Source of the DNA: Hymenobacter terrestris
GTDB lineage: Bacteria; Bacteroidota; Bacteroidia; Cytophagales; Hymenobacteraceae
Reading direction: 5' to 3'
Length of the DNA stretch: 64,000 nucleotides
Assembly (NCBI RefSeq): GCF_013377905.1
Contig: NZ_JABKAV010000002.1
Coordinates: forward strand, 62,001-126,000
A program made the position numbers and the translations under genes. Positions within the stretch are counted from its first letter, which is position 1; each line of letters starts with the position of its first letter. Shown one piece after another: positions 1 through 64,000 of this stretch. The notes below the pieces were generated by a model. That model worked only from the letters and a program-made list of their open reading frames with translations, was not told where the DNA came from and ran no database searches.

Positions 1-4
1 ACGC

Positions 5-43
5 AAAAAGGCCGCGTTTCCAATCTGGAAGCGCGGCCTTTTT
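5..43. terminator. Bidirectional intrinsic terminator
   Basis: An inverted repeat pairs AAAAAGGCCGCG (5-16) with CGCGGCCTTTTT (32-43), with additional pairs toward the loop. A-run and T-run flank the stem, so it can stop transcription from either side. It ends the DUF4276 gene, whose stop codon begins at 48, and probably a gene lying left of the window. Confidence 0.8.
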
Positions 44-47
44 AAAT

Positions 48-650
48 TTATAAGTGAGTCAGTCCCTGCCGGAAATATTGAAAGCTGGGTGACTGATTTC
101 TGTCTGGGTCCAAATGCGGAGCAATGGTTTCGGCCCATTCTACTTTGGCTTTACCGACCAGATAATACTTACCCTGTTGCAACACGCGCCACAGCGTTTC
201 CCAAGTATCGGCAATGGCATCGGGGTCATTGCCTAGGCCACCGAAATGTTGCGGGCGCACCCGCGGATACGCCGCCTGAATAGCGGCTCGGTCGCCCAAA
301 AACCAGGCTTCCAGCTCCTGCACGGCTAAGCGGGTGAGGATGCAGAAGGGCTGGCCGGGGCCAGCGGTGGTTTTGGTTAGCAGGCCACCATCGGCTACTA
401 TCTTTTCCAGCTCGGACTTGCGGCGCCGGCAGTCGGTGTCGGCGTCCATCAGGATAACCACCCGCAAATCGGGCTGGTGAGGCAGCTGGCGGGCGTAGGT
501 TTTCAGCCGGCCGGGCAAACGCTGGAACAGATCGGTTTTGCCGCGGTGCGGGAAGCAGGCCCACGTAGCACCGGGCGGCAACAACTTGGGCAGCAGAATA
601 TCCAACGCTGCTTTCGCCGATTCTTCTTCGAGGAGAAACTCGATGTGCAT
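48..650 (-). CDS. DUF4276 family protein, TOPRIM-like, partner of AAA ATPase
   Basis: A 200-residue protein of the DUF4276 type. What is visible: a hydrophobic N-terminal strand followed by a glutamate cluster (E8-E10), then a strand ending in an acidic D69-x-D71-x-D73 motif. That E ... DxD order resembles TOPRIM nuclease/primase folds, although this is inference from motif order alone. A second acidic/aromatic motif, ELEAWFLGD, sits at 112-120. The ATG at 650 is only one base after the stop of the upstream ATPase gene, so the two are almost certainly cotranscribed and translationally linked. ATPase plus TOPRIM-like partner is the design of OLD/Gabija/PARIS-type anti-phage systems; I infer a related role here but no function is proven for this pairing. 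Confidence 0.75.
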   Translation of the reverse strand: MHIEFLLEEESAKAALDILLPKLLPPGATWACFPHRGKTDLFQRLPGRLKTYARQLPHQPDLRVVILMDADTDCRRRKSELEKIVADGGLLTKTTAGPGQPFCILTRLAVQELEAWFLGDRAAIQAAYPRVRPQHFGGLGNDPDAIADTWETLWRVLQQGKYYLVGKAKVEWAETIAPHLDPDRNQSPSFQYFRQGLTHL

Positions 651-651
651 A

Positions 652-1899
652 CTACCGGGCCGCAGGGGTGCGAGGAGTCAACGGGTCGCCGAGGCGGAAG
701 AAGTTGCTGGTCCAGAGGTAGCCCAGCGGCGAGCCGTCTTCTACCAGCTCTTTCACCTGCGGAATATCCGCAGTGCGCGTAGCCTGAGTGTAGCCATCGT
801 CGCCCCGGTGCAGAATCCAGACCTGCTCCGGCTCCAACGCATCGAGCAGAAATGGCGAGTGAGTAGCCACCAGCAACTGCCGCGTGTCGGTGGCCTTCAG
901 CAACTCCTCGGCCAAGCGCGGTAAAAGGCGCGGGTGCAGTTCGTTTTCCGGTTCCTCAATCCCCAGCAGCCCAGTAGCGTTGGGCTCGTAGAGCAGCGTT
1001 AGCAGCGCCGCCAGCCGCATGGTGCCATCCGACATGTACTGGGCCGGCAACGGCTTCTCAAACGCCGCATCTTTGAAGCGGAGCAGTAGGCGCTCATCGG
1101 AGGTTATTTCCGGCACCACATCGGCCAGCTGCGGCACCCAGCGCCGGAGCTGTGCCGTGATGCGGGCCAGCGTTTCGGGGTGCTTCTCGTGCAGGTAGTA
1201 CAGCACATTGGGCAGGTTGTCGCCGTTATCCGAGAGCTTCTCCCGCGGCCCGGCATCGGAGTAGCCCTTCAGGTGGTCGTCGGTGAGGTGGATGTAGCGG
1301 TAGGATCGAAATAAACTTGCTAGTTCTGAATCTATACCTACCACTTGGCCTTCTTCTGTTCGGTTAAACAGGTGTGAATAATATAGGTAGGGATTCTTCC
1401 CAGGAATAATTCGCATCTGGTCGTCTGTATCGCTATAATAAGCGTTTCTGACGACGGCCCCTCTAACATCACCATGTGGTTTAGTAAGTACTGGCTGGTT
1501 TGCGTAGAATAATCTGATCATAGTTGATCCAGTTATCCAAAAAACTTCATTGGCAACATCAAGTTGATCTTCTTGCTCAATAAAGCTCACTTCGTAGTGG
1601 ACACGAGTATTTTTTGATAGAAGCGCACCCACCTCAAACTCAATCGGTCCTTCCTGCCCACGCGTCCGTATGCCGGCGAAGCGGTTACGCTTTTCCCAGG
1701 CTTGTTGCAGGTTACCGCTCACCGCTTCGGCCAGAAACGCCAGCGCGTCGAGGATAGTGGATTTACCGCTACCGTTAGGACCGATGAACACCGTCAGCGG
1801 CGTCAGGTCGCGTAGTTCCACGTCGCGCAGTGCGCGGTAGTTTTTGATACGTAGATAAGTGAGACGAGGGTAGCCGGGGGCCGCGGCAGTATCAGACAT
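652..1899 (-). CDS. AAA family ATPase (AAA_15/AAA_21, OLD-like)
   Basis: A 415-residue ABC/SMC-type ATPase. Walker A is GPNGSGKS at 40-47, the signature-like motif MSDGTMR at 289-295, Walker B with GIEEPE near 313-318, and the H-switch ATHSP at 345-349. The N-terminus (LRIKNYRALRDVEL) is the usual strand pair of RecF/OLD-like proteins. Between Walker A and the signature, roughly residues 83-198, the DNA is clearly AT-richer than both flanks (see findings); this is the region that in such ATPases forms the variable insertion domain. It is the first gene of a two-gene unit with the DUF4276 gene. It may act as the sensor/motor of a defence complex; a role in DNA repair is the main alternative. 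Confidence 0.85.
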   Translation of the reverse strand: MSDTAAAPGYPRLTYLRIKNYRALRDVELRDLTPLTVFIGPNGSGKSTILDALAFLAEAVSGNLQQAWEKRNRFAGIRTRGQEGPIEFEVGALLSKNTRVHYEVSFIEQEDQLDVANEVFWITGSTMIRLFYANQPVLTKPHGDVRGAVVRNAYYSDTDDQMRIIPGKNPYLYYSHLFNRTEEGQVVGIDSELASLFRSYRYIHLTDDHLKGYSDAGPREKLSDNGDNLPNVLYYLHEKHPETLARITAQLRRWVPQLADVVPEITSDERLLLRFKDAAFEKPLPAQYMSDGTMRLAALLTLLYEPNATGLLGIEEPENELHPRLLPRLAEELLKATDTRQLLVATHSPFLLDALEPEQVWILHRGDDGYTQATRTADIPQVKELVEDGSPLGYLWTSNFFRLGDPLTPRTPAAR

Positions 1900-2125
1900 G
1901 AGGCAAGGCGGTAGTTGCTACAAAGTACGGGGTTTGGCAGGATGTACGTTGAATCGCTCCGCTTTACCCAGTTATCCCAATTATACAACGGACGAAGCTG
2001 GCGATGCTCCAAGCCACTCTGACCGTGCTCGACCAGCATGCCCGCCGCTCGGGGGCCGGTGAGTGTAGCACGGCAAGTTGGGGCTTCACCATTCGGGATT
2101 TGTGCTAACCAGCCCTCTGCTCACA

Positions 2126-2156
2126 AAAAAAGGCCGCCCGAATCGGGCGGCCTTTC
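2126..2156 (-). terminator. Intrinsic terminator of the fasciclin gene
   Basis: AAAGGCCGCCCG (2129-2140) pairs with CGGGCGGCCTTT (2144-2155) around an AAT loop. The run of A residues left of the stem becomes a U tract on the minus strand, so it terminates the gene ending at 2176. The rest of 1900-2125, between this and the ATPase start, holds nothing I recognise. Confidence 0.85.
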
Positions 2157-2175
2157 TTATGCTGGATTCCGGCGC

Positions 2176-2715
2176 TTATTTGGCGGGCATCAGCACGGTA
2201 TCGATGGAGTGCACCACGCCATTGGTGGTTTTGATATCCGCTTTCGTGACGGTGGCCTTGCCGCCTTTGGCATCCGTGAGGGTCACGGTGCCGCCTTTTA
2301 CGCCCACGGTCAGCGACTCGCCCTGCACCGTCTTCACTACCTGGCCGTCTTTGAGGTCGGCGGCCATCACGTTGCCGGCTACTACGTGGTAAGACAGCAG
2401 GTTGGCCAGCTTCTTTTTGTTGGCGGGCTCTAGCAGCGTGGTCACGGTGCCAGCGGGCAACTTGTCGAAGGCCGCGTTATCGGGGGCGAATACCGTGTAG
2501 GGGCCGGCGCCCTTGGCCTGGTCGGCGAGGCCGGCGGCACCCAGCGCCGTAAGCAGCGTGCTGTGGTTGGGCGAAAGGGCCGCGCTGGCGGCCAGATCCT
2601 TACCGGTCGAAGCCGTGGCGGCAGGAGAAGCCATAGCCTGGGCCGAAGCCGCTTCGGTGCCGCCTACATACAGTAGCCCGGCCAACAGGAGAGCGAACAA
2701 TGGTTGCTTTTTCAT
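2176..2715 (-). CDS. Secreted fasciclin (FAS1) domain protein
   Basis: A 179-residue exported protein. The start at 2715 is chosen because it gives a clean signal peptide (MKKQPLFALLLAGLL... ending near ASAQA, residue 28); a longer open frame upstream has no export signal. The rest is one FAS1 domain: TVFAPDNAAFDKLP is the classic first FAS1 box and GVVHSIDTVLMP the H2-like C-terminal box, with VVAG and TNG motifs between. FAS1 proteins mediate adhesion or surface interactions. It stands alone, with its own terminator downstream. Confidence 0.9.
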   Translation of the reverse strand: MKKQPLFALLLAGLLYVGGTEAASAQAMASPAATASTGKDLAASAALSPNHSTLLTALGAAGLADQAKGAGPYTVFAPDNAAFDKLPAGTVTTLLEPANKKKLANLLSYHVVAGNVMAADLKDGQVVKTVQGESLTVGVKGGTVTLTDAKGGKATVTKADIKTTNGVVHSIDTVLMPAK

Positions 2716-2907
2716 AGGAATTTGGAAGGAATTGGAATGAGTGAAACACCAGATGCGCGGGCACCCAGTCGTCTTCAACAGCCAACACACCGGATTGTCG
2801 CTGATTGCCAAAATCTTGTAAATGAGTTGGTAAGCCTCCTTCGGTCGGCCCGCAAAACAATCAACCCAGCAGCACGGAGTAAGAAGTGGGAAGCGAGAAA
2901 AAAGCAC

Positions 2908-3017
2908 GTCATTCTGAGCGGAGCGCAGTCGAAGAATCTCTACTGCTTCGTTGCAAGCAGCAGGATTACCACTGCGGTAGAGATTCTTCGACTGCGCTCC
3001 GCTGCGCTCAGAATGAC
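2908..3017. repeat. Dispersed inverted repeat, family I, copy 1
   Basis: GTCATTCTGAGCGGAGCGCA... (from 2908) reappears inverted ending at about 3017 (...CTCAGAATGAC), leaving a short spacer of about 33 bases; the right arm carries a 5-base extra GCTGC. Four related copies occur at 30850, 33046, 58132 and 60053. It fills most of the 336-base gap between the fasciclin start and the pncB stop; the remainder, including a run of nine C at 3041-3049, shows no other element. Confidence 0.85.
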
Positions 3018-3051
3018 ATTCCTTTTTTGCTCGTTCTGTCCCCCCCCCCTC

Positions 3052-4557
3052 CTACGCCTCTTCCAGCCCGCGCTTTTCCAGAATCAGGCGGTTGCGGTAG
3101 TCGTAAAGGGTTTCTTCGAGGCCCACGGGGTAGGTGTGGGGGTTGAGGAAGCGGCGGATGCTGGGGTCGAGGGCCAGCACCTCGCGGTGGGCGCGGGCGC
3201 GGCTTTCGTCCAGCGTGGGCAGCGGCTGCACCAGCCGGCCCCGCCGAAACACCGGCTCCAGCAGCTCGCGCGAGGGCGTTTCGGGGCGCACCACGCGGCG
3301 GCGGGAGGCGTCGAGCGGGTCGATGATGGTGTGCGGGACATCGGATAGCGGCTCGGCCGTATTGTAGAGCATATCGGCGCGGGGCTGGCCCTTCTCGCTC
3401 TGGTAGCGGCGCACCTGCAGGATACCGGGGATGCTGGTTTTGGCCAGCTGCTCGCTCAGCTTGATGGTGAAATCCCAGCCCGAGTCGTCGGGTTTGCGCA
3501 GGGCCGCCAGCTTGTACACGCCCCCCAGCGCCGGCTGGTCGTAGGCCGTAACCAGCTGCGTGCCGATGCCCCAGGTGTCAATCTTCGCCCCCTGCGACTT
3601 GAGGCTGGTAATCAGGTTTTCCTCCAAGTCGTTGCTGGCCACGATGCGCACGTTGGGGAAGCCCGCCTCGTTGAGCAGCTCCCGCGCCTCACGACTCAGG
3701 TAGGCCAGGTCGCCCGAGTCGAGGCGGATGCCGCCCAGCTCGTGCCCCTCGGCGCGCATGGCGCGGGCCACCTTAATAGCCTTGCGCACGCCTTCCAGCG
3801 TGTCGTAGGTATCCACCAGAAACACCGAGTCGTCGGGGAAGGCCTTGGCGTAGGCGGCAAAGGCCATTTCCTCATCCTCGAAGGCCATTACCCAGCTGTG
3901 CGCGTGCGTGCCCTTCACCGGAATACCGAACCGCTGGCCCGCCAGCACGTTGCTGGTGGCATCTACCCCGCCCAAATAAGCGGCCCGGCTGGCCGACAGG
4001 CCCCCGTCGGTGCCCTGGGCGCGGCGCAACCCGAACTCCAGCACCGTATCGGAGCCGGCGGCCTCGCGGATGCGGGCGGCCTTGGTGGCAATCAGGGTCT
4101 GGAAGTTGACGAGCGTGAGCAGGGCCGTTTCAATCAGCTGGGCCTGTAGCAGCGGCCCCTGCACCCGAATCAGCGGCTCGTTGGCGAAGGCCACCGTACC
4201 CTCGGGCATAGCGTCCACGTCGCAGCGGAACTCCATGGTGCGCAGGTAGTCCAGAAACTCCTGCGGGAACATAGCCGTGCCTTTCGCGCCCTGCAGGCTG
4301 GCCAGGTAGGTCAGGTCGTCGTCGGAGAACTTCAGGGTTGAGAGGAAGTCGGCCACGTAGGCCAGGCCCGCGGCCACGGCGTAGCCGCCCTTGAACGGCG
4401 GGCGGCGGAAGTAGAGGTGAAACACGGCTTCGCGGTCCTGCAGACCCTGCTGCCAGTAACCGTAGGCCATGGTAAGCTGATACAAATCGGTGAGCAGGCT
4501 AAGCGAGGGCGCGTAGAGGCCCGAAAGGGGAGCTGGGTTCATGGGCAGTAAAGGCAT
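3052..4557 (-). CDS. pncB: Nicotinate phosphoribosyltransferase
   Basis: A 501-residue protein catalysing nicotinate + PRPP + ATP to nicotinate mononucleotide in the Preiss-Handler NAD salvage pathway; cytoplasmic. The N-terminal LLTDLYQLTMAYGYW is diagnostic of the family, followed by FRRPPF, GTHAHSW (the active-site histidine loop) and RLDSGDLAYLS in the phosphate-binding barrel. The ATG at 4557 was preferred over an upstream frame extension to 4635, which overlaps the divergent response-regulator leader; an ATG at 4542 is also possible. It is divergently transcribed from the regulator gene at 4649, sharing a 91-base promoter region. No other NAD gene is adjacent. Confidence 0.93.
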   Translation of the reverse strand: MPLLPMNPAPLSGLYAPSLSLLTDLYQLTMAYGYWQQGLQDREAVFHLYFRRPPFKGGYAVAAGLAYVADFLSTLKFSDDDLTYLASLQGAKGTAMFPQEFLDYLRTMEFRCDVDAMPEGTVAFANEPLIRVQGPLLQAQLIETALLTLVNFQTLIATKAARIREAAGSDTVLEFGLRRAQGTDGGLSASRAAYLGGVDATSNVLAGQRFGIPVKGTHAHSWVMAFEDEEMAFAAYAKAFPDDSVFLVDTYDTLEGVRKAIKVARAMRAEGHELGGIRLDSGDLAYLSREARELLNEAGFPNVRIVASNDLEENLITSLKSQGAKIDTWGIGTQLVTAYDQPALGGVYKLAALRKPDDSGWDFTIKLSEQLAKTSIPGILQVRRYQSEKGQPRADMLYNTAEPLSDVPHTIIDPLDASRRRVVRPETPSRELLEPVFRRGRLVQPLPTLDESRARAHREVLALDPSIRRFLNPHTYPVGLEETLYDYRNRLILEKRGLEEA

Positions 4558-4614
4558 TGGGAGCTCAAGCTTACGCAGATAATTTAATTCGGGCCCGCCC
4601 GCCGCGCTTTTCCT

Positions 4615-4622
4615 GCTATACT
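4615..4622 (+). promoter_or_regulatory. Possible -7 element for the response regulator
   Basis: TATACTTG differs by one base from the Bacteroidota -7 consensus TAnnTTTG and lies 27 bases before the ATG at 4649. No clear TTG -33 box is visible at the right distance, so this is a weak call. Confidence 0.35.
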
Positions 4623-4648
4623 TGCATCCCTGCACTAGCTGCTACCCG

Positions 4649-5347
4649 ATGATTCGAATTCTACTCGCCGACGACCACACCATTCTGCGCGACGGTATCC
4701 GGGCCCTGCTGGAGCAGGAGGCCGACCTGCAGGTGGTGGGCGAGGCCGCCAACGGTCAGGCCCTGCTGGAGCTGCTGGCCCACACCCCCGCCGACCTGGT
4801 ACTGCTCGACGTGAACATGCCCGTGCTCGATGGCTTTGGGGTGATGCCGCAGCTCCGGGCGCAGTTTCCGGAGGTGCGGGTGCTGGTGCTGTCCATGCTC
4901 AACCACGAAAACTACGTGCACCGCATGATTGAAGCCGGAGCGCTGGGCTACGTGCTTAAAAACGCCGACAGCACCGAAATCATCCACGCCATCCGGACGG
5001 TGGCGGCCAACCAGCACTTCCTGTGCACCGAAATCGGACTGAACCTGCTGCGCCGCCTGGTGGAGCGCACGCCCGCCCCCGACCCGTTGGCGACTATGCC
5101 CTACCTCAACCCCAACAGCTGGCCCGCCTCGGCGGCCGCGCCCGCCACGCACACAGAGCTATCGGGCCGCGAGCTGGAGGTGCTGCAGCTGATTGCCGAG
5201 GGCTTCACCAACCAGGAAATTGCCGACAAGCTATTTGCCAGCAAGCGCACCATCGAAACCCACCGCCAGAACATCATCGAGAAAACCCAGACCAAAAACA
5301 CCGCCGCTCTCATCCGCTACGCCATGAGCACGGGGTTGATTGGGTGA
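4649..5347 (+). CDS. NarL/FixJ-family response regulator
   Basis: A 232-residue two-component regulator. The receiver domain occupies about 1-122, with acidic pocket D8-D9, phosphoacceptor D54 in LLDVNMP, and the switch lysine in YVLKNA near 104. After a proline-rich linker comes a LuxR-type helix-turn-helix at about 166-232 (ELSGRELEVLQLIAEG, TIETHRQNI). The ATG at 4649 starts directly at the receiver strand MIRILLADDH, so nine codons of extra open frame upstream were dropped. No histidine kinase is adjacent; the kinase at 44885 is 40 kb away and no link is implied. Target genes are unknown; the divergent pncB is a neighbour but nothing shows it is regulated by this protein. Confidence 0.9.
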   Translation: MIRILLADDHTILRDGIRALLEQEADLQVVGEAANGQALLELLAHTPADLVLLDVNMPVLDGFGVMPQLRAQFPEVRVLVLSMLNHENYVHRMIEAGALGYVLKNADSTEIIHAIRTVAANQHFLCTEIGLNLLRRLVERTPAPDPLATMPYLNPNSWPASAAAPATHTELSGRELEVLQLIAEGFTNQEIADKLFASKRTIETHRQNIIEKTQTKNTAALIRYAMSTGLIG

Positions 5348-5470
5348 AGCAGTCGGGCTGCCGTCCCGTTGCCGGGGCACTCCGCGGCTGATGGATTGAT
5401 GGCTTACATACTGGTGTTAATTATATTATATATATATATTGTTTTATAATTCACTTAATCCCCGTTCGCT

Positions 5471-5761
5471 ATGACTGATGAGTCCACTACAATCGAAACC
5501 ACCGTTTCCGCAGAGCACTGGGACAAGATGGTCGGTTTCTACACCCGCCTACTCGGCGAGCCCCAGCAACAGAACGACTCCGAGGCCCTCTTCGCTTCCC
5601 CCGACGACGGCTTGATGCTGCAGCTGGTCAGGGAGGATACTGAGCGGGCTTTGGCTGCTCTCGCTCCGAATTTCACACTTCTGGGGGGCATAATAATGGA
5701 CCGGCTAGAGCCCAGGAAGCCCACGAAATCATTAGGCGTCGACTGGGCCATACAGAGTTGA
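5471..5761 (+). CDS. Small VOC/glyoxalase-like protein, possibly truncated
   Basis: A 96-residue protein without signal peptide. The segment around MVGFYTRLLGEP (20-31) followed by LFASPDDGLMLQLV looks like the helix and second strand of a vicinal-oxygen-chelate half-module. The first strand is replaced by a polar stretch and the C-terminus lacks the usual final strands, so it may be a degraded copy or a divergent small protein. A long alternating TA tract (about 5421-5440) lies just upstream. Codon use looks like neighbouring genes. No metal-binding set can be assigned, and no function is claimed. Confidence 0.5.
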   Translation: MTDESTTIETTVSAEHWDKMVGFYTRLLGEPQQQNDSEALFASPDDGLMLQLVREDTERALAALAPNFTLLGGIIMDRLEPRKPTKSLGVDWAIQS

Positions 5762-5934
5762 TGAGGCCCATTTCGTTGGGTCCGGAACCCAATAAATGCA
5801 CTATATCATTAGTTCTGAGTGGTAATATCCGTGGAGGTGGTATGGCAGGTCATTTAGAATGTATCGTTCACAACCCCAACTGGTAAGTAGGTTAGCAGTT
5901 GCAATAATCAGATTCGACAGCAGTAAAAGCAAAA

Positions 5935-5965
5935 AAACCGCTTCTCCGAATGGAGAAGCGGTTTT
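5935..5965 (-). terminator. Terminator downstream of tRNA-Arg
   Basis: AAAACCGCTTCTCC pairs with GGAGAAGCGGTTTT around a short loop; the A-run at 5931-5938 is the U tract on the minus strand. It sits just 3' of the tRNA. Confidence 0.85.
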
Positions 5966-5968
5966 ATG

Positions 5969-6040
5969 TAGCCGCGACGGGAATCGAACCCATATCAAGC
6001 GTTTAGGAAACGCTCGTTTTATCCATTAAACTACGCAGCC
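5969..6040 (-). tRNA. tRNA-Arg (anticodon CCU)
   Basis: Read on the minus strand this 72-base segment folds into a full cloverleaf: acceptor GGCTGCG pairing with CGCGGCT (with G-U pairs), D-loop containing TTTAATGGAT, anticodon stem AGCGT/ACGCT with loop TTCCTAA, and T-arm GGGTTCGATTCCC. The anticodon CCU reads AGG arginine codons. CCA is not encoded; the discriminator base is A. It has its own promoter and terminator. Confidence 0.95.
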
Positions 6041-6055
6041 GGGTGCTCCGAGGCC

Positions 6056-6087
6056 CAAAGGTACGCCGAAAGCGTAGGCGGGCCAAA
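6056..6087 (-). promoter_or_regulatory. Promoter of tRNA-Arg
   Basis: On the minus strand a TTTG -33 box (6084-6087) is followed, with 20 bases between TTG and the next element, by a perfect TACCTTTG -7 box (6056-6063). The predicted start is within about ten bases of the mature tRNA 5' end at 6040, as expected for a Bacteroidota tRNA promoter. Confidence 0.75.
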
Positions 6088-6139
6088 TGGCGCGTATCTT
6101 CGGCGGGCGGCGCTACGCAGGTGCCTTTATTCGATTTTT

Positions 6140-7312
6140 ATGGGCGTACTGGAAGACTTACGGGCCAGAAGGCGGCGGATCGGCACCGTGGCCACCTCGG
6201 CCTTCGATGGGCAGCAGCCGGCGCTGCTTTTCATTCCCGATATCAGCGGCTTTACGCGCTTCATCGAGCAGTCGGGCAGCCCGCAGGCCCCGTTTCTGGT
6301 GGCCGATCTGCTCGAAATCCTCATCGAGGCGAATACGCTGGAGCTCGAAGTAAACGAGATTCAGGGTGATGCCGTGCTGTTTTACCGGCTCGGCCCGCCT
6401 CCTTCGGCCCGCGAGCTGGTGCAGCAGTGCCGCCGCATCTACCTCGATTTCCAGAACTACCTGCTGCTGGTGGAGCAGGACACCGACTCGGACCTGGCCG
6501 CCGCCCTACGCGAAATGGTGCTCACGCTTAAAATTGTGGTGCACTACGGCCGCGTGAGCGTGGCCCGCATCCGCCACCACACCAAGCTGATGGGCCACGA
6601 CGTGATTGTGGTACACCGGCTGCTGAAAAACGACATTTCCGGCGCCGAGTACATCCTGCTTACCGAGGGCTACACGAATACCCAACCGCGGGCCAACCTG
6701 GCCCGCGCCTTCGCCTGGACGCGCCTGCTGCCCGGCTCTACCCACTACGACTACCTGGGCCATACGCCCTATCATTACGCCTACCTCTCACCGCTGCGGC
6801 TGCTGCTAAACGCCCCCTCGCTGCCCGGCGCCACCAGTACCAACGAGCCGATGCCCGGCCACAGCGGCCGCCTGAAGGTGCGCCAGTCGCTATGCGTACC
6901 GGCCGAGTATGCCCTGCGGGTGGTAAGCGCCCTGCGACTGCGCCACTGCTGGCTGGCCGGAGCTACCGCCAGCCGCTTCGATGTGAGCAAGGCCGGCCGG
7001 CTGGGCACGAGCTATAAGGTAGCGCTGCTCAATGGCCAGATTGATTTCCAGACCGTGCAGATATTACGCGACGACGATGGGCGCTACACGTACGTGGAGA
7101 AGATTTCACACTTCCGCCTCTTTCCCAACGCCTTGCTTTTCTTTCATTTCGAGCCCGTAACCGAGCGCAACTGCCTGCTCACGCTGGAGCTGCGCTACGG
7201 CCACATTGCCAGCAGCTCGCGCCTTATCCGCTTCGGCCAGTTGCGCCGCCTACACCGCTTCCTGGGCCAGTCGCTGCAGGAGCTGGCCCGACTGGTGGCG
7301 GGTGGCAGATAA
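6140..7312 (+). CDS. DUF2652 protein: class III cyclase-like domain plus SRPBCC-like domain
   Basis: A 390-residue cytoplasmic protein. The N-terminal part (about 25-200) is recognisably related to class III nucleotide cyclases: metal-binding D34 in FIPDISGF, second metal-binding D77 in EIQGDAV, and R160 in the GHDVIVVHR segment. The position of the catalytic asparagine of the NxxxR motif is I156, and the purine-selecting lysine position is E73, so normal cAMP synthesis is doubtful. The C-terminal part (about 245-390) looks like a SRPBCC ligand-binding fold. DUF2652 proteins are widespread in Bacteroidota with no settled function. The gene converges on an HD-PycTM gene; whether the two work together is discussed in the findings. 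Confidence 0.8.
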   Translation: MGVLEDLRARRRRIGTVATSAFDGQQPALLFIPDISGFTRFIEQSGSPQAPFLVADLLEILIEANTLELEVNEIQGDAVLFYRLGPPPSARELVQQCRRIYLDFQNYLLLVEQDTDSDLAAALREMVLTLKIVVHYGRVSVARIRHHTKLMGHDVIVVHRLLKNDISGAEYILLTEGYTNTQPRANLARAFAWTRLLPGSTHYDYLGHTPYHYAYLSPLRLLLNAPSLPGATSTNEPMPGHSGRLKVRQSLCVPAEYALRVVSALRLRHCWLAGATASRFDVSKAGRLGTSYKVALLNGQIDFQTVQILRDDDGRYTYVEKISHFRLFPNALLFFHFEPVTERNCLLTLELRYGHIASSSRLIRFGQLRRLHRFLGQSLQELARLVAGGR

Positions 7313-7355
7313 ATGGCAAACAGGCAGGCATCCACTCGTAAGCAGTTGTAGACAA

Positions 7356-7452
7356 ACGATGTAGGGGAGGGACTTGCCCCCGCCCGCCGCTGGAACGGTA
7401 ACACCAAAAATCGTTCAACGGCGGGCGGGAGCAAGCCCCGCCCCTACGTCGT
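7356..7452. repeat. GC-rich inverted repeat at convergent gene ends
   Basis: A 34-base arm starting ACGATGTAGGGGAGGG (7356-7389) is repeated inverted at 7419-7452 with about four mismatches, separated by 29 bases. The sequence type (GTAGGGG ... CCCGCCCG) looks like a mobile short palindromic element rather than a plain terminator; no other copy is present in this window. It occupies the gap between the DUF2652 and HD-PycTM stop codons and could act as a terminator in both directions. Confidence 0.75.
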
Positions 7453-7496
7453 TTATATAGCCCTTCTGCTTGCGGGGCCTTACTGTTGGCGCTACA

Positions 7497-8738
7497 CTAC
7501 ATCTTGTACAGCAGCGCGATACCGAACGAGAGGGCCGTCAGGATCAGGCCTACCATGAAGATGGTGTAGCTCAGGCGCAGCAGGCGGTACTTGCGCGTGA
7601 GTACGTCGCCGAGGTAGTACACATCGGTTACCATGTTGGTGTACACCGACTCGCCGTTCTTCATCAGCTCGTGCATCCCGTCCTGAAAATCGTCGAGGCT
7701 GAGCTTGCTGAAGTTGCCGAAGAACAGCAGGTTCACGCGGCGGTTGGTGGCAATTTGGGGGCTGCGCTTGAGCCACTTGAAGCTCGTTACATCGGGCTGG
7801 GCGCACAGGATGGCCGTAATTACCGAGCCCAGGGCCGTAGCCAGCAGAATGCCCATGGGCACGGCAATGATGGGGTTACGGATAACGCCCACGTTGGTAA
7901 GCGCGGCCGAGGTGCCGCCCAGCTTGGCCCCGAAGTAGGTGATGATAAGCGACATGAGCACGGCGTTGAGCGAAATCATCATGCTCGCCTTCTTGTCAGC
8001 CATATCCGAGAGCTTCATGTGGTTGCTGTACATGGTCCGGAACATGGTTTCGATGCCCCGCTTGGGCTCGGCGAAGGTGCCTTCGGCTTCCTCCTCCTTC
8101 TTTTTGCGCTTTTTCTCGGTTTTCTTGAGGGCCTTGCGCTGGGCCTTGATGTTTTCCTTGAACTGCTCCTCGTAGCGCTTTTTACCCTCCGAAGTGTAGA
8201 AGTGGGCATTGGTCAGGAAGTCGAGCTGGCTCTCAGCCCAGTCGGTGTTGCTGAAGGTGCGGCCCAGCGCGGCTTCCCACTCGGCCCGCAGCAGCTCCCC
8301 GTTGGCAAAGAAATCTTCACGGCCCATACCGCTCATGTCGGCATCTACGAGCAGCTTTTCCAGCGGTGCGCGGCGCTCGGCCTCGCGGTGCGTGGCCTTA
8401 ATAACACTTTGTATCAGGGCCACGCGCTCGGGCGGGTAATGCTGGCCGGTCAGCCACTCGCCCGCCAGTTCGGCGCTCCGGAACTCGTGGCCGTCGTAGG
8501 TATCAATGTAGCCCACATCATGAAACCAGGCAGCCAGCAGCAGCGCCTCCAGATCGGGGGCTTCCAGTCCGGCGGCCTCACCCAGGGCCCGGGCCTCCTT
8601 CACTACCTGGCTCGTGTGCCGGGGCGAGTGGTAAACGAGCTTGGCAGACAGCTTTTCTTCGAGCAGCGCCATCACATGCGCTTTGGCATTCTTGATAATT
8701 TCGGCCTTGGCCGGAGACGGGGTAAGAGCAGTTTCCAT
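7497..8738 (-). CDS. HD phosphohydrolase with Pycsar-effector-type membrane domain (PycTM)
   Basis: A 413-residue protein. The N-terminal half is an HD phosphohydrolase: H41, the H73-D74 pair in WFHDVG, H84 and an aspartate in DADMSG near 135. A very lysine-rich linker (about 190-215) leads to a PycTM/DUF5706 domain: the conserved block MFRTMYSNHMKLSDMADKKA, then two hydrophobic helices, a loop containing LLFFGNFSKLSLDDF, and a final helix ending at the C-terminus. The ATG at 8738 was chosen over a GTG six codons upstream. PycTM is the effector module of cyclic-pyrimidine (Pycsar) defence, but HD-PycTM proteins are broadly conserved in Bacteroidota and may serve another nucleotide-signalling role at the inner membrane. 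Confidence 0.85.
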   Translation of the reverse strand: METALTPSPAKAEIIKNAKAHVMALLEEKLSAKLVYHSPRHTSQVVKEARALGEAAGLEAPDLEALLLAAWFHDVGYIDTYDGHEFRSAELAGEWLTGQHYPPERVALIQSVIKATHREAERRAPLEKLLVDADMSGMGREDFFANGELLRAEWEAALGRTFSNTDWAESQLDFLTNAHFYTSEGKKRYEEQFKENIKAQRKALKKTEKKRKKKEEEAEGTFAEPKRGIETMFRTMYSNHMKLSDMADKKASMMISLNAVLMSLIITYFGAKLGGTSAALTNVGVIRNPIIAVPMGILLATALGSVITAILCAQPDVTSFKWLKRSPQIATNRRVNLLFFGNFSKLSLDDFQDGMHELMKNGESVYTNMVTDVYYLGDVLTRKYRLLRLSYTIFMVGLILTALSFGIALLYKM

Positions 8739-8985
8739 TGGGAAGAGCGGAGGCACGAGAAGAGTAAGCGGGGGCCGATGGGGCTTACAACGCTATTCGG
8801 GCCCGCGAAGTTGGCGCACCGGCCCCAACCGTGCTTCCGCGAATTGCGTAGGGCAGCACACCGGCCTAACCTAAAAGGCATTTGTATCTTGGTTTGGGTA
8901 ATTTTACAATCTTTTTTGTTGTTCAGCCTATAGCCGGCCTCGCCCGCTACGCTCCGCCCCCGACTTCGCACCCCTGTTTTATTGT

Positions 8986-11900
8986 ATGAACCGAAATTAT
9001 CTGCTGCTGACTTTGCTGTTGGCCATGTTCGGCGTTACGGCTCCGGCCCTGGCCCAGAAAAAAGCGAAGGATCAGACGCCCCACCTCGAACGACCCAATT
9101 ACCGCGGGGCCGGGGTCAACTGGGAATCGAAAACCCCGCCCGACACCTCGCGCATTCGCTACTCCATGTTCCTGATTGGCGACGTGGGCAAGCCCGAGCT
9201 GGAGTCGAATGGTGGCGAGCCCTCGCTTAACCTGATGCGCAAGCAGATTCTGGGAGCCGGAGCCAAAAGCTCCACCGTGTTTCTGGGCGACAACATCTAC
9301 GAGTACGGCCTGCCCCCCGTAGGCGCTTCCGACCGCAAAGAGTCGGAGCGGCGCATGGTGGGCCAGCTGAAAACCCTGCGCGACTACGAGGGCGAGAAGT
9401 ACATGATACCCGGCAACCACGACTGGAAGCAGGGCCAGCGGGGCAGCGTGGCGCAGGTAAACCGCGAGCAGCAGTTCGTAGAGGATTATCTGCGCTCCGA
9501 CTCGGCCGCCTTCCCCTACACAGGCGACTTCTTTTTGCCCCGCGATGCCTGTCCCGGTCCGGTCGAAATCCGGCTGCAGGATGATCTGGTGATGATTGCT
9601 ATCAACTCGCAGTGGTTTCTGCAGCCCGCCGGCGACCGGCCGGCCGGCGGCAACAGCAACTGCGGCGTGGCCAACGAAACCGACTTCTTTACCCGCCTCG
9701 AAGACATTATCCAGCGCAACGCCGGCAAAAACATTGTGGTCGTGGCCCACCATCCACTGTATTCCGATGGTATTCATGGGGGCTACTTTACCCTCGGCGA
9801 CCATATTTTCCCGCTCTCCATTGTTTATAAGTACGCCTACCTGCCGCTGCCCGTCATCGGCTCCATCTACCCGTTTGCCCGCAAGTACGGCGGCGTAAGC
9901 CAGGACATTCCGCACCCCGCCTACCAGGCCTACAAAAAGGGGCTGACAGATATCTTCGAGAAGTACCCCAACATTGTATACGCCGCCGGCCACGAGCACA
10001 ACCTGCAGTATTTCAAAACGGGCACCCTCAACCACATTGTAAGCGGCTCGGGCTGCAAAACCCAGCACGTAAAACCCGGCTCGGGCGGCACTGCCGAATT
10101 CTCCGACAAGGAGAAAGGCTTTGCCCGCGTGAATTATTATGACAACGGCGAGGTGTGGGTAGAGTACTATGTGCCCGAAGGCACCGGCGACAACGGCCGC
10201 CTTGTGTTCCGTACGCCCATGTACGCCCGCCAGGCCGAGGTGGCCGTGGCCGAACAGCCCAGCAACGGCCTGCCCGTCAACCGCCCCGATTACCGCGACT
10301 CGACCATTACGGTGGCTGTTAATACGCGCTACGCCGACCGGGGCAAGTTTCATAAGTTTCTGTTTGGTGAGCACTACCGCAAAGAGTGGGCTACGCCCGT
10401 CACGTTTCCGGTGCTCGACCTGGCCACTGAAAAGGGTGGCCTGACGCCCTACAAAGTGGGTGGCGGCAAGCAGACCACATCGTTGAAGCTGCGCAACGAA
10501 GAAGGCCGCCTATTCAGCTTCCGCGGTATTGATAAGGACCCGGCGGCCGTGCTACCGGCCGCACTGCGCACTGGTGCAGCGGCCGATGTGCTACAGGACC
10601 AGATTTCGGCTCAGCACCCCTACGCTGCCATTGCCCTGGCCCCGCTGGGGTCGGCGGCTGGCATTCTGCACACCAACCCCGAGTTGCGCTACGTACCCCA
10701 GGACCCACTGCTGGGCCAATACCTGCCGCGTTTTGGCAACGTTACGGGTACGCTCGAAGAAGATGCCAAGGATGACCAGAGCAATGTAGAAAGCCTGGGC
10801 TTTGCCGAAAACCTGGTGGGCACCGACAAAGTGTTTGAACGCATCACCGACGACAACGACAACACCGTAAAGCAAGTGGCTTTTGCCCGCTCGCGCCTGT
10901 TTGATATGTGGGTGGGCGACTGGGACCGGCACGAGGACCAGTGGCGCTGGGCCGAGAAAAAAGACAAAGACGGCGACCGGAAATTTACGGCTGTGCCCGA
11001 AGACCGCGACATTGCCTTTTTCAAGGGCGACGGCCTGCTGCCGTATCTGGCTTCCCGCAAGTGGGCCATTCGCAACTTCCAGAACTTCGGCTACGACTAC
11101 GCCGACTGGAAAGGCCTGAACCTGACGGCTCTGAGCAACGACCGCGTGTACTTGGCCGAAGTAACCAAGGAAGAATGGGTAGAGCAGGCCCAGGAAATGA
11201 AGGCGGCCCTTACCGATAAGGTGATTGAGGATGCCATCAAGGGCCGCTTCCCGGCCGACATATACGCCCTGCACGGAGCCGAAATTGTGGCCAAGCTGAA
11301 AAGCCGCCGCGACCTGCTGCCCCAGGTAGCCGCCGACTACTCGGGCATGCTGAACAAGGTAGCCGAAGTAAAGGGCTCGAAGAAGCGCGAACGGTTTGTG
11401 GTGGAGCGCCTACCCGGCAAAACCCGCGTTTCGGTCCAGAAAATCAACAAAGAAGGCGAGCTAACGAAGATGATCTTCGACCGCACCTTCGATAACCAGG
11501 AAACCAAGGAGCTGCGCCTGTACGGTTTTGCCGGCGAAGACCAGTATGAGCTGACCGGCGACGTGAAGCAGGGCCCGCTTGTCCGCATCATCGGCGGCAT
11601 TGAGCGCGACTCGATTGTGGACCGCTCGAACGTGCGCGGGCTGGCCCACCGCCTGCAGGTGTTCGACGCCGACTCGGGCAACGTGATTGTGGCCGGCCCC
11701 GATGCCCGCCTGCGCCTGGAGCCCGGCCTCGATGTGAGCCGCTACGATGTGCACTCGCGCGCCGACCGCAAAGACTATACGCTCAACTACTTCGGCCCCA
11801 CGCTGTATTTCGGCTACAACATTGATGACCGGCTGTTTCTGGGCGGTGGCGCGGTATACCGCACCTATGGCTTCCGCAAGGAGCCCTACGCCACCGAGCA

Positions 11901-12894
11901 GAGCCTGGCAGCTAACTACTCGCCCTCGCAGAAAGCGTACAATGTGCGCTACCTGGGCCATTTTGTTGATGTGCTCGGCAAGCTCGACCTGCGCGTTAAC
12001 GCCCAACTCTACGGCCCGCAGTTGCTCTACAACTTCTTTGGCCTGGGCAACGACACCGAGAACACCCTCGCCAACGACGACGGCACCCGCAACCGCGACA
12101 TCAACGACACCTACCGCATCCGTTTCTCGCGGCTGTACGTGAACCCTATGCTGGAAAAGGAAATCTTCAGCTTCCTCAAGCTCGGCTTCGGCCCCCAGTA
12201 CGACCAGTTCCGGGTAGACCGCAACCAGATTGGCCGTCAGATTGAAGATGGACTCGATGCGCAGGATAACGGACTGCCCGGCACTGCCGCCGTGGGCATT
12301 CGGGGTTCCGATTTCGGGCTTAACCGCTACGTGGGTGGTAAAACCTACCTCAACCTTGATGTGGCTTCTTCGCCCAAAAACCCGCGTATCGGCCTGCGCA
12401 TCTACAACTCGGCCGAGTACAACCGCCAGTTGGGCGGCGAGAAGCTCAGCTATGGCCGCCTAGCCACCGAAGCCCGGTTCTACCTGTCGCCCAACTTCCC
12501 GTTCCAGCTCACCTGGGCCGGCCGTATCGGGGCTACGCGCAACATAGGCGACTACCGCTTCTACCAGGCCAACACGCTGGGCGGCACCACCAACCTGCGC
12601 GGCTACCGCCGCACGCGCTACGCCGGCCGCTCGTCGGTGTTTGCTAATGGCGAGGTACGCGTGCAGCTATTCGAGTTCAACGCCTACTTGGTACCAGGCA
12701 AGTTCGGCATCCTGGGCCTGACCGATGCCGCCCGGGTGTACTCGCCTTACGACGTGAAGACCGGTGCCAAAGCCTTCCACACAGCTTACGGCGGGGGCAT
12801 CTGGATTGATGTGCTCAAGCAGGCCGTCATCAACGCTACCTACTCTGTCGGCGAGGAAAACCTTGTATTCGTGGGCTTCGACTTCCTGTTCTAA
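8986..12894 (+). CDS. Calcineurin-like phosphoesterase fused to outer-membrane barrel
   Basis: A 1302-residue exported protein. Signal peptide 1-24 ends in ALAQ. The metallophosphatase domain (about 58-370) carries the full metal set: GDVG with D66, GDN at 101-103, GNHD at 143-146, AHHP near 253 and GHEH near 335. The middle is uncharacterised. The last 350 residues are rich in alternating aromatic/polar strands (YFGPTLYFGYNIDDRLFLGG and similar), include LRGYRRTRYAG, and end in phenylalanine (FDFLF), the pattern of a BamA/surface-antigen-type outer-membrane barrel. So a periplasmic or surface phosphoesterase is probably tethered to its own barrel. Substrate is unknown. The gene stands alone, followed by a terminator. 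Confidence 0.85.
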   Translation: MNRNYLLLTLLLAMFGVTAPALAQKKAKDQTPHLERPNYRGAGVNWESKTPPDTSRIRYSMFLIGDVGKPELESNGGEPSLNLMRKQILGAGAKSSTVFLGDNIYEYGLPPVGASDRKESERRMVGQLKTLRDYEGEKYMIPGNHDWKQGQRGSVAQVNREQQFVEDYLRSDSAAFPYTGDFFLPRDACPGPVEIRLQDDLVMIAINSQWFLQPAGDRPAGGNSNCGVANETDFFTRLEDIIQRNAGKNIVVVAHHPLYSDGIHGGYFTLGDHIFPLSIVYKYAYLPLPVIGSIYPFARKYGGVSQDIPHPAYQAYKKGLTDIFEKYPNIVYAAGHEHNLQYFKTGTLNHIVSGSGCKTQHVKPGSGGTAEFSDKEKGFARVNYYDNGEVWVEYYVPEGTGDNGRLVFRTPMYARQAEVAVAEQPSNGLPVNRPDYRDSTITVAVNTRYADRGKFHKFLFGEHYRKEWATPVTFPVLDLATEKGGLTPYKVGGGKQTTSLKLRNEEGRLFSFRGIDKDPAAVLPAALRTGAAADVLQDQISAQHPYAAIALAPLGSAAGILHTNPELRYVPQDPLLGQYLPRFGNVTGTLEEDAKDDQSNVESLGFAENLVGTDKVFERITDDNDNTVKQVAFARSRLFDMWVGDWDRHEDQWRWAEKKDKDGDRKFTAVPEDRDIAFFKGDGLLPYLASRKWAIRNFQNFGYDYADWKGLNLTALSNDRVYLAEVTKEEWVEQAQEMKAALTDKVIEDAIKGRFPADIYALHGAEIVAKLKSRRDLLPQVAADYSGMLNKVAEVKGSKKRERFVVERLPGKTRVSVQKINKEGELTKMIFDRTFDNQETKELRLYGFAGEDQYELTGDVKQGPLVRIIGGIERDSIVDRSNVRGLAHRLQVFDADSGNVIVAGPDARLRLEPGLDVSRYDVHSRADRKDYTLNYFGPTLYFGYNIDDRLFLGGGAVYRTYGFRKEPYATEQSLAANYSPSQKAYNVRYLGHFVDVLGKLDLRVNAQLYGPQLLYNFFGLGNDTENTLANDDGTRNRDINDTYRIRFSRLYVNPMLEKEIFSFLKLGFGPQYDQFRVDRNQIGRQIEDGLDAQDNGLPGTAAVGIRGSDFGLNRYVGGKTYLNLDVASSPKNPRIGLRIYNSAEYNRQLGGEKLSYGRLATEARFYLSPNFPFQLTWAGRIGATRNIGDYRFYQANTLGGTTNLRGYRRTRYAGRSSVFANGEVRVQLFEFNAYLVPGKFGILGLTDAARVYSPYDVKTGAKAFHTAYGGGIWIDVLKQAVINATYSVGEENLVFVGFDFLF

Positions 12895-12941
12895 CCCCAA
12901 GCGTTGTTTTAGCTGCTGCCAGGCTACATCTGCGGCGACCA

Positions 12942-13005
12942 AAAAGAGCCTCTCCCCGTTTGCATGACTCGCTTTAGTAGCGTTTCTGCGGGGTGAGGCT
13001 CTTTT
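12942..13005 (+). terminator. Terminator after the phosphoesterase-barrel gene
   Basis: AAAAGAGCCTCTCCCCG pairs with CGGGGTGAGGCTCTTTT (12989-13005) with one mismatch and a 30-base loop, followed by further T residues. Confidence 0.7.
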
Positions 13006-13110
13006 CTTCTGCCGCTGAGAACCGTTTTTTCGGTCAATGCCGTTGCAGCTTCATCCTTTTCGCGGCTTGGTCCGTTAAGGCCCTAACCAGCCGTTAATCC
13101 CTTTGCCTGT

Positions 13111-14244
13111 ATGCCCGTTTTCTCTGCCCGCACCCGTTGTTTATTTTACTGTCTGAACGTGGCCGCTGTACTGGCCGGCAGCACGGCACTGGCCCAGGTA
13201 AAGCCCGGCAATCCGCCCGTGTATCCGCCGCCTGCACCACTAACCAACGACACAATGCAGGCCAGCCAGGTAGGCCAGGCCCAAAGATTTGCCGTACCCT
13301 CGGTAGTAGGCATGGGCCCGAGCAAGGGCGTGGTAGGCAGCATCGAGAGCCTGGGCAACTTTCGCATCACCACCCGCTTGCAAGACGAAGGTGGCCGTGA
13401 AACCAGCACCACGGTCACCAAAAACCGTCGGGCCTTCATCAAGGGGTATATCCCGGCCTGGAACCGCCCTCACCTCAAGGTGATTCTGGGCTTCAATTAT
13501 GATCGGGAGGAGTTCCAGTTCCGCGAGCCCGGCAACGCGACGTTCTACCGCGACCTGGAAGATAAGGGCCTCAAGACGCTGGGCACCCAGCTGGCCGTGA
13601 TTCGGCCGGTCGATGAGGTGCATTGGTATGTGGCCCGGGTAAAGGCCGAGCTCAACGGTGACTACACTTCCTCGGAGCTTTCGATAAAAGACTACCTGCG
13701 GACGTCGGGCGAATTCATTTATGGCTGGAAACGCAGCCCTTACTTTTCGTGGGGCGTGGGCGCGCAGCTCAGCTACACGTTCGGGCGGCAAAGCGTTTAT
13801 CCCGTTATCCTCTATAATCGCACTTTCAACCAGCGCTGGGGCGTCGAGTCGCTGTTTCCGGCCCGCGTAACCTTGCGCCGCAACATCAACCCTAAAACGC
13901 TGCTTTTCGGAGGCTACACCGTTGATGGCGCGAACTACAATATCAAGCTCCGGGAACCATTGGGCGACCTGCGCACGCTTATCATCCGGGAGCGGGAAGT
14001 CAAGTTCCGGTTGCGGGCGGAACGGGAGATTTACGACTTTCTCTGGTTCGGCCTCGAAGGCGGCTACCGCTACAATGCAGGATTCAGCGCGTTCAACGAA
14101 GACAACTACCGTCGCAGCCTGCTGGGTATTTTAAGCGGCGGCCGCACCAGAGCCGTCGACAACACGTTAGGTGGAGCGCCCTACTTCAGCGTGGAGATGT
14201 TTCTGGTGCCCCCGCGCAAGCTACTTAGCAAGATGGCCAAGTAG
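13111..14244 (+). CDS. Outer-membrane beta-barrel protein (DUF6268-like)
   Basis: A 377-residue exported protein. The N-terminal 28 residues form a signal peptide ending in ALAQ, followed by a proline-rich stretch (PPVYPPPAP). From about residue 85 on there are repeated amphipathic strands typical of a barrel, such as LKVILGFNYDREEFQF, YFSWGVGAQLSYTF and FGLEGGYRYNAGFSAF. The C-terminus (PRKLLSKMAK) does not end in an aromatic residue. It resembles Bacteroidota barrel proteins labelled DUF6268, but that family name is a guess from general appearance. It converges on ppk1 across a long palindrome; no partner is evident. Confidence 0.7.
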   Translation: MPVFSARTRCLFYCLNVAAVLAGSTALAQVKPGNPPVYPPPAPLTNDTMQASQVGQAQRFAVPSVVGMGPSKGVVGSIESLGNFRITTRLQDEGGRETSTTVTKNRRAFIKGYIPAWNRPHLKVILGFNYDREEFQFREPGNATFYRDLEDKGLKTLGTQLAVIRPVDEVHWYVARVKAELNGDYTSSELSIKDYLRTSGEFIYGWKRSPYFSWGVGAQLSYTFGRQSVYPVILYNRTFNQRWGVESLFPARVTLRRNINPKTLLFGGYTVDGANYNIKLREPLGDLRTLIIREREVKFRLRAEREIYDFLWFGLEGGYRYNAGFSAFNEDNYRRSLLGILSGGRTRAVDNTLGGAPYFSVEMFLVPPRKLLSKMAK

Positions 14245-14281
14245 CCGAAACGATGAAATTCGGCCCATGAGGCCATCGAAA

Positions 14282-14339
14282 AAGCCAAAGCGCTACTCCA
14301 GCTTCCTGCGTGCAGGAAGCTGGAGTAGCGCTTTGGCTT
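14282..14339. terminator. 28-bp perfect palindrome between convergent genes
   Basis: Arm 14282-14309 and arm 14312-14339 are exact inverse complements with only GT between them. It lies between the stops of the barrel gene (14244) and ppk1 (14351), so a bidirectional terminator is likely, although T tracts are short. Confidence 0.75.
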
Positions 14340-14350
14340 ATAGAGCAAAT

Positions 14351-16471
14351 TTATTTGGGGGCCTTTTTTGCGGTGGCCGGGCGCTTGCGGGCGGGCCGGC
14401 TCAGGGCCGCGAGGTAGGCATAGGTTTCAAACTGGGCGCGAACCTCGCCCTCGGCGGCAGCCGCTTCCTCGGTAGGGCCGATGAAGTTGTTCTGCCAGTC
14501 GCGCGACTTCACGCTATCCTGGCGCTGGAAATTGAGCAGGTCGAGCAGCTCGGCCCGCAAATCAGGTTCCAGAATAGGAAATGCCACTTCTACCCGACGG
14601 TCGAGGTTGCGGTTCATCCAGTCGGCCGAAGCCACGTACAGCTTCGCGTCGCCCCCGTTGCCGAACACATACATGCGGGCGTGCTCCAGAAACCGGTCGA
14701 CGATACCGCGCTGCTGAATGTTGGTGCTCTGGCCCGGCAGACCGGGCATCAGGCATGATATGCCCCGGATCAGCAGTTCAACGCGCACACCCGCTTCGGA
14801 GGCCTCGTAGAGCTTGCCAATCATGCGCTCGTCCTGCAGAGCATTCAGCTTGAGGATGATGTATGCATCCTTACCTTTTCGGGCCAGCTTAATTTCGTGG
14901 TCGATGAGGGCGTTGAGCTGCTGACGCAGCTCGAAGGGGGCTACCAGCAAGTGCTGGAACTGGCCTGTCTTGTCAAGGTGGTCGTGGAAGTAGCGGAACA
15001 CCTCGGCCACCTCGCGGGTAATCTCGGGGTGAGCCGTAAACAAGCCGTAGTCGGCGTAGACCTCGCTGGTGGCCTCGTTGAAGTTACCCGTGCTCAGGTA
15101 AGCATATAGGCGGTTGTGGCCTTCCTCGGCCCGCGTGATGAGCAGCATTTTGCTGTGCACCTTCAGGCCAGGCATGCCGTAGATGACGTTGGCACCGGCT
15201 TTCTGCAGCTTCTCGGCCCAGAACATGTTGCTCTCCTCATCAAAGCGGGCTTTCAGCTCGACTATCACGGTTACCTGCTTGCCGTTTTTGGCCGCTTTCA
15301 GCAAGGCTTTGGCCACGGCACTCTTGCTGCCTACGCGGTAAAGCGTAATACTGATGTCGCTCACCTGCGGGTCGCGGGCGGCCTCGTTGAGCAGGCGCGT
15401 TACGTAATCGAACGATTGGTAGGGCGGGTGCAGCAGGTGGTCGCGGCGGGCGGTGGCGGCCAGCAGTGAACCGGTGCGCGGCAGCGTGGGGTGCGGCAGC
15501 GGCGGCATAGGCGCGTACTGCAAATGCTTCAGGCCGAAATCGGGGAACCCGAAAAAGTCGCGGAAGTTGTGGTAGCGGCTGCCCTCTACCAGCTCCTCTT
15601 TCCCGATACCGGTTTTCTGCTCAATGGCCCGCAGGATGGCGTCGGGCATGGCCGGGTCGAAAAGTAAGCGGGCCGGAAAGCCGGTAGCGCGCTTCTGCAG
15701 GCTGCTCTTGATTTTGGCCAGCAAGTTGTCCGACACTTCCTCATCGATGTCGAGTTCGGCATCACGCGAGAGTTTAAGCGCGTGAACCTGCACCTTGCCG
15801 TAGCTGGGGTAAAGCTCGGCCGCGCAGCTGCGAATCACGTCGTCGAGGAACATCACGTAGTGCTCGGTACCCACGTCGGGCAGGCGCACGAAACGGCCGC
15901 CGTGGCGCTTGGTAGGCAGCTCCATGGCCAGCACCCGCTCCTCGTCGTGCTTTTCGGGTTTATGCGGCTCGGTCAGGTAAAAGGTCAGGTACACGCTCTG
16001 GTCGCGCAGGAACAGGTGGTGCAGGTTGTCGTCGAGGATAATGGGCGAGAGTAGGTCGCGCACGTTTTCTTCGAAGTACTGTTTCACCCAAGTACGCTGC
16101 TCGGCCGTAAGCTCGCTTTCCGAAATTAGGTGGATATGCTCGCGGCCCAGCTCGGGCAGAATATGGTTGCGGAACGTGTCGCCAAATTGATGCTGCTGGC
16201 GGCCTACCTCGGCCAGCAACTCAGCGAGCTGCTCGGCAGGGTCTTGGCCCAGCTTGGCTTTGGTTTTTTTCTTGAGCTTGCTGAGCCGGCGCAACGTGGC
16301 CACCCGCACCTTGAAATACTCATCGAGGTTGCTGCTGAAAATGGCCAGAAACTTCAGCCGTTCCAGCAAAGGCACGGCGGGGTCCTGAGCTTCCTGCAAC
16401 ACCCGGCGGTTGAAGGTAAGCCAGCTGATTTCCCGGTTTAGCAGTTGCGGCTCGGACGATTTATCGGTCAT
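14351..16471 (-). CDS. ppk1: Polyphosphate kinase 1
   Basis: A 706-residue protein, the usual length for PPK1, which reversibly polymerises the gamma phosphate of ATP into polyphosphate. The N-terminal LLNREISWLTFNRRVLQEA and SSNLDEYFKVR are hallmarks of the family. The phospholipase D-like catalytic half contains the autophosphorylated-histidine region LKVHSKMLLITR, the ATP-binding YLSTGNFNE segment, and the second conserved motif NRNLDRRVEVAFPI. An unusual tail of alanine/lysine-rich residues (about 685-706) follows the conserved core. The gene sits just downstream of sixA, 85 bases apart on the same strand, linking polyphosphate metabolism with a phosphohistidine phosphatase; whether they are functionally coupled is unknown. 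Confidence 0.95.
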   Translation of the reverse strand: MTDKSSEPQLLNREISWLTFNRRVLQEAQDPAVPLLERLKFLAIFSSNLDEYFKVRVATLRRLSKLKKKTKAKLGQDPAEQLAELLAEVGRQQHQFGDTFRNHILPELGREHIHLISESELTAEQRTWVKQYFEENVRDLLSPIILDDNLHHLFLRDQSVYLTFYLTEPHKPEKHDEERVLAMELPTKRHGGRFVRLPDVGTEHYVMFLDDVIRSCAAELYPSYGKVQVHALKLSRDAELDIDEEVSDNLLAKIKSSLQKRATGFPARLLFDPAMPDAILRAIEQKTGIGKEELVEGSRYHNFRDFFGFPDFGLKHLQYAPMPPLPHPTLPRTGSLLAATARRDHLLHPPYQSFDYVTRLLNEAARDPQVSDISITLYRVGSKSAVAKALLKAAKNGKQVTVIVELKARFDEESNMFWAEKLQKAGANVIYGMPGLKVHSKMLLITRAEEGHNRLYAYLSTGNFNEATSEVYADYGLFTAHPEITREVAEVFRYFHDHLDKTGQFQHLLVAPFELRQQLNALIDHEIKLARKGKDAYIILKLNALQDERMIGKLYEASEAGVRVELLIRGISCLMPGLPGQSTNIQQRGIVDRFLEHARMYVFGNGGDAKLYVASADWMNRNLDRRVEVAFPILEPDLRAELLDLLNFQRQDSVKSRDWQNNFIGPTEEAAAAEGEVRAQFETYAYLAALSRPARKRPATAKKAPK

Positions 16472-16556
16472 TTTTCAGTGGACTGGTGGTCGGTAACAGG
16501 GAGTTGACTTACCTAATTTGCCCGTCGTTGGCTTTAAGCGAGCAGAACAGAAAGGC

Positions 16557-17048
16557 TTAGTAGTTTTTAGGCTTATCAAAGAAGTAGTACTCCGACTTGG
16601 CGCGGTCAACATCGGCCCATTGCTCCACGCTGAACTTTAGGCACACGATGGAGGAAGTAGGCATGGAGGGGATAGAGCTGGGCGAAAGCAGGTTGGCAAA
16701 ATCGGTGAGCGTGTTGTTGTGGCCCACCAGCAACACTTCGTCGGCCGCATCGGGCAGGGCCTGCACAATGGCCAGCAAGTCGGTTACTTCGGCTTCATAA
16801 ATGGCGTCTATCACCTGCAGCTTTTCGGGGGGCAGGCCCAGCGCCTCAGCCACCAGCGCCGCCGTGCTCAGGGCCCGTACGGCCGGCGACGACACCAGCA
16901 AATCGAGCCTGACACTACGCTCGGCCAGGGCCTGGCCCATCAGCGGGGCTTCGTCGCGCCCCCGGCCGTTAAGCGGGCGCTCCTGGTCGTTGAGCATATC
17001 GAAACTCCAGCTCGATTTGGCGTGGCGCATCAGGTACAGCGTTTTCAT
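16557..17048 (-). CDS. sixA: Phosphohistidine phosphatase SixA-like
   Basis: A 163-residue histidine-phosphatase superfamily protein. The catalytic RHG-type motif is R8-H9 in LYLMRHAKSS, the second arginine lies in the RPLNGRGRDEA segment, and the second histidine is in LLVGHNNTL. SixA removes phosphate from histidine phosphotransfer domains or the PTS protein NPr. ATG 17048 starts exactly at the first strand; the open frame extending upstream to 17123 was not used. It is followed 85 bases later by ppk1 in the same direction. The C-terminus (SSIVCLKFSVEQWADV...) is typical of Bacteroidota members. Confidence 0.88.
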   Translation of the reverse strand: MKTLYLMRHAKSSWSFDMLNDQERPLNGRGRDEAPLMGQALAERSVRLDLLVSSPAVRALSTAALVAEALGLPPEKLQVIDAIYEAEVTDLLAIVQALPDAADEVLLVGHNNTLTDFANLLSPSSIPSMPTSSIVCLKFSVEQWADVDRAKSEYYFFDKPKNY

Positions 17049-17232
17049 AGGAGCGCAACAGTTAGGGTGGCAGGCCTCTTTACTACGGCCGGCGCAAAAG
17101 GTTATGCCCCGACCTGCTCCCACAAGTCCGAGTGTAATGGCCCGCTGGCTGATTGTCGGCGGAGTCAGATGGTTGTATGAAGCTCATCTGTATGCCGGAT
17201 GCTTCATTACGACAGAGTAGCTAGAATAACGT

Positions 17233-17264
17233 TTGCTCGATATAGTAAAACAAGTGTATTATTG
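17233..17264 (+). promoter_or_regulatory. Probable promoter for the T9SS surface protein
   Basis: TTG at 17233-17235 is followed 21 bases later by TATTATTG (17257-17264), one mismatch from TAnnTTTG. It lies about 80 bases before the ATG at 17345. Confidence 0.45.
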
Positions 17265-17344
17265 CAGCTGCAAACAGCAATAAGGCCTTGGCTCATAATA
17301 GCTTGGCAGCATTTTTACCCCTCCATCTATTTTACTCTGTACCA

Positions 17345-19498
17345 ATGAAACACTTCTTTTCCGCTTATCTGGGCCCCACTTTGCGAACGGGGCTGCTATT
17401 ACTGGGCTGCGGCTTAACGGGCCTTACTTCGGCTAAAGCCGAAGGCTCCAAAAACCTGACCCCTGGCACTGCCAACCCCGTGGCCCCGGCTAATGGGCCC
17501 AACGACCGCGTCGGCTTTTTACAACACAACGACGGCGCCAATTCCAATAATTTTCTGCTGCCCGCCGCCAGCGCCAATGAGCGCATGTACGTGCGCATGC
17601 AGCCCGGCGACACCCTATTCTACGGCCTCCGACGCACCGCCTCCGGTGAGCAGAACGACCGACTGCGACTGCGGATTGTGGATGCTGGGACAACTTTGCA
17701 GACCACTACCCTGCAGATTGATGGCGGCACCAATATCAATAATGCCCGGCTGGCTCCGGCCCCCGGCGTAATTGCCAACTATGGTGAGGCGGCTACTGGC
17801 CCCCGCCTCAAAGGGTTTGTGGGCGGCCTGCCCACGCTGCCGGCCAGTGGCTATAACCCACTCTACTACGTAAATAGTGGGCTGGTAGCCCGCGACGTGT
17901 GGGTGGAATTTGCGCAGGTAGATGCCACCGGCACTCAGGTATTCGCAGCCTCCAACCAGGGCAAATCATGGTACGATATCTGGGATTTCACAGTGCGTAA
18001 CAGGGGCGAAAAGCCTGGTCGACTGTATGCCAGAACTTGGTCGTTTACTGGCGGAAGCTTTACATCGCAGTATTCGACCAGTTTCGGCCTTTATCCACTC
18101 ATCCCCAATCCCAACGCAGTTGGGGGGTACGCTGCCAATGAGTCGTTCTTTGTTAAGCGAGTAAGCTACTCCCGCATGACGCCATTTGGGGTACTGCTGC
18201 TGGCCAATGAATTTGGGACAACCGAGTCGGCTCCTAACCGCGTCACATTTCAACAGCGCCGCCGAAGCATCAATGCCAACGTAGGCTATGCCCAGTACAA
18301 GTTATTTGTTAACGACCCGGACCCGAACGTGTATCCAAGTACTGTGCTGCCCACCAGGCCAAGGGTAACCACCACCTGCGACCCCGTTACTAAAATAACC
18401 ACTTTCACGCTCAACGTCGATCAGGCAGGTTTCGGCGTGGTATTTATCGACGGCAACCGCGACGACTTATACCAGGCATCCACGGACCGGATTTTGGAGG
18501 GTACAACGGTTGTGGGGGATAATGTCTTCACCTGGGATGGCAGATCGGATAATGGTACCGCTATTACGTCTAACTTGATCAATATTTCCTTTTCCAGCGG
18601 AGTAGGCCCGGTCAACTTCCCACTCTTCGACTGCGAATCTGCGGGATTTGCCGGCATTACCGTGCGCTCCGTCCGGCCAGGTGGAGCATTCGCACCCGAT
18701 TTTGTGTATTGGGATGACAGCAATTTTGCGGCGGGTTTCTCAGCGCCCTCCTACAACCCTAACGGTACCAGCGACCAGGCTAACGGCCACCGCTGGGGCA
18801 CTCCTGGTACCAATAGCGGACCTCCCACCGGGGGCGACGGCGTGCTGGTGAATACCTACGCCGTTGGGCTGCTGGCTCGCGGGCAGGCGGTTGATATTGT
18901 GTATGATCCGGCTAATGCCTGTGCCGCCGTAGTGCCACCAGTAGTGCTTCCCGTAACCCTGACCAAATTTGAAACCCGCCATGAGGCGGGGGCCGTACGC
19001 CTAAGCTGGGAAACGGCTACGGAACTCAACAGCGCCTATTTTGAGGTAGAACGCAGCCTTGATGGTCGGCGTTTCGAGGCTATTGGCCGGGTTAAAGCCC
19101 AGGGCAGTAGCAGCACCGTCAGCACTTATACTCTGCTTGACCAAGCTACCCCAGCCAGTACGCCGCTGCTTTACTACCGCTTGCGTCAGGTAGACATTGA
19201 TGGTACAGTAGCCTACAGTGGGGTGCGCACCGTGAAGGTCGCGGGCCGGCCGCTTGTCACCGAAGCCTATCCCAACCCAGTTGTCGGTACGCTTTTCGTG
19301 CGCTTGGCCGAGCCGCTAACCGGTGCTTTCACACTGAGAGTACTGGACAGCACAGGCCGCCTGATGTGGCAGCAGCAGCAACCCGGCAGCATCCGACCGG
19401 AGTTGGAAGTGCCCACCAGCCAACTGCCGGAGGGCCGAAGCTACATTCTGCAGGTACAAACAGCCAGCGGCTCTTTCATCCAACGCTTCGTGAAGTAA
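17345..19498 (+). CDS. T9SS-exported surface protein with C-terminal sorting domain
   Basis: A 717-residue secreted protein of unknown activity. ATG 17345 gives a signal peptide (to about residue 33, SAKA-E). The central 500 residues are beta-rich and aromatic with no domain I recognise. From about 535 there is a fibronectin-like module common in Cytophagales surface proteins (LPVTLTKFETRH... WETATELNSAYFEVERS), and the last ~80 residues (TEAYPNPVVGTLFV ... SFIQRFVK) are a type A T9SS sorting domain that directs export and cell-surface anchoring. The same fibronectin-like module and sorting domain appear in the partial gene at the right edge of the window. It is monocistronic. Confidence 0.85.
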   Translation: MKHFFSAYLGPTLRTGLLLLGCGLTGLTSAKAEGSKNLTPGTANPVAPANGPNDRVGFLQHNDGANSNNFLLPAASANERMYVRMQPGDTLFYGLRRTASGEQNDRLRLRIVDAGTTLQTTTLQIDGGTNINNARLAPAPGVIANYGEAATGPRLKGFVGGLPTLPASGYNPLYYVNSGLVARDVWVEFAQVDATGTQVFAASNQGKSWYDIWDFTVRNRGEKPGRLYARTWSFTGGSFTSQYSTSFGLYPLIPNPNAVGGYAANESFFVKRVSYSRMTPFGVLLLANEFGTTESAPNRVTFQQRRRSINANVGYAQYKLFVNDPDPNVYPSTVLPTRPRVTTTCDPVTKITTFTLNVDQAGFGVVFIDGNRDDLYQASTDRILEGTTVVGDNVFTWDGRSDNGTAITSNLINISFSSGVGPVNFPLFDCESAGFAGITVRSVRPGGAFAPDFVYWDDSNFAAGFSAPSYNPNGTSDQANGHRWGTPGTNSGPPTGGDGVLVNTYAVGLLARGQAVDIVYDPANACAAVVPPVVLPVTLTKFETRHEAGAVRLSWETATELNSAYFEVERSLDGRRFEAIGRVKAQGSSSTVSTYTLLDQATPASTPLLYYRLRQVDIDGTVAYSGVRTVKVAGRPLVTEAYPNPVVGTLFVRLAEPLTGAFTLRVLDSTGRLMWQQQQPGSIRPELEVPTSQLPEGRSYILQVQTASGSFIQRFVK

Positions 19499-19532
19499 GC
19501 CTGTTTCCGGCCCACTACCGGCTGCAGCCTCA

Positions 19533-19593
19533 CAACCAAGCAGTAAAAAGCCCCCTTCCCGGTTTGGGAAGGGGGCTTTTTACTGCTTGGTTG
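19533..19593. terminator. Extended bidirectional terminator
   Basis: Two 28-base arms (19533-19560 and 19566-19593) are exact inverse complements around a 5-base loop. The centre is a GC-rich terminator with A and T tracts, and the pairing continues a further ten or so bases outside these tracts. It separates two convergent genes. Confidence 0.9.
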
Positions 19594-19607
19594 CAGAACG
19601 AATATGC

Positions 19608-21326
19608 CTACTCTTTCACGAAACGCTGGTGCGACACCTGCTGTCCATCAGAAATACGCAGCAGATAGATGCCTTTGGCCAGATTCCCGACGTGGAGCAT
19701 GCTGCCCTCGAAGCGGGCAGTTTTCATCTGCGCTCCGCGCATATCGTACACGCTCACCGATACGGCTCGGGCGTCGATGGTAGTCGGGATTTCGATGTTG
19801 AGCACATCGGTAGCCGGGTTGGGGTACACGCGGTAGCCCGCCTGCTCAACCGTTGCCATCTGACGCGCCGTACCACCCGTGATGTTCACGGTGTAGTCTT
19901 CGGTTTCGCCGTAGCTGTAGTTGTTGCAGCTGGTAGTGGCGGCGTTGTCGCTCATGGTTACCCGCATGCGGGTGCTGCCGGTTTTGGCCGAGGCTGGGAC
20001 CGTGAAGGTGGCCGACAGTGTGCCGGCACTCGATGAGGAGCCCGATACTACTGTTTCGCCAGCGTCAGTAAAGTCGCCATCCCGGTTGTAGTCGATGTAT
20101 ACGCGCCAGTTTTCGGTGTAGGCCGTCGAGGCAAAACCAGCCGAGAAGTTGATAGTCTGCGACGAGCCAGCGGCAATAGTCGTGCTGGTGGCCGTGCCAT
20201 CGTAATAGCCGGCGTTGGCACCCGAAGTGCGGTTGATGGTTCCCAGCTTCACCAGGTCAATCCACTCGTAGCTTACATTGGTGCCTTTGCTAGCACAATA
20301 CGATACGGTGGGCGGCGGCGTGGTACCACCGGGGGCCGTATCACCGTTCGAGGTCAGCAGCGAAGCACGGGCACCGCCGCTGGCAAACAGCGCGTTCATA
20401 CGCGTCGACTGGCCGGTAGAGAACATGTACATGCAGGCATCATCGGTGTAGTCCATGTAGTTCATGAACATGTCGCCGTTGGGGCCATTCGAGCAGGTAA
20501 CTTTCGGAAACGATGGGCAGCCGCCGTTGCTGGTTTGCTGCGTGGGCGTGTCGCTCACCAGGTCGTTGCCGCAGCTGGCATCACCCCAGATGTGGCGCAG
20601 GTTCAGCCAGTGGCCTACTTCATGCGTGGTGGTGCGACCCTGGTTGAAGGGGGCACCGGACGAGCCACCGCGGCCGAAGCCGGTAGTGGTTACCACTACG
20701 CCGTCGGTGCTGGCCGAGCCGCCCGGGAACTGCGCGTAGCCCAGCAGGCCACCACCCAGGTTACCCACCCACAGGTTGAGGTACTGACCGGCCGGCCAGG
20801 CATTGAGGCCGCCGGTAGCCGTGCTCTTTATCCGGTCGTCGCTCGACCAGCTGGTAATCGAGGTCTGCTTGCGCTGAACACCCGTAGTGGCGTTGCCGCT
20901 GGGGTCGCGCTTGGCCAGTACAAACTGAATGCCTACATCGGCTACCCGCGAAGCAAAAGCCGAGGGCACTTTGCTCACGTCAGCGTTAAGCTTATTGAAA
21001 TCTTCGTTCAGCACGGCAATCTGCGAGGCAATCTGCGCGTCGGAAACGTTCTGGGCAGACGTGTTGTAGAGCACGTGCACTACCACCGGAATCGTGACAA
21101 CGGCCGTCGTACGGTTAGCCACCGGGTTATCGGTAAATGACTGCGTTTGGGCTTCAATACCCGCCAGACGAATGGCCATGCCCGGGTCGGCAGCGAGTTG
21201 GCGCTCCAGCACTTCCATGGTAGCGCAGTCGCGCTTAGTGGGTAATGGCTCCTGCTGGGCCCAGGCTTCAGCAGTGATGCCCATGCCCAGCAGGCCCAGG
21301 AACAATGAGTAAATATTCTTCTTCAT
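19608..21326 (-). CDS. Secreted M43 (pappalysin-like) metallopeptidase with GEVED and T9SS domains
   Basis: A 572-residue exported zinc peptidase. Signal peptide 1-23 (AWAQ). The catalytic domain (about 75-345) holds the metzincin zinc motif H235-E-x-x-H239-x5-H245 (THEVGHWLNLRH) and the Met-turn MNYMDY near 290; cysteine pairs around ASCGND and GGCPSF are typical of M43. A GEVED domain follows (about 360-480, with YIDYNRDGDFTDAGE and YGETEDYTV), then a T9SS type A sorting domain (YRVYPNPATDVLNIEIP to the end). It is expected to be secreted and to degrade protein outside the cell. The neighbouring gene at 21557 is a paralogue lacking GEVED; the two share long near-identical stretches in the catalytic core. 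Confidence 0.93.
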   Translation of the reverse strand: MKKNIYSLFLGLLGMGITAEAWAQQEPLPTKRDCATMEVLERQLAADPGMAIRLAGIEAQTQSFTDNPVANRTTAVVTIPVVVHVLYNTSAQNVSDAQIASQIAVLNEDFNKLNADVSKVPSAFASRVADVGIQFVLAKRDPSGNATTGVQRKQTSITSWSSDDRIKSTATGGLNAWPAGQYLNLWVGNLGGGLLGYAQFPGGSASTDGVVVTTTGFGRGGSSGAPFNQGRTTTHEVGHWLNLRHIWGDASCGNDLVSDTPTQQTSNGGCPSFPKVTCSNGPNGDMFMNYMDYTDDACMYMFSTGQSTRMNALFASGGARASLLTSNGDTAPGGTTPPPTVSYCASKGTNVSYEWIDLVKLGTINRTSGANAGYYDGTATSTTIAAGSSQTINFSAGFASTAYTENWRVYIDYNRDGDFTDAGETVVSGSSSSAGTLSATFTVPASAKTGSTRMRVTMSDNAATTSCNNYSYGETEDYTVNITGGTARQMATVEQAGYRVYPNPATDVLNIEIPTTIDARAVSVSVYDMRGAQMKTARFEGSMLHVGNLAKGIYLLRISDGQQVSHQRFVKE

Positions 21327-21493
21327 AGAGTGGTGTTGAATGAGAGAAAATGAGTGAGAAAAAAAGGTGTTTGGCTGTAGAGTATGGTTCGAAGTGTCTA
21401 AATTATTGAATTAATTTCAACTACAGACACATTCTATTGATATAAATACAAAATGTGGCTTCAGGCGTTTATAACGCCATTTTACAACTATCC

Positions 21494-21547
21494 CATAAAA
21501 GCACAAACCCCACTCCGGTAAGCCGGAGCGGGTTTTGTGCTTTCATG
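21494..21547 (-). terminator. Terminator of the second M43 peptidase gene
   Basis: Arms CATAAAAGCACAAACCCCACTCCGG and its inverse at 21523-21547 pair with about three mismatches, with A tracts on the left that become U tracts on the minus strand. Confidence 0.75.
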
Positions 21548-21556
21548 AGGGTTTAC

Positions 21557-22837
21557 TTACTGCTTGCGGAAGCTTTGGTGCTGAATGGATTTCCCGTTGG
21601 TCATCATCAGGTGATACAGGCCAGCTGGCAGGGCCGATACATCGAGGCTGCCGACTGCCGTCAGGCGGGCCTGAGACATTTCGAGGCCCCGTAGGTCATA
21701 CACCTTCATTTCCCAGCCCGCAGCGGGCGTATCAAGGCCAGTACGAATTGAAAGCTGGCCGTTGGTTGGGTTCGGGAATACAGTCAGCGTTTCTGCGGTT
21801 GCCGTGGCTACCAGTGGGGCCGTACCACCGTCCGAAGTCAGCAGCGAAGCACGGGCACCGCCGCTGGCAAACAGCGCATCCATGCGCGACGACTGCCCAT
21901 TGGAGAACATGTACATGCAGGCATCATCGGTGTAGTCCATGTAGTTCATGAACATGTCGCCGTTGGGGCCATTCGAACAGGTAACCTTCGGAAACGAAGG
22001 GCAGCCGTAGTTGCTGGTTTGCTGCGTGGGCGTATCGCTCACCAGGTCGTTGCCGCAGCTGGCGTCACCCCAGATATGGCGCAGGTTCAGCCAGTGGCCT
22101 ACTTCGTGGGTGGCAGTACGGCCCTTGTCATAAGGTGCCGCGGAGCCACCGGGCAGCGAGGAATAGAGAACTACTACGCCATCGGTGCTGGCCGAGCCGC
22201 CAGGGAACTGCGCGTAGCCCAGCAGGCCGTTGCCCAGGGCACATACCCAGATGTTGAGGTACTCGCCCGTTGGCCAGGCGTCGTCGCCGCCCCGCTTAGA
22301 CTGTTTCATGGCATCGTTGGTGCTCCACGATTTCACCCGCGTTGATTTGCGGATTATGCCCGTTGTAGCACCACCGGTAGGACTACGCTTGGCCAAAGCA
22401 AAACGAATATTAGTGCTGGCGGCGGCACCGGAAAACGCAGCCGGAATCAGCGAGGCATCGGTGTTGGTTTTGGCGAAGTCCTGATTCAGCACATCAATCT
22501 GGGCCTGCACCTGGGCGTCGGAAACGTTCTGCGTAGCCGTGCTGTAAAGTACATGCACTACCACCGGAATGGTCACCGGACCGGTAATTGCGGCGCGATT
22601 GGCCACAGGATTGGCTACAAAGCGGCTGGTGCGGGCCTCTATTTCGGCTACGCGCCCGGCCATCTGCGGATCGGCGGCCAACTGGCGGTCAAACACCTCC
22701 ATAGCAGCACATCCCCGGTTCTGTAGTTGCTGGTCGGTTTTTTCCGTCATGCGGATCATGCTGCTGCTCTGGGCTGAAGCCGAAATTGCTGTCAGGCCAG
22801 AAAGGGCGAAAGCAAGTAAGTAGAACGTTCTTTTCAT
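21557..22837 (-). CDS. Secreted M43 (pappalysin-like) metallopeptidase with T9SS domain
   Basis: A 426-residue paralogue of the preceding-strand neighbour. Signal peptide 1-22 (ASAQ). Zinc motif H244-E-x-x-H248-x5-H254, Met-turn MNYMDY, and the conserved cysteines are all intact. The GEVED domain is absent: the catalytic core runs almost directly into a T9SS sorting domain starting at VFPNPTNGQLSI. Its upstream region repeats the AT-rich motif TAAATTATTGAATTA also found upstream of the 19608 gene, so promoter and coding sequence were probably duplicated together. Each gene has its own terminator, so they are likely separate transcripts. Confidence 0.92.
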   Translation of the reverse strand: MKRTFYLLAFALSGLTAISASAQSSSMIRMTEKTDQQLQNRGCAAMEVFDRQLAADPQMAGRVAEIEARTSRFVANPVANRAAITGPVTIPVVVHVLYSTATQNVSDAQVQAQIDVLNQDFAKTNTDASLIPAAFSGAAASTNIRFALAKRSPTGGATTGIIRKSTRVKSWSTNDAMKQSKRGGDDAWPTGEYLNIWVCALGNGLLGYAQFPGGSASTDGVVVLYSSLPGGSAAPYDKGRTATHEVGHWLNLRHIWGDASCGNDLVSDTPTQQTSNYGCPSFPKVTCSNGPNGDMFMNYMDYTDDACMYMFSNGQSSRMDALFASGGARASLLTSDGGTAPLVATATAETLTVFPNPTNGQLSIRTGLDTPAAGWEMKVYDLRGLEMSQARLTAVGSLDVSALPAGLYHLMMTNGKSIQHQSFRKQ

Positions 22838-23209
22838 AAAAGGGCACTAGCAAGTGAGAGAAGAAAAAAAATCGATACCTAAAAGTGCCTTAAATTATTG
22901 AATTATCAATTTTATTGAATAAAAAATATACTTGCATTAAACAATGACTCATTTCTTAGCCATTAAACCAATTCGCTATCGAAGCTACTTAATCTAAGCT
23001 ACGGAGGGCGCTGTAGGGACGAGGGCTTAGTTTCGCTGTCCTGCAGTTGCCTTAGCGGGGTAGCCTATCAATAGATGCCGGCAACTATTCAGCTCTATCC
23101 ATAGTCATGCAAAGGCCGCCATCGGGCGGACCGGCATACCGTAGTCGGTAAGCTGGCCCGCCCGATGGCGGCCTTTTTCGGCACAAGTACTGCTGCTGGC
23201 TCCTAGTGC
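22838..23209. other. Intergenic region with AT-rich promoter and a terminator
   Basis: The left part (22860-22950) is AT-rich and holds the promoter region of the M43 peptidase gene. The middle (22980-23100) shows no gene or repeat I recognise. The right part contains a strong hairpin, AAAGGCCGCCATCGGGCGG (23111-23129) pairing with its inverse ending at 23176, which serves as the hflX terminator on the minus strand. Confidence 0.6.
23111..23176 (-). terminator. Terminator of hflX
   Basis: A 19-base arm at 23111-23129 pairs perfectly with 23158-23176, around a 28-base loop that itself can pair; A residues left of the stem form the minus-strand U tract weakly, and the T-run on the right suits the opposite direction. 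Confidence 0.7.
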
Positions 23210-24559
23210 TTATTCCTGCCAGCCTTCGTCGTCGCGCGCGGGGTGTACGGCCGGGTACCGCTCGTTGTGGATGGCCGCTACCAGCTTCACCAGGCGCGCC
23301 CGCAGCTCGTCAAGGTTGGTTCGGTCGAGAGCCGAGATGAACTCCACTTTGTTGTGCAGCTTGGCCATGTAGGTGGCGCGCAGTTGCTCAAGGGTAGGCC
23401 GCGGGGCCGGGGCATTCTCGTCGGCGTTCATGCCCTCGAAGCCGTCGTGGTAGGCAGCTTCGCCGGTGTCGTACTGGTCAATCTTATTGAAGACCACGAG
23501 CACCGGCTTCTCGCCGGCCCCAATGTCTTTGAGCGTATCCTCGACCACGGCCATGTGCTCCTCGAAGCTCTGGTGCGAAATATCGACCACATGGATGAGC
23601 AAATCGGCTTCCCTTATCTCATCGAGCGTGCTCTTGAAGCTCTCGATGAGGCGGGTGGGCAGCTTGCGAATGAACCCTACCGTGTCGGAGAGCAGGAACG
23701 GTACCGTGTCGAGCACCACCTTGCGCACCGTGGAATCGACGGTGGCAAAGAGCTTGTTTTCGGCAAATACATCAGCGCGGCTCAGCAGGTTCATGATAGT
23801 ACTTTTGCCCACGTTGGTGTAACCTACCAGCGCCACGCGTACCATGCCGCCGCGCGATTTGCGCTGGGTCTGACTCTGGCGGTCGAGGTCTTTGAGGCGC
23901 TCCTTCAGAAAGGCAATCCGGTCGTTTACCACCCGACGGTCAGTCTCAATCTCGGTTTCACCGGGTCCGCGTTGCGACACGCCGCCACCGCGCTGCTTGT
24001 CCAAATGGCTCCAGAGGCCCGTCAGGCGAGGCAGCAGGTATTGGTACTGAGCCAGCTCGACCTGGGTCTGGGCGGTGGCCGATTTGGCCCGCCGGGCAAA
24101 AATATCGATAATCAGCAGGCTGCGGTCCACAATTTTCACCTTCAGCTCGGCCTCCAGGTTACGCAGCTGCGAAGGCGAAAGGTCGTCGTCGAATATGACC
24201 ATGCTGGCCCCCGAGTGCTCCACGTAGGCCTTAATTTCGGCTAGCTTGCCCTCGCCTACAAAGGTGCGGGTATCGGGCTTGTCGAGGCGCTGCACGAAGC
24301 GGTGGACGACGGTAGCGCCGGCCGTTTCGGCCAGGAAGGCCAGTTCGTCGAGGTATTCGGTGGTTTGGGCTTCGGCCTGGCGTTTATCGGGCACAGCTAC
24401 CAGCACGGCCGTTTCCTCGTCCACACTGGTGTCGTAGGTACCGTTTTCGGCGGCCTTGGTGAGGATGCGGCCCGCCCGGCCCTTCACGCCATCTACGGCG
24501 CCATGGTGGCGGGTGCTGTTCTGGTCTTTGCGGCCCTTGGAAGTCGGTTTATTTGCCAT
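23210..24559 (-). CDS. hflX: GTPase HflX
   Basis: A 449-residue ribosome-associated GTPase that splits stalled or stress-inactivated 70S ribosomes. The N-terminal HflX domain contains FVGEGKLAEIKAYV and VIFDDDLSPSQLRNLE, then the glycine-rich linker RGGGVSQRGPGETEIETDRR. The G domain has G1 GYTNVGKST, G3 DTVGFIRKLP and G4 FNKID, in normal order. An N-terminal extension of about 55 mostly basic residues precedes the core, as in other Bacteroidota. It is isolated: the gene upstream, across a repeat element, is the cytochrome c lipoprotein reading away from the glycosyltransferase. Confidence 0.95.
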   Translation of the reverse strand: MANKPTSKGRKDQNSTRHHGAVDGVKGRAGRILTKAAENGTYDTSVDEETAVLVAVPDKRQAEAQTTEYLDELAFLAETAGATVVHRFVQRLDKPDTRTFVGEGKLAEIKAYVEHSGASMVIFDDDLSPSQLRNLEAELKVKIVDRSLLIIDIFARRAKSATAQTQVELAQYQYLLPRLTGLWSHLDKQRGGGVSQRGPGETEIETDRRVVNDRIAFLKERLKDLDRQSQTQRKSRGGMVRVALVGYTNVGKSTIMNLLSRADVFAENKLFATVDSTVRKVVLDTVPFLLSDTVGFIRKLPTRLIESFKSTLDEIREADLLIHVVDISHQSFEEHMAVVEDTLKDIGAGEKPVLVVFNKIDQYDTGEAAYHDGFEGMNADENAPAPRPTLEQLRATYMAKLHNKVEFISALDRTNLDELRARLVKLVAAIHNERYPAVHPARDDEGWQE

Positions 24560-24590
24560 CAGTATAGCGCAATCAAAAGTAGAAAAGGAA

Positions 24591-24667
24591 GTGCGAAGCT
24601 GGATTTGGTACTGAAAGGCAGCGTTCGATATTCTGCAACGATACGCGAAGCCGGAGCTTCGCGCTAC
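24591..24667. repeat. Dispersed repeat, family II, copy 1
   Basis: GTGCGAAGCTGG at the left pairs with the inverted CCGGAGCTTCGCGCTAC at the right. The segment GCAACGATACGCGAA (24636-24650) and the 24-mer ending 24667 recur at 59047-59141 almost unchanged, so this is a mobile short element rather than a simple hairpin. It lies between the hflX start and the cytochrome c stop. Confidence 0.7.
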
Positions 24668-24742
24668 ACGCCGGCGGCCTTGGGCTTATAACGCAATCTG
24701 GCCGCAAAACGGCGCAATTTGCGCTTCGGCTTACTTGCCGGC

Positions 24743-25147
24743 CTACTTCAGCGTGAGCGAGTAAGCTACCACCTGCGCAATCTGGTCGTCGGTTAGTTGG
24801 CCCTTGAAACCAGGCATAACGCCCGAAACGGAGCCGTTTACCACCATGTAGGTGCGGCCGGCGGCGTTGAGGTTACTTTTGGTCAGGTCGCGGGCGCCGT
24901 TAGCGCCTAGCTTACCATTGGCCCCGTGGCAAATGGCGCAGTTCTGGGCAAAAAGCGTCTTCCCGGCCGCCAGCACCGTAGCATTGGCCCCGGCCGGCAT
25001 TTCGGTAGCCGCCGCGGCGGGCGGAATTGGGGGCAGCGGCTTGGTAGCGTCGGCTTCGGAGGCGTCGGTGGCCGGGCTGCAGGCGTTCAGCAGCGTGGCT
25101 ACCAACAACACTGCCGGGCGGATAATTACGGAAGAAACTGAGAGCAT
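24743..25147 (-). CDS. Cytochrome c lipoprotein (class I, mono-heme)
   Basis: A 134-residue lipoprotein. Lipobox LLNAC places the lipid-modified cysteine at C23, followed by an acidic/proline-rich linker. The heme site is C70-A-I-C73-H74, and the distal ligand is the methionine in VMPGFKGQL, a standard small cytochrome c fold ending in IAQVVAYSLTLK. It would carry electrons at the periplasmic face of the envelope. ATG 25147 is selected because it gives the lipoprotein signal; the open frame continuing to 25240 does not. A perfect TATCTTTG box ends only three bases before this ATG, hinting at a leaderless message. It is divergent from the glycosyltransferase gene. Confidence 0.9.
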   Translation of the reverse strand: MLSVSSVIIRPAVLLVATLLNACSPATDASEADATKPLPPIPPAAAATEMPAGANATVLAAGKTLFAQNCAICHGANGKLGANGARDLTKSNLNAAGRTYMVVNGSVSGVMPGFKGQLTDDQIAQVVAYSLTLK

Positions 25148-25150
25148 ATG

Positions 25151-25158
25151 CAAAGATA
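25151..25158 (-). promoter_or_regulatory. -7 promoter element of the cytochrome c gene
   Basis: On the minus strand TATCTTTG matches TAnnTTTG perfectly. It abuts the start codon at 25147, so transcription would begin at or very near the A of ATG. No TTG -33 box is evident. Confidence 0.5.
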
Positions 25159-25261
25159 CGCCGGAGCCGGGCAGTACGCCGGGGCCAGAACCAGGAAACC
25201 GGGAAGCCACGGCCGCCGTAACCGCGCCCACGGCCGGCACTGCCCCTGCGCCCCGGCCGCG

Positions 25262-25269
25262 TACCTTTG
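25262..25269 (+). promoter_or_regulatory. -7 promoter element of the glycosyltransferase gene
   Basis: TACCTTTG matches the Bacteroidota -7 consensus exactly and lies 26 bases before the ATG at 25296. The -33 box is not obvious in the GC-rich sequence upstream. Confidence 0.55.
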
Positions 25270-25295
25270 CAGCTCAAGTCTATTGTTTTTGCCGA

Positions 25296-26426
25296 ATGCG
25301 CGTCGCCATCGTTATTAATACCGCCTGGAACATCTGGAACTTCCGCCGCAGCCTGGTGAAGGCCCTGCAGGCCGCCGGCCACGAGGTGCTGGCCATAGCC
25401 CCGCCCGATTCCTACTCAGCGCGGCTGGAAACCGAGCTGGGCTGCCGCTTCGTGCCCATCCTGATGGAAAACAAGGGTACTAATCCGCTCAAGGACGCCG
25501 CCCTGACCCGCCGCTTCTACCAAATCTACAAGCGTGAGCAGCCCGATGTGGTGCTGCATTACACCATCAAGCCCAATATTTACGGCACACTGGCGGCCCG
25601 GCTGGCCGGCATTCCGAGCGTGAACAACGTGTCGGGTTTGGGCACGGTGTTTATCGTGAAAAACCTGGTGAGCAAGGTGGCGCTGGGCCTATACAAATTT
25701 GCGTTTCAGTTTCCGAAGCGCGTGTTTTTCCAGAACGATGATGACCGGCAGCTGTTCATCAGCAACGGGCTGGTGGACGCCGCGAAAACCGATTTACTGC
25801 CCGGCTCCGGCGTGGATATTACGCGCTTTAAGCCCGCCCCGCAGTTCCGCCGCAACACGCCATTCGTGTTCCTGTTGATTGCGCGAGTGCTCTACGAAAA
25901 GGGCGTGGAAGAGTACTTTGAGGCGGCCCAGCTGGTGCGCGAGGCCGTGCCCGGCACGCGGGTACAGCTGTTGGGCGGCATCGATGAAAGCGGCGGTGTG
26001 GGCGTAAAGCGGGCCGTATTTGAACAGTGGCTGGCGGCTGGCCACGTTGAGTACCTGGGCACCTCCGACAATGTAGCCGAACTGCTGGCTCAGGCCGACT
26101 GCGCGGTGCTGCCCTCCTACCGCGAGGGCACGCCCAAAACCCTGCTCGAAGCAGCCGCCATGGGCAAGCCCATCGTCACGACCAACGTGCCCGGTTGCCG
26201 CGAAACGGTGGTGGACGGCAGCAATGGCCTGCTCTGCCAGGTACGCGACGCCGCCGATCTGGCCGCCAAAATGCTGCAGGTGCTACGCCTGTCCGATGCC
26301 GAGCTGGAGCAGATGGGCCTCGCCGGCCGCCAGCTGGCCGTAACCAAGTTCGACGAGCAATTGGTACTCGATAAGTACTTGGCCGTGGTAAAAGAAGTGG
26401 GGAAAAGCCGCGCCGGCCGCCGATAA
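25296..26426 (+). CDS. Glycosyltransferase family 4
   Basis: A 376-residue GT-B glycosyltransferase of the family-4 type used in polysaccharide or glycan assembly on lipid carriers. The N-terminal strand MRVAIVINTAWNIWNFRRSL, the motif HYTIKPNIYGTLAARLAGIP, and the C-terminal nucleotide-sugar site with SYREGTPKTLLEAAAMGKPIV (glutamate-based EX7E-like element) fit members acting on undecaprenyl-diphosphate sugars such as PglA/WbuB-like enzymes. The ATG at 25296 matches the family start and follows a good -7 box; the frame stays open upstream through the cytochrome gene region but this is not coding. The rfbC gene follows 54 bases later in the same direction, so both probably form a small sugar-related operon. 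The exact sugar is unknown. Confidence 0.88.
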   Translation: MRVAIVINTAWNIWNFRRSLVKALQAAGHEVLAIAPPDSYSARLETELGCRFVPILMENKGTNPLKDAALTRRFYQIYKREQPDVVLHYTIKPNIYGTLAARLAGIPSVNNVSGLGTVFIVKNLVSKVALGLYKFAFQFPKRVFFQNDDDRQLFISNGLVDAAKTDLLPGSGVDITRFKPAPQFRRNTPFVFLLIARVLYEKGVEEYFEAAQLVREAVPGTRVQLLGGIDESGGVGVKRAVFEQWLAAGHVEYLGTSDNVAELLAQADCAVLPSYREGTPKTLLEAAAMGKPIVTTNVPGCRETVVDGSNGLLCQVRDAADLAAKMLQVLRLSDAELEQMGLAGRQLAVTKFDEQLVLDKYLAVVKEVGKSRAGRR

Positions 26427-26480
26427 ATCTGCCTAACTTGCGACCCAAATTCGGTCACCGCCAGCTAAACTATATAGTGC

Positions 26481-27023
26481 ATGGAGTTTATACACTTTGA
26501 TATTTCGGGCGTAGTCGAAATCCAGCCCCGGGTGTTTGGCGATGCCCGCGGGGCATTTTTTGAGTCGTTCAGCGCCGAGAAGATGGCGGCGGCGGGCATC
26601 GTGGGCAACTGGGTGCAGGACAATCAGTCGCGCTCCGACCGGGGCGTGGTGCGGGGCCTGCACTTTCAGCAGCCGCCGCATGCCCAGGCCAAGCTCGTAC
26701 GCGTAGCCGCCGGCCGCGCCCTCGACGTTATCGTGGATATTCGCCGCGACTCGCCTACGTATGGCCAGCATCTGTCCGTGGTACTGGATGCCGAGCGGTT
26801 TAATATGCTCTACGTGCCCGTTGGCTTCGCTCACGGCTTCACGGCCCTCAAAGACGGTACGCTCTTCCTCTATAAGTGCACCGACTATTACGCCCCCCAC
26901 TCGGAGGGCGGCCTGCTCTGGAACGACCCGGCCCTGAATATCGACTGGGGTGTTTCCAACCCGACCATCTCGGCCAAAGACCAGGTACTGCCCACGCTAG
27001 CCAATTTCAACAGCCCCTTCTGA
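26481..27023 (+). CDS. rfbC: dTDP-4-dehydrorhamnose 3,5-epimerase
   Basis: A 180-residue cupin-fold epimerase of the dTDP-L-rhamnose pathway. The family signature is clear: FGDARGAFFESF near 19-30, QDNQSRSDRGVVRGLHFQ with catalytic H61, VRVAAGRALDVIVDIR, YVPVGFAHGF, and the tyrosine region LYKCTDYYAP. Normal length for RfbC/RmlC. It follows the glycosyltransferase gene on the same strand, so it may supply a rhamnose-type sugar donor; rfbA, rfbB and rfbD are not in the window. Confidence 0.93.
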   Translation: MEFIHFDISGVVEIQPRVFGDARGAFFESFSAEKMAAAGIVGNWVQDNQSRSDRGVVRGLHFQQPPHAQAKLVRVAAGRALDVIVDIRRDSPTYGQHLSVVLDAERFNMLYVPVGFAHGFTALKDGTLFLYKCTDYYAPHSEGGLLWNDPALNIDWGVSNPTISAKDQVLPTLANFNSPF

Positions 27024-27113
27024 TCACGGATTGGCGCGGATTTTTCGAATTTCACAGATTTTGTAATCGGGCCGTACTGCCGGTTTCAGACAGTTACTTT
27101 CCTGCAAAGAGCG

Positions 27114-27144
27114 AAAAGGCCACCTCACATTGAGATGGCCTTTT
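27114..27144. terminator. Bidirectional terminator between rfbC and murF
   Basis: AAAAGGCCACCTCA pairs with TGAGATGGCCTTTT with one weak pair. It lies between the convergent stops at 27023 and 27167 and has A and T tracts on both sides. Confidence 0.8.
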
Positions 27145-27166
27145 TAATTGACTACAAAATCCGTGA

Positions 27167-28468
27167 TCAAAGGAGTTCTACCAGGGTTTCCAGGCCCATG
27201 CCGCGGGAGCCTTTTACCAGCACCTGGCGGTTAGCCAGCGGGTTGGCGCGTAGCCAAGCAGCGGCTTCGGGCTTGGTAGCGAAATGCAGCATGCTGGAGT
27301 CGAGGGCGGCGGCCTGGGCCAGCTCGGGACCGATGAGGATAACCGTACCGAAGGGCAGGCCCTGCACCAGCCGTCCCAGCGAGCGGTGCTCGTCCTCACT
27401 CTCGGTGCCCAACTCGAACATGTCGCCAAGGATAACCACTTTGGCCGCCGGGTCGCCGGGGCGGGCCGCAAAGCTGCTGAGGGCGGCGGCCATGCTGCTG
27501 GGATTGGCGTTGTAGGCATCGAGCACCAGTGCGTTGCGGCTGGTGCGCACTAGTTGCGAGCGGTTGTTGCTGGGCTCGTAGGCGGCCAGCGCCTCAGCAA
27601 TGCCCTCGGCGGGCACCCCGAAGTAGGCCCCTACTGCGGCGGCGGCGGCAAGGTTGGCGAAGTTGTAGCCGCCCGTAATCTTTGCTTCCACTACCTGGCC
27701 GCCGAATAGCTCCATAATTACTTCGGGGGCCGCGCCAAGCAGCCGGGCTGGGTAGGTATCGGTGGGCCCGGGGTAGGTAACGCGCTCAGCTACCGGCGTG
27801 GCCAGGCCCGGCAGGCGGGCATCGAGCGTGTTCACGAAGGCCGTGCCGCCGACCTGGGCTAGAAAGTGAAACATTTCGCCTTTGCCTTTGGCAATACCTT
27901 CCACCCCGCCAAAGCCTTCGAGGTGGGCCTTGCCGATGTTGGTGATGAGGCCGTGCGTGGGCTCGGCCAGCCGGCATAGCTCCTTAATTTCGCCCTGGTG
28001 ATTGGCCCCCATCTCGATGATGGCCAACTCGTGCGCGCCGGGCCGGATACTGAGCAGCGTAAGCGGAACCCCAATGTGGTTGTTGAGGTTGCCTTTGGTG
28101 TACTGCACCCGAAACCGGCGACTAAGCACGGTCTGCACCAGCTCTTTGGTGGTGGTTTTGCCGTTGGAGCCCGTAATGGCCAGCACCGGCATAATCAGCT
28201 GGCGGCGGTGGTGCAGGGCCAACTGCTGCAAAGCCACCAGCGGATCGGGCACATAGGTGTAGCGGGCCGGGTCGGAAGCGGCCAGGTCAGCATCATCTAC
28301 CACAGCGAAGCGGGCCCCTTTAGCCAGCGCTTGCGGCGCGAAGTCGCGGCCCCGGAAATTGGGACCGTTGAGGGCGAAGAACAGCGTGCCGTCCTGCGGC
28401 TGGCGCGTGTCGGTGCTGACGGCTGATGCTTGCTGGAAGCGGGCGTAGAGGGCCGCGAGGTCTGCCAT
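27167..28468 (-). CDS. murF: UDP-N-acetylmuramoyl-tripeptide--D-alanyl-D-alanine ligase
   Basis: A 433-residue Mur ligase that adds D-Ala-D-Ala to the UDP-MurNAc tripeptide, the last cytoplasmic step of peptidoglycan precursor synthesis. The N-terminal domain contains STDTRQPQDGTLFFALNG (residues about 18-35), the ATP loop is ITGSNGKTTTKEL near 98-110, GNLNNHIGVPLTLL and IEMGANHQGEIKEL follow, then NIGKAHLEGFG and the C-terminal domain with LDAYNANPSSM and ILGDMFELG. It lacks other mur/fts genes next to it, so it lies outside the division-cell-wall cluster here. It is divergent from the FG-GAP protein gene, with only 42 bases between the two start codons. Confidence 0.95.
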   Translation of the reverse strand: MADLAALYARFQQASAVSTDTRQPQDGTLFFALNGPNFRGRDFAPQALAKGARFAVVDDADLAASDPARYTYVPDPLVALQQLALHHRRQLIMPVLAITGSNGKTTTKELVQTVLSRRFRVQYTKGNLNNHIGVPLTLLSIRPGAHELAIIEMGANHQGEIKELCRLAEPTHGLITNIGKAHLEGFGGVEGIAKGKGEMFHFLAQVGGTAFVNTLDARLPGLATPVAERVTYPGPTDTYPARLLGAAPEVIMELFGGQVVEAKITGGYNFANLAAAAAVGAYFGVPAEGIAEALAAYEPSNNRSQLVRTSRNALVLDAYNANPSSMAAALSSFAARPGDPAAKVVILGDMFELGTESEDEHRSLGRLVQGLPFGTVILIGPELAQAAALDSSMLHFATKPEAAAWLRANPLANRQVLVKGSRGMGLETLVELL

Positions 28469-28510
28469 GCGGTTTGTACCTAAATTTAGAAGCTAAACGA
28501 AATTCCGCCC

Positions 28511-30841
28511 ATGACTATTTCTTCTCCGAAAAACTGGAACTGGCTGCTAGGGCTGGCTGTGGTGGTGCTGGCCGGCGCAAATCAGGCCATAGCCCAGCAG
28601 GGCGCCGGGTTCGGCTTTGAGTTCCGGCCGGTGGCAAAAGTAGTGCAGGGCGGCGACACGCTGCGCCAAGCCTGGGCCGGGGGCCTTAACTCGCCCCAGT
28701 TTTCCAACCTCGACCTCAATGCCGACCAGCAACCCGACCTGCTGGTATTCGACCGCATCGGCAACCGGGTGCTCCCGTTTTTGAGCGTGGCCACGGCTAC
28801 CGGCCGCACCTGGCAGTTCGCCCCCGAATACGCGGGCCTGTTCCCACAGGGCCTGCGCAGCTGGGTGCTGCTGCGCGACTACGACTGCGACGGCCGCCCC
28901 GACCTGTTTACGGCCGACGAGCGGGGCAGCAACATTCGCGTGTTCCGCAACGAGCCCGACGCGCAGGGCCGGCCGGCTTTCCGGCTCATCACTACGGTGC
29001 TCACATATTTCGCGCCCAGCATCGGCGGCAACATCAACATTGCGGTGGGCGGCGACAATATGCCCGCCATTGAAGACGTGGACGGCGACGGCCGCCTCGA
29101 CATTGTAACCACCGAGTTCGGCACTAACACGCCTAGCCTGTATTTTTACCGCAACACCAGCACCGCGGCCTGCGGAGGCCTGAGCTTCGGGCTGGGCTCC
29201 GACTATTGGGGCGGCGTACGCATCTGCGGCCACGGCTGCGGCGGCTTCACCTTCGCCCCCGACCAGTGCCGGCCTGCCCCGTTGCGGCCCACCCACAACA
29301 CGGGCTACAACCTGGCCGTGTTTGATGTGGACGGCGACGGCCGCGCTGACCTGCTGACCGGCCGCACGAACTGCGCCGAAGTAACCATCCTGCGCAACGA
29401 GGGAACTGCTGAGCTGGCCCGCTTCACGGCGGCCGGCTTGAATGCGCCCGCTCCCTTTAATGGCCAAGCCCCGCGGGTGCCCAACCTAGCCGCCGCCTAC
29501 CCCGCCGACGTAAACTTTGATGGCCGACCCGACCTACTGCTGGCGCCCAATCTGTTCGACAACCGCGACAACAACGACACGGTGGATACCCGCAATGCGG
29601 TGCAGCTGTACCGCAACACCGGCGCGGCCACCGGTCCGAAGCTGGCCCGCGAGCCGGCCGGGTTTCTGCACCCCGATATGCTGGATGTAGGTGAGCAGGC
29701 CGCCCCGACCTTCGCCGATCTTGATGGCGACGGGCTGACCGATATGCTGGTGGGTAGCCTCAACCGCCCCGATGGCGGCGGGACCTTCCGGGCCGCGCTG
29801 CGCTACTACCGCAACGTGGGCACCCGACAGAAACCGATTTTTGAGCTGTTTGATGCCGACTACCTAGGCCTGAGCCGCCGCAAGCTGGCGGCGTTGCGCC
29901 CAGTGCTAGCCGACCTCAACGAAGATGGCCGGCCCGATCTACTTTATTCATCCTTCAGCCTGAAAGGCGGGGTCGGTACCGTAAGCTACGTGCTGAACAC
30001 GGCCGCTGCCGGCCAGCCACCTGCCTTCGACCTGACGGCTGCCGTGGAACTACCGAACATGCCGAACCAGCGCTATACCATGCCCGCCGTGGCCGATATG
30101 GATGGCGACGGCCACCCCGATTTGCTGATGGGCGTAACTGGCGCCTCAACGGCCTTTCCGGGTGGGCCGTTGCGCTACTACCGCAACTCCGGCACCGGTG
30201 AGCTAAGCCAGCGTTTCCGGCTCGAAAACAACGACTACGGCCAACTGCGAAACCTCGATGGCACATTGCCCGGCTATTTGAGCCCAGCCGTAGCCGATTT
30301 CGACCGCGACGGCCGCCCCGACCTGCTCACGGCCGCCACCGACGGCACCATTCAGTTCTTTACTGACCTGCGCACCCAGTCCGCCGCCTTTGCGGGCCGC
30401 ACGAACATCGTCTTCAACCCTCTCAACCAGCAGCTGGAAGCGGCCCGCTGGGGCGGCTCCTTCGATATGCGCTTAGTACCGGCCGCCGCCGATGTAAACG
30501 GTGACGGGATTCCGGAACTGTTTCTGGGCCAGGAAACCGGCGGCATCAGTTCGTTTGTGGGTCGTGGCGGCTTAATCACCTCCTCCCCTACCCCAATAGA
30601 CCGCTCTGGCCCCGAGGTGCGCGTGTTCCCAAACCCCGCCACTGCCCAGGCCACTGTAGAAGCCACAGAACCCGTACGTCTGACGGTGCTCGACTTGCTG
30701 GGCCGCACGGTGCGCCCCCAAACGGCGCCCGCCCGTGTGCATCAGGTATCGGTAACCGGCCTGGCTACCGGCGTATATCTGGTGCGCTGCCAGAACGAAG
30801 CCGGCAGCGTGCGTGTGCAACGGCTGGAAGTGAAGAAGTAG
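28511..30841 (+). CDS. FG-GAP/VCBS-repeat surface protein with T9SS sorting domain
   Basis: A 776-residue exported protein. Signal peptide 1-28 (AIAQ). The body consists of repeated calcium-loop blades of the FG-GAP/VCBS kind, for example DLNADQQPDLLVFD, DYDCDGRPDLFTADE, DVDGDGRLDIVTTE, DVDGDGRADLLTG, DLDGDGLTDMLVG, DLNEDGRPDLLYS, DMDGDGHPDLLMG and DFDRDGRPDLLTA, suggesting one or two beta-propellers. The C-terminal ~75 residues (VFPNPATAQATVEAT ... RVQRLEVKK) form a T9SS type A sorting domain. Likely cell-surface adhesin or binding protein; no catalytic motif seen. Confidence 0.9.
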   Translation: MTISSPKNWNWLLGLAVVVLAGANQAIAQQGAGFGFEFRPVAKVVQGGDTLRQAWAGGLNSPQFSNLDLNADQQPDLLVFDRIGNRVLPFLSVATATGRTWQFAPEYAGLFPQGLRSWVLLRDYDCDGRPDLFTADERGSNIRVFRNEPDAQGRPAFRLITTVLTYFAPSIGGNINIAVGGDNMPAIEDVDGDGRLDIVTTEFGTNTPSLYFYRNTSTAACGGLSFGLGSDYWGGVRICGHGCGGFTFAPDQCRPAPLRPTHNTGYNLAVFDVDGDGRADLLTGRTNCAEVTILRNEGTAELARFTAAGLNAPAPFNGQAPRVPNLAAAYPADVNFDGRPDLLLAPNLFDNRDNNDTVDTRNAVQLYRNTGAATGPKLAREPAGFLHPDMLDVGEQAAPTFADLDGDGLTDMLVGSLNRPDGGGTFRAALRYYRNVGTRQKPIFELFDADYLGLSRRKLAALRPVLADLNEDGRPDLLYSSFSLKGGVGTVSYVLNTAAAGQPPAFDLTAAVELPNMPNQRYTMPAVADMDGDGHPDLLMGVTGASTAFPGGPLRYYRNSGTGELSQRFRLENNDYGQLRNLDGTLPGYLSPAVADFDRDGRPDLLTAATDGTIQFFTDLRTQSAAFAGRTNIVFNPLNQQLEAARWGGSFDMRLVPAAADVNGDGIPELFLGQETGGISSFVGRGGLITSSPTPIDRSGPEVRVFPNPATAQATVEATEPVRLTVLDLLGRTVRPQTAPARVHQVSVTGLATGVYLVRCQNEAGSVRVQRLEVKK

Positions 30842-30849
30842 TGGAGCTA

Positions 30850-30950
30850 TAAGCACGTCATGCTGAGCCTGCCGGAGCATCTGTACCGCTTTTTTGCAAC
30901 GTTATGCGAAGCGGTAGAGATGCTTCGGCAGGCTCAGCATGACGTGCTTA
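30850..30950. repeat. Dispersed inverted repeat, family I, copy 2
   Basis: TAAGCACGTCATGCTGAGCC at 30850 is matched by its inverse ending at 30950, the arms being about 41 bases with a few mismatches and an 18-base spacer. It is a variant of the family-I element (core GTCATGCTGAGC ... GAGATGCTTCGG). It separates the convergent FG-GAP and omega-amidase genes. Confidence 0.85.
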
Positions 30951-30983
30951 TACGTCTCAAAATAGCCTCAACACCATCCGCCT

Positions 30984-31766
30984 TTACTGCAATACTTCAA
31001 ACGAGTCGGCATCCTGCAAAGCGGGGAAACGCTGCCGGAATTCCAATAGCTCGTCGCGGCGCAGGGTACGGGTGATGGTAGTGGCTTGGTTGCCGACTTC
31101 GACGAGGTAGTCTCCGCGCATATCGATAAGGGCCGAGTCGCCGGCATAGTCGGCACCGTTACCATCGCGGCCGATGCGGTTGACGCCCATCGTGTAGGCC
31201 ACGTTTTCGATGGCCCGGGCCCGGAGCAGCGCTGTCCAGGCAGTGCGGCGAGCGGCGGGCCAGTTGGCGGTGTACAGTAGCAGGTCGTAGGGCGCGGCCG
31301 GGTTGTTGCGGCTCCAGACGGGGAAGCGCAGATCGTAGCACACCAGCGGGCAGATGCGCCAGCCGCGCCACTCCTCAATCAGCCGCGCCGTGCCGGCCTC
31401 GTACACAGTATGCTCGCCGGCCATGGTAAAGCGGTGGCGCTTGTCGTAGTGGCTCCACGAGCCATCGGGGCGCACCCACAGCAACCGGTTGAAATACTTT
31501 CCGGCTTCCTCCACCATCAGGCTGCCGGTTACCACCGCATCGTGGGTGGAGGCCAATTGCTGCATCCAGGCCAGGGTGGGGCCGTTGGTGGGCTCGGCCA
31601 GCCCCTGGGGCGTCATGCTGAAGCCGGTCGTGAACATTTCGGGCAGCACCAGCAGATCGGTGGGAACCGAAATGGTAGCGGCCTGGCGCTCCAGGTGCTG
31701 CCGGTTGGCCTCCGGCTCGTGCCAGTGCAGGCTGGTCTGGATGAAGGAAACGGCAAGATTGGACAA
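30984..31766 (-). CDS. Nitrilase-family omega-amidase (YafV-like)
   Basis: A 260-residue C-N hydrolase. The catalytic triad is visible: glutamate in LLVLPEMFTTGF, lysine in YDKRHRF, and cysteine in PLVCYDLRFP. The EMFTTGFSM and MAGEHTVYEAG segments are typical of omega-amidases, which hydrolyse the 2-oxo-acid amides (2-oxoglutaramate, 2-oxosuccinamate) formed by glutamine/asparagine transaminases. The start appears to be TTG at 31766; no ATG is near. It follows the methionine aminotransferase gene by 62 bases on the same strand, the known functional pair of the glutamine transaminase/omega-amidase route. Confidence 0.88.
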   Translation of the reverse strand: MSNLAVSFIQTSLHWHEPEANRQHLERQAATISVPTDLLVLPEMFTTGFSMTPQGLAEPTNGPTLAWMQQLASTHDAVVTGSLMVEEAGKYFNRLLWVRPDGSWSHYDKRHRFTMAGEHTVYEAGTARLIEEWRGWRICPLVCYDLRFPVWSRNNPAAPYDLLLYTANWPAARRTAWTALLRARAIENVAYTMGVNRIGRDGNGADYAGDSALIDMRGDYLVEVGNQATTITRTLRRDELLEFRQRFPALQDADSFEVLQ

Positions 31767-31828
31767 GGCAAAGGCAGTTTGAGGCAGCGGTATATCCTAA
31801 AAATAAGATAAATAAACGAGCCCGCTTT

Positions 31829-33019
31829 CTACCTGGTGGCTTGCTTCACCCAGTCGGCCTCCTGTAGGCCGGTTAGCCGTGCGGCGGCGGCGCGCAGGGT
31901 TTCCTCGGTTTTAGCAAAGCAGAAACGCACCAGTTGGGCATCGTGGCCGTCGTGGTAGAAGGCCGACAGCGGCACCACGGCCACGCCGCTTTCCTGAGTG
32001 AGCCGGCGGGTAAATGTGCGGTCGTCGAGGCCCGGGGCCAGAGCCCCGAAACCGGCCACCTGGAAGTAGCCGCCCCCGGAAGGCAGCAACTCGAAGCCGG
32101 TAGGTGCCAGCAATTCGCGCAGTAGGTCGCGCTTCTGCTGATAAAATGCGGGCAGCGTTTCGTACAGCGCAGCATCGGGCACAACGTCGGCCAGCGCGTG
32201 CTGGGTGGGCGTGCTCACGCTGAAGGTGATAAACTGGTGCACCCGGCGCAGCTCGGCCGTGAGGGTTGGCGGGGCCAGGCAGTAGCCAACCTTCCACCCA
32301 GTGGCGTGGTAGGTTTTGCCAAACGACGACAGCACGAAGGCCCGCGCCCGCAGCTCGGGGTAGGCCGATACGCTGTTGTGCTGTGCCCCGTCGAACACCA
32401 TGTGCTCGTACACTTCGTCGCTGAGTAGCAGCGTGTCGGTGTCGCGCAGCAGGCCAGCCAACGTGTCGAGGTCGTCAGCCGAAAGCACAGCGCCGGTGGG
32501 ATTGTGGGGCGAGTTGATAAGCACGAGCCGGGTGCGGGGCGAGAGGGCCGCCGCCACCCGGTCCCAGTCGGGCCGGAAGTCGGGCGCCGACAGCGGCACG
32601 TATACCGGCACGCCGCCCTGCAGGCGCACGGCCGGGGCATACAAATCGTAGGCCGGCTCCAACAGCAGCACCTCATCGCCCGGGCGCACCACGGCGGCCA
32701 TTACGGCATACAGGCCTTCGGTGGCGCCGCTGGTGACGGTGATTTCGGTGGCCGGGTCGGGCGTATAGCCGTAGCGAAGGGCAGTTTGCTGACTGATGGC
32801 TTCGCGCAGCCGCGGCAGGCCGGGCATGGGCGCGTACTGCTGGTGGCCGGGTGTGAGCACGTGGCGGGCCAGCGCCTCCAACAGCGGCTGGGGCGGGTCG
32901 TAATCCGGGAAGCCCTGGGCCAGATTGATGGCCTCATGGTCCTGGGCCAGCTGGGTCATTACCGAAAAGATACTGGTGCCCACATCGGGCAGCTTGGAAG
33001 TGAAGGCGGGGGTAGACAT
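31829..33019 (-). CDS. Methionine/glutamine aminotransferase, fold type I (YbdL-like)
   Basis: A 396-residue PLP-dependent class I/II aminotransferase. Motifs: AINLAQGFPDYDPPQPL near the N-terminus, GATEGLYAVMAA, NSPHNPTGAVLS, DEVYEHMVFD, and the PLP-lysine region SFGKTYHATGWKVGY. The AQGFPD signature belongs to the YbdL/kynurenine aminotransferase subgroup that prefers methionine and other amino acids with glutamine-derived keto acids. ATG 33019 is used; the frame stays open into the upstream repeat element but that part is repeat-derived. It lies just upstream of the omega-amidase gene and downstream of msrA, on the same strand. Confidence 0.92.
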   Translation of the reverse strand: MSTPAFTSKLPDVGTSIFSVMTQLAQDHEAINLAQGFPDYDPPQPLLEALARHVLTPGHQQYAPMPGLPRLREAISQQTALRYGYTPDPATEITVTSGATEGLYAVMAAVVRPGDEVLLLEPAYDLYAPAVRLQGGVPVYVPLSAPDFRPDWDRVAAALSPRTRLVLINSPHNPTGAVLSADDLDTLAGLLRDTDTLLLSDEVYEHMVFDGAQHNSVSAYPELRARAFVLSSFGKTYHATGWKVGYCLAPPTLTAELRRVHQFITFSVSTPTQHALADVVPDAALYETLPAFYQQKRDLLRELLAPTGFELLPSGGGYFQVAGFGALAPGLDDRTFTRRLTQESGVAVVPLSAFYHDGHDAQLVRFCFAKTEETLRAAAARLTGLQEADWVKQATR

Positions 33020-33045
33020 AGGTGGGAATAGCTTACGGGAAAACG

Positions 33046-33150
33046 GAACGTCATTCAGAGCGAAGCGAAGAATCTCGCGGGCCAAAGTAACTCCTGATGT
33101 TGAGTTTACCTTGGCCCGCGAGATTCTTCGCTTCGCTCTGAATGACGTTC
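33046..33150. repeat. Dispersed inverted repeat, family I, copy 3
   Basis: The arms at 33046-33085 and 33111-33150 are 40 bases long and exact inverse complements, with a 25-base spacer. Core: GTCATTCAGAGCGAAGCGAA. It lies between the msrA stop and the aminotransferase start and would form a very stable stem in a joint transcript. Confidence 0.9.
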
Positions 33151-33171
33151 TATACCAATGCGCTTCAAACT

Positions 33172-33867
33172 CTACAGCGGGTTCTTCAACAGTTCGGGGA
33201 ATTTCTTGCGAAACTTCTCCACTTTGGGCACCGACACGTTCTGCACGTAGCCCGATTCGGGGTGCAGGCGGTAGTAGCCTTGGTGGTAGCCTTCGGCGGG
33301 CCAGAACTTTTTGAACGGCACCACCTGCGTTACGATGGGGTCGCCGTACTGCTTGCTGGCATTCACCCGCGCAATGGCATCGTTAATGATTTTCTTCTCT
33401 TCAGGAGTGCGGTAGAAGGCGACTGAGCGGTACTGTGGGCCGGCATCGGGACCCTGACGGTTGAGGGTGGTGGGGTCGTGGGCAGCGCGGAAAAACACGT
33501 CAATCAGCGTGGCATAGCTTACTACTTTGGGGTCGTAGTACAGCTGAATGGACTCGGCGTGGCCGGTTTCGCCGCGGCCCACCTGCTCATAGGTGGGATT
33601 GGCCTCGGAGCCGCCGCTATAGCCCGACACCACGGCTTTTACGCCCTTTATCTCCTCGAATACTTCCTCGGTACACCAGAAGCAGCCCCCGGCAAAGTCG
33701 GCCGTGGCCAAGCCAGTCATATCGGCCGGTGCGGGCCCCGCCGTGGAGCGCACGGCAGTCGAACCCTGGGCGGTAGCAGTTTTCTGGGCTTCGGCGGGCC
33801 GCTCAGAACAGGCGGTCAGCAGCAGGATGCAGACGGCGGCAAAGCCGTTTTTCAGTAGGTTGGTCAT
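33172..33867 (-). CDS. msrA: Peptide methionine sulfoxide reductase A, lipoprotein form
   Basis: A 231-residue MsrA that reduces the S-epimer of methionine sulfoxide in proteins. The catalytic motif is GGCFWCTEEVFEEIKGV, followed by SGYSGGSEANPTYEQV, GHAESIQLYYDP and YRSVAFYRTPEEK. Unlike cytoplasmic MsrA it begins with a lipoprotein signal peptide (lipobox LLTAC, cysteine near residue 20) and a linker, so it should repair envelope proteins in the periplasm or outer membrane. It is the first of three same-strand genes (msrA, aminotransferase, omega-amidase) and is divergent from the peptidase-propeller gene. Confidence 0.94.
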   Translation of the reverse strand: MTNLLKNGFAAVCILLLTACSERPAEAQKTATAQGSTAVRSTAGPAPADMTGLATADFAGGCFWCTEEVFEEIKGVKAVVSGYSGGSEANPTYEQVGRGETGHAESIQLYYDPKVVSYATLIDVFFRAAHDPTTLNRQGPDAGPQYRSVAFYRTPEEKKIINDAIARVNASKQYGDPIVTQVVPFKKFWPAEGYHQGYYRLHPESGYVQNVSVPKVEKFRKKFPELLKNPL

Positions 33868-34018
33868 GTGTTTACAGACAAAGTGTTGCGGCAGAAAGTT
33901 TGCCGGCCGGGTGGGGCCGCGCCTATCTACGCAGCCCCGCCCCTGCCCGGACGTGCGACGGGGTTTGCATTCGGGCCGGCCGGGTGGTTTCTTCGGGACC
34001 CGCTAACCTGTTTTGTCC

Positions 34019-36904
34019 GTGCGTATTCTACTTTCTGCCGCGCTGGCGTTGCTGGCCACCGTGCCCGCTGCTGCCCAAACCCTGCTGCCCATTGAACAGC
34101 AGGTGCCTGCCCGGGTGCGCTGGCACGAGGTACGCACGCCGCATTTCCAGGTGGTGTACCCGGAGGGGTTCGAGGAGCAGGCCCGGCGCACGGCCCACCG
34201 GCTGGAACAGGTGCACGAACCGGCCGCCGCCTCGCTGGGGGCGGCCGCCCGGCCCGTTACGGTTGTGCTGCAAACCCGCACTACCATTGGCAACGGCTTC
34301 GTGACGCTGCTGCCGCGCCACTCCGAGTTCTTCACCACCTTCCCCCAGAACCCCTACCTAGTGGGCACGCTCGATTGGCTCGACCAGCTGACGGTGCACG
34401 AGTACCGCCACGTGGTGCAGTTCGATAAGGCCCACCGGGGCATAGGGCAGCTGGGCTACCTGTTCGGCGGATTCGGTGGGCTGGGCCTAGCCACGCTGGG
34501 CGTGCCCGACTGGTTTGCTGAGGGCGACGCGGTGGGCACCGAAACGGCCCTCACGCGCAGCGGCCGGGGCCGGATTCCGAACTTCGGGGCCTACTACCGG
34601 GCCAACCTGCTGGCCGGTCGGCGCTACTCCTACGCCGAGGCCACGGGCGGCTCGTTCCGTCACTACGTGCCCGACCACTACGTGCTGGGCTACTACCTCA
34701 GCACCCGCCTTAAGCGCACCGCCGGCCCCACCGCCTGGGCTGGCGTGCTCGACAAGTACTACGATTTCCCGGTTTACCCTTTCTCGTTTTCCGACAAGCT
34801 TCGCCGCCTCACCGGCCTGCGCTCCGACGACCTCTACACCCAAACCACCCAGGAGCTCGACAGCCTCTGGAGAGCCCAGCAAACCGGCCGGAACCTGACG
34901 CCGGCCCGCGACTTTGCAGTGGAAGCTTCTGGAAAAGTCTTTACCGAATACCAGTACCCGCAATACCTGACCGACAGCACCGTGCTGGCCCTTAAGAGTG
35001 GGCTGGGCCACACGCCCCGGCTGGTGGAGCTGAGCCGCGGCCAGCCCGAGCGCACCCGGCTGGTGCTGGGCCTGCATCACAACCCCGAACAGCTGTCGGT
35101 AGGCGGCGGCAAGGCCGCGTGGCTGGAGTTTCGCTACCACCCGCGCTGGCAGCAGCAGGTGTACTCCGAGCTACGGGTGCTCGACTTGGCCACCGGCCGC
35201 CTGAGCCGGCCCAGCCGCCGCACTCGCTACACGGCCGCCGTACTTTCGCCCGACGGTGGCCGGCTGCTGGCCGTGAGCACCGACTCGGCCTACCAGCACC
35301 GCCTGCACCTGCTCGACACCGAAACCGGCCGCGTGCTGCGCACCTTCGAAAACCCGGCCAACGAGCCCTACCTGCATCCGCGTTTCGGGGCCGGGGCTGA
35401 TGGCGAGCGCACGGCGGCCGTGGTGCGGCTGGCAACGGCGGGCAAGCGCCTGGAGCTGCTCGATGTGGAATCGGGCACGACTCAGACCGTGCTGCCGGCC
35501 ACCAACGACAACATTTCGCACCCGCAGCCCTGGCAGGATTATGTACTGTTTAACTCGCCCCGCAACGGGCAGGATGAAGTGTATGCCGTGCAGGTAAGCA
35601 CCGGCCAGGTGCAGCCGGTAACCAGCCGGCCAGTGGGCAGCTACCACGCCACCATCAGCCCCGACGGGCAAAGGCTGGCGTTCCACGAAATAAGGGCTCA
35701 GGGCAGCCGGGTGACGGAGATGCCGCTGCGACCCGCCACCTGGCCGGCTGCTCTGCCGGCTGGTAGCGGCGCTGTTGCGCCTGCCGACCTGTATGCCGAC
35801 GAGCTGACGGCCCGCGAGCCGGGCACGTCTACCGTAGGCCCGCTGCTGCCCCTCGATTCGGTGGCCGGGCCGACGTTGACGCCGCGCCGCTACCGCCGCC
35901 TACCCCACGCGCCCAACCTCTATGGCTGGGGTTTTGTGCAGAGCCCGGGCAGCACCGGCCTGAGCCTCGGTTTGCGCGCCCAGGACGTGCTGAGCACCAC
36001 CCAGGCCGTGGCGGGCCTGGGCTTCGACGGCACCGAGCGCACCGGCCGCGTGTTTGCCGATGTCAGCTACCAAGGCTTGGGGCCGGTGCTCGATTTCGGA
36101 ATAGAAGACGGTGGGCGGCAGGCGGCCCTGCTGTTACCCAACGGCGGCGGCGTGGCCGAGGACCGGTGGCGCTACACCCGCCTGAGTGTGGGCAGCCGCC
36201 TGCCGCTGGTGCTTACTACCTCCCGCATGCTGACTTCGCTTAGCGTGGGCGCGTTTTATCAGCTGGAGCAAACCCGGGGCTACGAGCTACCGGCGCAGTT
36301 TACGAACGAGGTGGGCCGCCAGCCGCTGCACGCGCTGCTGGGCACCGTTAGCTTCAGCCGCACGCTGCGCCAAAGCTACCGCGACGTAGCGCCGCGCTGG
36401 GGCCAAAGTCTGCTGCTAACTGGCCGCGACACACCCTTTGGGGCTAAAGGTTTGCAGGCCCGGCAGCTAGCGGCGCAGGGCAGCCTGTTTCTGCCTGGCA
36501 TCGGGCTGCACCACGCTTTGCGGTTGCGGGCCGGTTACCAGTACCAGCAGCAGCGCGAGTACCGGTTTGGAGCGGCCGTTTTCTACCCCCGGGGTCTGCC
36601 CTATCTGAGCTTCGACCGGCTCACGTCGCTCAGCGGCGAGTACCGGCTGCCTCTGGCCGATGTGCATTGGCAACTCACGCGCCTGCTCTATGTGCAGCGC
36701 CTCAAAGCCAATGTTTTCCTCGATTACGTCCGGGGCGAGTCGGGGCCGTTGCGCCGCTCCTACCACTCGGCCGGCCTCGACGTATCAGCCGTTTTCAACC
36801 CGCTCCGGCTGCGCACACCTCTGGAAGTGGGCTTGCGCACGGTGTACAACTCTTACTTTGGCACCTGGGAGGTGCAGCCATTGGTACTCAACATTGGGTT
36901 TTGA
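34019..36904 (+). CDS. Predicted surface peptidase: gluzincin domain, TolB-like propeller, outer-membrane barrel
   Basis: About 961 residues. The start has no ATG; GTG 34019 gives MRILLSAALALLATVPAAAQ, a clean signal peptide, while TTG 34013 is an alternative. An N-terminal domain contains HEYRH near residue 127-131 and a downstream glutamate in DWFAEGDAVGTE, the HExxH + E pattern of gluzincin metallopeptidases. The middle (about 300-600) has repeated PD40/TolB-type blades (LSPDGGRLLAVSTD, ISPDGQRLAFHEI). The C-terminal third is strand-rich and ends in QPLVLNIGF, typical of an outer-membrane barrel. This suggests a cell-surface protease with an attached propeller, substrate unknown. Confidence 0.8.
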   Translation: MRILLSAALALLATVPAAAQTLLPIEQQVPARVRWHEVRTPHFQVVYPEGFEEQARRTAHRLEQVHEPAAASLGAAARPVTVVLQTRTTIGNGFVTLLPRHSEFFTTFPQNPYLVGTLDWLDQLTVHEYRHVVQFDKAHRGIGQLGYLFGGFGGLGLATLGVPDWFAEGDAVGTETALTRSGRGRIPNFGAYYRANLLAGRRYSYAEATGGSFRHYVPDHYVLGYYLSTRLKRTAGPTAWAGVLDKYYDFPVYPFSFSDKLRRLTGLRSDDLYTQTTQELDSLWRAQQTGRNLTPARDFAVEASGKVFTEYQYPQYLTDSTVLALKSGLGHTPRLVELSRGQPERTRLVLGLHHNPEQLSVGGGKAAWLEFRYHPRWQQQVYSELRVLDLATGRLSRPSRRTRYTAAVLSPDGGRLLAVSTDSAYQHRLHLLDTETGRVLRTFENPANEPYLHPRFGAGADGERTAAVVRLATAGKRLELLDVESGTTQTVLPATNDNISHPQPWQDYVLFNSPRNGQDEVYAVQVSTGQVQPVTSRPVGSYHATISPDGQRLAFHEIRAQGSRVTEMPLRPATWPAALPAGSGAVAPADLYADELTAREPGTSTVGPLLPLDSVAGPTLTPRRYRRLPHAPNLYGWGFVQSPGSTGLSLGLRAQDVLSTTQAVAGLGFDGTERTGRVFADVSYQGLGPVLDFGIEDGGRQAALLLPNGGGVAEDRWRYTRLSVGSRLPLVLTTSRMLTSLSVGAFYQLEQTRGYELPAQFTNEVGRQPLHALLGTVSFSRTLRQSYRDVAPRWGQSLLLTGRDTPFGAKGLQARQLAAQGSLFLPGIGLHHALRLRAGYQYQQQREYRFGAAVFYPRGLPYLSFDRLTSLSGEYRLPLADVHWQLTRLLYVQRLKANVFLDYVRGESGPLRRSYHSAGLDVSAVFNPLRLRTPLEVGLRTVYNSYFGTWEVQPLVLNIGF

Positions 36905-36940
36905 TTGAGGGCTTAGCGCAAGCCCTATATTCCTGAGCAC

Positions 36941-37393
36941 CTACTTCACCTCAAATACCAGCAGCGGCTGGGGGCGCTCCGAGTCGAATAGCTGGAGCTG
37001 ACGCTGGGTGATGGTGTAGCGACGCACCTCAGGCAGCAGGTTGAGGTAGCGGGTTTCCTGCTGCTGCTCGGCGCAGGTGGCGCGTGTACTGGCCTGCCCT
37101 GAGAACGTGAGGTAGGAGGTGCCGGGCACCAGCATAAACGTACCGCCGTACTGGTTGCACCAAGCCTGGCCCGCGCTAAAGTTATCGACGGAGCTGAGCG
37201 TTAGGCTGGTGGCAACACCGCCCGCCGTTGTTACCACCGGTATTCCCTCTGCTTCGATGAGCTGCCACGATTGGTCGAGCAGGTAGAGCGGCGCGGGCAT
37301 GGGCTCGTTGTCCTTGCTGCAACTGCCAAGCAGCAGGCTGGTAGGTAGCATTAGCGCGAGCAGGACAACGGGTAGTCGGCGGGGCGTTTTCAT
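36941..37393 (-). CDS. META-domain lipoprotein (HslJ-like)
   Basis: A 150-residue lipoprotein. ATG 37393 provides the signal peptide with lipobox LLGSC (cysteine near 25). The remainder resembles the META/HslJ fold: SWQLIEAEGIPV, a cysteine in WCNQYGGTF, YLTFSGQASTRATC, and a final strand QLQLFDSERPQPLLVFEVK. HslJ-type proteins are envelope proteins linked to antibiotic tolerance in enterobacteria; no role is established in Bacteroidota. It converges on the preceding gene, 36 bases apart. Confidence 0.75.
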   Translation of the reverse strand: MKTPRRLPVVLLALMLPTSLLLGSCSKDNEPMPAPLYLLDQSWQLIEAEGIPVVTTAGGVATSLTLSSVDNFSAGQAWCNQYGGTFMLVPGTSYLTFSGQASTRATCAEQQQETRYLNLLPEVRRYTITQRQLQLFDSERPQPLLVFEVK

Positions 37394-37544
37394 AGGAAAA
37401 CCAAGAGGTTCTGAAATTGTGACCAAGAGTCAGATAATGGGATAGAAAAAAAGCACAAAAAGTTGCATTAGACTGTTGAAGTGGACAGCTGTTTGCAGCT
37501 TTCTAAATAATTAGTTCCCTGATTCGATCTTTACTTTACATCTT

Positions 37545-40091
37545 ATGAAAAACAGCTACTGCCGTCGTATTGGCGCCCTTTCTACGCTGCTGGCCGTCGG
37601 TGCTCTGTCTTTCGGCTTCGATACGGTGCCAAAGCCACTACACTTACTACGGCAAGTAATGGCTTTTTATGAAGCTACTCAGCCCGAAGTCAGCTACCTG
37701 CACCTCGACCAAGCCGCCTATGTGGCCGGCGAAACGCTCTGGTTCAAGGCCTATCTGCTCGATGCCAGCTCCCACCAGCCCGATTCGCTCAGTAAGGTGC
37801 TCTATGTGGATGTGGTAGCCCCCGACCGCCAAGTTCTGCTCAAGCGCACCTTGGCTCTCACCGATGGGCTGGCTACCGGCGACATGGTACTGCCCGACAC
37901 ATTGCGCTCGGGCGTGTACACGCTACGGGCTTACACCAGTTGGATGCGCAACTCCGACGCGGGTCTGTTTTTTACGCGCCGCATACCGGTGTGGCAGGCG
38001 TCGGCACCAGTTAGCATCGGCGCCGAAACCTCGGTCATGCGCCAGGCGCAACTAGCCCGGCGCACGGCCCGCGCCCTGGAGGCCGCCACTAAACCCGATG
38101 TGCAGTTTTTCCCCGAAGGCGGCGAGTACGTGGCCGGCTTGCAGACGACGGTAGGCGTGAAGGCAGCGCAGGCCGGAGGCCGCGGACTGGCGCTGGCCGG
38201 CGTAATAATTGATGGCAACAAGCGGGAGGTAGCACGCTTCAGCACGCCGGCGCTGGGCATGAGCTCGTTCGGCTTTACACCGCAGCCCGGACAGAAATAT
38301 GAGGCCCGCGTAACACTGCCCGATGGCTCGACGGCTACTTATCCGCTGCCAGCCGTGCGCGCAAGCGGCTGGGTGCTGAATGTGCGCGAAGTAGGCGACG
38401 ACTTCCGGGTGTTTGTGCGCTACCAGCCCCCGGCGGGCGCGACAACTGCAACAGCGCCCCTGCAACTGCTGGCACACGTACGAGGCCAGCCCGTGTACGC
38501 CGGCCAGGGCCAGATCGGGCCGGGTGAAACCTTCCAGGCCACCATTGCCCGGTCTGCCGCTCCGGCTGGTTTGTTGCACGTCAGCCTCTTCGACGGCCAG
38601 CAGGTGGCCCAGGCTGAGCGGCTGGTATTCGTGACTGAGGCCCGGCCGCTGCAGGTGCGCCTGCGCCCTGATAAAGCCACCTACGGCCCCCGCGAACTGG
38701 TGAATATGGAAGTGGAAGTAACAACTTCTGATGGCCAACCCGCCCCGGCCGAACTCTCATTGACCGTGGCCGGCACGCCCGGACTACCTGCTGAGGCTGG
38801 CGACGCCACCACCGTAAGGGCCCACCTACTACTGACCTCGGAGCTACGCGGCTACGTGGAGAGTCCGGCATACTATCTGCAGTCGCGCACACCGGAAACC
38901 CGGCGGGCCCTCGACGACCTGCTCCTCACCCAGGGCTGGAGCCGCTTTACCTGGCAGCAGGTACTGGGTGAGCCAGGCACGGCAGCGGCCGGCTACCGAT
39001 ATCCGCTGGAGCGCGGAATCGTGGTGGCTGGCCAACTGGTACGCGGTAACGATAAGCTCGTACCAAATGGAGAATTGATGCTCCTAATAGGGAAGCAGAA
39101 AGATATCGTGGTGAGCAAAGCCGACGCCAATGGCAATTTTCTTTTCACGGGCTTTCCGGGCCAGGATTCAACCAAAATACTGCTGCAGGGCCGTACAGCA
39201 AAGGGGAGCAGCAACTTGCTACTGCAGCTCAATGAGTGGTGGCCCCGCCCAGTTCCGGCGGGCTGGAGGCCGCCGGCTCCACTCTCCCCCGTTGTGTTAG
39301 CCTCGGCTGAGGTAGTTGCCTATGGGCAGCGCAGCCGCCGCCAGCAGCAGCTCGAACGGATATATCGGCCCGACTCGACCAGCGGCATTATACTGCGCAA
39401 TGTGGATATTAGAGGCAGGAAGGAACCTGAAAACTCTGGTTTCAGGCTTCACCGTACTTCACAGGCTAGCAGCGTTCTGTACGCCCGCGATTTTTCCAAT
39501 ATAGAAAGCTATCAAAATATATTTCAGATGTTGCAGGGGCGGGTTGCGGGCCTGACTCTAACTCCGAATGGTATTTCTTACTCGGCTCAGCTACGAGGTA
39601 TCACGTCGATGGCTGGTTCTAATAGCCCACTGTTCTTACTCGACGGACTTCCCTTACTTAACCCGGATGCGCTATTGAGTATCCCTCCCACCGATGTTGA
39701 CCGGATTGAGGTACTGATGGGGGCCAACGCGACCATTTACGGTTCGCAGGGGGCAAGCGGGGTTATTGCCGTGTACACCAAGCGCGGCCTCGGCGACTAC
39801 TCCAACGTACCCGCCGCCGGGGTGGCCGTGCGCCAGTTGCCGGTGTTTCACCGAACCCGCGAATTTTATGCTCCGCGCTACGATGCCGGCCGCAGTTCTG
39901 AGAAGCCCGACCCACGCGCCACCACTCTTTACTGGCAGCCCCGCCTGACAGTGCCGACCTCGGGGCGCGCCCGGGTCAGCTTTTACACGGCCGACCAGGC
40001 CGGCACCTTCCGCGCTTCGATTGAAGGTGTGAGCCTGGCGGGCCAGCCCGCCATGGCCGAGGCTGCCCTGACGGTAGCCGGGCAGCCCTGA
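37545..40091 (+). CDS. MG2-domain protein with TonB-dependent receptor plug, no barrel
   Basis: An 848-residue exported protein. After an N-terminal export signal come alpha-2-macroglobulin MG2-type domains (YLHLDQAAYVAGETLWFKAYL, then VLPDTLRSGVYTLRAYTSWM and LRPDKATYGPRELVNMEVEV). The part from about 610 to 760 is a TonB-receptor plug: FQMLQGRVAGLTLTP, SPLFLLDGLPLLNPDALLSIPP, DVDRIEVLMGANATIYGSQGASGVIAVYTKRG. There is no barrel after the plug, only a short tail. Such plug-bearing large secreted proteins are common in Bacteroidota and are often labelled as carboxypeptidase-like/TonB proteins; the role is unclear. Followed 80 bases later by a DUF2141 gene. Confidence 0.85.
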   Translation: MKNSYCRRIGALSTLLAVGALSFGFDTVPKPLHLLRQVMAFYEATQPEVSYLHLDQAAYVAGETLWFKAYLLDASSHQPDSLSKVLYVDVVAPDRQVLLKRTLALTDGLATGDMVLPDTLRSGVYTLRAYTSWMRNSDAGLFFTRRIPVWQASAPVSIGAETSVMRQAQLARRTARALEAATKPDVQFFPEGGEYVAGLQTTVGVKAAQAGGRGLALAGVIIDGNKREVARFSTPALGMSSFGFTPQPGQKYEARVTLPDGSTATYPLPAVRASGWVLNVREVGDDFRVFVRYQPPAGATTATAPLQLLAHVRGQPVYAGQGQIGPGETFQATIARSAAPAGLLHVSLFDGQQVAQAERLVFVTEARPLQVRLRPDKATYGPRELVNMEVEVTTSDGQPAPAELSLTVAGTPGLPAEAGDATTVRAHLLLTSELRGYVESPAYYLQSRTPETRRALDDLLLTQGWSRFTWQQVLGEPGTAAAGYRYPLERGIVVAGQLVRGNDKLVPNGELMLLIGKQKDIVVSKADANGNFLFTGFPGQDSTKILLQGRTAKGSSNLLLQLNEWWPRPVPAGWRPPAPLSPVVLASAEVVAYGQRSRRQQQLERIYRPDSTSGIILRNVDIRGRKEPENSGFRLHRTSQASSVLYARDFSNIESYQNIFQMLQGRVAGLTLTPNGISYSAQLRGITSMAGSNSPLFLLDGLPLLNPDALLSIPPTDVDRIEVLMGANATIYGSQGASGVIAVYTKRGLGDYSNVPAAGVAVRQLPVFHRTREFYAPRYDAGRSSEKPDPRATTLYWQPRLTVPTSGRARVSFYTADQAGTFRASIEGVSLAGQPAMAEAALTVAGQP

Positions 40092-40171
40092 GGCCGGCCG
40101 CTAACCGAATGTTTTTGACCGCCGGGCTGTTGGAGCCGTATACCTGACGTCCATCCTCCCTGCTATTATTT

Positions 40172-40660
40172 ATGCGTATTCTGCTCCCTTTATTGAGCGT
40201 GCTTTGCACCACCCTGCAGTCGGCGGTTGCTACCCCGCCAACTCCGGGCAGCTTTTTACCAAGCCCGGGGGCCGCTCCCATATTTCCGGAAAGTGGGCTG
40301 GCAGTAACCGTGGTCGTATCGGCGCTGGCTTCGGAGAGTTCGGCCGTGAAACTCTACTTCTACAACGTGCGCGAGACTTTCCTTGTCCCTAAAGGCTACG
40401 CCTTTATGCGGGTGGTGAAGCCCAACGGCCAGCGCCAGGTGCGCCTGCCGGTGCAGTTGCCACCCGGCGAATGGGCCGTAGTTATCACCCAGGATCTGAA
40501 TAACAACGACAAAGTGGACAAGAACTTTCTCGGTATCCCGACTGAGCCCTTTGCCTTCTCCAACAACGTGCGCCCCCGCCTGGCCCCGCCCGCATTCGAC
40601 GACTGCAAATTTGCGGTTCGCGAGCCGGGCCAGGTAGTCAGTATCAAGCTACTCAAGTAG
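40172..40660 (+). CDS. DUF2141 domain protein
   Basis: A 162-residue exported protein with an N-terminal signal peptide (to about residue 20). The core matches DUF2141 proteins: LAVTVVVSALASESSAVKLYFYN, ETFLVPKGYAFMRV, LPPGEWAVVITQDLNNNDKVDKNFLGIPTEPFAFSNN and the tail. The acidic DLNNNDKVDKN loop is a calcium-binding-type loop conserved in the family. Function is unknown. It follows the plug-domain gene on the same strand. Confidence 0.85.
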   Translation: MRILLPLLSVLCTTLQSAVATPPTPGSFLPSPGAAPIFPESGLAVTVVVSALASESSAVKLYFYNVRETFLVPKGYAFMRVVKPNGQRQVRLPVQLPPGEWAVVITQDLNNNDKVDKNFLGIPTEPFAFSNNVRPRLAPPAFDDCKFAVREPGQVVSIKLLK

Positions 40661-40751
40661 GCCGCCGGACACTGGCCGTTGGATGGCGCACCTAAACTTT
40701 TCGGGCGCGGTCGGCTTATCGCTAACTCTCCCGCCATAATCCTCTATTCGT

Positions 40752-41453
40752 ATGAAAATCGAAATCTGGTCCGACATTCTCTGCCCCTTCTGCTACATCG
40801 GCAAGCGCCGCCTCGAAAAGGCGCTGGCTGGTTTTGCCCATACTGCCGATGTGCAGGTGGAATGGCGCAGCTTCGAACTCGACCCTAATGCTGACCCCAC
40901 GCCCGGCGAAAACCAATACGTACGCCTGGCCCGCAAATATGGTAACACCGAGGAGTGGGCCCGCCAGATGAGCGCCAACATGACCCAGATGGCCGCCGAA
41001 GAAGGACTCGCTTTCGACTTCGACAGTCTGGTACCGGCCAATTCGTTCGATGCTCACCGCCTCATTCATTTGGCCACCCGTCACGGCCGCCAGGATGCGG
41101 CCAAGGAGCGTCTTTTTCAGGCTTATCTGGAAGAGGGACTCGATATCAATGACCACAGCGTACTACGCCGCCTCGGGGCTGACCTAGAACTGCCCGACGC
41201 TGAGGTGACGGCCGTGCTGGCCTCGCGCGAGTTCGAGCAGCAGGTGCGGCACGATGAATACGAGGCCCAACAAATTGGCGTGCGGGGCGTGCCCTATTTT
41301 GTATTTGCCGATAAGTACGCCGTGTCGGGTGCCCAGCCCGCCGAACTATTCGCCGAAGTGCTGGAAAAAGCCTGGGGCGAAACGCAGCCCCGCCACGAGG
41401 CCATTGTGGGGGCCGACGGTGCCGCTTGTGGCCTCGACGACAGCACCTGCTGA
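40752..41453 (+). CDS. DsbA-family oxidoreductase, FrnE-like
   Basis: A 233-residue thioredoxin-fold protein. The catalytic CPFC motif is in WSDILCPFCYIGKRRLEKAL at the N-terminus, the insertion of helices follows, and the cis-proline loop is GVRGVPYFVFADKYAVSGAQP. There is no signal peptide, so it acts in the cytoplasm like FrnE. The C-terminal GAACGLDDSTC carries an extra cysteine pair. Homologues respond to oxidative stress in Deinococcus and others. The gene is followed by two nested hairpins. Confidence 0.9.
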   Translation: MKIEIWSDILCPFCYIGKRRLEKALAGFAHTADVQVEWRSFELDPNADPTPGENQYVRLARKYGNTEEWARQMSANMTQMAAEEGLAFDFDSLVPANSFDAHRLIHLATRHGRQDAAKERLFQAYLEEGLDINDHSVLRRLGADLELPDAEVTAVLASREFEQQVRHDEYEAQQIGVRGVPYFVFADKYAVSGAQPAELFAEVLEKAWGETQPRHEAIVGADGAACGLDDSTC

Positions 41454-41471
41454 TAATTTACACCACCACGC

Positions 41472-41578
41472 GCAGTGCGGCGGCACCTGGCGCAGTAGGT
41501 GCCGCCGCACTGCCTGTACCGAAAAAAAAGACTCTGCTGTCTGTGCTGACAGTAGGGTCTTTTTTTTCGGCACAGGCA
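41472..41578 (+). terminator. Two adjacent hairpins after the DsbA-family gene
   Basis: First hairpin: 17-base arms (41472-41488 and 41497-41513), exact. Second: 31-base arms (41511-41541 and 41548-41578) with about three mismatches and long A and T tracts inside the stem. The second is a typical extended terminator of this window. Confidence 0.75.
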
Positions 41579-41709
41579 GCTGAGAGCAACTCAGCTCAAG
41601 CATTCTGCGCGATATAGAAGCGGGCGCCGACCAAAAAACTCTGTAACCTGCCCACGGGTGAACGAGTTAAATAAGGACACTATTGCTTATTCTAAACGAT
41701 CCGACCCCC

Positions 41710-42312
41710 ATGAAAAACACGCTCTTACCGCTACTTTTTGCCCTTGTGGCCCTTATAGCTGGCTGTTCGCCGGCCGTTACAGTGCAGAAGAAACCCGGCA
41801 CCGATTTCAGCCAGTACCGCACGTACGATTGGGCCAAAACCGAGGTAAAATCGGCCGATTCGCAGAATCCGATTTATCAAAGCAGCCTCAACGATGGCCA
41901 GATTCAACAGTCCATCAGCTCTGAGCTGGCCAAACGGGGCATCCGCCAGGCTACCGGCGACACCAAGCCCGACTTTTACCTTACTTATCACCTGTACATT
42001 GATGAGGCTGAGCGGACGGTAGCCACCCCACAGCCTGCGGGCTACGCCTTCCCCTACGCCGTATCGTACCGCGGTGGCTACCTGCCCATCAACTACGGCT
42101 ATTGGTACGCCTCTCCCCGTTACCGCACCAGCTACCGCACCCAAACCTATCAGGAGGGTACTCTTATTCTGGACTTTGTTGATTCCAGTACCAATAACTT
42201 GGTGTGGCGTGGTTCTGTGATGGATGCCGTGAATGACCCTGCCCGCCTGGGCAGCGAGTTCGGCCGCGTTGCCAAGGATATCCTTGATGAGTTTCCGGTT
42301 CAAAAAATGTAA
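41710..42312 (+). CDS. DUF4136 lipoprotein
   Basis: A 200-residue lipoprotein: ATG 41710, signal peptide with lipobox LIAGC (cysteine near 19), then the DUF4136 pattern DFSQYRTYDWAKTEV, IQQSISSELAKRGIRQATG, PDFYLTYHLYIDEAE, a tyrosine/glycine-rich stretch, and EGTLILDFVDSSTNNLVWRG, ending in IAKDILDEFP-like residues. The family is an outer-envelope protein of unknown function. The upstream nine codons of the open frame carry no signal and were excluded. Confidence 0.9.
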   Translation: MKNTLLPLLFALVALIAGCSPAVTVQKKPGTDFSQYRTYDWAKTEVKSADSQNPIYQSSLNDGQIQQSISSELAKRGIRQATGDTKPDFYLTYHLYIDEAERTVATPQPAGYAFPYAVSYRGGYLPINYGYWYASPRYRTSYRTQTYQEGTLILDFVDSSTNNLVWRGSVMDAVNDPARLGSEFGRVAKDILDEFPVQKM

Positions 42313-42426
42313 GCCTTCAGTTTACAGAACCTCCGCCGGATCACTGGACAGGTGCCAGGCTCTCCGCTACCTAAACTACACCTAACGCGGCTTTACGCTT
42401 CTCTTTAGCCACTAATGCCTCACCCC

Positions 42427-42888
42427 ATGGTTCGTCGTATTTTTTATACCCTCCTGAGTGTGCTAGCCCTGGCCAGTTGCACCGCCAAAACCACCGAGCC
42501 GGTAGCCGATACCACCGCCAGCCCCGATATGTCAGTCTCTACCGCCACGCTCGACCCGGCCGTGCTGGCCGGCGAGTGGCGTATCCGCACGCTCAACGGC
42601 GCAGCCCTGCCTGCCGAGGCCGCCGACGGAGCGATTCTAAGCTTCGATACTGCCACCAACAAAGTGTCGGGCTCGACGGGCTGCAACCGCTTGATGGGTA
42701 CCTACGCTATCAGCGGCACGGGCATCACGTTCGGGCCATTGGCGACTACCCGCATGGCCTGCCCGCCTAATAGCCCCGAAGCCGGCCTGCTGGCTGCCCT
42801 AGGCTCCAAAACCCTCACCTACCAACTGAGCGCCGAGGGCCTGACACTGCTGGAAGGTACTACGCCGATAATTACGCTGAGCCGCTGA
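42427..42888 (+). CDS. META-domain lipoprotein (HslJ-like)
   Basis: A 153-residue lipoprotein with lipobox LALASC and a threonine-rich linker. The META domain is well formed: GEWRIRTLNGAALPAEA, AILSFDTATNKVSGSTGCNRLMGTY, TGITFGPLATTRMACPP, and ALGSKTLTYQLSAEGLTLLEG. It contains the usual GSTGCNR motif, which the other META protein at 36941 lacks. ATG 42427 is preferred; an ATG four codons upstream is also possible. HslJ-like proteins are envelope stress or heat-shock lipoproteins in other bacteria. Confidence 0.88.
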   Translation: MVRRIFYTLLSVLALASCTAKTTEPVADTTASPDMSVSTATLDPAVLAGEWRIRTLNGAALPAEAADGAILSFDTATNKVSGSTGCNRLMGTYAISGTGITFGPLATTRMACPPNSPEAGLLAALGSKTLTYQLSAEGLTLLEGTTPIITLSR

Positions 42889-42909
42889 GCAACCCACAGA
42901 GCCGCCGGC

Positions 42910-43338
42910 TTACGCCGACCTCTGACACCAGAAATCAAAGCCTTGCTCGTTGAGCAGGGCTTTTTCGGTTTCATTGAGTTGCATCACCACGTGATCTTCA
43001 TGGCTGATGGTAGCCAGCAACAGCTGGTCGTCGTGGTAAAAAGCGGGGTCTTCGAAGTCGCCCTCTTGCCAGTCGCCGTAGGCTAGCGTCTGGCAATAGG
43101 TACGTAGGGCGGGCGTCAGCCAGAACCGGTGCGTAGCGCCAAAAATCCGCGCTATCTGTTGCGGCCGCGTCATTTGCGCTTCTCGTAGCATATCGGGTAG
43201 CGGGCCTTTCAGCAGGAACCGGTTTAGCTCCAGATAATTCGCTTCGGGTAACACCCACGCCAGCAGCGCCGGCCACATGTGGGCGCGCTGGCTGAAACTA
43301 TCGTCGAGAAAATAGCCGGCGGTATCATTTGAAGCCAT
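42910..43338 (-). CDS. Conserved-looking protein of unknown function
   Basis: A 142-residue protein without signal peptide or membrane segment. It is rich in aromatic residues, with AHMWPALLAWVLPEANYLELNRF, DMLREAQMTRPQQIARIFG, FWLTPALRTYCQTLAYGDW and a histidine-rich C-terminal DDQLLLATISHEDHVVMQL. ATG 43338 is used; an upstream TTG is unlikely. I do not recognise the family. It converges on the META-domain gene, 21 bases apart. Confidence 0.6.
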   Translation of the reverse strand: MASNDTAGYFLDDSFSQRAHMWPALLAWVLPEANYLELNRFLLKGPLPDMLREAQMTRPQQIARIFGATHRFWLTPALRTYCQTLAYGDWQEGDFEDPAFYHDDQLLLATISHEDHVVMQLNETEKALLNEQGFDFWCQRSA

Positions 43339-43692
43339 TACCGAAGCTAGCAAAAACCTAGCGCGGCAAAGGTCCTTGCTTTACTGGAGTGCTGACCAAA
43401 TCTACCAGGGGCCGCCGTATGGGCCCTGCGTGGCCAAACGTGCTTTGCGTTGCTGCCGACCAGCGCTGGCGGCAGTGCTGTAGGCCACCCGCTTAAATCT
43501 TACAAAATACTGACTATCAAACTATTTGGCATCCGCAAAGGTGTCTAATATTATTATTTTCAAATCAATATATATCCTTATTTTTTATTAACTTAGTACT
43601 ATGATACGTCGATTATATCACCTCGGGTAGAAGCAGGTACAGCGTCTCCTGATGTACTTGCCTGGCTTGGTCATCTTTCTCCTTTCTGGTCT
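43339..43692. other. Intergenic region, AT-rich in its right half
   Basis: The left half is ordinary GC-rich sequence with no gene or repeat recognised. From about 43500 to 43640 the sequence is markedly AT-rich, and holds the promoter region of the VOC-like gene at 43693, although no clean TTG/TAnnTTTG pair could be fixed. Confidence 0.5.
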
Positions 43693-44226
43693 ATGAGAAA
43701 CGTTACTTTGTTTTTATTGCTGCTGCTCGCGCCCCTGGCAGTACGTGCCCAAGAGACGAATGACCTACGCTTTAAAACCCAAAGAACAGTGGTGTATCCA
43801 GTAAGCGACACCGCCCGTCTGGATAACGCCGTCAAATGGTACACTAAGTTTTTCGGTATACCACACGACACCTTACGAAAGGATGTACCTAACCCCTACG
43901 CCGTATTTATAGTGGACGGCACGCAGGTAAGGCTGGAAACCGACCCGAAGTACCTAGGGCTAAAGGAGCCTCTGTTTTACTGGATGCTGCCAACGCCGGA
44001 GGCAGTAATAGCCAAACTTGACACGTTGAAGGAGACGAGCAGAATCAAAAAACGTTTGATTTTTAAGAGCCTGCGCAACTTCAGCTATGTTCGGGCTACT
44101 GGACAGCCAGCCAGCAATGGCATAGCTTCCGAAAACGTGAAGAACGTTACAGGTTTTATCGTGTATGACCCCGAAGGCAATGAGGTCGGCGTTATCAACA
44201 ACCCCATTTACAAGCCCCGCAAATAA
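43693..44226 (+). CDS. Secreted VOC/glyoxalase-like protein, copy A
   Basis: A 177-residue exported protein; signal peptide 1-19 (VRAQ). The mature part has a vicinal-oxygen-chelate pattern: TVVYPVSDTARLDNAVKWYTKFFGI (strand-helix), YAVFIVDGTQVRLETDP, LFYWMLPTPEAVIAKLD, and the C-terminal VTGFIVYDPEGNEVGVINNP, where the E of DPEGN corresponds to a metal ligand position. Copy B at 44340 is a clear paralogue in the same direction. A secreted VOC protein is unusual; substrate unknown. Coding GC is lower than in neighbouring genes, and the AT-rich island lies directly upstream. Confidence 0.75.
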   Translation: MRNVTLFLLLLLAPLAVRAQETNDLRFKTQRTVVYPVSDTARLDNAVKWYTKFFGIPHDTLRKDVPNPYAVFIVDGTQVRLETDPKYLGLKEPLFYWMLPTPEAVIAKLDTLKETSRIKKRLIFKSLRNFSYVRATGQPASNGIASENVKNVTGFIVYDPEGNEVGVINNPIYKPRK

Positions 44227-44339
44227 CCTAAGGTCCCACTGCCTTTTACCGGCCCGGCCGGTTCGTTCGCTCCGCTTCTCAGGCGTACCGGTCGGATACC
44301 GTTGCTGCTGCCAGCACAAAAAGGCACTTCCCCCGACTT

Positions 44340-44888
44340 ATGAAGATGCCCCTGTGGATTTCGCTGCTGCTGTTGCTGCTTTGGCCCGTACTGACCCAGG
44401 CCCAGGACAAGCCTGTTGCCGGTTTTTCGACCCAGAAAACGCTTGTGTACCCAGTAAGCAGCGCCGACCGGCTACCCGCTGCCATTGCCTGGTACACCGA
44501 CTTTTTTGGTAAGCCTCCCACGCGTGTAGAACAAGGCGTGCCATATCCTTACGCCCTGTTCAATGTAGACGGTGCAGAGGTGCGACTGGAAACCAACCCG
44601 CAGTTTTTACAGTTGCGCGAGCCGGTGTTTTACTGGACACTGCCAACGCCGGATGATGTGGTGGCCAAATTTGAGACGCTGAGCGCTAACCGGTCCAACA
44701 AGTTCAACGGTGGTCTTTTCAGCAAGATGCGTCAGCTCGACAGCAGTCGTTCCTCGTCATCCGAAGTACGCCCTACTGACGCCAGCACCAACACAGAGGG
44801 GGTAACGCAGGTACGAGGATTTATCGTTTTAGACCCCGAGGGCAACCAGATTGGCGTTATCAACAACCCGGTTTACCCACCCAAATGA
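44340..44888 (+). CDS. Secreted VOC/glyoxalase-like protein, copy B
   Basis: A 182-residue paralogue of copy A with signal peptide 1-22 (TQAQ). Shared landmarks: TLVYPVSSADRLPAAIAWYTDFFGK, YALFNVDGAEVRLETNP, VFYWTLPTPDDVVAKFE and VRGFIVLDPEGNQIGVINNP. Its TGA stop overlaps the ATG of the histidine kinase (ATGA), so the two are translationally coupled, suggesting the VOC protein acts with the kinase, for instance as a periplasmic ligand-binding partner; this is inference. Confidence 0.78.
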   Translation: MKMPLWISLLLLLLWPVLTQAQDKPVAGFSTQKTLVYPVSSADRLPAAIAWYTDFFGKPPTRVEQGVPYPYALFNVDGAEVRLETNPQFLQLREPVFYWTLPTPDDVVAKFETLSANRSNKFNGGLFSKMRQLDSSRSSSSEVRPTDASTNTEGVTQVRGFIVLDPEGNQIGVINNPVYPPK

Positions 44889-47131
44889 ACCAGGGCCACC
44901 CGCCGCCTTTCACCGGCCCACCCGGCTTATTCGGTTTGCCCTTCCGGCGTATCGGCGGGCTGCTGTTGCTATGGCTGGGTCTGGTATCGGGGCTGATTGA
45001 GCAGCGGCCGGGCTGCGCGCAGAGCCGCAACGCCGACAGCCTGCGCCAGCTGCTGCGAACCAACCGGCGGCTCGATACCGTGCGGGTACAGCGCCTGCAT
45101 GAACTGGTAATGGAGCTGGCAGCCGTGAATGCCCCGCAGGCCCTACAGCTGAGCCACCAGGCTTTACGAATCTCGCGCCAACTCGCCGACACGCCTTCCA
45201 TCGGTCGTAGCCTACTCTGGCTCAGCATTCTGCAACGCCGTTTACCCAATTACGACTCGGCCCGGCATTATACCCTGCTGGCCCAGCAGCTATACGCCCG
45301 CCGCCGCGACCGGCCCCGCGAGGCGCGCGCCTGCCTCGAACTGAGTTTGATTGACGCGCAGCAAACCAACCTGACGGCCGCGCTGACCTGGGGGCTGCGC
45401 GGGCTGCGCCTGGCCGAGCAAACCGCTGACCTGGGAGTACAGACACAACTACGGGCTATTATTGGGGACACCTACGGCAAGCTGGGCGACTACGCCAGCG
45501 CCCTACCCATACTCGACCGGGCCCTGCGCGACGGCCACCGTCTGAGCGACGACCAGGTAGTGGCGGCCGTGCTTAATAGCCTGGGCAGCGTATACCAGCG
45601 GCTGCGCAATTGGCCCGAAGCCCTTCGGTATTTCAGGCGGGCGGTGGCCGTGTGCCGCCGGATGGGTGACATGCAGAACCAGCTGGCCAATGAAATCGGG
45701 CTGGCCGAGGTATACATTGAGCAAGGCCAGCCGGTTCGGGCCCTGCTGCACGGCCGGCTGGCCCGCACGCTGGTCAGGAGCACCCAGGACGATTTCAACC
45801 AGCCGTCGGTGGAGTTGCTACTGGCGCGGGCGTTCCTGCTGCTGCACCAACCCGACAGCACGCTGATGCTGGCCAGCCACGCCCGGGAACTGAGCCGAAA
45901 AACCCGCAGCAACGGCAACCTGGCCGCAGCTACCGAACTGCTGGCCAAGGCCTACGCCGAACTGAACAATTACCCGGCGGCCTACCAGCAACAGCGCTTA
46001 TTTTCGGCTTACCAGGATACGCTGGCCGGCGAGGCCACGCAGCGCAAAACCAGCGCCCTGCGCTACGGCTACGAACTCGACCAGAAGGAAACCCAGATTG
46101 CCCTGCTCACGCAGACCCGGCAGCTACAGGCCCAGAGAAGTGCCCGCCAACGCCTGCAACTGTACGCGCTACTGGCCGGCTTTGCGGGCCTCGTTTTGGT
46201 AGTAGGGCTGCTGGGCCGCAATGTGCACCTCAAGCAGCGCATCAACCGCCACCTGAATGCCCAGAATACTCAGGTTGCCCGCCAGCGCGATGATTTAACC
46301 CGGGCACTGGCCGACCTGACCCAAGCCCTGGACCGACTCAAATCGACCCAGAACCAACTCATTCAGCGCGAAAAAATGGCCTCACTGGGCGAGCTGACGG
46401 CCGGCATTGCGCACGAAATTCAGAACCCGCTCAACTTCGTCAACAACTTCTCGGAGGTGAGCACCGAGTTGGTGGAGGAGTTTATGGACGGCCCCTGGCA
46501 GCAGCTGCCGGAAGCCGAAAAAGCCTACGCAACCGAGCTGCTGGCCACGCTCACAGATAACCTCCACAAGATAAGCCAGCACGGCCACCGCGCCGACAGC
46601 ATAGTGAAAGGCATGCTGCAACACTCGCAGGCTAGCGCCGGAGTATACGAAACTGTTAACCTGAATACGTTGGTTACCGACCACCTGGCAATGGCTTACC
46701 AGCTGTTCCGGTCAAAAGACCCTAGCTTCAACGCCACCCTCGTTACCGACCTGAGCCCCCAGCTGCCGGCGGTGCGGCTGGTACCCCAGGATGTAGGCCG
46801 GGTGCTGCTCAATTTGTTCGCCAATGCCTTTTATGCCCTGGCACAACGCCGCAACCAGGGCCTGTCAGACAGTCCCCTCAAGCTGGAGGTACACACCAGT
46901 CTGCTGGCCCGGCAGGTGCAGGTCCGGATTCTGGACAACGGCATCGGTATGAGCGAAGAAACCCGCCAGAAGGCGCTGCTACCCTTTTTCACCACCAAAC
47001 CACCCGGCGAGGGCACCGGTCTGGGTCTGTCGCTGAGCTACGATATTATCGTGCAGGGCCACGGGGGCATGCTCAGCATCAGCAGCCAGCTTGGCGGTGG
47101 CACCGAGGTTACAATGCGGCTGCCCCGCTAA
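44885..47131 (+). CDS. Sensor histidine kinase with TPR sensor domain
   Basis: A 748-residue sensor kinase. After an N-terminal hydrophobic segment (about 23-45) the extracytoplasmic part (about 45-420) is built of tetratricopeptide repeats ([32 protein letters not shown] and others). A transmembrane helix at about 420-440 ([19 protein letters not shown]) leads to a coiled coil and a HisKA domain with phospho-His H510 in [18 protein letters not shown]. The ATPase domain has the N box [14 protein letters not shown]1 ILDNGIGM and G2 [10 protein letters not shown]. No response regulator is adjacent. It is coupled to the upstream VOC-like gene by an ATGA overlap. Confidence 0.92.
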
Positions 47132-47151
47132 GGCGAAATTACCGTTACTGC

Positions 47152-48303
47152 CTATCCTTCGTAGCGCAGCTCGCCCGCGCCCACGTGCAACGTCACGCCC
47201 GGCTCGGCCGTGATGCGGCCCGCCACTTGGGCCCGGTAACCGCTAACGCGCAGACTGGCTACCACGGCAGCCGCCTGATCCTGGTCGGTTACCAGCAACA
47301 TACCGTTGCCCATGTTCCAGTAGAGGTAAGCTTCCGGAGGCGTGATGCCGGCCAGACTGGAAAGCTGCTGCATGGCGGGCAGCGGCTCGAACAGGTTGCT
47401 CAGCTCGGCCCCAACGCCGTTTTTGAGTACTCGCTTGAAGTTGTCGGCCAGCCCGCCACCGGTGATGTGGGCGGCCGCGTGCAGTGGCAGGCCCGCATCG
47501 AGCACCGCCGCTATGCCCGGCGAGTAGATGAGCGAGGGCGCCAGCATGACTTCGCCCCAGGTTTTAGCGTTGGCAGTTGTCAGTTGTTGGTTGTCAGATT
47601 TCAGAGCAGCCGTCTTTTCTTCACTGTAGGGCGCTTCGTGCCACTTTTCGCCGAAGGCCTTGGTGAGGGCCCGGCGGGCCAGCGAGTAGCCGTTGGAGCG
47701 GAACGAGGGCGAGTGCAACGCCACCACGGCCTGCCCGGCGCGCACGTTGGAGCCGCTCAAGGGGCGCTCTAGGCTCGGGTGCAACACCCCCACGGCCGTC
47801 GAGCACCAGTTGAAATTCATGCGGGCGCCGGGGTAGCCACCGATGCGGTTGCCGAGCTCGGCAATTTCGCCGCCCGTTACGGCTATCTGGCTGAACTGGG
47901 CCGCATCATGTAAGCCGTGCATGAGCTCATCGACCACCGTGTAATCGAGCGTGTTCACGTCGATGATGTTGGAAAGGTTGGTGGGTACGAAGCCGGCCAC
48001 AATGAGGTCGTCGGCCACCATCGCAATCAGGTCGTAGCCCAGCGTGTCGTAGCGGTCGAGGCGTTCGGCCACTTCAATTTTGGTCCCGATACCGTCGGAA
48101 CCGATGCCCAGCCGCTCATTGCCGAACCGGATTTCGTTGGAGAAGCCACCGGCTAGGTCCCGGGCCGGCTCACCAGGCTTGCCAGCGCGGGTGGCGAAGG
48201 TTTTCTGGGCCCATTCGTAGGCGTTGCGCGAGGCGGCGTTGCCTTCTTCGATGGAATAACCGGCAGTGGCTTTGAGGTTGGTATCGGCGGAAGTCTGGCT
48301 CAT
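47152..48303 (-). CDS. purM: Phosphoribosylformylglycinamidine cyclo-ligase (AIR synthetase)
   Basis: A 383-residue enzyme of purine synthesis (FGAM + ATP to AIR). Recognised by RLGIGSDGIGTKIEVAERL, DLIAMVADDLIVAGFVPTN, VTGGEIAELG, GSNVRAGQAVVALHSPSFRSNGYSL and AHITGGGLADNFKRVL. It is the last gene of the minus-strand purine block. Residues about 233-244 (KSDNQQLTTAN) come from a short repeat-like DNA sequence and look like an in-frame insertion; the flanking family sequence continues intact, so the enzyme is probably functional. Confidence 0.95.
   Translation of the reverse strand: MSQTSADTNLKATAGYSIEEGNAASRNAYEWAQKTFATRAGKPGEPARDLAGGFSNEIRFGNERLGIGSDGIGTKIEVAERLDRYDTLGYDLIAMVADDLIVAGFVPTNLSNIIDVNTLDYTVVDELMHGLHDAAQFSQIAVTGGEIAELGNRIGGYPGARMNFNWCSTAVGVLHPSLERPLSGSNVRAGQAVVALHSPSFRSNGYSLARRALTKAFGEKWHEAPYSEEKTAALKSDNQQLTTANAKTWGEVMLAPSLIYSPGIAAVLDAGLPLHAAAHITGGGLADNFKRVLKNGVGAELSNLFEPLPAMQQLSSLAGITPPEAYLYWNMGNGMLLVTDQDQAAAVVASLRVSGYRAQVAGRITAEPGVTLHVGAGELRYEG
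47571..47604. repeat. Short CAACAACTGACAACTG-type repeat inside purM
   Basis: Read on the coding strand this is a low-complexity array of CTGACAAC/CAACAACTGACAACT units adding about 11 codons to purM. Related stretches occur between purN and purF (49973-49995) and inside purQ (54102-54133). Confidence 0.6.
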
Positions 48304-48315
48304 GCGGAAGTCTAT

Positions 48316-48409
48316 AGAGACGCAATGTCTTGCGTCTCGTAGTTGCTGATGTTGTTTAGTTTTTGCTCGTCCGACTGTTCAACGACGAGACGCAAAATAT
48401 TGCGTCTCT
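48316..48409. repeat. Nested inverted repeat between purF and purM
   Basis: Arm AGAGACGCAATGTCTTGCGT(CTCGT) at 48316-48340 and its inverse at 48385-48409 match with two mismatches; each arm is also a palindrome by itself (GAGACGCAA...TTGCGTCTC). A 44-base spacer separates them. This type of nested palindrome is a mobile-like short element. Confidence 0.75.
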
Positions 48410-48447
48410 ACCTCGTTCAGCCTATGCCCTCCAGCACAAACTGACAA

Positions 48448-49962
48448 TTAGTGCTCTGTGGGGGCCGGGGCTTTGGCGCTTACCGAGGGCACGACATCCG
48501 CAGCAGGCTTTTTCGGTTTGTCGCCGCGGTGGCTTTCGCGCTCCTCCTGGATGTGGCCCAGGTACTTGGTGATGTCGCCGGTGGGGTAATTGCCGGTGAA
48601 GCAGGCGAAGCAGCCGCCGCCGTGGCCCTTGTCCTCGGCAAACAGCTCCTGCAAGTCTTCTACCGATTGGTATATTACCTTGTCGGCCTCAATGTAGCGG
48701 CAGATTTCCTCCTCAGTGTAGTTGGCCGCAATCAGCTCGGTGCTCATGGCCATATCGATGCCGTAGATGCAGGGCGCGATGATGGGCGGGGCGCTGCTGA
48801 TAAAGTACACCTCGGCCGCGCCGGCGTCGCGCAGAATCCGCACGATGCGCCGCGAGGTAGTGCCGCGCACGATGCTGTCGTCGACCACCGCAATCTTCTT
48901 GCCCTCCACGAATTCGCGGATGGGGTTAAGCTTTTTGCGCACGATATCCTCGCGGCCGGCCTGGCTGCTGACGATGAACGAGCGGCCCATGTGGTTGTTC
49001 TTCACCAACGCCCGGCGGTAGGGCACGCCAATGGCCTCAGCCAGCCCCGAGGCCGCAAAGTAGCCCGACGAGGGCACGTCAATCACCATATCGGGCTGAA
49101 TACCCGACTCAATCACCTTGCGGGCCAGCATTTTACCCAGCCGCACCCGCTCGCGGGCCACCAGCCGGCCATGAATGGTGGAATCTTCGCGGGCGAAGTA
49201 GATGTGCTCGAACACGCAGAACGCCTTGGGCAGGCTGTACGGGTTCTTGTAATGCACCTCGAAGTTGTTATCAATGAAGATGGCCTGGCCCGGCCCCACG
49301 TTCTTCACGAACTCGAAGCCCAGGTAATCGAAGCAGGTGCTCTCGGAGGTGAAGGCGAACACGGGGCCGTTTTCGGTCATGCGGCGGCCCAGCACCAGCG
49401 GCCGGATACCCAGCGGGTCTGTGAAGGCCAGCATGCCGTGGCCGGCAATGATGGTCACGGTGGCGTAGGCCCCCTTAACCAGTTCCTGGGTAGTTTCTAC
49501 TGCATCAAAAATATCGACAACCGACAGCGCATCGAGGTTTTTGAGGCGCAACTCGGAGGCGAAGGTGTACATGATCAGCTCCAAGTCGTTGCTGGTTTTA
49601 GGCAGCACGTGGTACTTTTCGTGCAGGCGCTTGGCCGCCGAGCGGAAGTTGATGACGTTGCCGTTGTGCACCATGGCCAGCCCGAATGGGTAGCTGGTGG
49701 TGAACGGCTGAGCCAGCTCGGCATCGCCCGAGCCCTGGGTGGTGTAGCGGGCGTGGCCGATACCAATGTTGCCCTTCAGCTTGCGCAGCTGCTTGGGCCG
49801 GAATACGTCGGAAATCAGCCCGTTGCCTTTGCACAGGTGGAAGTTGCCATCAAACGTAGCCATACCGGCCGCATCCTGCCCCCGGTGCTGGAGCGCCGTC
49901 AGGCCAAACACGATGTCGTGAGCAACATCCTCGGGGCCGTAAAAACCTACAATTCCGCACAT
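48448..49962 (-). CDS. purF: Amidophosphoribosyltransferase
   Basis: A 504-residue enzyme catalysing the first committed step of purine synthesis, PRPP + glutamine to 5-phosphoribosylamine. The sequence begins MCGIVGFYGPEDV, so the nucleophilic Cys2 is exposed without a propeptide. Other landmarks are QHRGQDAAGM, GIGHARYTTQGSGD, and the PRPP loop VVDDSIVRGTT. Cysteines in GGGCFACFTGNYPT near the C-terminus indicate the Fe-S-containing (Bacillus-type) form. Full length. It is separated from purM by a nested palindrome and from purN by a repeat-rich gap of 26 bases. Confidence 0.96.
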   Translation of the reverse strand: MCGIVGFYGPEDVAHDIVFGLTALQHRGQDAAGMATFDGNFHLCKGNGLISDVFRPKQLRKLKGNIGIGHARYTTQGSGDAELAQPFTTSYPFGLAMVHNGNVINFRSAAKRLHEKYHVLPKTSNDLELIMYTFASELRLKNLDALSVVDIFDAVETTQELVKGAYATVTIIAGHGMLAFTDPLGIRPLVLGRRMTENGPVFAFTSESTCFDYLGFEFVKNVGPGQAIFIDNNFEVHYKNPYSLPKAFCVFEHIYFAREDSTIHGRLVARERVRLGKMLARKVIESGIQPDMVIDVPSSGYFAASGLAEAIGVPYRRALVKNNHMGRSFIVSSQAGREDIVRKKLNPIREFVEGKKIAVVDDSIVRGTTSRRIVRILRDAGAAEVYFISSAPPIIAPCIYGIDMAMSTELIAANYTEEEICRYIEADKVIYQSVEDLQELFAEDKGHGGGCFACFTGNYPTGDITKYLGHIQEERESHRGDKPKKPAADVVPSVSAKAPAPTEH

Positions 49963-49988
49963 AATCAGTTTCGGTTGTCAGTTGCCGG

Positions 49989-50618
49989 TTACCGGGCCGC
50001 TGGGGTGGGTTGGGGGTGCTGGCGGCCAATAAGCTCGGCCAGGGTTTTGGGGTACAGCTGATGCTCGGCCAGCAAACCGCGACGCTCGACTTCGGCCAGG
50101 GTGGTGGCCCCGCGCAAGTCCACCGTCTGCTGGGCCAAGATGGGGCCGGTATCCAGTCCTTCATCAACCAGATGCACCGTTATTTTGGTTTCAACCAGCT
50201 GATTATCAAAGGCCCATTCGTAGGCGTGCAGGCCCTGGTGCTGGTGGGTGTCGGCGGGATGAATGTTGAGGATGCGGCCTGCGAAGGCCCGCACAAACGT
50301 GGGCGAGAGGATGCGCATATAGCCAGCCAGCACCACGTAATCGGGCTGGTATTGGCGTAGAATTTCCACCACCTCGGCATCATAGTCGGCACGGCGGCGG
50401 CCCTGGCTGCTAAGGCTGGCCGTGGGGCAGGCCAGCGCGGCGGCCGTGGCCAGACCGGGCGCGTCGGGGTGGTTGCTGAACACCACCGCTACTTCGGCCA
50501 ACTCGTGCAGCATACCGGTCTGGGCCGCCGTTACCAGCGCCACCATATTGGAGCCCCGGCCCGAAAGCAGGATGGCCAGCCGGGCCTTGGGGGCGCTATG
50601 GTTACCAGTTATTTGCAA
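49989..50618 (-). CDS. purN: Phosphoribosylglycinamide formyltransferase
   Basis: A 209-residue enzyme transferring a formyl group from 10-formyl-THF to GAR. Landmarks: LAILLSGRGSNMVALV, VVFSNHPDAPGL, YVVLAGYMRILSP, RILNIHPADTHQHQGLHAY with the catalytic N-x-H-P, and VHLVDEGLDTGPILAQ with the aspartate. The start is TTG at 50618, 17 bases inside the end of purD, because no ATG or GTG precedes the family sequence. The overlap implies translational coupling with purD. Confidence 0.92.
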   Translation of the reverse strand: MQITGNHSAPKARLAILLSGRGSNMVALVTAAQTGMLHELAEVAVVFSNHPDAPGLATAAALACPTASLSSQGRRRADYDAEVVEILRQYQPDYVVLAGYMRILSPTFVRAFAGRILNIHPADTHQHQGLHAYEWAFDNQLVETKITVHLVDEGLDTGPILAQQTVDLRGATTLAEVERRGLLAEHQLYPKTLAELIGRQHPQPTPAAR

Positions 50619-51888
50619 GGACGGGTTCCGGCCGCTGGCCGATATCAGTGCGGAGGTACATGTCCTGAAAGTTCACCCGGGCCGCTTCGCGGTACACGTA
50701 CTGCACGGCGTCTTCCAGCTCCGCGCCGTGGCCCACCAGCACCAGCACCCGGCCGCCGTTGGTCACCAACTCACCGGCTTCGTTGTGCTTGGTAGCGCCG
50801 TGAAACGCGAGGATGCCGGGGTGCAGCGCCGAAAGTCCCGTGATGGGAAAACCAGTCGGGAAGCCGCTGGCCGGGTAGCCGCCCGAGGCCAGCACCACGC
50901 CCACGTAGTGGCCGGGACGCTGGCGCACGGTGGTCTGGGCCAGGGTGCCGTCGAGGGTGGCTTCGATGAGTTCCAGCAGGCTGCTTTGCAGGGCCGGCAG
51001 TAGCACTTCGGCCTCGGGGTCGCCAAGGCGGGCGTTGTATTCGAGCAGCTTCGGGCCCTGGGGCGTGAGCATGATGCCGAAGTAGAGGAAGCCCCGGAAC
51101 TCGAACTGCTCGGCCTGGATGCCCTCCAGCGTAGGGTCGATAATTTGGGTGCGGATGGCGGCCAGGATGTTGTCGTCGGCGAAGGGCACCGGGCAGTAGG
51201 CGCCCATGCCACCGGTATTGGGGCCTTGGTCGCCGGCCAGCAGCTGCTTGTGGTCCTGGGAAGGCGCCAGCAGGCGGATGCGGTTGCCGTCGGTGATGCC
51301 GATGATACTAATTTCGGGGCCGCTGAGCTTTTCTTCGAGCAGGAAGCTGAACCAGCCGCTGTGGTGGGCCTCCAGGTCGTCGAGTGCCGCGTGGGCTTCT
51401 TCCACGGAAGAGCACACGTACACGCCCTTACCGGCGGCCAGCCCATCGAACTTCACGGCCACCTGCCCGCCCAACTCGGCCGCTTTGGCACGGGCTTCGG
51501 CCAGCTTATCGGAGCGAAACTGCCATGACATAGCGGTGGCCACGCCGTGGCGGCGCATGAAGTTCTTGCTCCACACCTTCGAGCTTTCCAGCATGGCCCC
51601 CGCCCGCCCCGGTCCGAACACGCGGATATCGGAGCCAACGAAGTAGTCGGTTACGCCGGCCGCCAGCGGGGCTTCGGGGCCTACCACCAGCAGCTTGGCA
51701 CCGTGTTCTTCGCAGAAGCTTTTGATGGCTGGAAAATCGAGGGCGCTGATTTTGGGGTGGCTGTTGGGGATGCCGGCGTTGCCGGGCAGCACGTGCACGG
51801 TAGCACCATCTTGGGTGAGTTTCCAGGCCAGGGCGTGCTCGCGGGCCCCGCCGCCGAGCAGGACTATGGATTTATTGCTGAAGCTCAT
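50602..51888 (-). CDS. purD: Phosphoribosylamine--glycine ligase
   Basis: A 428-residue ATP-grasp enzyme making GAR from phosphoribosylamine, glycine and ATP. Landmarks: IVLLGGGAREHALAWKLTQ, KLLVVGPEAPLAAGVTDYF, FVKFDGLAAGKGVYVC-type segment (VAVKFDGLAAGKGVYV), FLLEEKLSGPEISIIGITDG, QDHKQLLAGDQGPNTGGMGAY, and YFGIMLTPQGPKLLEYNARLGDPE. Complete. It follows the small unknown gene after 6 bases and its end overlaps purN. Confidence 0.96.
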   Translation of the reverse strand: MSFSNKSIVLLGGGAREHALAWKLTQDGATVHVLPGNAGIPNSHPKISALDFPAIKSFCEEHGAKLLVVGPEAPLAAGVTDYFVGSDIRVFGPGRAGAMLESSKVWSKNFMRRHGVATAMSWQFRSDKLAEARAKAAELGGQVAVKFDGLAAGKGVYVCSSVEEAHAALDDLEAHHSGWFSFLLEEKLSGPEISIIGITDGNRIRLLAPSQDHKQLLAGDQGPNTGGMGAYCPVPFADDNILAAIRTQIIDPTLEGIQAEQFEFRGFLYFGIMLTPQGPKLLEYNARLGDPEAEVLLPALQSSLLELIEATLDGTLAQTTVRQRPGHYVGVVLASGGYPASGFPTGFPITGLSALHPGILAFHGATKHNEAGELVTNGGRVLVLVGHGAELEDAVQYVYREAARVNFQDMYLRTDIGQRPEPVLANNW

Positions 51889-51894
51889 GATTGT

Positions 51895-52245
51895 CTATTG
51901 AATAAAATCGCTTCGGCCTTCTGAAAAGAGACGAAAGTATTCCTTTACTTCATCCCAACTCGTAGCCTGAATTCGTTTCTCTTCGCCCTCCGCATTAGTC
52001 AGTATCACTTCCAAGTCTTGATGTACCTCTAAGTTACTTTCGTCTTCCAAGGCAACCCAGAATGCCCCATGTTCCTCATCAGACAACTTCGTTTTCTCTA
52101 TGAAGTCAAGTACATCCTGATAAGTCGGCTTGTCAAGCGAGTCCCCCCAAAGACTCTGAATATATTCCATTGGTACACGAGTGGGCCGCTGGTGAGCGCC
52201 TTGTTTTCTTACTATTTCCCAAAGATGCTGAATAGACTTCATCAT
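51895..52245 (-). CDS. Small unknown protein inside the purine operon
   Basis: A 116-residue, mostly acidic protein with no signal peptide. It contains VPMEYIQSLWGDSLDKPTYQ, FIEKTKLSDEEHGAFWVALED and ILTNAEGEEKRIQATSWDEV. It lies 29 bases after purC's stop side and 6 bases before purD's start, in the same direction. The DNA here is visibly AT-richer than purC and purD. The overall size and acidic, aromatic-rich look resemble small immunity-type proteins, but I cannot name a family. It may be a recent insertion that kept the operon intact. Confidence 0.65.
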   Translation of the reverse strand: MMKSIQHLWEIVRKQGAHQRPTRVPMEYIQSLWGDSLDKPTYQDVLDFIEKTKLSDEEHGAFWVALEDESNLEVHQDLEVILTNAEGEEKRIQATSWDEVKEYFRLFSEGRSDFIQ

Positions 52246-52274
52246 TGGCGACCTACAGCACAGTTACGACAGTT

Positions 52275-53192
52275 TCAGGCTTCCTTCATAATACCGGCCC
52301 GTACGAGGTTGCCCACGAGGCGGGTGCGCACGTCGCCGTCTCCGATAGGCAGCGGGCTACCCGTGATGCGCTCATAAATGTCGAGGTAGCGGCGGGTGGC
52401 CTCGGCTGACACTTCGGGCGTGAGGGCGCGAGGGTACTGGCCGTCGTGCTTGTTGGCAATGAGCCACTGGCGCACGTACTCCTTGTCCATCTGCTCCACT
52501 GCCCCGGGGTTGCGGGCGTAATCCTCGGCGCTCCAGAACCGCGACGAGTCGGGCGTGTGGATTTCGTCAATCAGGATCAGCTGGCCATCGAGCAGGCCGA
52601 ACTCATACTTGGTATCGACCAGAATGATGCCGCGCTCGGCCATCCAGCTCGAAGCGAAGTTGAATAGCTCCAGCGCCTTCACCTGCATCTGCTCGTACAA
52701 ATCAGCCGCCACCCAACCTTCGCTCACGAGGCTCTCGGGCGTGATTTCGCGGTCCGATTCTTCCTTGGTAGTAGGCGTTACGATGGGCTCCGGGAACTGC
52801 TGGTGCTTGGTCAGTCCGTCGGGCACGGTTACACCCGAGAAGCTGCGCTGGCCCTGCTGGTAGCCGCGCAGCATCGAGCCGGTGATGTAGTTACGCACAA
52901 TCATCTCCACCCGAATCGGCTCGGCCTCGTGGGCCAGCGTCACGTTAGGGTCGAGCAGGCTGATGACGTGGTTGGGCACGATGTGCTTGGTTTTATCAAA
53001 CCAGAACGCGGCCAGCCCGTTCAGCACCGCCCCCTTGTGGGCCACGGGCGTGTCGAGCACCGAATCGAAGGCCGAGAGCCGGTCGGTTACCACAATGAGC
53101 CGCTCGCCCGAGGGTGCCCGGTACGAGTCGCGGACTTTGCCGCGGTGCAGGAGTTCGAGCTGGGGGGTGGCGAAGTGGTTGAGCGTGTTCAT
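52275..53192 (-). CDS. purC: Phosphoribosylaminoimidazole-succinocarboxamide synthase
   Basis: A 305-residue SAICAR synthase (CAIR + aspartate + ATP). Landmarks: LLHRGKVRDSY at the N-terminus, VVTDRLSAFDSVL, RVEMIVRNYITGSMLRGY, PIVTPTTKEESDREIT, GIILVDTKYEFGLLDGQLILIDEIHTPDSSRF. The length and order match the eukaryote-like long PurC seen in Bacteroidota. It follows purQ by 41 bases. Confidence 0.95.
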   Translation of the reverse strand: MNTLNHFATPQLELLHRGKVRDSYRAPSGERLIVVTDRLSAFDSVLDTPVAHKGAVLNGLAAFWFDKTKHIVPNHVISLLDPNVTLAHEAEPIRVEMIVRNYITGSMLRGYQQGQRSFSGVTVPDGLTKHQQFPEPIVTPTTKEESDREITPESLVSEGWVAADLYEQMQVKALELFNFASSWMAERGIILVDTKYEFGLLDGQLILIDEIHTPDSSRFWSAEDYARNPGAVEQMDKEYVRQWLIANKHDGQYPRALTPEVSAEATRRYLDIYERITGSPLPIGDGDVRTRLVGNLVRAGIMKEA

Positions 53193-53233
53193 ATAGGAGT
53201 TGTGAGCCGGCCTGGGCCAGTGGCTTACGGTTT

Positions 53234-54310
53234 CTAGATTGAAGCCTGACGAGCTTTCGGCTGTACCGAGGCGGAGGCAGAGGGTTGGCGCTGAATGTGC
53301 TCCACGATGTTCCGAAACAGCTTCAGCCCCTCCCCTTCCTCGCTCAGCCCCGGGTCGGCGCGTTTGCGGCGGGCCCAGTCGGGGTGGTTATATAAGGAGA
53401 GAAAAGCTTCGGGGTGAGGCATCAGGCCGAATACGCGGCCGGTGGTATCGGTCAGGCCGGCGCAGTGCAGGTCCGATCCGTTAGGGTTACGAGGGTAGCC
53501 GGCGGTGGGCGCACCAGCTTCATCTAGGTAGCTCAGGCAGTTGAGGCCCCGGGCTTCGATGGCAGCGGCAGCTTCGGGGCTACCGATAATCAGGCGGCCC
53601 TCGCCATGGCGCACGGGCACTTCCAGCGTGTCCATGCCGGCGAGGAAGGGCGTAGTGCTTTTCGGGTTGACCTGGAGCCGAACCCAACGGTCTTCGTAGC
53701 GGCCCGAGGCGTTGTGGGTCAGGGTTACTTCGGGCGTGGCGGTGCCGGCCAGGTCGGGCAGCAGGCCCAGCTTCACCAGCACCTGGAAGCCGTTGCAGAT
53801 GCCGAGCACGAACTTACCGCCGGCCACAAACTCGCGGATATCGTCGAGCAGCGTGCGGCCCTGGTCGTTTTTACGGTAGCGCAGCTTGTTGGCCAGCACC
53901 ACGCCCGAGCCCAAATCGTCGCCGAACGAGAAGCCGCCGGGGAAGTTGAGGATGTCGTAATCGTGGATGCTCACGTGGCCGTGCAGCACCTGGTTGAGGT
54001 GCACCACGGTGGCCTCGGCCCCGGCCAGCCGGTAAGCGGCCGCGAATTCCTCCTCGCAGTTGATACCGAAGCCGGTCAGAATAAGCGCCTGCACTTTAGA
54101 TCTGTCAGCTGCCGGTTGCGGGTTGCCAGCCTGTGCTTCGGTGCTGCTTTTCAGCGGCTCGGCCGATTCGTGGCCGCCGTCGACGCTTTTATAGCCGGGC
54201 AGCAGGATGTTGCCGTCGCCGTCTACCATTTCGTAGCCGGGGTCCTCGGGCCGGGGGCGCGGGGGCAGGTTCAGGTCGGGCAGGTTGGGCTGTTGCTGGT
54301 CGTTTTCCAT
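53234..54310 (-). CDS. purQ: FGAM synthase glutaminase subunit with N-terminal extension
   Basis: A 358-residue class I glutamine amidotransferase subunit that supplies ammonia to PurL. The core from about residue 73 shows VQALILTGFGINCEEEF, NFPGGFSFGDDLGSG, the catalytic cysteine in FVLGICNGFQVL and the histidine/glutamate in MPHPEAFLSLY. Usual PurQ is about 230 residues; here about 70 extra residues precede it, proline-rich and acidic (PNLPDLNLPPRPRPEDPG, then NPQPAADR from a short repeat), and the C-terminus has an extra tail. ATG 54310 lies 2 bases after the purL stop, so the two subunits are coupled. Confidence 0.94.
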   Translation of the reverse strand: MENDQQQPNLPDLNLPPRPRPEDPGYEMVDGDGNILLPGYKSVDGGHESAEPLKSSTEAQAGNPQPAADRSKVQALILTGFGINCEEEFAAAYRLAGAEATVVHLNQVLHGHVSIHDYDILNFPGGFSFGDDLGSGVVLANKLRYRKNDQGRTLLDDIREFVAGGKFVLGICNGFQVLVKLGLLPDLAGTATPEVTLTHNASGRYEDRWVRLQVNPKSTTPFLAGMDTLEVPVRHGEGRLIIGSPEAAAAIEARGLNCLSYLDEAGAPTAGYPRNPNGSDLHCAGLTDTTGRVFGLMPHPEAFLSLYNHPDWARRKRADPGLSEEGEGLKLFRNIVEHIQRQPSASASVQPKARQASI

Positions 54311-54312
54311 GG

Positions 54313-57300
54313 TTACTGCTGCGCGGTTTCGTGCTGGCCGAAGCCGATAATCCGGTTCACCGGGCCGTTGGTCCACTCGTGGCGCAGGGTAGCGCAGTCG
54401 GCCGCAATAACCGGCTGGCTCGCATGGCGCACCGTTAGCTGGCCGTCGGAAGTCACGCGGCCCAGCCGGGTGGCGCGGCCACCGAAGTGCTGGTCGAAAG
54501 CCACCACATCCTCGGGGGCAACCGTAGCCACAAAGCGCGAGTGCGACTCCGAAAACAGCTGTACCGGCACCGGCAGGCCTGCCGGCAGGTCTACTTCGGC
54601 CCCAAAGCCGTAGCCAAACGTGGCCTCGGCCAGCGCTACCGCCAAGCCACCGTCGCTCAAATCGTGGCAGCTCTGAATCAGGTTCTGGTCGTTGGCCTCT
54701 CCTATTAATATATAGAGTGCCTTAGCAGCTTCGAAGCGTACTTGCGGCACGTTGGCACCCAGCTCGCCGAAGAACTGGTAGAACTCCGAGCCACCCAGCT
54801 CGTCGTAGGTTTCGCCCAGTAGGTACACCACGTCGTCGGCCTGTTTGAAATCGGAGGTGATGGTCCGCCGCACGTCCTCGATTTTGGCGGTCATCGAATA
54901 CAGCACCGTAGGCGGCACCGAAATCTTTACGCCGTCGGCCTTGAAGTCGTTTTTCATCGAGTCCTTGCCGCTGGTGAGCGGGATGCAGTAGGCCGCCGTG
55001 GCGTCGCGCAGGGCCTGGCACATGCGCACCAGCTTGGCCAGCTTCTGCTTGCCATCGGGGTTGCTAACGGGGTCGTACACCGAATCGGGCACGCAGAAGT
55101 TATCGTTGACGGACCAGAAGTTGCCGTCGCCGTAGCTCAGGTTCGGCAGCTTGCCGCCCACGGCCACAATCTGGCGCACAGCCTCGTCAAACGAGCCCGC
55201 CGACATGGCATACGCGTCCAGGTCGCCGTAGCGGGGCAGAATACCGTTGCTCACGGCCACGCCTTCCCAACTTTCGAAGTTGAAGCGTACCACCGCCGCA
55301 TCCTGGGGCGCCTGACCCGTCGCGCCCATCAGGGGCTTGATAATGGTGCGGCCCTTCACCTCGTGGTCGTACTGCCGGATTACCGACTCGCGGGAGCAGA
55401 TGTTGAGGCTACCAAGCAGGCGAGTGAGCACGTCGGTATAGTCGAGGTCAGCGGCCAACGTGGGCTCCTGCGCCTGTGGCTTCTGCCACTCGGCCTCCAG
55501 CACCTTGCGCGGCACGCCGTCATGCAGGAAGTCCATATTAATATAAGCCACCGGCTTGTCGGCGAAGCGCACGTCGAGGTAGCCGTTGGCCGTGAAGTAG
55601 CCGATATCGGTCAGCTCCACTTCCATCTCGCGGCCCAAAGCCAGCAGCTCCTCCATCTTGGCGGGCTCCACAGCCAACGTAAATCGCTCCTGCGACTCCG
55701 AAACAAATATTTCCCAGGGACGCAAACCGGGGTATTTCAGCGGGACATCGGCCAACTCCACCACGGCCCCGCCGCTGATGGTAGCCAGCTCGCCAACGCT
55801 CGACGAGAGGCCGCCCGCGCCGTTGTCGGTGCTGCACCGGATGAGGCCGCGCCGGGTGGCCAGGATCAGGAAATCCATGGCCAGCTTCTGCGTAATGGGC
55901 GAGCCAATCTGCACGGCCGTGGCGGGCGAGGTTTCGTCTAGTTCGATGCTGCTGAACGTAGCGCCGTGGATGCCGTCTTTGCCCACCCGGCCGCCAGCCA
56001 TGATGATGCGGTCCTGGGGCTCGATGTTTTTCTCCCACGAATCGAGTCCATCTAGCTGCATGGGCAACACGGCCCCGGTTCCGCAGTACACCAACGGCTT
56101 GCCGGCGTAGCGGTCATCGAACACAATGCTGCCGTTCACGGTGGGCACGCCCGACTTGTTGCCACCGTCCTCAATACCCTTGCGCACGCCCTCAAAAATG
56201 CGGCGCGGGTGCAGCTGGTTGCTCAGCAAAGTGCCATCAAACTCGGGGTTGCCGAAGCACAGCACGTTGGTGTTGAACAGCAGCCGCGCCCCCCCGATGC
56301 CGGTGGCCAGCGGGTCGCGGTTGTTGCCCAGAATACCCGTAATGGCCCCGCCGTAGGGGTCGATGGCCGAGGGCGAGTTGTGGGTCTCCACCTTCCACAC
56401 AAACAGCGACTCGGGGTTGATGCGCACGGCCCCGGCGTTGTCGGAAAACACCTTAATCAGCCAGTCGTTGCCGTTGGCCCGCAGCTGGCGGTCTACCTCG
56501 GAAGTGGCGTCTTTGATGTAGGTTTTGAACAGCGAATCCACCTCAAACGCCTCGCCGGTGTCCAGGTCGCGGTACTGTATCAGGGCCGCAAACTCCTTGT
56601 GCTTGCAGTGCTCCGACCAGGTCTGGGCAATAATTTCCAGCTCGCAATCCATCGGGTCGAGGGGCAGACCCGCGGCCGTGCGCTCGGCCTGCATGCCGGC
56701 GTAATGGTCGCGCACGGTCTGCATTTCTTCTAGGTTGAGGGCATAGAGGTTGTCTTTCGACAACTGCACCAGCTGCTCGTCGGAAAGGCCGGTCAGCGGC
56801 ACGGTTTCCGTAATGGGTTCGGCCCCGCCGCCGGGCCGCGGCGTGTAGTCGCGGATGTCGGTGAGGGGGCCGATTTCGAAGCGGTTGATTTGCTTGTTGC
56901 CCAGCAACTCCTGAGCCAGCCGGCGCAGGTCGGCTTCGGGCAGGGCTTCTTCAAGGAAGTAGAGCCGCTTGCTGAAAATGTGCTGGGTGTGGGTATCGAG
57001 CGGCTCGTTGAGCAGGTCGCCGAGCGCGTTCTGGGCCGAAATACCTTCGTCGTCCGTCACGCCGGGCAGCTTGGCTACTAGTATGTAGCTGCGGTACTCG
57101 GGGCCGTGGCGGAACTCGTCGAAGGCGACTTCATGCAGCACCGGGTCCTGAAGGCAGTGGGTGGCGAAGTCGCGCAACTGCTGGTCGCTCAGGGGGTAGC
57201 GCACCGTGTAGAGGGCGGTGCTTTGCACGCGGCCGGTGTGCAGGCCCAGGTGGCGACGGGCGGCCTCGGCAATGCGCTGGCCCTCCCCGTCGTGTTGGTC

Positions 57301-57342
57301 GGGCCGGAGCAGCAGCTGAATGGTTCTCTGGGTAGGTTCCAA
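54313..57342 (-). CDS. purL: FGAM synthase, PurS-like domains fused to PurL
   Basis: About 1009 residues. The N-terminal 160 residues contain two PurS-like modules (RTIQLLLRPDQHDGEG... and YRSYILVAKLPGVTDDEG...). A linker with ITETVPLTGLSDEQLVQLS leads to the synthetase domains: MDCELEIIAQTWSEHCKHKEF, WKVETHNSPSAIDPYGGA, PGGRVGKDGIHGAT-type segment (AGGRVGKDGIHGATFS) and SGKDSMKNDF. The glutaminase domain of long-type PurL is missing and is supplied by purQ next door. No ATG fits; TTG 57342 starts at the PurS strand, GTG 57414 is the alternative. Downstream of pyrE in the block. Confidence 0.93.
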   Translation of the reverse strand: MEPTQRTIQLLLRPDQHDGEGQRIAEAARRHLGLHTGRVQSTALYTVRYPLSDQQLRDFATHCLQDPVLHEVAFDEFRHGPEYRSYILVAKLPGVTDDEGISAQNALGDLLNEPLDTHTQHIFSKRLYFLEEALPEADLRRLAQELLGNKQINRFEIGPLTDIRDYTPRPGGGAEPITETVPLTGLSDEQLVQLSKDNLYALNLEEMQTVRDHYAGMQAERTAAGLPLDPMDCELEIIAQTWSEHCKHKEFAALIQYRDLDTGEAFEVDSLFKTYIKDATSEVDRQLRANGNDWLIKVFSDNAGAVRINPESLFVWKVETHNSPSAIDPYGGAITGILGNNRDPLATGIGGARLLFNTNVLCFGNPEFDGTLLSNQLHPRRIFEGVRKGIEDGGNKSGVPTVNGSIVFDDRYAGKPLVYCGTGAVLPMQLDGLDSWEKNIEPQDRIIMAGGRVGKDGIHGATFSSIELDETSPATAVQIGSPITQKLAMDFLILATRRGLIRCSTDNGAGGLSSSVGELATISGGAVVELADVPLKYPGLRPWEIFVSESQERFTLAVEPAKMEELLALGREMEVELTDIGYFTANGYLDVRFADKPVAYINMDFLHDGVPRKVLEAEWQKPQAQEPTLAADLDYTDVLTRLLGSLNICSRESVIRQYDHEVKGRTIIKPLMGATGQAPQDAAVVRFNFESWEGVAVSNGILPRYGDLDAYAMSAGSFDEAVRQIVAVGGKLPNLSYGDGNFWSVNDNFCVPDSVYDPVSNPDGKQKLAKLVRMCQALRDATAAYCIPLTSGKDSMKNDFKADGVKISVPPTVLYSMTAKIEDVRRTITSDFKQADDVVYLLGETYDELGGSEFYQFFGELGANVPQVRFEAAKALYILIGEANDQNLIQSCHDLSDGGLAVALAEATFGYGFGAEVDLPAGLPVPVQLFSESHSRFVATVAPEDVVAFDQHFGGRATRLGRVTSDGQLTVRHASQPVIAADCATLRHEWTNGPVNRIIGFGQHETAQQ

Positions 57343-57468
57343 AAGAGCGGTGTTATCTATTTTTCGGTGCCACGCTGAAGCCCTGAAAGGACCACCATGG
57401 GGAGCACACCCCACGCGGGGGTACGCCGAAAATGCCTTGCCGCCGGGCCGTTTGCCGTCGCGGTAGGT

Positions 57469-58083
57469 TTAAGAAAACGCTTTTTCCGGCCGACTGCCGG
57501 GTTTCACCACCGGAACGCCTGCCCGGCAAAGCGGGCAATCGTCGGGTGCGTAGGTGGCCGCCGTTACCGGCAGCAGGGCAAAGTTCGGAAAATTCAGCGC
57601 AGCATTGCCACTGGTGCGGTCAATTAAACTCGCCACGGCCAAAACTTTCCCACCCAACTCGTTCAATAGTCGCGCTACTTCATTGGTGCTCTTACCCGTA
57701 GTCACTACGTCCTCGGCAATGATGATTTGCTGACCCGGCTCAATCGTGAAGCCCCGACGCAAACTCATCTGACCGTTTTCGTCGCGCTCCGTAAAGATGC
57801 CGGGTACGCCCAGCTGCCGGGCCAGTTCATAGCCCATCACCACGCCGCCCATGGCCGGCCCCACCACCAAATCGGGCGCTAGGCCGGCAGCCGTTATCTG
57901 GTAGGCCAACTCGGCGGCGGCGGGCGCGGCCAGTTCAGGCAGCCGCAAAAAACGGGCGCACTGCACGTAGGTGTCCGAGTGCAGCCCCGACGACAGCCGG
58001 AAGTGTCCGCGCAGCAGCGCATCTTCCTGCAGCAACTGCTGCTCCAAGGTTTCAGGGGTGAAGGTGGGTTGGGAAGTAGTCAA
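57469..58083 (-). CDS. pyrE: Orotate phosphoribosyltransferase
   Basis: A 204-residue type I phosphoribosyltransferase converting orotate + PRPP to OMP. Landmarks: RLSSGLHSDTYVQCARFL, DLVVGPAMGGVVMGYELA, GIFTERDENGQMSLRRGF, and the PRPP loop IIIAEDVVTTGKSTNEV. The C-terminus carries CPLCRAGVPVVKPGSRP, a paired-cysteine tail seen in some OPRTs. The start appears to be TTG at 58083. It is preceded by pyrF across repeat copy 4, and followed by purL. Confidence 0.94.
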   Translation of the reverse strand: MTTSQPTFTPETLEQQLLQEDALLRGHFRLSSGLHSDTYVQCARFLRLPELAAPAAAELAYQITAAGLAPDLVVGPAMGGVVMGYELARQLGVPGIFTERDENGQMSLRRGFTIEPGQQIIIAEDVVTTGKSTNEVARLLNELGGKVLAVASLIDRTSGNAALNFPNFALLPVTAATYAPDDCPLCRAGVPVVKPGSRPEKAFS

Positions 58084-58131
58084 GAGAGAAAAGAAGTTAT
58101 GCAGGTAGGACGTAGGACTGGATGGCTAATA

Positions 58132-58261
58132 GGCCGTGTCATGCTGAGCGCAGCGGAGCGGAGTCGAAGCATCTCTACCGCAGTGGTAAACTCAATGATA
58201 GAATTAGCATTGCAGTAGAGATGCTTCGACTCCGCTCCGCTACGCTCAGCATGACACGGCC
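58132..58261. repeat. Dispersed inverted repeat, family I, copy 4
   Basis: About 50-base arms (58132-58181 and 58212-58261) are near-perfect inverse complements with a 30-base spacer. Core: GTCATGCTGAGCGCAGCGGA... It sits in the gap between pyrF and pyrE and would fold into a long stem if the genes are cotranscribed. Confidence 0.9.
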
Positions 58262-58272
58262 ATTTTGTTCTA

Positions 58273-59034
58273 TTATGCTTCTACGGAGCGCAACTCGTTG
58301 ATTTGCGCTACCAGCTCGCGGGCCGTGGAAGCCGCATCTTCCGCCTGCCAGAGGGCGCGGGAGGTATTGATGAGCAGACCGGCGCCATCGGGACGCAGGC
58401 CGGCGCGCAGCGTGGCGGCCAGGTCGCCGCCCTGGGCACCCACGCCGGGCACGAGAAACCACTGTTCGGGGCAGATTGCCCGTACATCGGCCAGCGCGCC
58501 GGGATAGGTGGCGCCTACCACTAGCCCGATACCGCCAATTTCCGCATCGAGCCGGCAGGCTACGGTGGCTACGCCGTGGGCGAGCGAGCCGCCGCGGGTC
58601 AGGGCCATGTTCTGCATCGAGTACTGCGACTTGTTGCTGGTTTTTGACAGCACGAACACCATTTTGCCTTCCCGCACGAATGGCCGTACTGCATCGTCGC
58701 CCATGTAGGGGTTCACCGTCACGGCATCGGCCCCCACCACGTCGTAGGCAAAGCGGGCATAGTGCTCGGCGGTGCTGGCAATGTCGCCGAACTTGCCGTC
58801 CAGAATCACCGGAATGTCTTTCGGAATCCGCTGTACGGTTTCCTTGAGCAACTGCACACCATTTTCACGGCTCAGAAAGAAGGCGAGGTTGGGTTTGAAG
58901 GCGGCGGCAAACGGACTGGTCTGGTCCACGACTTCGGCCAGCCGTCGGGCTACGTAAGCATCGTCGCCTACAGGGTCGAGGCCCACGCAAAGCAACGAGT
59001 TGGCCTTTTGAATACGCTGAATAAGCTTTTCCAT
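58273..59034 (-). CDS. pyrF: Orotidine 5'-phosphate decarboxylase, type 2
   Basis: A 253-residue decarboxylase converting OMP to UMP. The type 2 signature is clear: ANSLLCVGLDPVGD, FAAAFKPNLAFFLSRENG, VILDGKFGDIASTAEHYARF with the catalytic D-x-K-x-x-D, and VTVNPYMGDDAVRPF. ATG 59034 begins at MEKLIQRIQK; the frame stays open upstream through the repeat at 59047 but this is not coding. Downstream of it, after repeat copy 4, comes pyrE. Confidence 0.95.
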   Translation of the reverse strand: MEKLIQRIQKANSLLCVGLDPVGDDAYVARRLAEVVDQTSPFAAAFKPNLAFFLSRENGVQLLKETVQRIPKDIPVILDGKFGDIASTAEHYARFAYDVVGADAVTVNPYMGDDAVRPFVREGKMVFVLSKTSNKSQYSMQNMALTRGGSLAHGVATVACRLDAEIGGIGLVVGATYPGALADVRAICPEQWFLVPGVGAQGGDLAATLRAGLRPDGAGLLINTSRALWQAEDAASTARELVAQINELRSVEA

Positions 59035-59046
59035 ATCAGGGTGGGA

Positions 59047-59141
59047 TGTAGCGCGAAGCTCCAGCTTCGCAGAGTGTTGAACGGTGGACTTTGCGCTGTT
59101 CAGCATCAGCAACGATACGCGAAATTGGAGCTGCTCGCTAG
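59047..59141. repeat. Dispersed repeat, family II, copy 2
   Basis: Begins GTAGCGCGAAGCTCCAGCTT and contains GCAACGATACGCGAA (59109-59123), matching the element at 24591-24667. It lies between the DHODH-family gene stop side and the pyrF start. Confidence 0.7.
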
Positions 59142-59163
59142 TGTTACTGCTACTGCGGTATTG

Positions 59164-60009
59164 CTAGTGCGGCACTGCTACCAATGTCTTGCACTCGGCG
59201 GCCAGCCGGGCCGATAGGCCGGGTTCCAGCCACTCGCCGCTGCCAATCTGCACGGCGGCCGCACCGCAGCGTAGATAGTCTGTCACGTGGCCGGCCGTGA
59301 AAATGCCACCGGTACCAAACACGGGCAGCGTCAGCTTATCATCGTGGGCCAGTTCCCACACGCAGCGCAGGGCCACTGGCCGCAACGCCTCGCCCGAAAG
59401 GCCGCCGGCCACGGGTGGGGCGGTGGCATCGTCGGGCAGATGCAGGGCCTTGAGCAGGTTGGTGGCGGCAATGGCATCGGCCCCGCCCTGCTGGGCGCCC
59501 AGCGCCAGCCCCCGGATGTGTTCGGGCCAAGGTGGCAGCTTCACCACCACTACGGCATCGGGGCCCAGTTCGTCGCGCACGGCCCGGGTGGCCTCGCGCA
59601 CGAAACCGGCTGTCAGCTCGGCCCCGTTGCCGGTGTCGGGCTGGGTAATGTACACCTCCACGCCCGCAATCTGGCTGCCTACCTCACGGGCTAAAAAGCG
59701 CGCAATTTTGCGGAAGCCCGGTACGCCGGGAGCCGTAATACTCACCAGCACTGGTACCCCAAACCGGCGCAGACCGGGCAGAAACTCCTGCACCAGAATC
59801 TCGGCGCTTTCGGTGCGCATGTTGCTGGCATTGAGCAGCGTTTGGTCATTTACCTGCCAGATACCCTCCTCGTAATGGCCGGGCTGTGGCTCCATTGTCA
59901 CGGTGCGGGTAAAGATGGCACCCAGCCGTTCGTAGCCGTCGCCCGCCAGCTGCCAAGGAGCAGTGGCCAGGCACACCGGATTCTGTAAAGTGAGCGTACC
60001 GAGTTGCAT
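59164..60009 (-). CDS. Dihydroorotate dehydrogenase family protein, altered active-site loop
   Basis: A 281-residue TIM-barrel flavoprotein of the class 1 DHODH type. FMN-phosphate binding is shown by GTGGIFTAGHVTDYLRCGAAAVQIGSG, GGLSGEALRPVAL at about 202-214, and the flavin lysine K157 in VVVVKLPP. The loop that normally reads NxSCPN, with the catalytic base cysteine, reads Y120-I-T-Q-P-D125 here, so Cys is replaced by Gln123. It stands at the head of the pyrimidine/purine block, so it may be the organism's DHODH with a changed mechanism, or a non-DHODH relative using another substrate. The gene symbol pyrD is withheld for this reason. Confidence 0.82.
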   Translation of the reverse strand: MQLGTLTLQNPVCLATAPWQLAGDGYERLGAIFTRTVTMEPQPGHYEEGIWQVNDQTLLNASNMRTESAEILVQEFLPGLRRFGVPVLVSITAPGVPGFRKIARFLAREVGSQIAGVEVYITQPDTGNGAELTAGFVREATRAVRDELGPDAVVVVKLPPWPEHIRGLALGAQQGGADAIAATNLLKALHLPDDATAPPVAGGLSGEALRPVALRCVWELAHDDKLTLPVFGTGGIFTAGHVTDYLRCGAAAVQIGSGEWLEPGLSARLAAECKTLVAVPH

Positions 60010-60052
60010 GGCTGTAAGTTAGGACTTAGGGTTTGAGTGTTGGAGCCTAGAA

Positions 60053-60154
60053 CGAACATCATTCAGAGCGCAGCGAAGCATCTCGCCTGAATCGTTGCAC
60101 AACCGCCACAACGTCAGCACGCGAGATTCTTCGCTGCGCTCTGAATGATGTTCG
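60053..60154. repeat. Dispersed inverted repeat, family I, copy 5
   Basis: Arms CGAACATCATTCAGAGCGCAG... (60053-60086) and the inverse at 60121-60154 are about 34 bases with one or two mismatches and a 34-base spacer. It precedes the DHODH-family gene on the minus strand. Confidence 0.88.
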
Positions 60155-60197
60155 ATTTTAGTTTCTAACTCCTGATTTCTATCTTCTTCCCTATAAA

Positions 60198-60224
60198 TTA
60201 AAACGCCCGGCCAATGACCGGGCG
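60198..60224 (-). terminator. Terminator after the synthetase-like remnant
   Basis: CGCCCGG and CCGGGCG pair around CCAATGA (60204-60224); on the minus strand it is followed by TTTTAATTT. It ends the transcript of the gene finishing at 60242. Confidence 0.8.
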
Positions 60225-60241
60225 CTTGCTGGAAAGGAAGG

Positions 60242-60589
60242 CTAGATTACGTTTTCGCGGTTGATGAGGAAAGGTACACAGACGCGGATGTCGTTTTGAC
60301 CGAGGATGAACTGAGCCACCCGGGCCATACCCACGCCGGCACCGGAGTGCAGCTTTACATCGTGCTCCTTGTGGAAGTCAAGATACCAATCGAAGTTGGA
60401 GAGCTTAATGCCCTGACGGATGAGGGCTTCGAGCATCGAGCTGGTTTCGAGCTTGCGGACGCCGCGCATCATGGCATCCCACACTTCAATCACGGCCATA
60501 CGTCTGGGGCCCGTGTTCGGGTTCACGTTGCGGGTGGCGGTAGGAGCGGCAGCTACTATCTGCTTGGCAAAGGTGGTGTCGTCGTTCAA
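60242..60589 (-). pseudogene. Truncated class II aminoacyl-tRNA synthetase-like gene (AsnRS-type C-terminal part)
   Basis: The frame encodes about 115 residues (from TTG 60589; an ATG at 60499 would give 86). It reads RNVNPNTGPRRMAVIEVWDAM, SMLEALIRQGIKLSNFDWYLDF and SGAGVGMARVAQFILGQNDIR, ending CVPFLINRENVI. GxGxGxxR near a conserved IR-x-x-x-PF is class II motif 3, and the closest look is to AsnRS/AsnA-type enzymes. Motifs 1 and 2 are missing: upstream of the start the frame runs through a transcription terminator into unrelated sequence. It could be a deletion remnant or a short domain protein; a catalytically complete enzyme is excluded. Confidence 0.6.
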
Positions 60590-60678
60590 GCTGGCGGGTA
60601 CCGGTATGGGTGAAAAAAAGAAAGATGAATCGGGGTCAGGCGCTTTGCCGGTTGCTATCAGCCGAATGGGCCGGGCAT

Positions 60679-60707
60679 AAAAAAACCGCTTCAAAAACCG
60701 AAGCGGT
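60679..60707 (-). terminator. Terminator of a short minus-strand transcript
   Basis: ACCGCTTC pairs with GAAGCGGT around AAAAACC; seven A residues at 60679-60685 become a U tract on the minus strand. No coding gene on that strand lies upstream of it within 550 bases. Confidence 0.8.
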
Positions 60708-60840
60708 GAAAGGCGGAAAAGCCAGAAAAGCAGACGAATTAACAAAAGAAACGACGGGGGAAATGACCTGTCGGTCATCTCGCAGGACGGCGTTTCGCTC
60801 GGTCCCGCGCTTCATTGGGGAGTGTTGATTTAGCTGAAGC
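60679..60840 (-). ncRNA. Candidate small RNA or attenuator leader
   Basis: A consensus promoter (60847-60876) and the terminator at 60679 define a transcript of about 160 bases on the minus strand. It contains a perfect hairpin ATGACCGACAGGTCAT in the middle and an open frame from ATG 60815 whose later codons include many phenylalanines near the terminator (MKRGTERNAVLRDD ... SAFLAFPPF). It ends about 90 bases before the synthetase-like frame, so it could be an attenuation leader for that gene or an independent small RNA. No family is recognised. Confidence 0.5.
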
Positions 60841-60846
60841 ACGATG

Positions 60847-60876
60847 CAAAAGTACTAATTCGTTTCACCCCTGCAA
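60847..60876 (-). promoter_or_regulatory. Consensus Bacteroidota promoter
   Basis: On the minus strand TTG (60874-60876) is followed by exactly 19 bases and then TACTTTTG (60847-60854), a full match to TTG-N19-TAnnTTTG. Transcription would start near 60840. Confidence 0.75.
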
Positions 60877-61326
60877 GTTTTTAAACATTACGCTTATGTT
60901 ACTAAATTGTTACGCCGGCTATTTTTCTAATCTATTCCCTGCTATACCAACACTATCTATCCATCTGTAAATCAAACAATTTAAACCTCAAATTCCATTT
61001 CCCATGGTATGCAATACTATCTTACCTTTGCTCTTTATTCAAAATAAGACATAATTTTTAGAATTCCACTTCATTGTTATAATCCTATTATCAGGATTTT
61101 CTGTTAATTGCTCTACACTATATACGAGCATAAATCTCCCCCACTCCCACACTTGGTTCCTGTTTTTACCCCAATTCGGCCGAGCCCACCGCAACTGCGT
61201 TGGCACCCGGCCAATCGGTTGTAGCCTCCGTCCACTCACCTGCTGCGGCCCGGCTTGGCATCCATATTCAGACAGCTGAATTATAGCAATCCGAACATAT
61301 TAACATAATTATAACAAGCCTTTTTC
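60877..61326. other. AT-rich intergenic region
   Basis: About 450 bases, AT-rich on its left (to about 61120) and mixed on the right. It contains a free-standing -7-like TACCTTTG at 61023-61030 on the plus strand and a weak hairpin AATCCT/AGGATT followed by TTTTC at about 61080-61102, so a further short transcript is conceivable. No convincing protein-coding frame was found. Confidence 0.45.
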
Positions 61327-61356
61327 TTGCTAAACTCAATTCGCCGTCTAACTTTG
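61327..61356 (+). promoter_or_regulatory. Promoter of the DUF4468 gene
   Basis: TTG at 61327-61329, exactly 19 bases, then TAACTTTG at 61349-61356: a full match to the Bacteroidota consensus, 49 bases before the ATG at 61406. Confidence 0.8.
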
Positions 61357-61405
61357 TTGAGGACGCATTTTTGAGCCCCTTGTTCTTTCTTTTCTACTCG
61401 CAGCT

Positions 61406-61978
61406 ATGAAAAAAGTACTACTCTCGCTTTTAGTGGCGGGCTCTTTTGCGTTGCCTCATGGGGTTCGCGCGCAGGCCCCCGTGCCGGTTAATTACACCGA
61501 GCAGGTGGTAGTGGAAGGTGCCGGCAGCACTGCCCTCTACACCCGGGCTCTCAACTGGGCCGAACACAAGTTCACCTACGCACCTACCACCGCCCTAGTA
61601 GTCGACCCCACCAAGTCGGTCATCCGGATTACGGGCACTGGCACACTGAAGCCGGTAGATGCCCGCGGCCAGGACCAGAGCCTGACTGTGCTATTCACCT
61701 TTCGTTTCCAGGCCACCGACAACGGCTACAGCTACCAGGTTGGTTCGTTTGAAGTAGTTCCTGACCCGCAGGCGCCTTCGCAGAAGGTACCGCTGGAGGA
61801 ATACCAAGCCGAGTTACGGGCCAGCCGCAGCAACGCTAAAACCTTCAACGACCGTCGTCTGGGGGCCCAGGCTACTTCGCTGGCCAGCGAAGCCGCCATG
61901 TCATTCCGCTCCTTCATGAACAGCCAACCCGCCAACGACCATGTGGGCGTAGCCGATGAACAGGTGGGAGCCCAATAG
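61406..61978 (+). CDS. DUF4468 domain protein (TBP-like fold), secreted
   Basis: A 190-residue exported protein with signal peptide 1-22 (VRAQ). The core matches DUF4468: YTEQVVVEGAGSTALYTRALNWAEHKFT, VIRITGTGTLKPVDARGQDQSLTVLFTFRFQ and YSYQVGSFEVVPDP, a fold reported as TBP-like. These small periplasmic proteins are common in Bacteroidota and have no known role. The promoter upstream is a full consensus match. A long perfect palindrome follows the stop codon. Confidence 0.88.
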   Translation: MKKVLLSLLVAGSFALPHGVRAQAPVPVNYTEQVVVEGAGSTALYTRALNWAEHKFTYAPTTALVVDPTKSVIRITGTGTLKPVDARGQDQSLTVLFTFRFQATDNGYSYQVGSFEVVPDPQAPSQKVPLEEYQAELRASRSNAKTFNDRRLGAQATSLASEAAMSFRSFMNSQPANDHVGVADEQVGAQ

Positions 61979-61989
61979 CCGGCGTAAGA

Positions 61990-62054
61990 TAGGATCGTAA
62001 CTAAAAAGAGGAAGCCGCACTGAGTGCGGCTTCCTCTTTTTAGTTACGATCCTA
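61990..62054. terminator. 31-bp perfect palindromic terminator
   Basis: Arms 61990-62020 and 62024-62054 are exact inverse complements around TGA. It contains a usual GC stem with flanking A5 and T5 tracts, plus about 13 more paired bases beyond. It lies between convergent genes. Confidence 0.9.
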
Positions 62055-62114
62055 CTCCGTTTACCGGAAACAGTACCAGGGCATTCGTGCAGGGCCAGCA
62101 ACTGGCCCGCCAAC

Positions 62115-63002
62115 TCAGCTGGTGGGGCCGTTGTCTACCTTGGCCTCAATGGTCGTTTGTACGCTGGCCGCTACGGCCGAGAGCAGATCGTAGCCGGTGG
62201 CTTGCTCGATGGCATTCACGCTGGTGCGGTAGGTGCTCCAAGTAGTGCTGATACTGTTATCGTTGGGGGTGTCGATGGCAATAACCCGGGTGCTGGTCGT
62301 TACGCGGGCGGCATCGTTGGTGCCTACGGGCAGTACCACTATTACTTTCCAGCAACGGGCCGGCACGGTTACGCGGCCCTGGTCGAGGGTGGTTTTATAG
62401 CCGGCCGAGCCGGTGGCGCCTTTGCCATAGCTACCGGTTACGATGTAGAGTTCGTTGCCCGCGTTTACGAGCGTGCGACAGTAGTTTTCCAAATTGGCCC
62501 AAGCCCGCTGGTTGTTATTGGGGGCCTGTGGCATCATGTTGGTCATTAGGAAAGTGGCCGAGTTATCGGCTACCGAGCCGGTGCGGTCGGCTGAGGGAGC
62601 ATTGTGGCCCCGGTCGAAACCCGAACCCGTGTAGCTGCTGCTGGTAACGCGGTACCAGCCGCTGGGCAACGAGTTATCGGAAGCGAAATTATCCTGGCGT
62701 GGGGTGCTGCCGAGCCAAGCGCTGCTCAGGTGCCAGCTTACCCAGTTGGGCGTGCCCCGGTCGCGGTGGTACGACATGCTGAACTGGGACTTGGTGACGA
62801 GGTAGTTCCAGTAATAGTACGAGTTGGCTGTGGCGCCGCTGGGGTTGCCCAGGGCTAGGTTGTTGTCGCGGGTAGCGGTGGCAGCATCGGCCACTTGCGA
62901 GCTAATGGCGGGGCCGGCAGGCTCCACAGTTTCTTTGGAGCAGGAAACGGCCAAGCCAGTGAGCAGGGCCAAACCCAGCATGCGGGAAAGGGTACGCGAC
63001 AT
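62115..63002 (-). CDS. Secreted DNA/RNA non-specific endonuclease (lipoprotein)
   Basis: A 295-residue nuclease of the NucA/EndoG superfamily. Lipobox LAVSC places the acylated cysteine near residue 21. The catalytic DRGH motif is in GSGFDRGHNAPSADRT, and the metal-binding asparagine region is NMMPQAPNNNQRAWANLE. Expected to hydrolyse extracellular DNA and RNA at the cell surface for nutrients. The C-terminal region (YRTSVNAIEQATGYDLLSAV) is typical. Normal length, complete. Confidence 0.92.
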   Translation of the reverse strand: MSRTLSRMLGLALLTGLAVSCSKETVEPAGPAISSQVADAATATRDNNLALGNPSGATANSYYYWNYLVTKSQFSMSYHRDRGTPNWVSWHLSSAWLGSTPRQDNFASDNSLPSGWYRVTSSSYTGSGFDRGHNAPSADRTGSVADNSATFLMTNMMPQAPNNNQRAWANLENYCRTLVNAGNELYIVTGSYGKGATGSAGYKTTLDQGRVTVPARCWKVIVVLPVGTNDAARVTTSTRVIAIDTPNDNSISTTWSTYRTSVNAIEQATGYDLLSAVAASVQTTIEAKVDNGPTS

Positions 63003-63339
63003 ATGGTGGTTGTGAAAAGAGGGTAGGTGATTGACGAATACAAAGTTGGCACATCATTCGGATGTGCATGTTACCGCTACGTTATCATATAATCCTAACT
63101 AGCCGCCCTTTCATGTAGCCAGTCCAATTCTTGCAATAATTCATTCTTCAGGTTAACGGCGGGTGAGAGTTGGTTTCGCTCTTACCCCGCTCTTCGCACC
63201 GTGAGTTAGCTATACAGAAAGCCCCACTGGCCTGCAACCAGCGGGGCTTTCAGGCTTTCATAGCCATCAATCGAACGAATAGTACACCCTAAATAAACCT
63301 TGCGCACCAGCCCGGCAACAACCAGGACCGACCGTCAGC
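63003..63339. other. Intergenic region with a terminator
   Basis: The region between the nuclease start and the next stop codon contains the nuclease promoter region, not resolved, and a hairpin at 63217-63251 (GAAAGCCCCACTGG with CCAGCGGGGCTTTC). Nothing else is recognised. Confidence 0.55.
63217..63251. terminator. Hairpin terminator
   Basis: GAAAGCCCCACTGG (63217-63230) pairs with CCAGCGGGGCTTTC (63238-63251) around CCTGCAA with one wobble; short A and T tracts flank the stem. Confidence 0.65.
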
Positions 63340-64000
63340 TTAGCGGTCATGCGTGAGCACCAGCCGCTGCCGACCCACCAAGCGGCCGGCGGCGTCGTTC
63401 ACTACTACCTGGTACACGCCAGCTCTCAAATTGGGAACTGTTGCCTCCGTGGCATTACGCAGCTGCTGCCGGCTTACCAATGCGCCTTGCATGGAATAAA
63501 GCAATAGCTCGTAGCCTCCTTCAGGTACACCCGACAGGCCCTCAATGCGCAACTGGCTGCCTGCCGGAGCCGGATTAGGATACAGTACCAGCGTTTCGGC
63601 CGCGCCCCGACGCGTTACAGTCACCACTGCCGAGTACGTTTCGGTGCCATCAAGGTCGACCTGGCGGAGGCGGTAGTAGAGCAGACCAGCCGGGAGTTGG
63701 GCCGCAGCAGCATCGGTAAAGGTGTAGGCCTGGTTGCCAGCGCTATTGCCCGCGGCCTGCTGCCGCCCTACGGCCACGAAACCACGGCCGGCCTGTGCCG
63801 AGCGCTCTACCTCGAAATAGTGGCTGTTGACTTCGGTAGCCGTTTCCCAGCTAACATCAACGGCCAGCCCGCTGGCGCGCGCGCCAAAGGCCGTCAGTTG
63901 CACGGGCAGCGGGGCAGCAGGCCTTACAATGTCCACTGGGAAGCCGGTAGGCCGGTCTTCAGCAAAGGCAAAGAAGATGCGGGCATCATTCAGCACCGCC
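63340..64000 (-). CDS. C-terminal part of a T9SS-exported protein, running off the window
   Basis: An open frame reaching the right edge; only the last 220 or so residues are in view. It has the same fibronectin-like module as the 17345 gene (LPVQLTAFGARASGLAVD, VSWETATEVNSHYFEVERS, AGLLYYRLRQVDLDGTETYS) followed by a T9SS type A sorting domain (LYPNPAPAGSQLRIEGL ... LVGRQRLVLTHDR). The N-terminus and any catalytic domain are outside the window, so the function cannot be told. Confidence 0.85.
   Translation of the reverse strand, partial: AVLNDARIFFAFAEDRPTGFPVDIVRPAAPLPVQLTAFGARASGLAVDVSWETATEVNSHYFEVERSAQAGRGFVAVGRQQAAGNSAGNQAYTFTDAAAAQLPAGLLYYRLRQVDLDGTETYSAVVTVTRRGAAETLVLYPNPAPAGSQLRIEGLSGVPEGGYELLLYSMQGALVSRQQLRNATEATVPNLRAGVYQVVVNDAAGRLVGRQRLVLTHDR

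What the first reader, a model, noticed from the sequence alone, without database searches (positions are those of the whole stretch)
48..1899. AAA ATPase + DUF4276 two-gene unit as a candidate defence system
Seen: an OLD/RecF-like ATPase with all ATP motifs and a one-base gap to a DUF4276 gene with an E...DxD motif order like TOPRIM. Known: ATPase + TOPRIM-like nuclease pairs are the core of OLD, Gabija and PARIS systems. Inferred: this pair is a related, poorly described system. The unit has its own terminator and is compact.
Basis: partly seen in the sequence, partly recalled or inferred. Interest (0 to 1): 0.7.

Follow-up and report, generated by a model that had tools for sequence, protein, structure and literature searches.

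The report
Swappable-sensor ATPase–nuclease phage defence pair
Two neighbouring bacterial genes look like a small antiviral alarm, a sensing ATPase tied to a nucleic-acid-cutting partner, whose middle piece differs in almost every related species and which sits near a chromosomal spot where such defence genes come and go.

Summary
The two-gene unit is real. Both genes match PADLOC's catalogued candidate HEC-01 (ATPase 5.8e-136, DUF4276 1.5e-80), so the pairing is already listed; I found no paper that tests it. DUF4276 folds confidently (pLDDT 94) and aligns best with TOPRIM regions of class 2 OLD nucleases (Z 9.3-11.3).

New here: (1) in 26 of 26 Hymenobacter-lineage genomes the ATPase has a hypervariable middle cassette (residues 95-198) with low third-position GC, 0.35 against 0.74-0.82. 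It tracks neither host nor partner. (2) The ATPase C-terminal segment co-varies with two DUF4276 types. (3) The pair mostly lies near mfd, whose 3' end is a defence-gene hotspot: 37 of 60 genomes of one group have a low-GC islet there; 15 of 30 islet proteins match defence models, 0 of 10 controls.

Most likely a split OLD-like sensor-nuclease; trigger, target and protection are inferred.

The parts
652..1899 (-). OLD/PtuA-like ABC ATPase, 415 aa (PADLOC HEC-01A); putative sensor/regulator
48..650 (-). DUF4276 protein, 200 aa (PADLOC HEC-01B), predicted OLD-type TOPRIM nuclease
1306..1617 (-). hypervariable low-GC3 cassette of the ATPase (residues 95-198), inferred sensor
676..939 (-). ATPase residues 321-408, which co-vary with DUF4276 type; inferred docking segment (positions 388 and 398 match the type in 25 of 25 genomes)
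438..446 (-). DxD motif D69-x-D71 of DUF4276, invariant in 40 of 40 rows
624..629 (-). E8/E9 of DUF4276, the likely TOPRIM glutamate (39 of 39 rows with a residue)
   Evidence: role by analogy to PMC6755086 (passages)
309..317 (-). E112-x-E114 of DUF4276, 40 of 40 rows; likely counterpart of T506/E508 of class 2 OLD
4..44 (.). palindromic terminator-like stem between convergent mfd and the pair
   Evidence: not listed by the pattern scan
1921..1927 (-). promoter-like TACTTTG upstream of the ATPase, within 60 bases in 26 of 26 Hymenobacter-lineage sequences (its identity as a Bacteroidota -7 box is recalled)

Best explanation
It is a two-gene anti-phage system of the split OLD kind. The ABC ATPase (HEC-01A) is a regulator that senses infection through its exchangeable middle cassette (residues 95-198). 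Its C-terminal segment (about 321-408) holds or activates the DUF4276 protein, a two-metal TOPRIM nuclease. On sensing a phage trigger, ATP-dependent rearrangement releases or switches on the nuclease, which cuts nucleic acid, more likely host RNA/tRNA (abortive infection, as in PARIS) than invader DNA. Shown here: gene pair, family, predicted TOPRIM fold, conserved residues, hypervariable cassette, C-segment/nuclease co-variation, location at a defence hotspot. Inferred: sensing by the cassette, docking by the C segment, nuclease activity, target, abortive outcome, and protection itself.
For: HEC-01A/B matches. The ATPase is next to DUF4276 in 27 of 28 loci found across phyla (L029 has only DUF4276 fragments) and in all 29 other genus loci returned for the 59 PF14103 matches, weakly in four; some of these are the same places as the named loci. 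DUF4276 model pLDDT 94.2, with OLD TOPRIM regions 6nk8 Z 11.3 (165 aligned), 6njv 9.6, 6njx 9.4 and 6njw 9.3. ATPase fold nearest PtuA of Septu/retrons and T. scotoductus OLD. Cassette: identity median 22% (shuffled 18.7%) against 80-82% in flanks; mean GC3 0.353 against 0.742/0.815, lowest of the three parts in 26 of 26; no correlation with host Mfd or DUF4276. C part against DUF4276: partial correlation 0.69, Mantel p 0.0005. mfd 3' flank: low-GC islet in 37 of 60 genomes of one group against 1 of 29 others; 15 of 30 islet proteins hit PADLOC against 0 of 10 controls. Pair beside type I restriction genes in L014, L019, L021. DUF4276 remnants in relatives.
Against: No phage data. Foldseek alone found no significant match (none at E 0.001); the TOPRIM rows come from the second aligner. 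The location near mfd is conserved across the lineage, which also fits long residence. The window's own locus is GC-neutral and shows no mfd-tail fragment, so recent insertion is not shown there. Host-clade monophyly is not rejected in the DUF4276 tree (AU p 0.2) or in the C-part tree (p 0.23), so exchange of the nuclease is suggestive only. The C segment adjoins the nuclease gene, so linkage alone could give part of the co-variation. In 13 pairs from other phyla the middle region is not hypervariable. Four of the seven distant loci scanned had no restriction gene among the neighbours given.
Confidence: 0.66

Rival explanations
1. Same pair, but the nuclease degrades incoming DNA directly (restriction-like or anti-plasmid), without killing the host.
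For: The closest folds are OLD class 2 TOPRIM regions, which cleave DNA in vitro (PMC6755086, passages). Three distant loci have the pair next to type I restriction genes.
Against: The nearest split system by layout, PARIS, cleaves tRNA (PMC12409363, passages). The named window neighbours are mfd, a fasciclin-domain protein and nicotinate phosphoribosyltransferase, not a methylase or specificity gene.
Confidence: 0.3
2. A chromosomal DNA-repair or cell-cycle ATPase-nuclease working with Mfd, kept for housekeeping.
For: In 23 of 24 genomes with both on one contig the pair is within 16 kb of mfd. An archaeal OLD protein, Cran1, is reported to work in the cell cycle and not in defence (PMC12796447, passages).
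Against: The ATPase is found in 33 of 120 genus genomes at E 1e-40 while mfd is in 119 of 120. DUF4276 remnants exist. None of the 16 loci from other phyla shows a match to the window's Mfd within the held flanks, some of them short. The hypervariable cassette is unlike a housekeeping enzyme (inference).
Confidence: 0.1
3. A toxin-antitoxin pair (nuclease toxin, ATPase antitoxin) selected mainly for its own maintenance.
For: Two-gene layout with a one-base gap. PARIS has been described as a toxin-antitoxin system (PMC11455837, whole text).
Against: The exchanged middle cassette suggests a recognition role that plain addiction does not need. Remnants at the site show that the pair can be lost.
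Confidence: 0.12
4. The middle cassette is hypervariable through relaxed constraint or alignment artefact and has no recognition role.
For: In 13 pairs of other phyla the same region is conserved, so variability is not a general need of the family.
Against: In 26 of 26 genomes the cassette is an open frame of 98-121 aa between flanks about 80% identical. Its GC3 is the lowest of the three parts in 26 of 26. Alleles 61-73% identical recur in species with different DUF4276 types (four pairs). Amino-acid change is below synonymous change in the 8 pairs compared, so it is constrained.
Confidence: 0.15

Closest known systems
HEC-01 (PADLOC-DB 2.0.0 candidate)
   Same: Both proteins match its A and B models; adjacent genes.
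   Different: No described mechanism found. The Hymenobacter branch has a hypervariable low-GC3 cassette that 13 pairs of other phyla lack.
PARIS (AriA/AriB; class 4 OLD)
   Same: OLD-type ABC ATPase and TOPRIM nuclease in separate adjacent genes (PMC12796447, passages).
   Different: Nuclease is DUF4276, with no AriB model among its 14 PADLOC families.
Class 2 OLD / Gabija GajA
   Same: Predicted TOPRIM plus helical domain closest in structure; conserved E, DxD and a second acidic pair.
   Different: ATPase and nuclease are split into two genes; the other neighbour named by models is mfd, not a GajB-like UvrD helicase.
Septu / retron PtuA
   Same: ATPase fold is nearest by Foldseek.
   Different: Partner is DUF4276, not the HNH nuclease PtuB (PtuB's type is recalled).
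WonAB / PD-T4-4
   Same: OLD-ABC ATPase sensor with a separate nuclease. The nuclease is predicted to bind the ATPase C-terminal extension, and insert regions vary between related systems (PMC12137116, passages).
   Different: WonB is a PD-(D/E)xK nuclease, not TOPRIM.

Membership tests
HEC-01 | ATPase matches HEC-01A model | tested here: met
   PDLC04182 E 5.8e-136 over residues 11-405
HEC-01 | Adjacent partner matches HEC-01B model | tested here: met
   PDLC04202 E 1.5e-80 over 1-200; one-base gap
HEC-01 | PADLOC's own system rule and score cut-offs | not tested
   only the models were searched
HEC-01 | Embedded in an Hma locus (origin of the name) | not tested
   no Hma search was made; the pair lies beside mfd in this genome
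TOPRIM nuclease (OLD type) | TOPRIM fold | tested here: met
   VIA-align Z 9.3-11.3 to four OLD C-terminal structures, 163-165 of 200 aligned; first row outside OLD and PH0156 at 6.9. A predicted model; Foldseek alone gave none at E 0.001
TOPRIM nuclease (OLD type) | Motif glutamate, glycine after strand 2, DxD (as listed in PMC6755086) | tested here: met
   E8 and E9 in 39 of 39 rows with a residue, G37 in 38 of 40, D69 and D71 in 40 of 40; strands 2-7, 29-34, 62-70. Matched by order and position, not by superposed side chains
TOPRIM nuclease (OLD type) | Metal-dependent nucleic acid cleavage | not testable with these tools
   needs biochemistry
PARIS | AriB (DUF4435) nuclease | tested here: not met
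   DUF4276 is the only Pfam family at E 1; no AriB among its 14 PADLOC families
Gabija | ATPase and TOPRIM in one protein | tested here: not met
   two separate ORFs
Septu | PtuB HNH partner | tested here: not met
   partner is DUF4276
anti-phage defence system | Protects against phage | not testable with these tools
   needs plaque assays

The most novel reading that the evidence does not exclude
The pair is a three-module immune receptor: a fixed ABC engine, a swappable low-GC recognition cassette drawn from an outside allele pool, and a C-terminal segment plus TOPRIM nuclease exchanged as one block. It rides at a defence hotspot at the 3' end of mfd, in which inserts leave duplicated mfd tails behind, so that both the receptor's sensor and the whole locus are repeatedly replaced.
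Probability: 0.45. Interest if true: 0.78.

Novelty: new variant of a known kind. Interest (0 to 1): 0.62.

Why it matters
For most OLD-type defence ATPases the phage-sensing part is not known (my judgement; PARIS is the exception that I read about). Here evolution appears to label the parts: a cassette that changes independently of host and partner, and a segment that changes with the nuclease. That makes sensor and docking site directly testable by exchanging segments between natural alleles. The mfd 3' site also offers an easily found place to look for new defence genes: 15 of 30 tested islet proteins match no PADLOC model at E 1e-10.

Tried and rejected
Foldseek alone on the DUF4276 model gave no significant match; the TOPRIM call rests on VIA-align of Foldseek's own candidates. 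phmmer of DUF4276 against solved structures gave only chance-level matches (best E 0.26). A literature search for DUF4276 found no paper. 'HEC-01' as a whole word found five papers, one relevant (PMC12724379 only lists it, one passage), and 'Hma embedded candidate' one (a table row in PMC10855318). The main text of the PADLOC web-server paper (PMC9252829) holds neither 'HEC' nor 'Hma'. Searches for mfd as a defence hotspot gave nothing on point in the listings; the two 'mfd' hits in PMC12137116 concern the strain MFDpir. A search on Hymenobacter with defence terms listed no Hymenobacter paper among its first 8 of 822. PMC7544218 (Krishnan et al. 2020) is not held.

Rejected: that the DUF4276 tree proves nuclease exchange, since AU does not reject host-clade monophyly (p 0.2); kept as suggestive. 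Rejected: fast positive selection as the whole cause of cassette diversity, because synonymous divergence of the cassette exceeds both flanks in 7 of 8 pairs compared and is saturated in 5. Rejected: unrelated domains swapped in, because 25 of 26 cassettes are joined by weak matches at E 0.01. A site-specific integrase at mfd was considered: the mfd-tail fragments begin at different positions and no integrase family appeared among the family hits of the 30 islet proteins, 26 of which were also scanned with Pfam; small ORFs were not searched.

Dropped rows: in the mfd-tail count, hits of 34-50 bases within 71 bases after the mfd stop (only hits in six genomes: G111, G103, G004, G117, G056, G024; a fourth hit in G005) and one minus-strand hit in G114. 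G072 was left out because its ATPase N part is broken; it is, where its N part is only 44 aa. Eleven of 41 genomes with low-GC ORFs were not given to PADLOC, near-duplicates among them. The 10 controls were taken from 16 candidates, are GC-rich and mostly shorter than the islet proteins, and so are not matched. The GC threshold for islets and the two genome groups were set after I had looked at the data. The group of 60 includes H. gummosus and H. edaphi, which the Mfd tree places outside the window's clade; neither has an islet.

Full report
What is there. The window starts 11 bases after the stop codon of a convergent gene that matches the mfd model TIGR00580 (E 6.7e-288). On the minus strand lie a 415-aa ABC ATPase (652-1899) and, after one base, a 200-aa DUF4276 protein (48-650). 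A palindromic stem between mfd and the pair (window 4-44; 13-bp outer stem) folds at -26.7 kcal/mol, z -6.45; the simple pattern scan did not list it. It lies between two convergent genes and so is not the pair's own. Within 60 bases upstream of the ATPase a TACTTTG box is present in 26 of 26 Hymenobacter-lineage sequences. The right-hand neighbours are a fasciclin-domain protein and a nicotinate phosphoribosyltransferase. Named loci identify the lineage as Hymenobacter.

Family. PADLOC-DB gives HEC-01A for the ATPase (5.8e-136) and HEC-01B for DUF4276 (1.5e-80). So the pairing is catalogued, but I found no paper with a mechanism: DUF4276 is in none of the held papers, and HEC-01 or HEC is only listed as present in two. 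In 28 loci from the species-genome collection (12 Hymenobacter, 16 others) the ATPase lies next to DUF4276 in 27; the exception, L029, has only DUF4276 fragments. The other hosts are Poribacteria, Verrucomicrobia including Akkermansia, Thiotrichaceae, Chloroflexi and Vicinamibacteraceae. I scanned neighbours in 7 of the 16; in three (L014, L019, L021) the next gene is a type I restriction subunit, and the genes given from the other four were not of that kind. Among 390 genomes of the order (129 genera), the ATPase at E 1e-45 occurs in 16, all of the window's genus; one further genome of the family, in another genus, has it too. DUF4276 relatives occur in 10 records of the plasmid set (one of chromosome size) and 1 phage record, all below 60% identity.

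Nuclease. The AlphaFold2 model of DUF4276 from 40 sequences has mean pLDDT 94.2. Foldseek alone lists nothing at E 0.001. VIA-align of Foldseek's candidates ranks the C-terminal regions of class 2 OLD proteins first, third, fourth and fifth (6nk8 Z 11.3, rmsd 3.6, 165 aligned; 6njv 9.6; 6njx 9.4; 6njw 9.3), with PH0156 second (10.8) and other folds from 6.9 down. In class 2 OLD the metal ligands are E400, E404, D455, D457, T506 and E508, with K562 near (PMC6755086, passages). DUF4276 has E8/E9 after strand 1 (39 of 39 rows with a residue), G37 after strand 2 (38 of 40), D69-x-D71 around the end of strand 62-70 (40 of 40), E112-x-E114 at a helix start (40 of 40), and K169 (39 of 39). The correspondence is by order and position, not by superposed side chains; no clear match to E404 was identified.

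ATPase. Its fold (mean pLDDT 81) is nearest PtuA of Septu/retrons and T. scotoductus OLD. Across 26 Hymenobacter-lineage genomes, 20-residue blocks have column identity 0.72-0.95 between residues 21 and 80 and between 201 and 380; residues 121-180 have 0.13-0.16. The cassette 95-198 has median pairwise identity 22% (5-95% of shuffled pairs 14-24%), against 80% and 82% for the N and C parts. Its mean third-position GC is 0.353 (range 0.27-0.43), against 0.742 (0.41-0.85) and 0.815 (0.68-0.91), and is the lowest of the three in 26 of 26, barely so in G072. Synonymous divergence of the cassette exceeds both flanks in 7 of 8 compared pairs and is saturated in 5, which points to exchange of old alleles. 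Species share similar cassettes but different DUF4276: G016-G036 73% cassette, 48% DUF4276; G001-G026 66% and 57%. In 13 pairs of other phyla the same region has median identity 59% (flanks 71-72%) and no consistent GC3 drop, so this is a feature of the Hymenobacter branch as far as sampled.

Three modules. DUF4276 falls into two types (11 and 15 genomes, support 96/99). Both types occur in host clade 2 (10 genomes, one side of a branch in the Mfd and whole-ATPase trees) and outside it. Holding type II together is rejected for Mfd (AU 2.8e-50) and for the ATPase (0.018). The reverse, holding host clade 2 together in the DUF4276 tree, is not rejected (0.2), nor in the tree of the ATPase C part (0.23). 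With 25 genomes and given Mfd distance, DUF4276 similarity correlates 0.69 with the ATPase C part (Mantel p 0.0005), 0.32 with the N part (p 0.003) and -0.08 with the cassette (p 0.87); cassette against Mfd is -0.01. Cassette identities are near the shuffled level, so a weak correlation there could be missed. By block the correlation with DUF4276 rises from 0.25 (281-320) to 0.62 (321-360) and 0.74 (361-408). Positions 388 (D/E) and 398 (S/R) match the type in 25 of 25. For 361-408 the correlation is strongest with the near end of DUF4276, so linkage explains at least part of it. Docking on C-terminal extensions was predicted for WonAB (PMC12137116, passages).

Location. PF14103 is found in 43 of 120 genus genomes, 39 over its cut-off, and the ATPase at E 1e-40 in 33 of 120. 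Of the 28 genomes with the close ATPase (E up to 1.6e-120), the pair is under 1.3 kb from mfd in 8, 1.3-4 kb in 5, 4-16 kb in 10, farther in 1, and on another contig in 4. DUF4276 remnants lie near mfd in L029, L067, L076, L079 and L098. I then read the mfd 3' flank in 89 genomes (87 of the 119 genus genomes with mfd, plus H. gummosus and H. edaphi; not a random draw). In the group with the window, 37 of 60 have a low-GC islet (mean GC of the first 1.5 kb below 0.42) right after mfd, against 1 of 29 outside it (Fisher p 4e-8); two and one more have a low-GC stretch within 4 kb. The window's own site is among those without. The islet genes differ from genome to genome: among 67 low-GC ORFs of 41 genomes 10 pairs match at 1e-8. 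Main proteins of 30 islets were scanned: 15 hit PADLOC at 1e-10, against 0 of 10 control genes after mfd in the other group (Fisher p 0.006). Many PADLOC hits are shared ATPase domains, so system names should not be read off them. Pfam adds NACHT over its cut-off in three more (L081, L115, L120). Close relatives carry other islets there: G035 a GmrSD_N protein, G003 an HATPase protein.

Insertion traces. Extra truncated copies of the mfd 3' end (85 bases or more, same orientation) lie downstream in 12 of 89 genomes (G005, G014, G015, G016, G023, G031, G051, G062, G066, G080, H. gummosus, H. edaphi; one search had found 9 of 49 before the later fetches). In five of these (G005, G016, G051, H. 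gummosus, H. edaphi) a fragment begins 65-164 bases upstream of the ATPase start. G005 has three, and its pair lies between two of them. The window's locus has none. Over 15 genomes mfd itself is less conserved in its last 480 bases (81-86% identity, against 86-93% in the 1,320 bases before), which could also be ordinary C-terminal divergence. Together this fits repeated insertion at, or replacement of, the mfd 3' end. The enzyme or process is unknown.

Mechanism. PARIS is the closest worked example: AriA holds AriB, a phage protein releases it, and AriB cuts tRNA (PMC11455837, whole text; PMC12409363, passages). TOPRIM-linked OLD-ABC dyads are known as a wider group (PMC12839542, passages). 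By analogy the cassette is the trigger sensor, the C segment the dock and DUF4276 the cutter. Sensing, docking, target, outcome and protection are inferred. A housekeeping role beside mfd, as for the archaeal Cran1 (PMC12796447, passages), fits the location but not the patchiness, remnants and cassette.

Verdict. A real, already catalogued defence candidate (HEC-01); here a new variant, because of its hypervariable cassette, two-type nuclease module and defence-hotspot site.

Noticed in passing
L063-L142 downstream of mfd (e.g. L065 648-2397, L072 555-2318, L080 561-1763, L103 8229-9434, L111 8102-9532): Low-GC islets at the mfd 3' end include main proteins without a PADLOC match (15 of 30 tested), and a recurring two-gene pair (440+151 aa in G088, 426+159 aa in G015): candidates for undescribed defence systems.
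   Followed up: partly
L085 (three copies), L084, L005, L011, L012, L029, L072, L081, L101, L122, L124, L127: Duplicated, truncated mfd 3' ends mark likely past insertions; their start points differ, so a simple fixed attachment site is not evident.
   Followed up: partly
L029 3665-3881 and 8001-8168: In a close relative of the window's genome the ATPase is not found and DUF4276 C-terminal fragments remain at two places beside mfd.
   Followed up: partly
L019, L021, L014: In Poribacteria, Akkermansia and Verrucomicrobiales the pair lies beside HsdR-like genes (and an HsdS-like gene in L019).
   Followed up: partly
ATPase residues 95-198 in 26 genomes: Why the cassette keeps low third-position GC in every allele, inside a high-GC gene, is unexplained; islet genes at mfd share low GC3.
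   Followed up: partly
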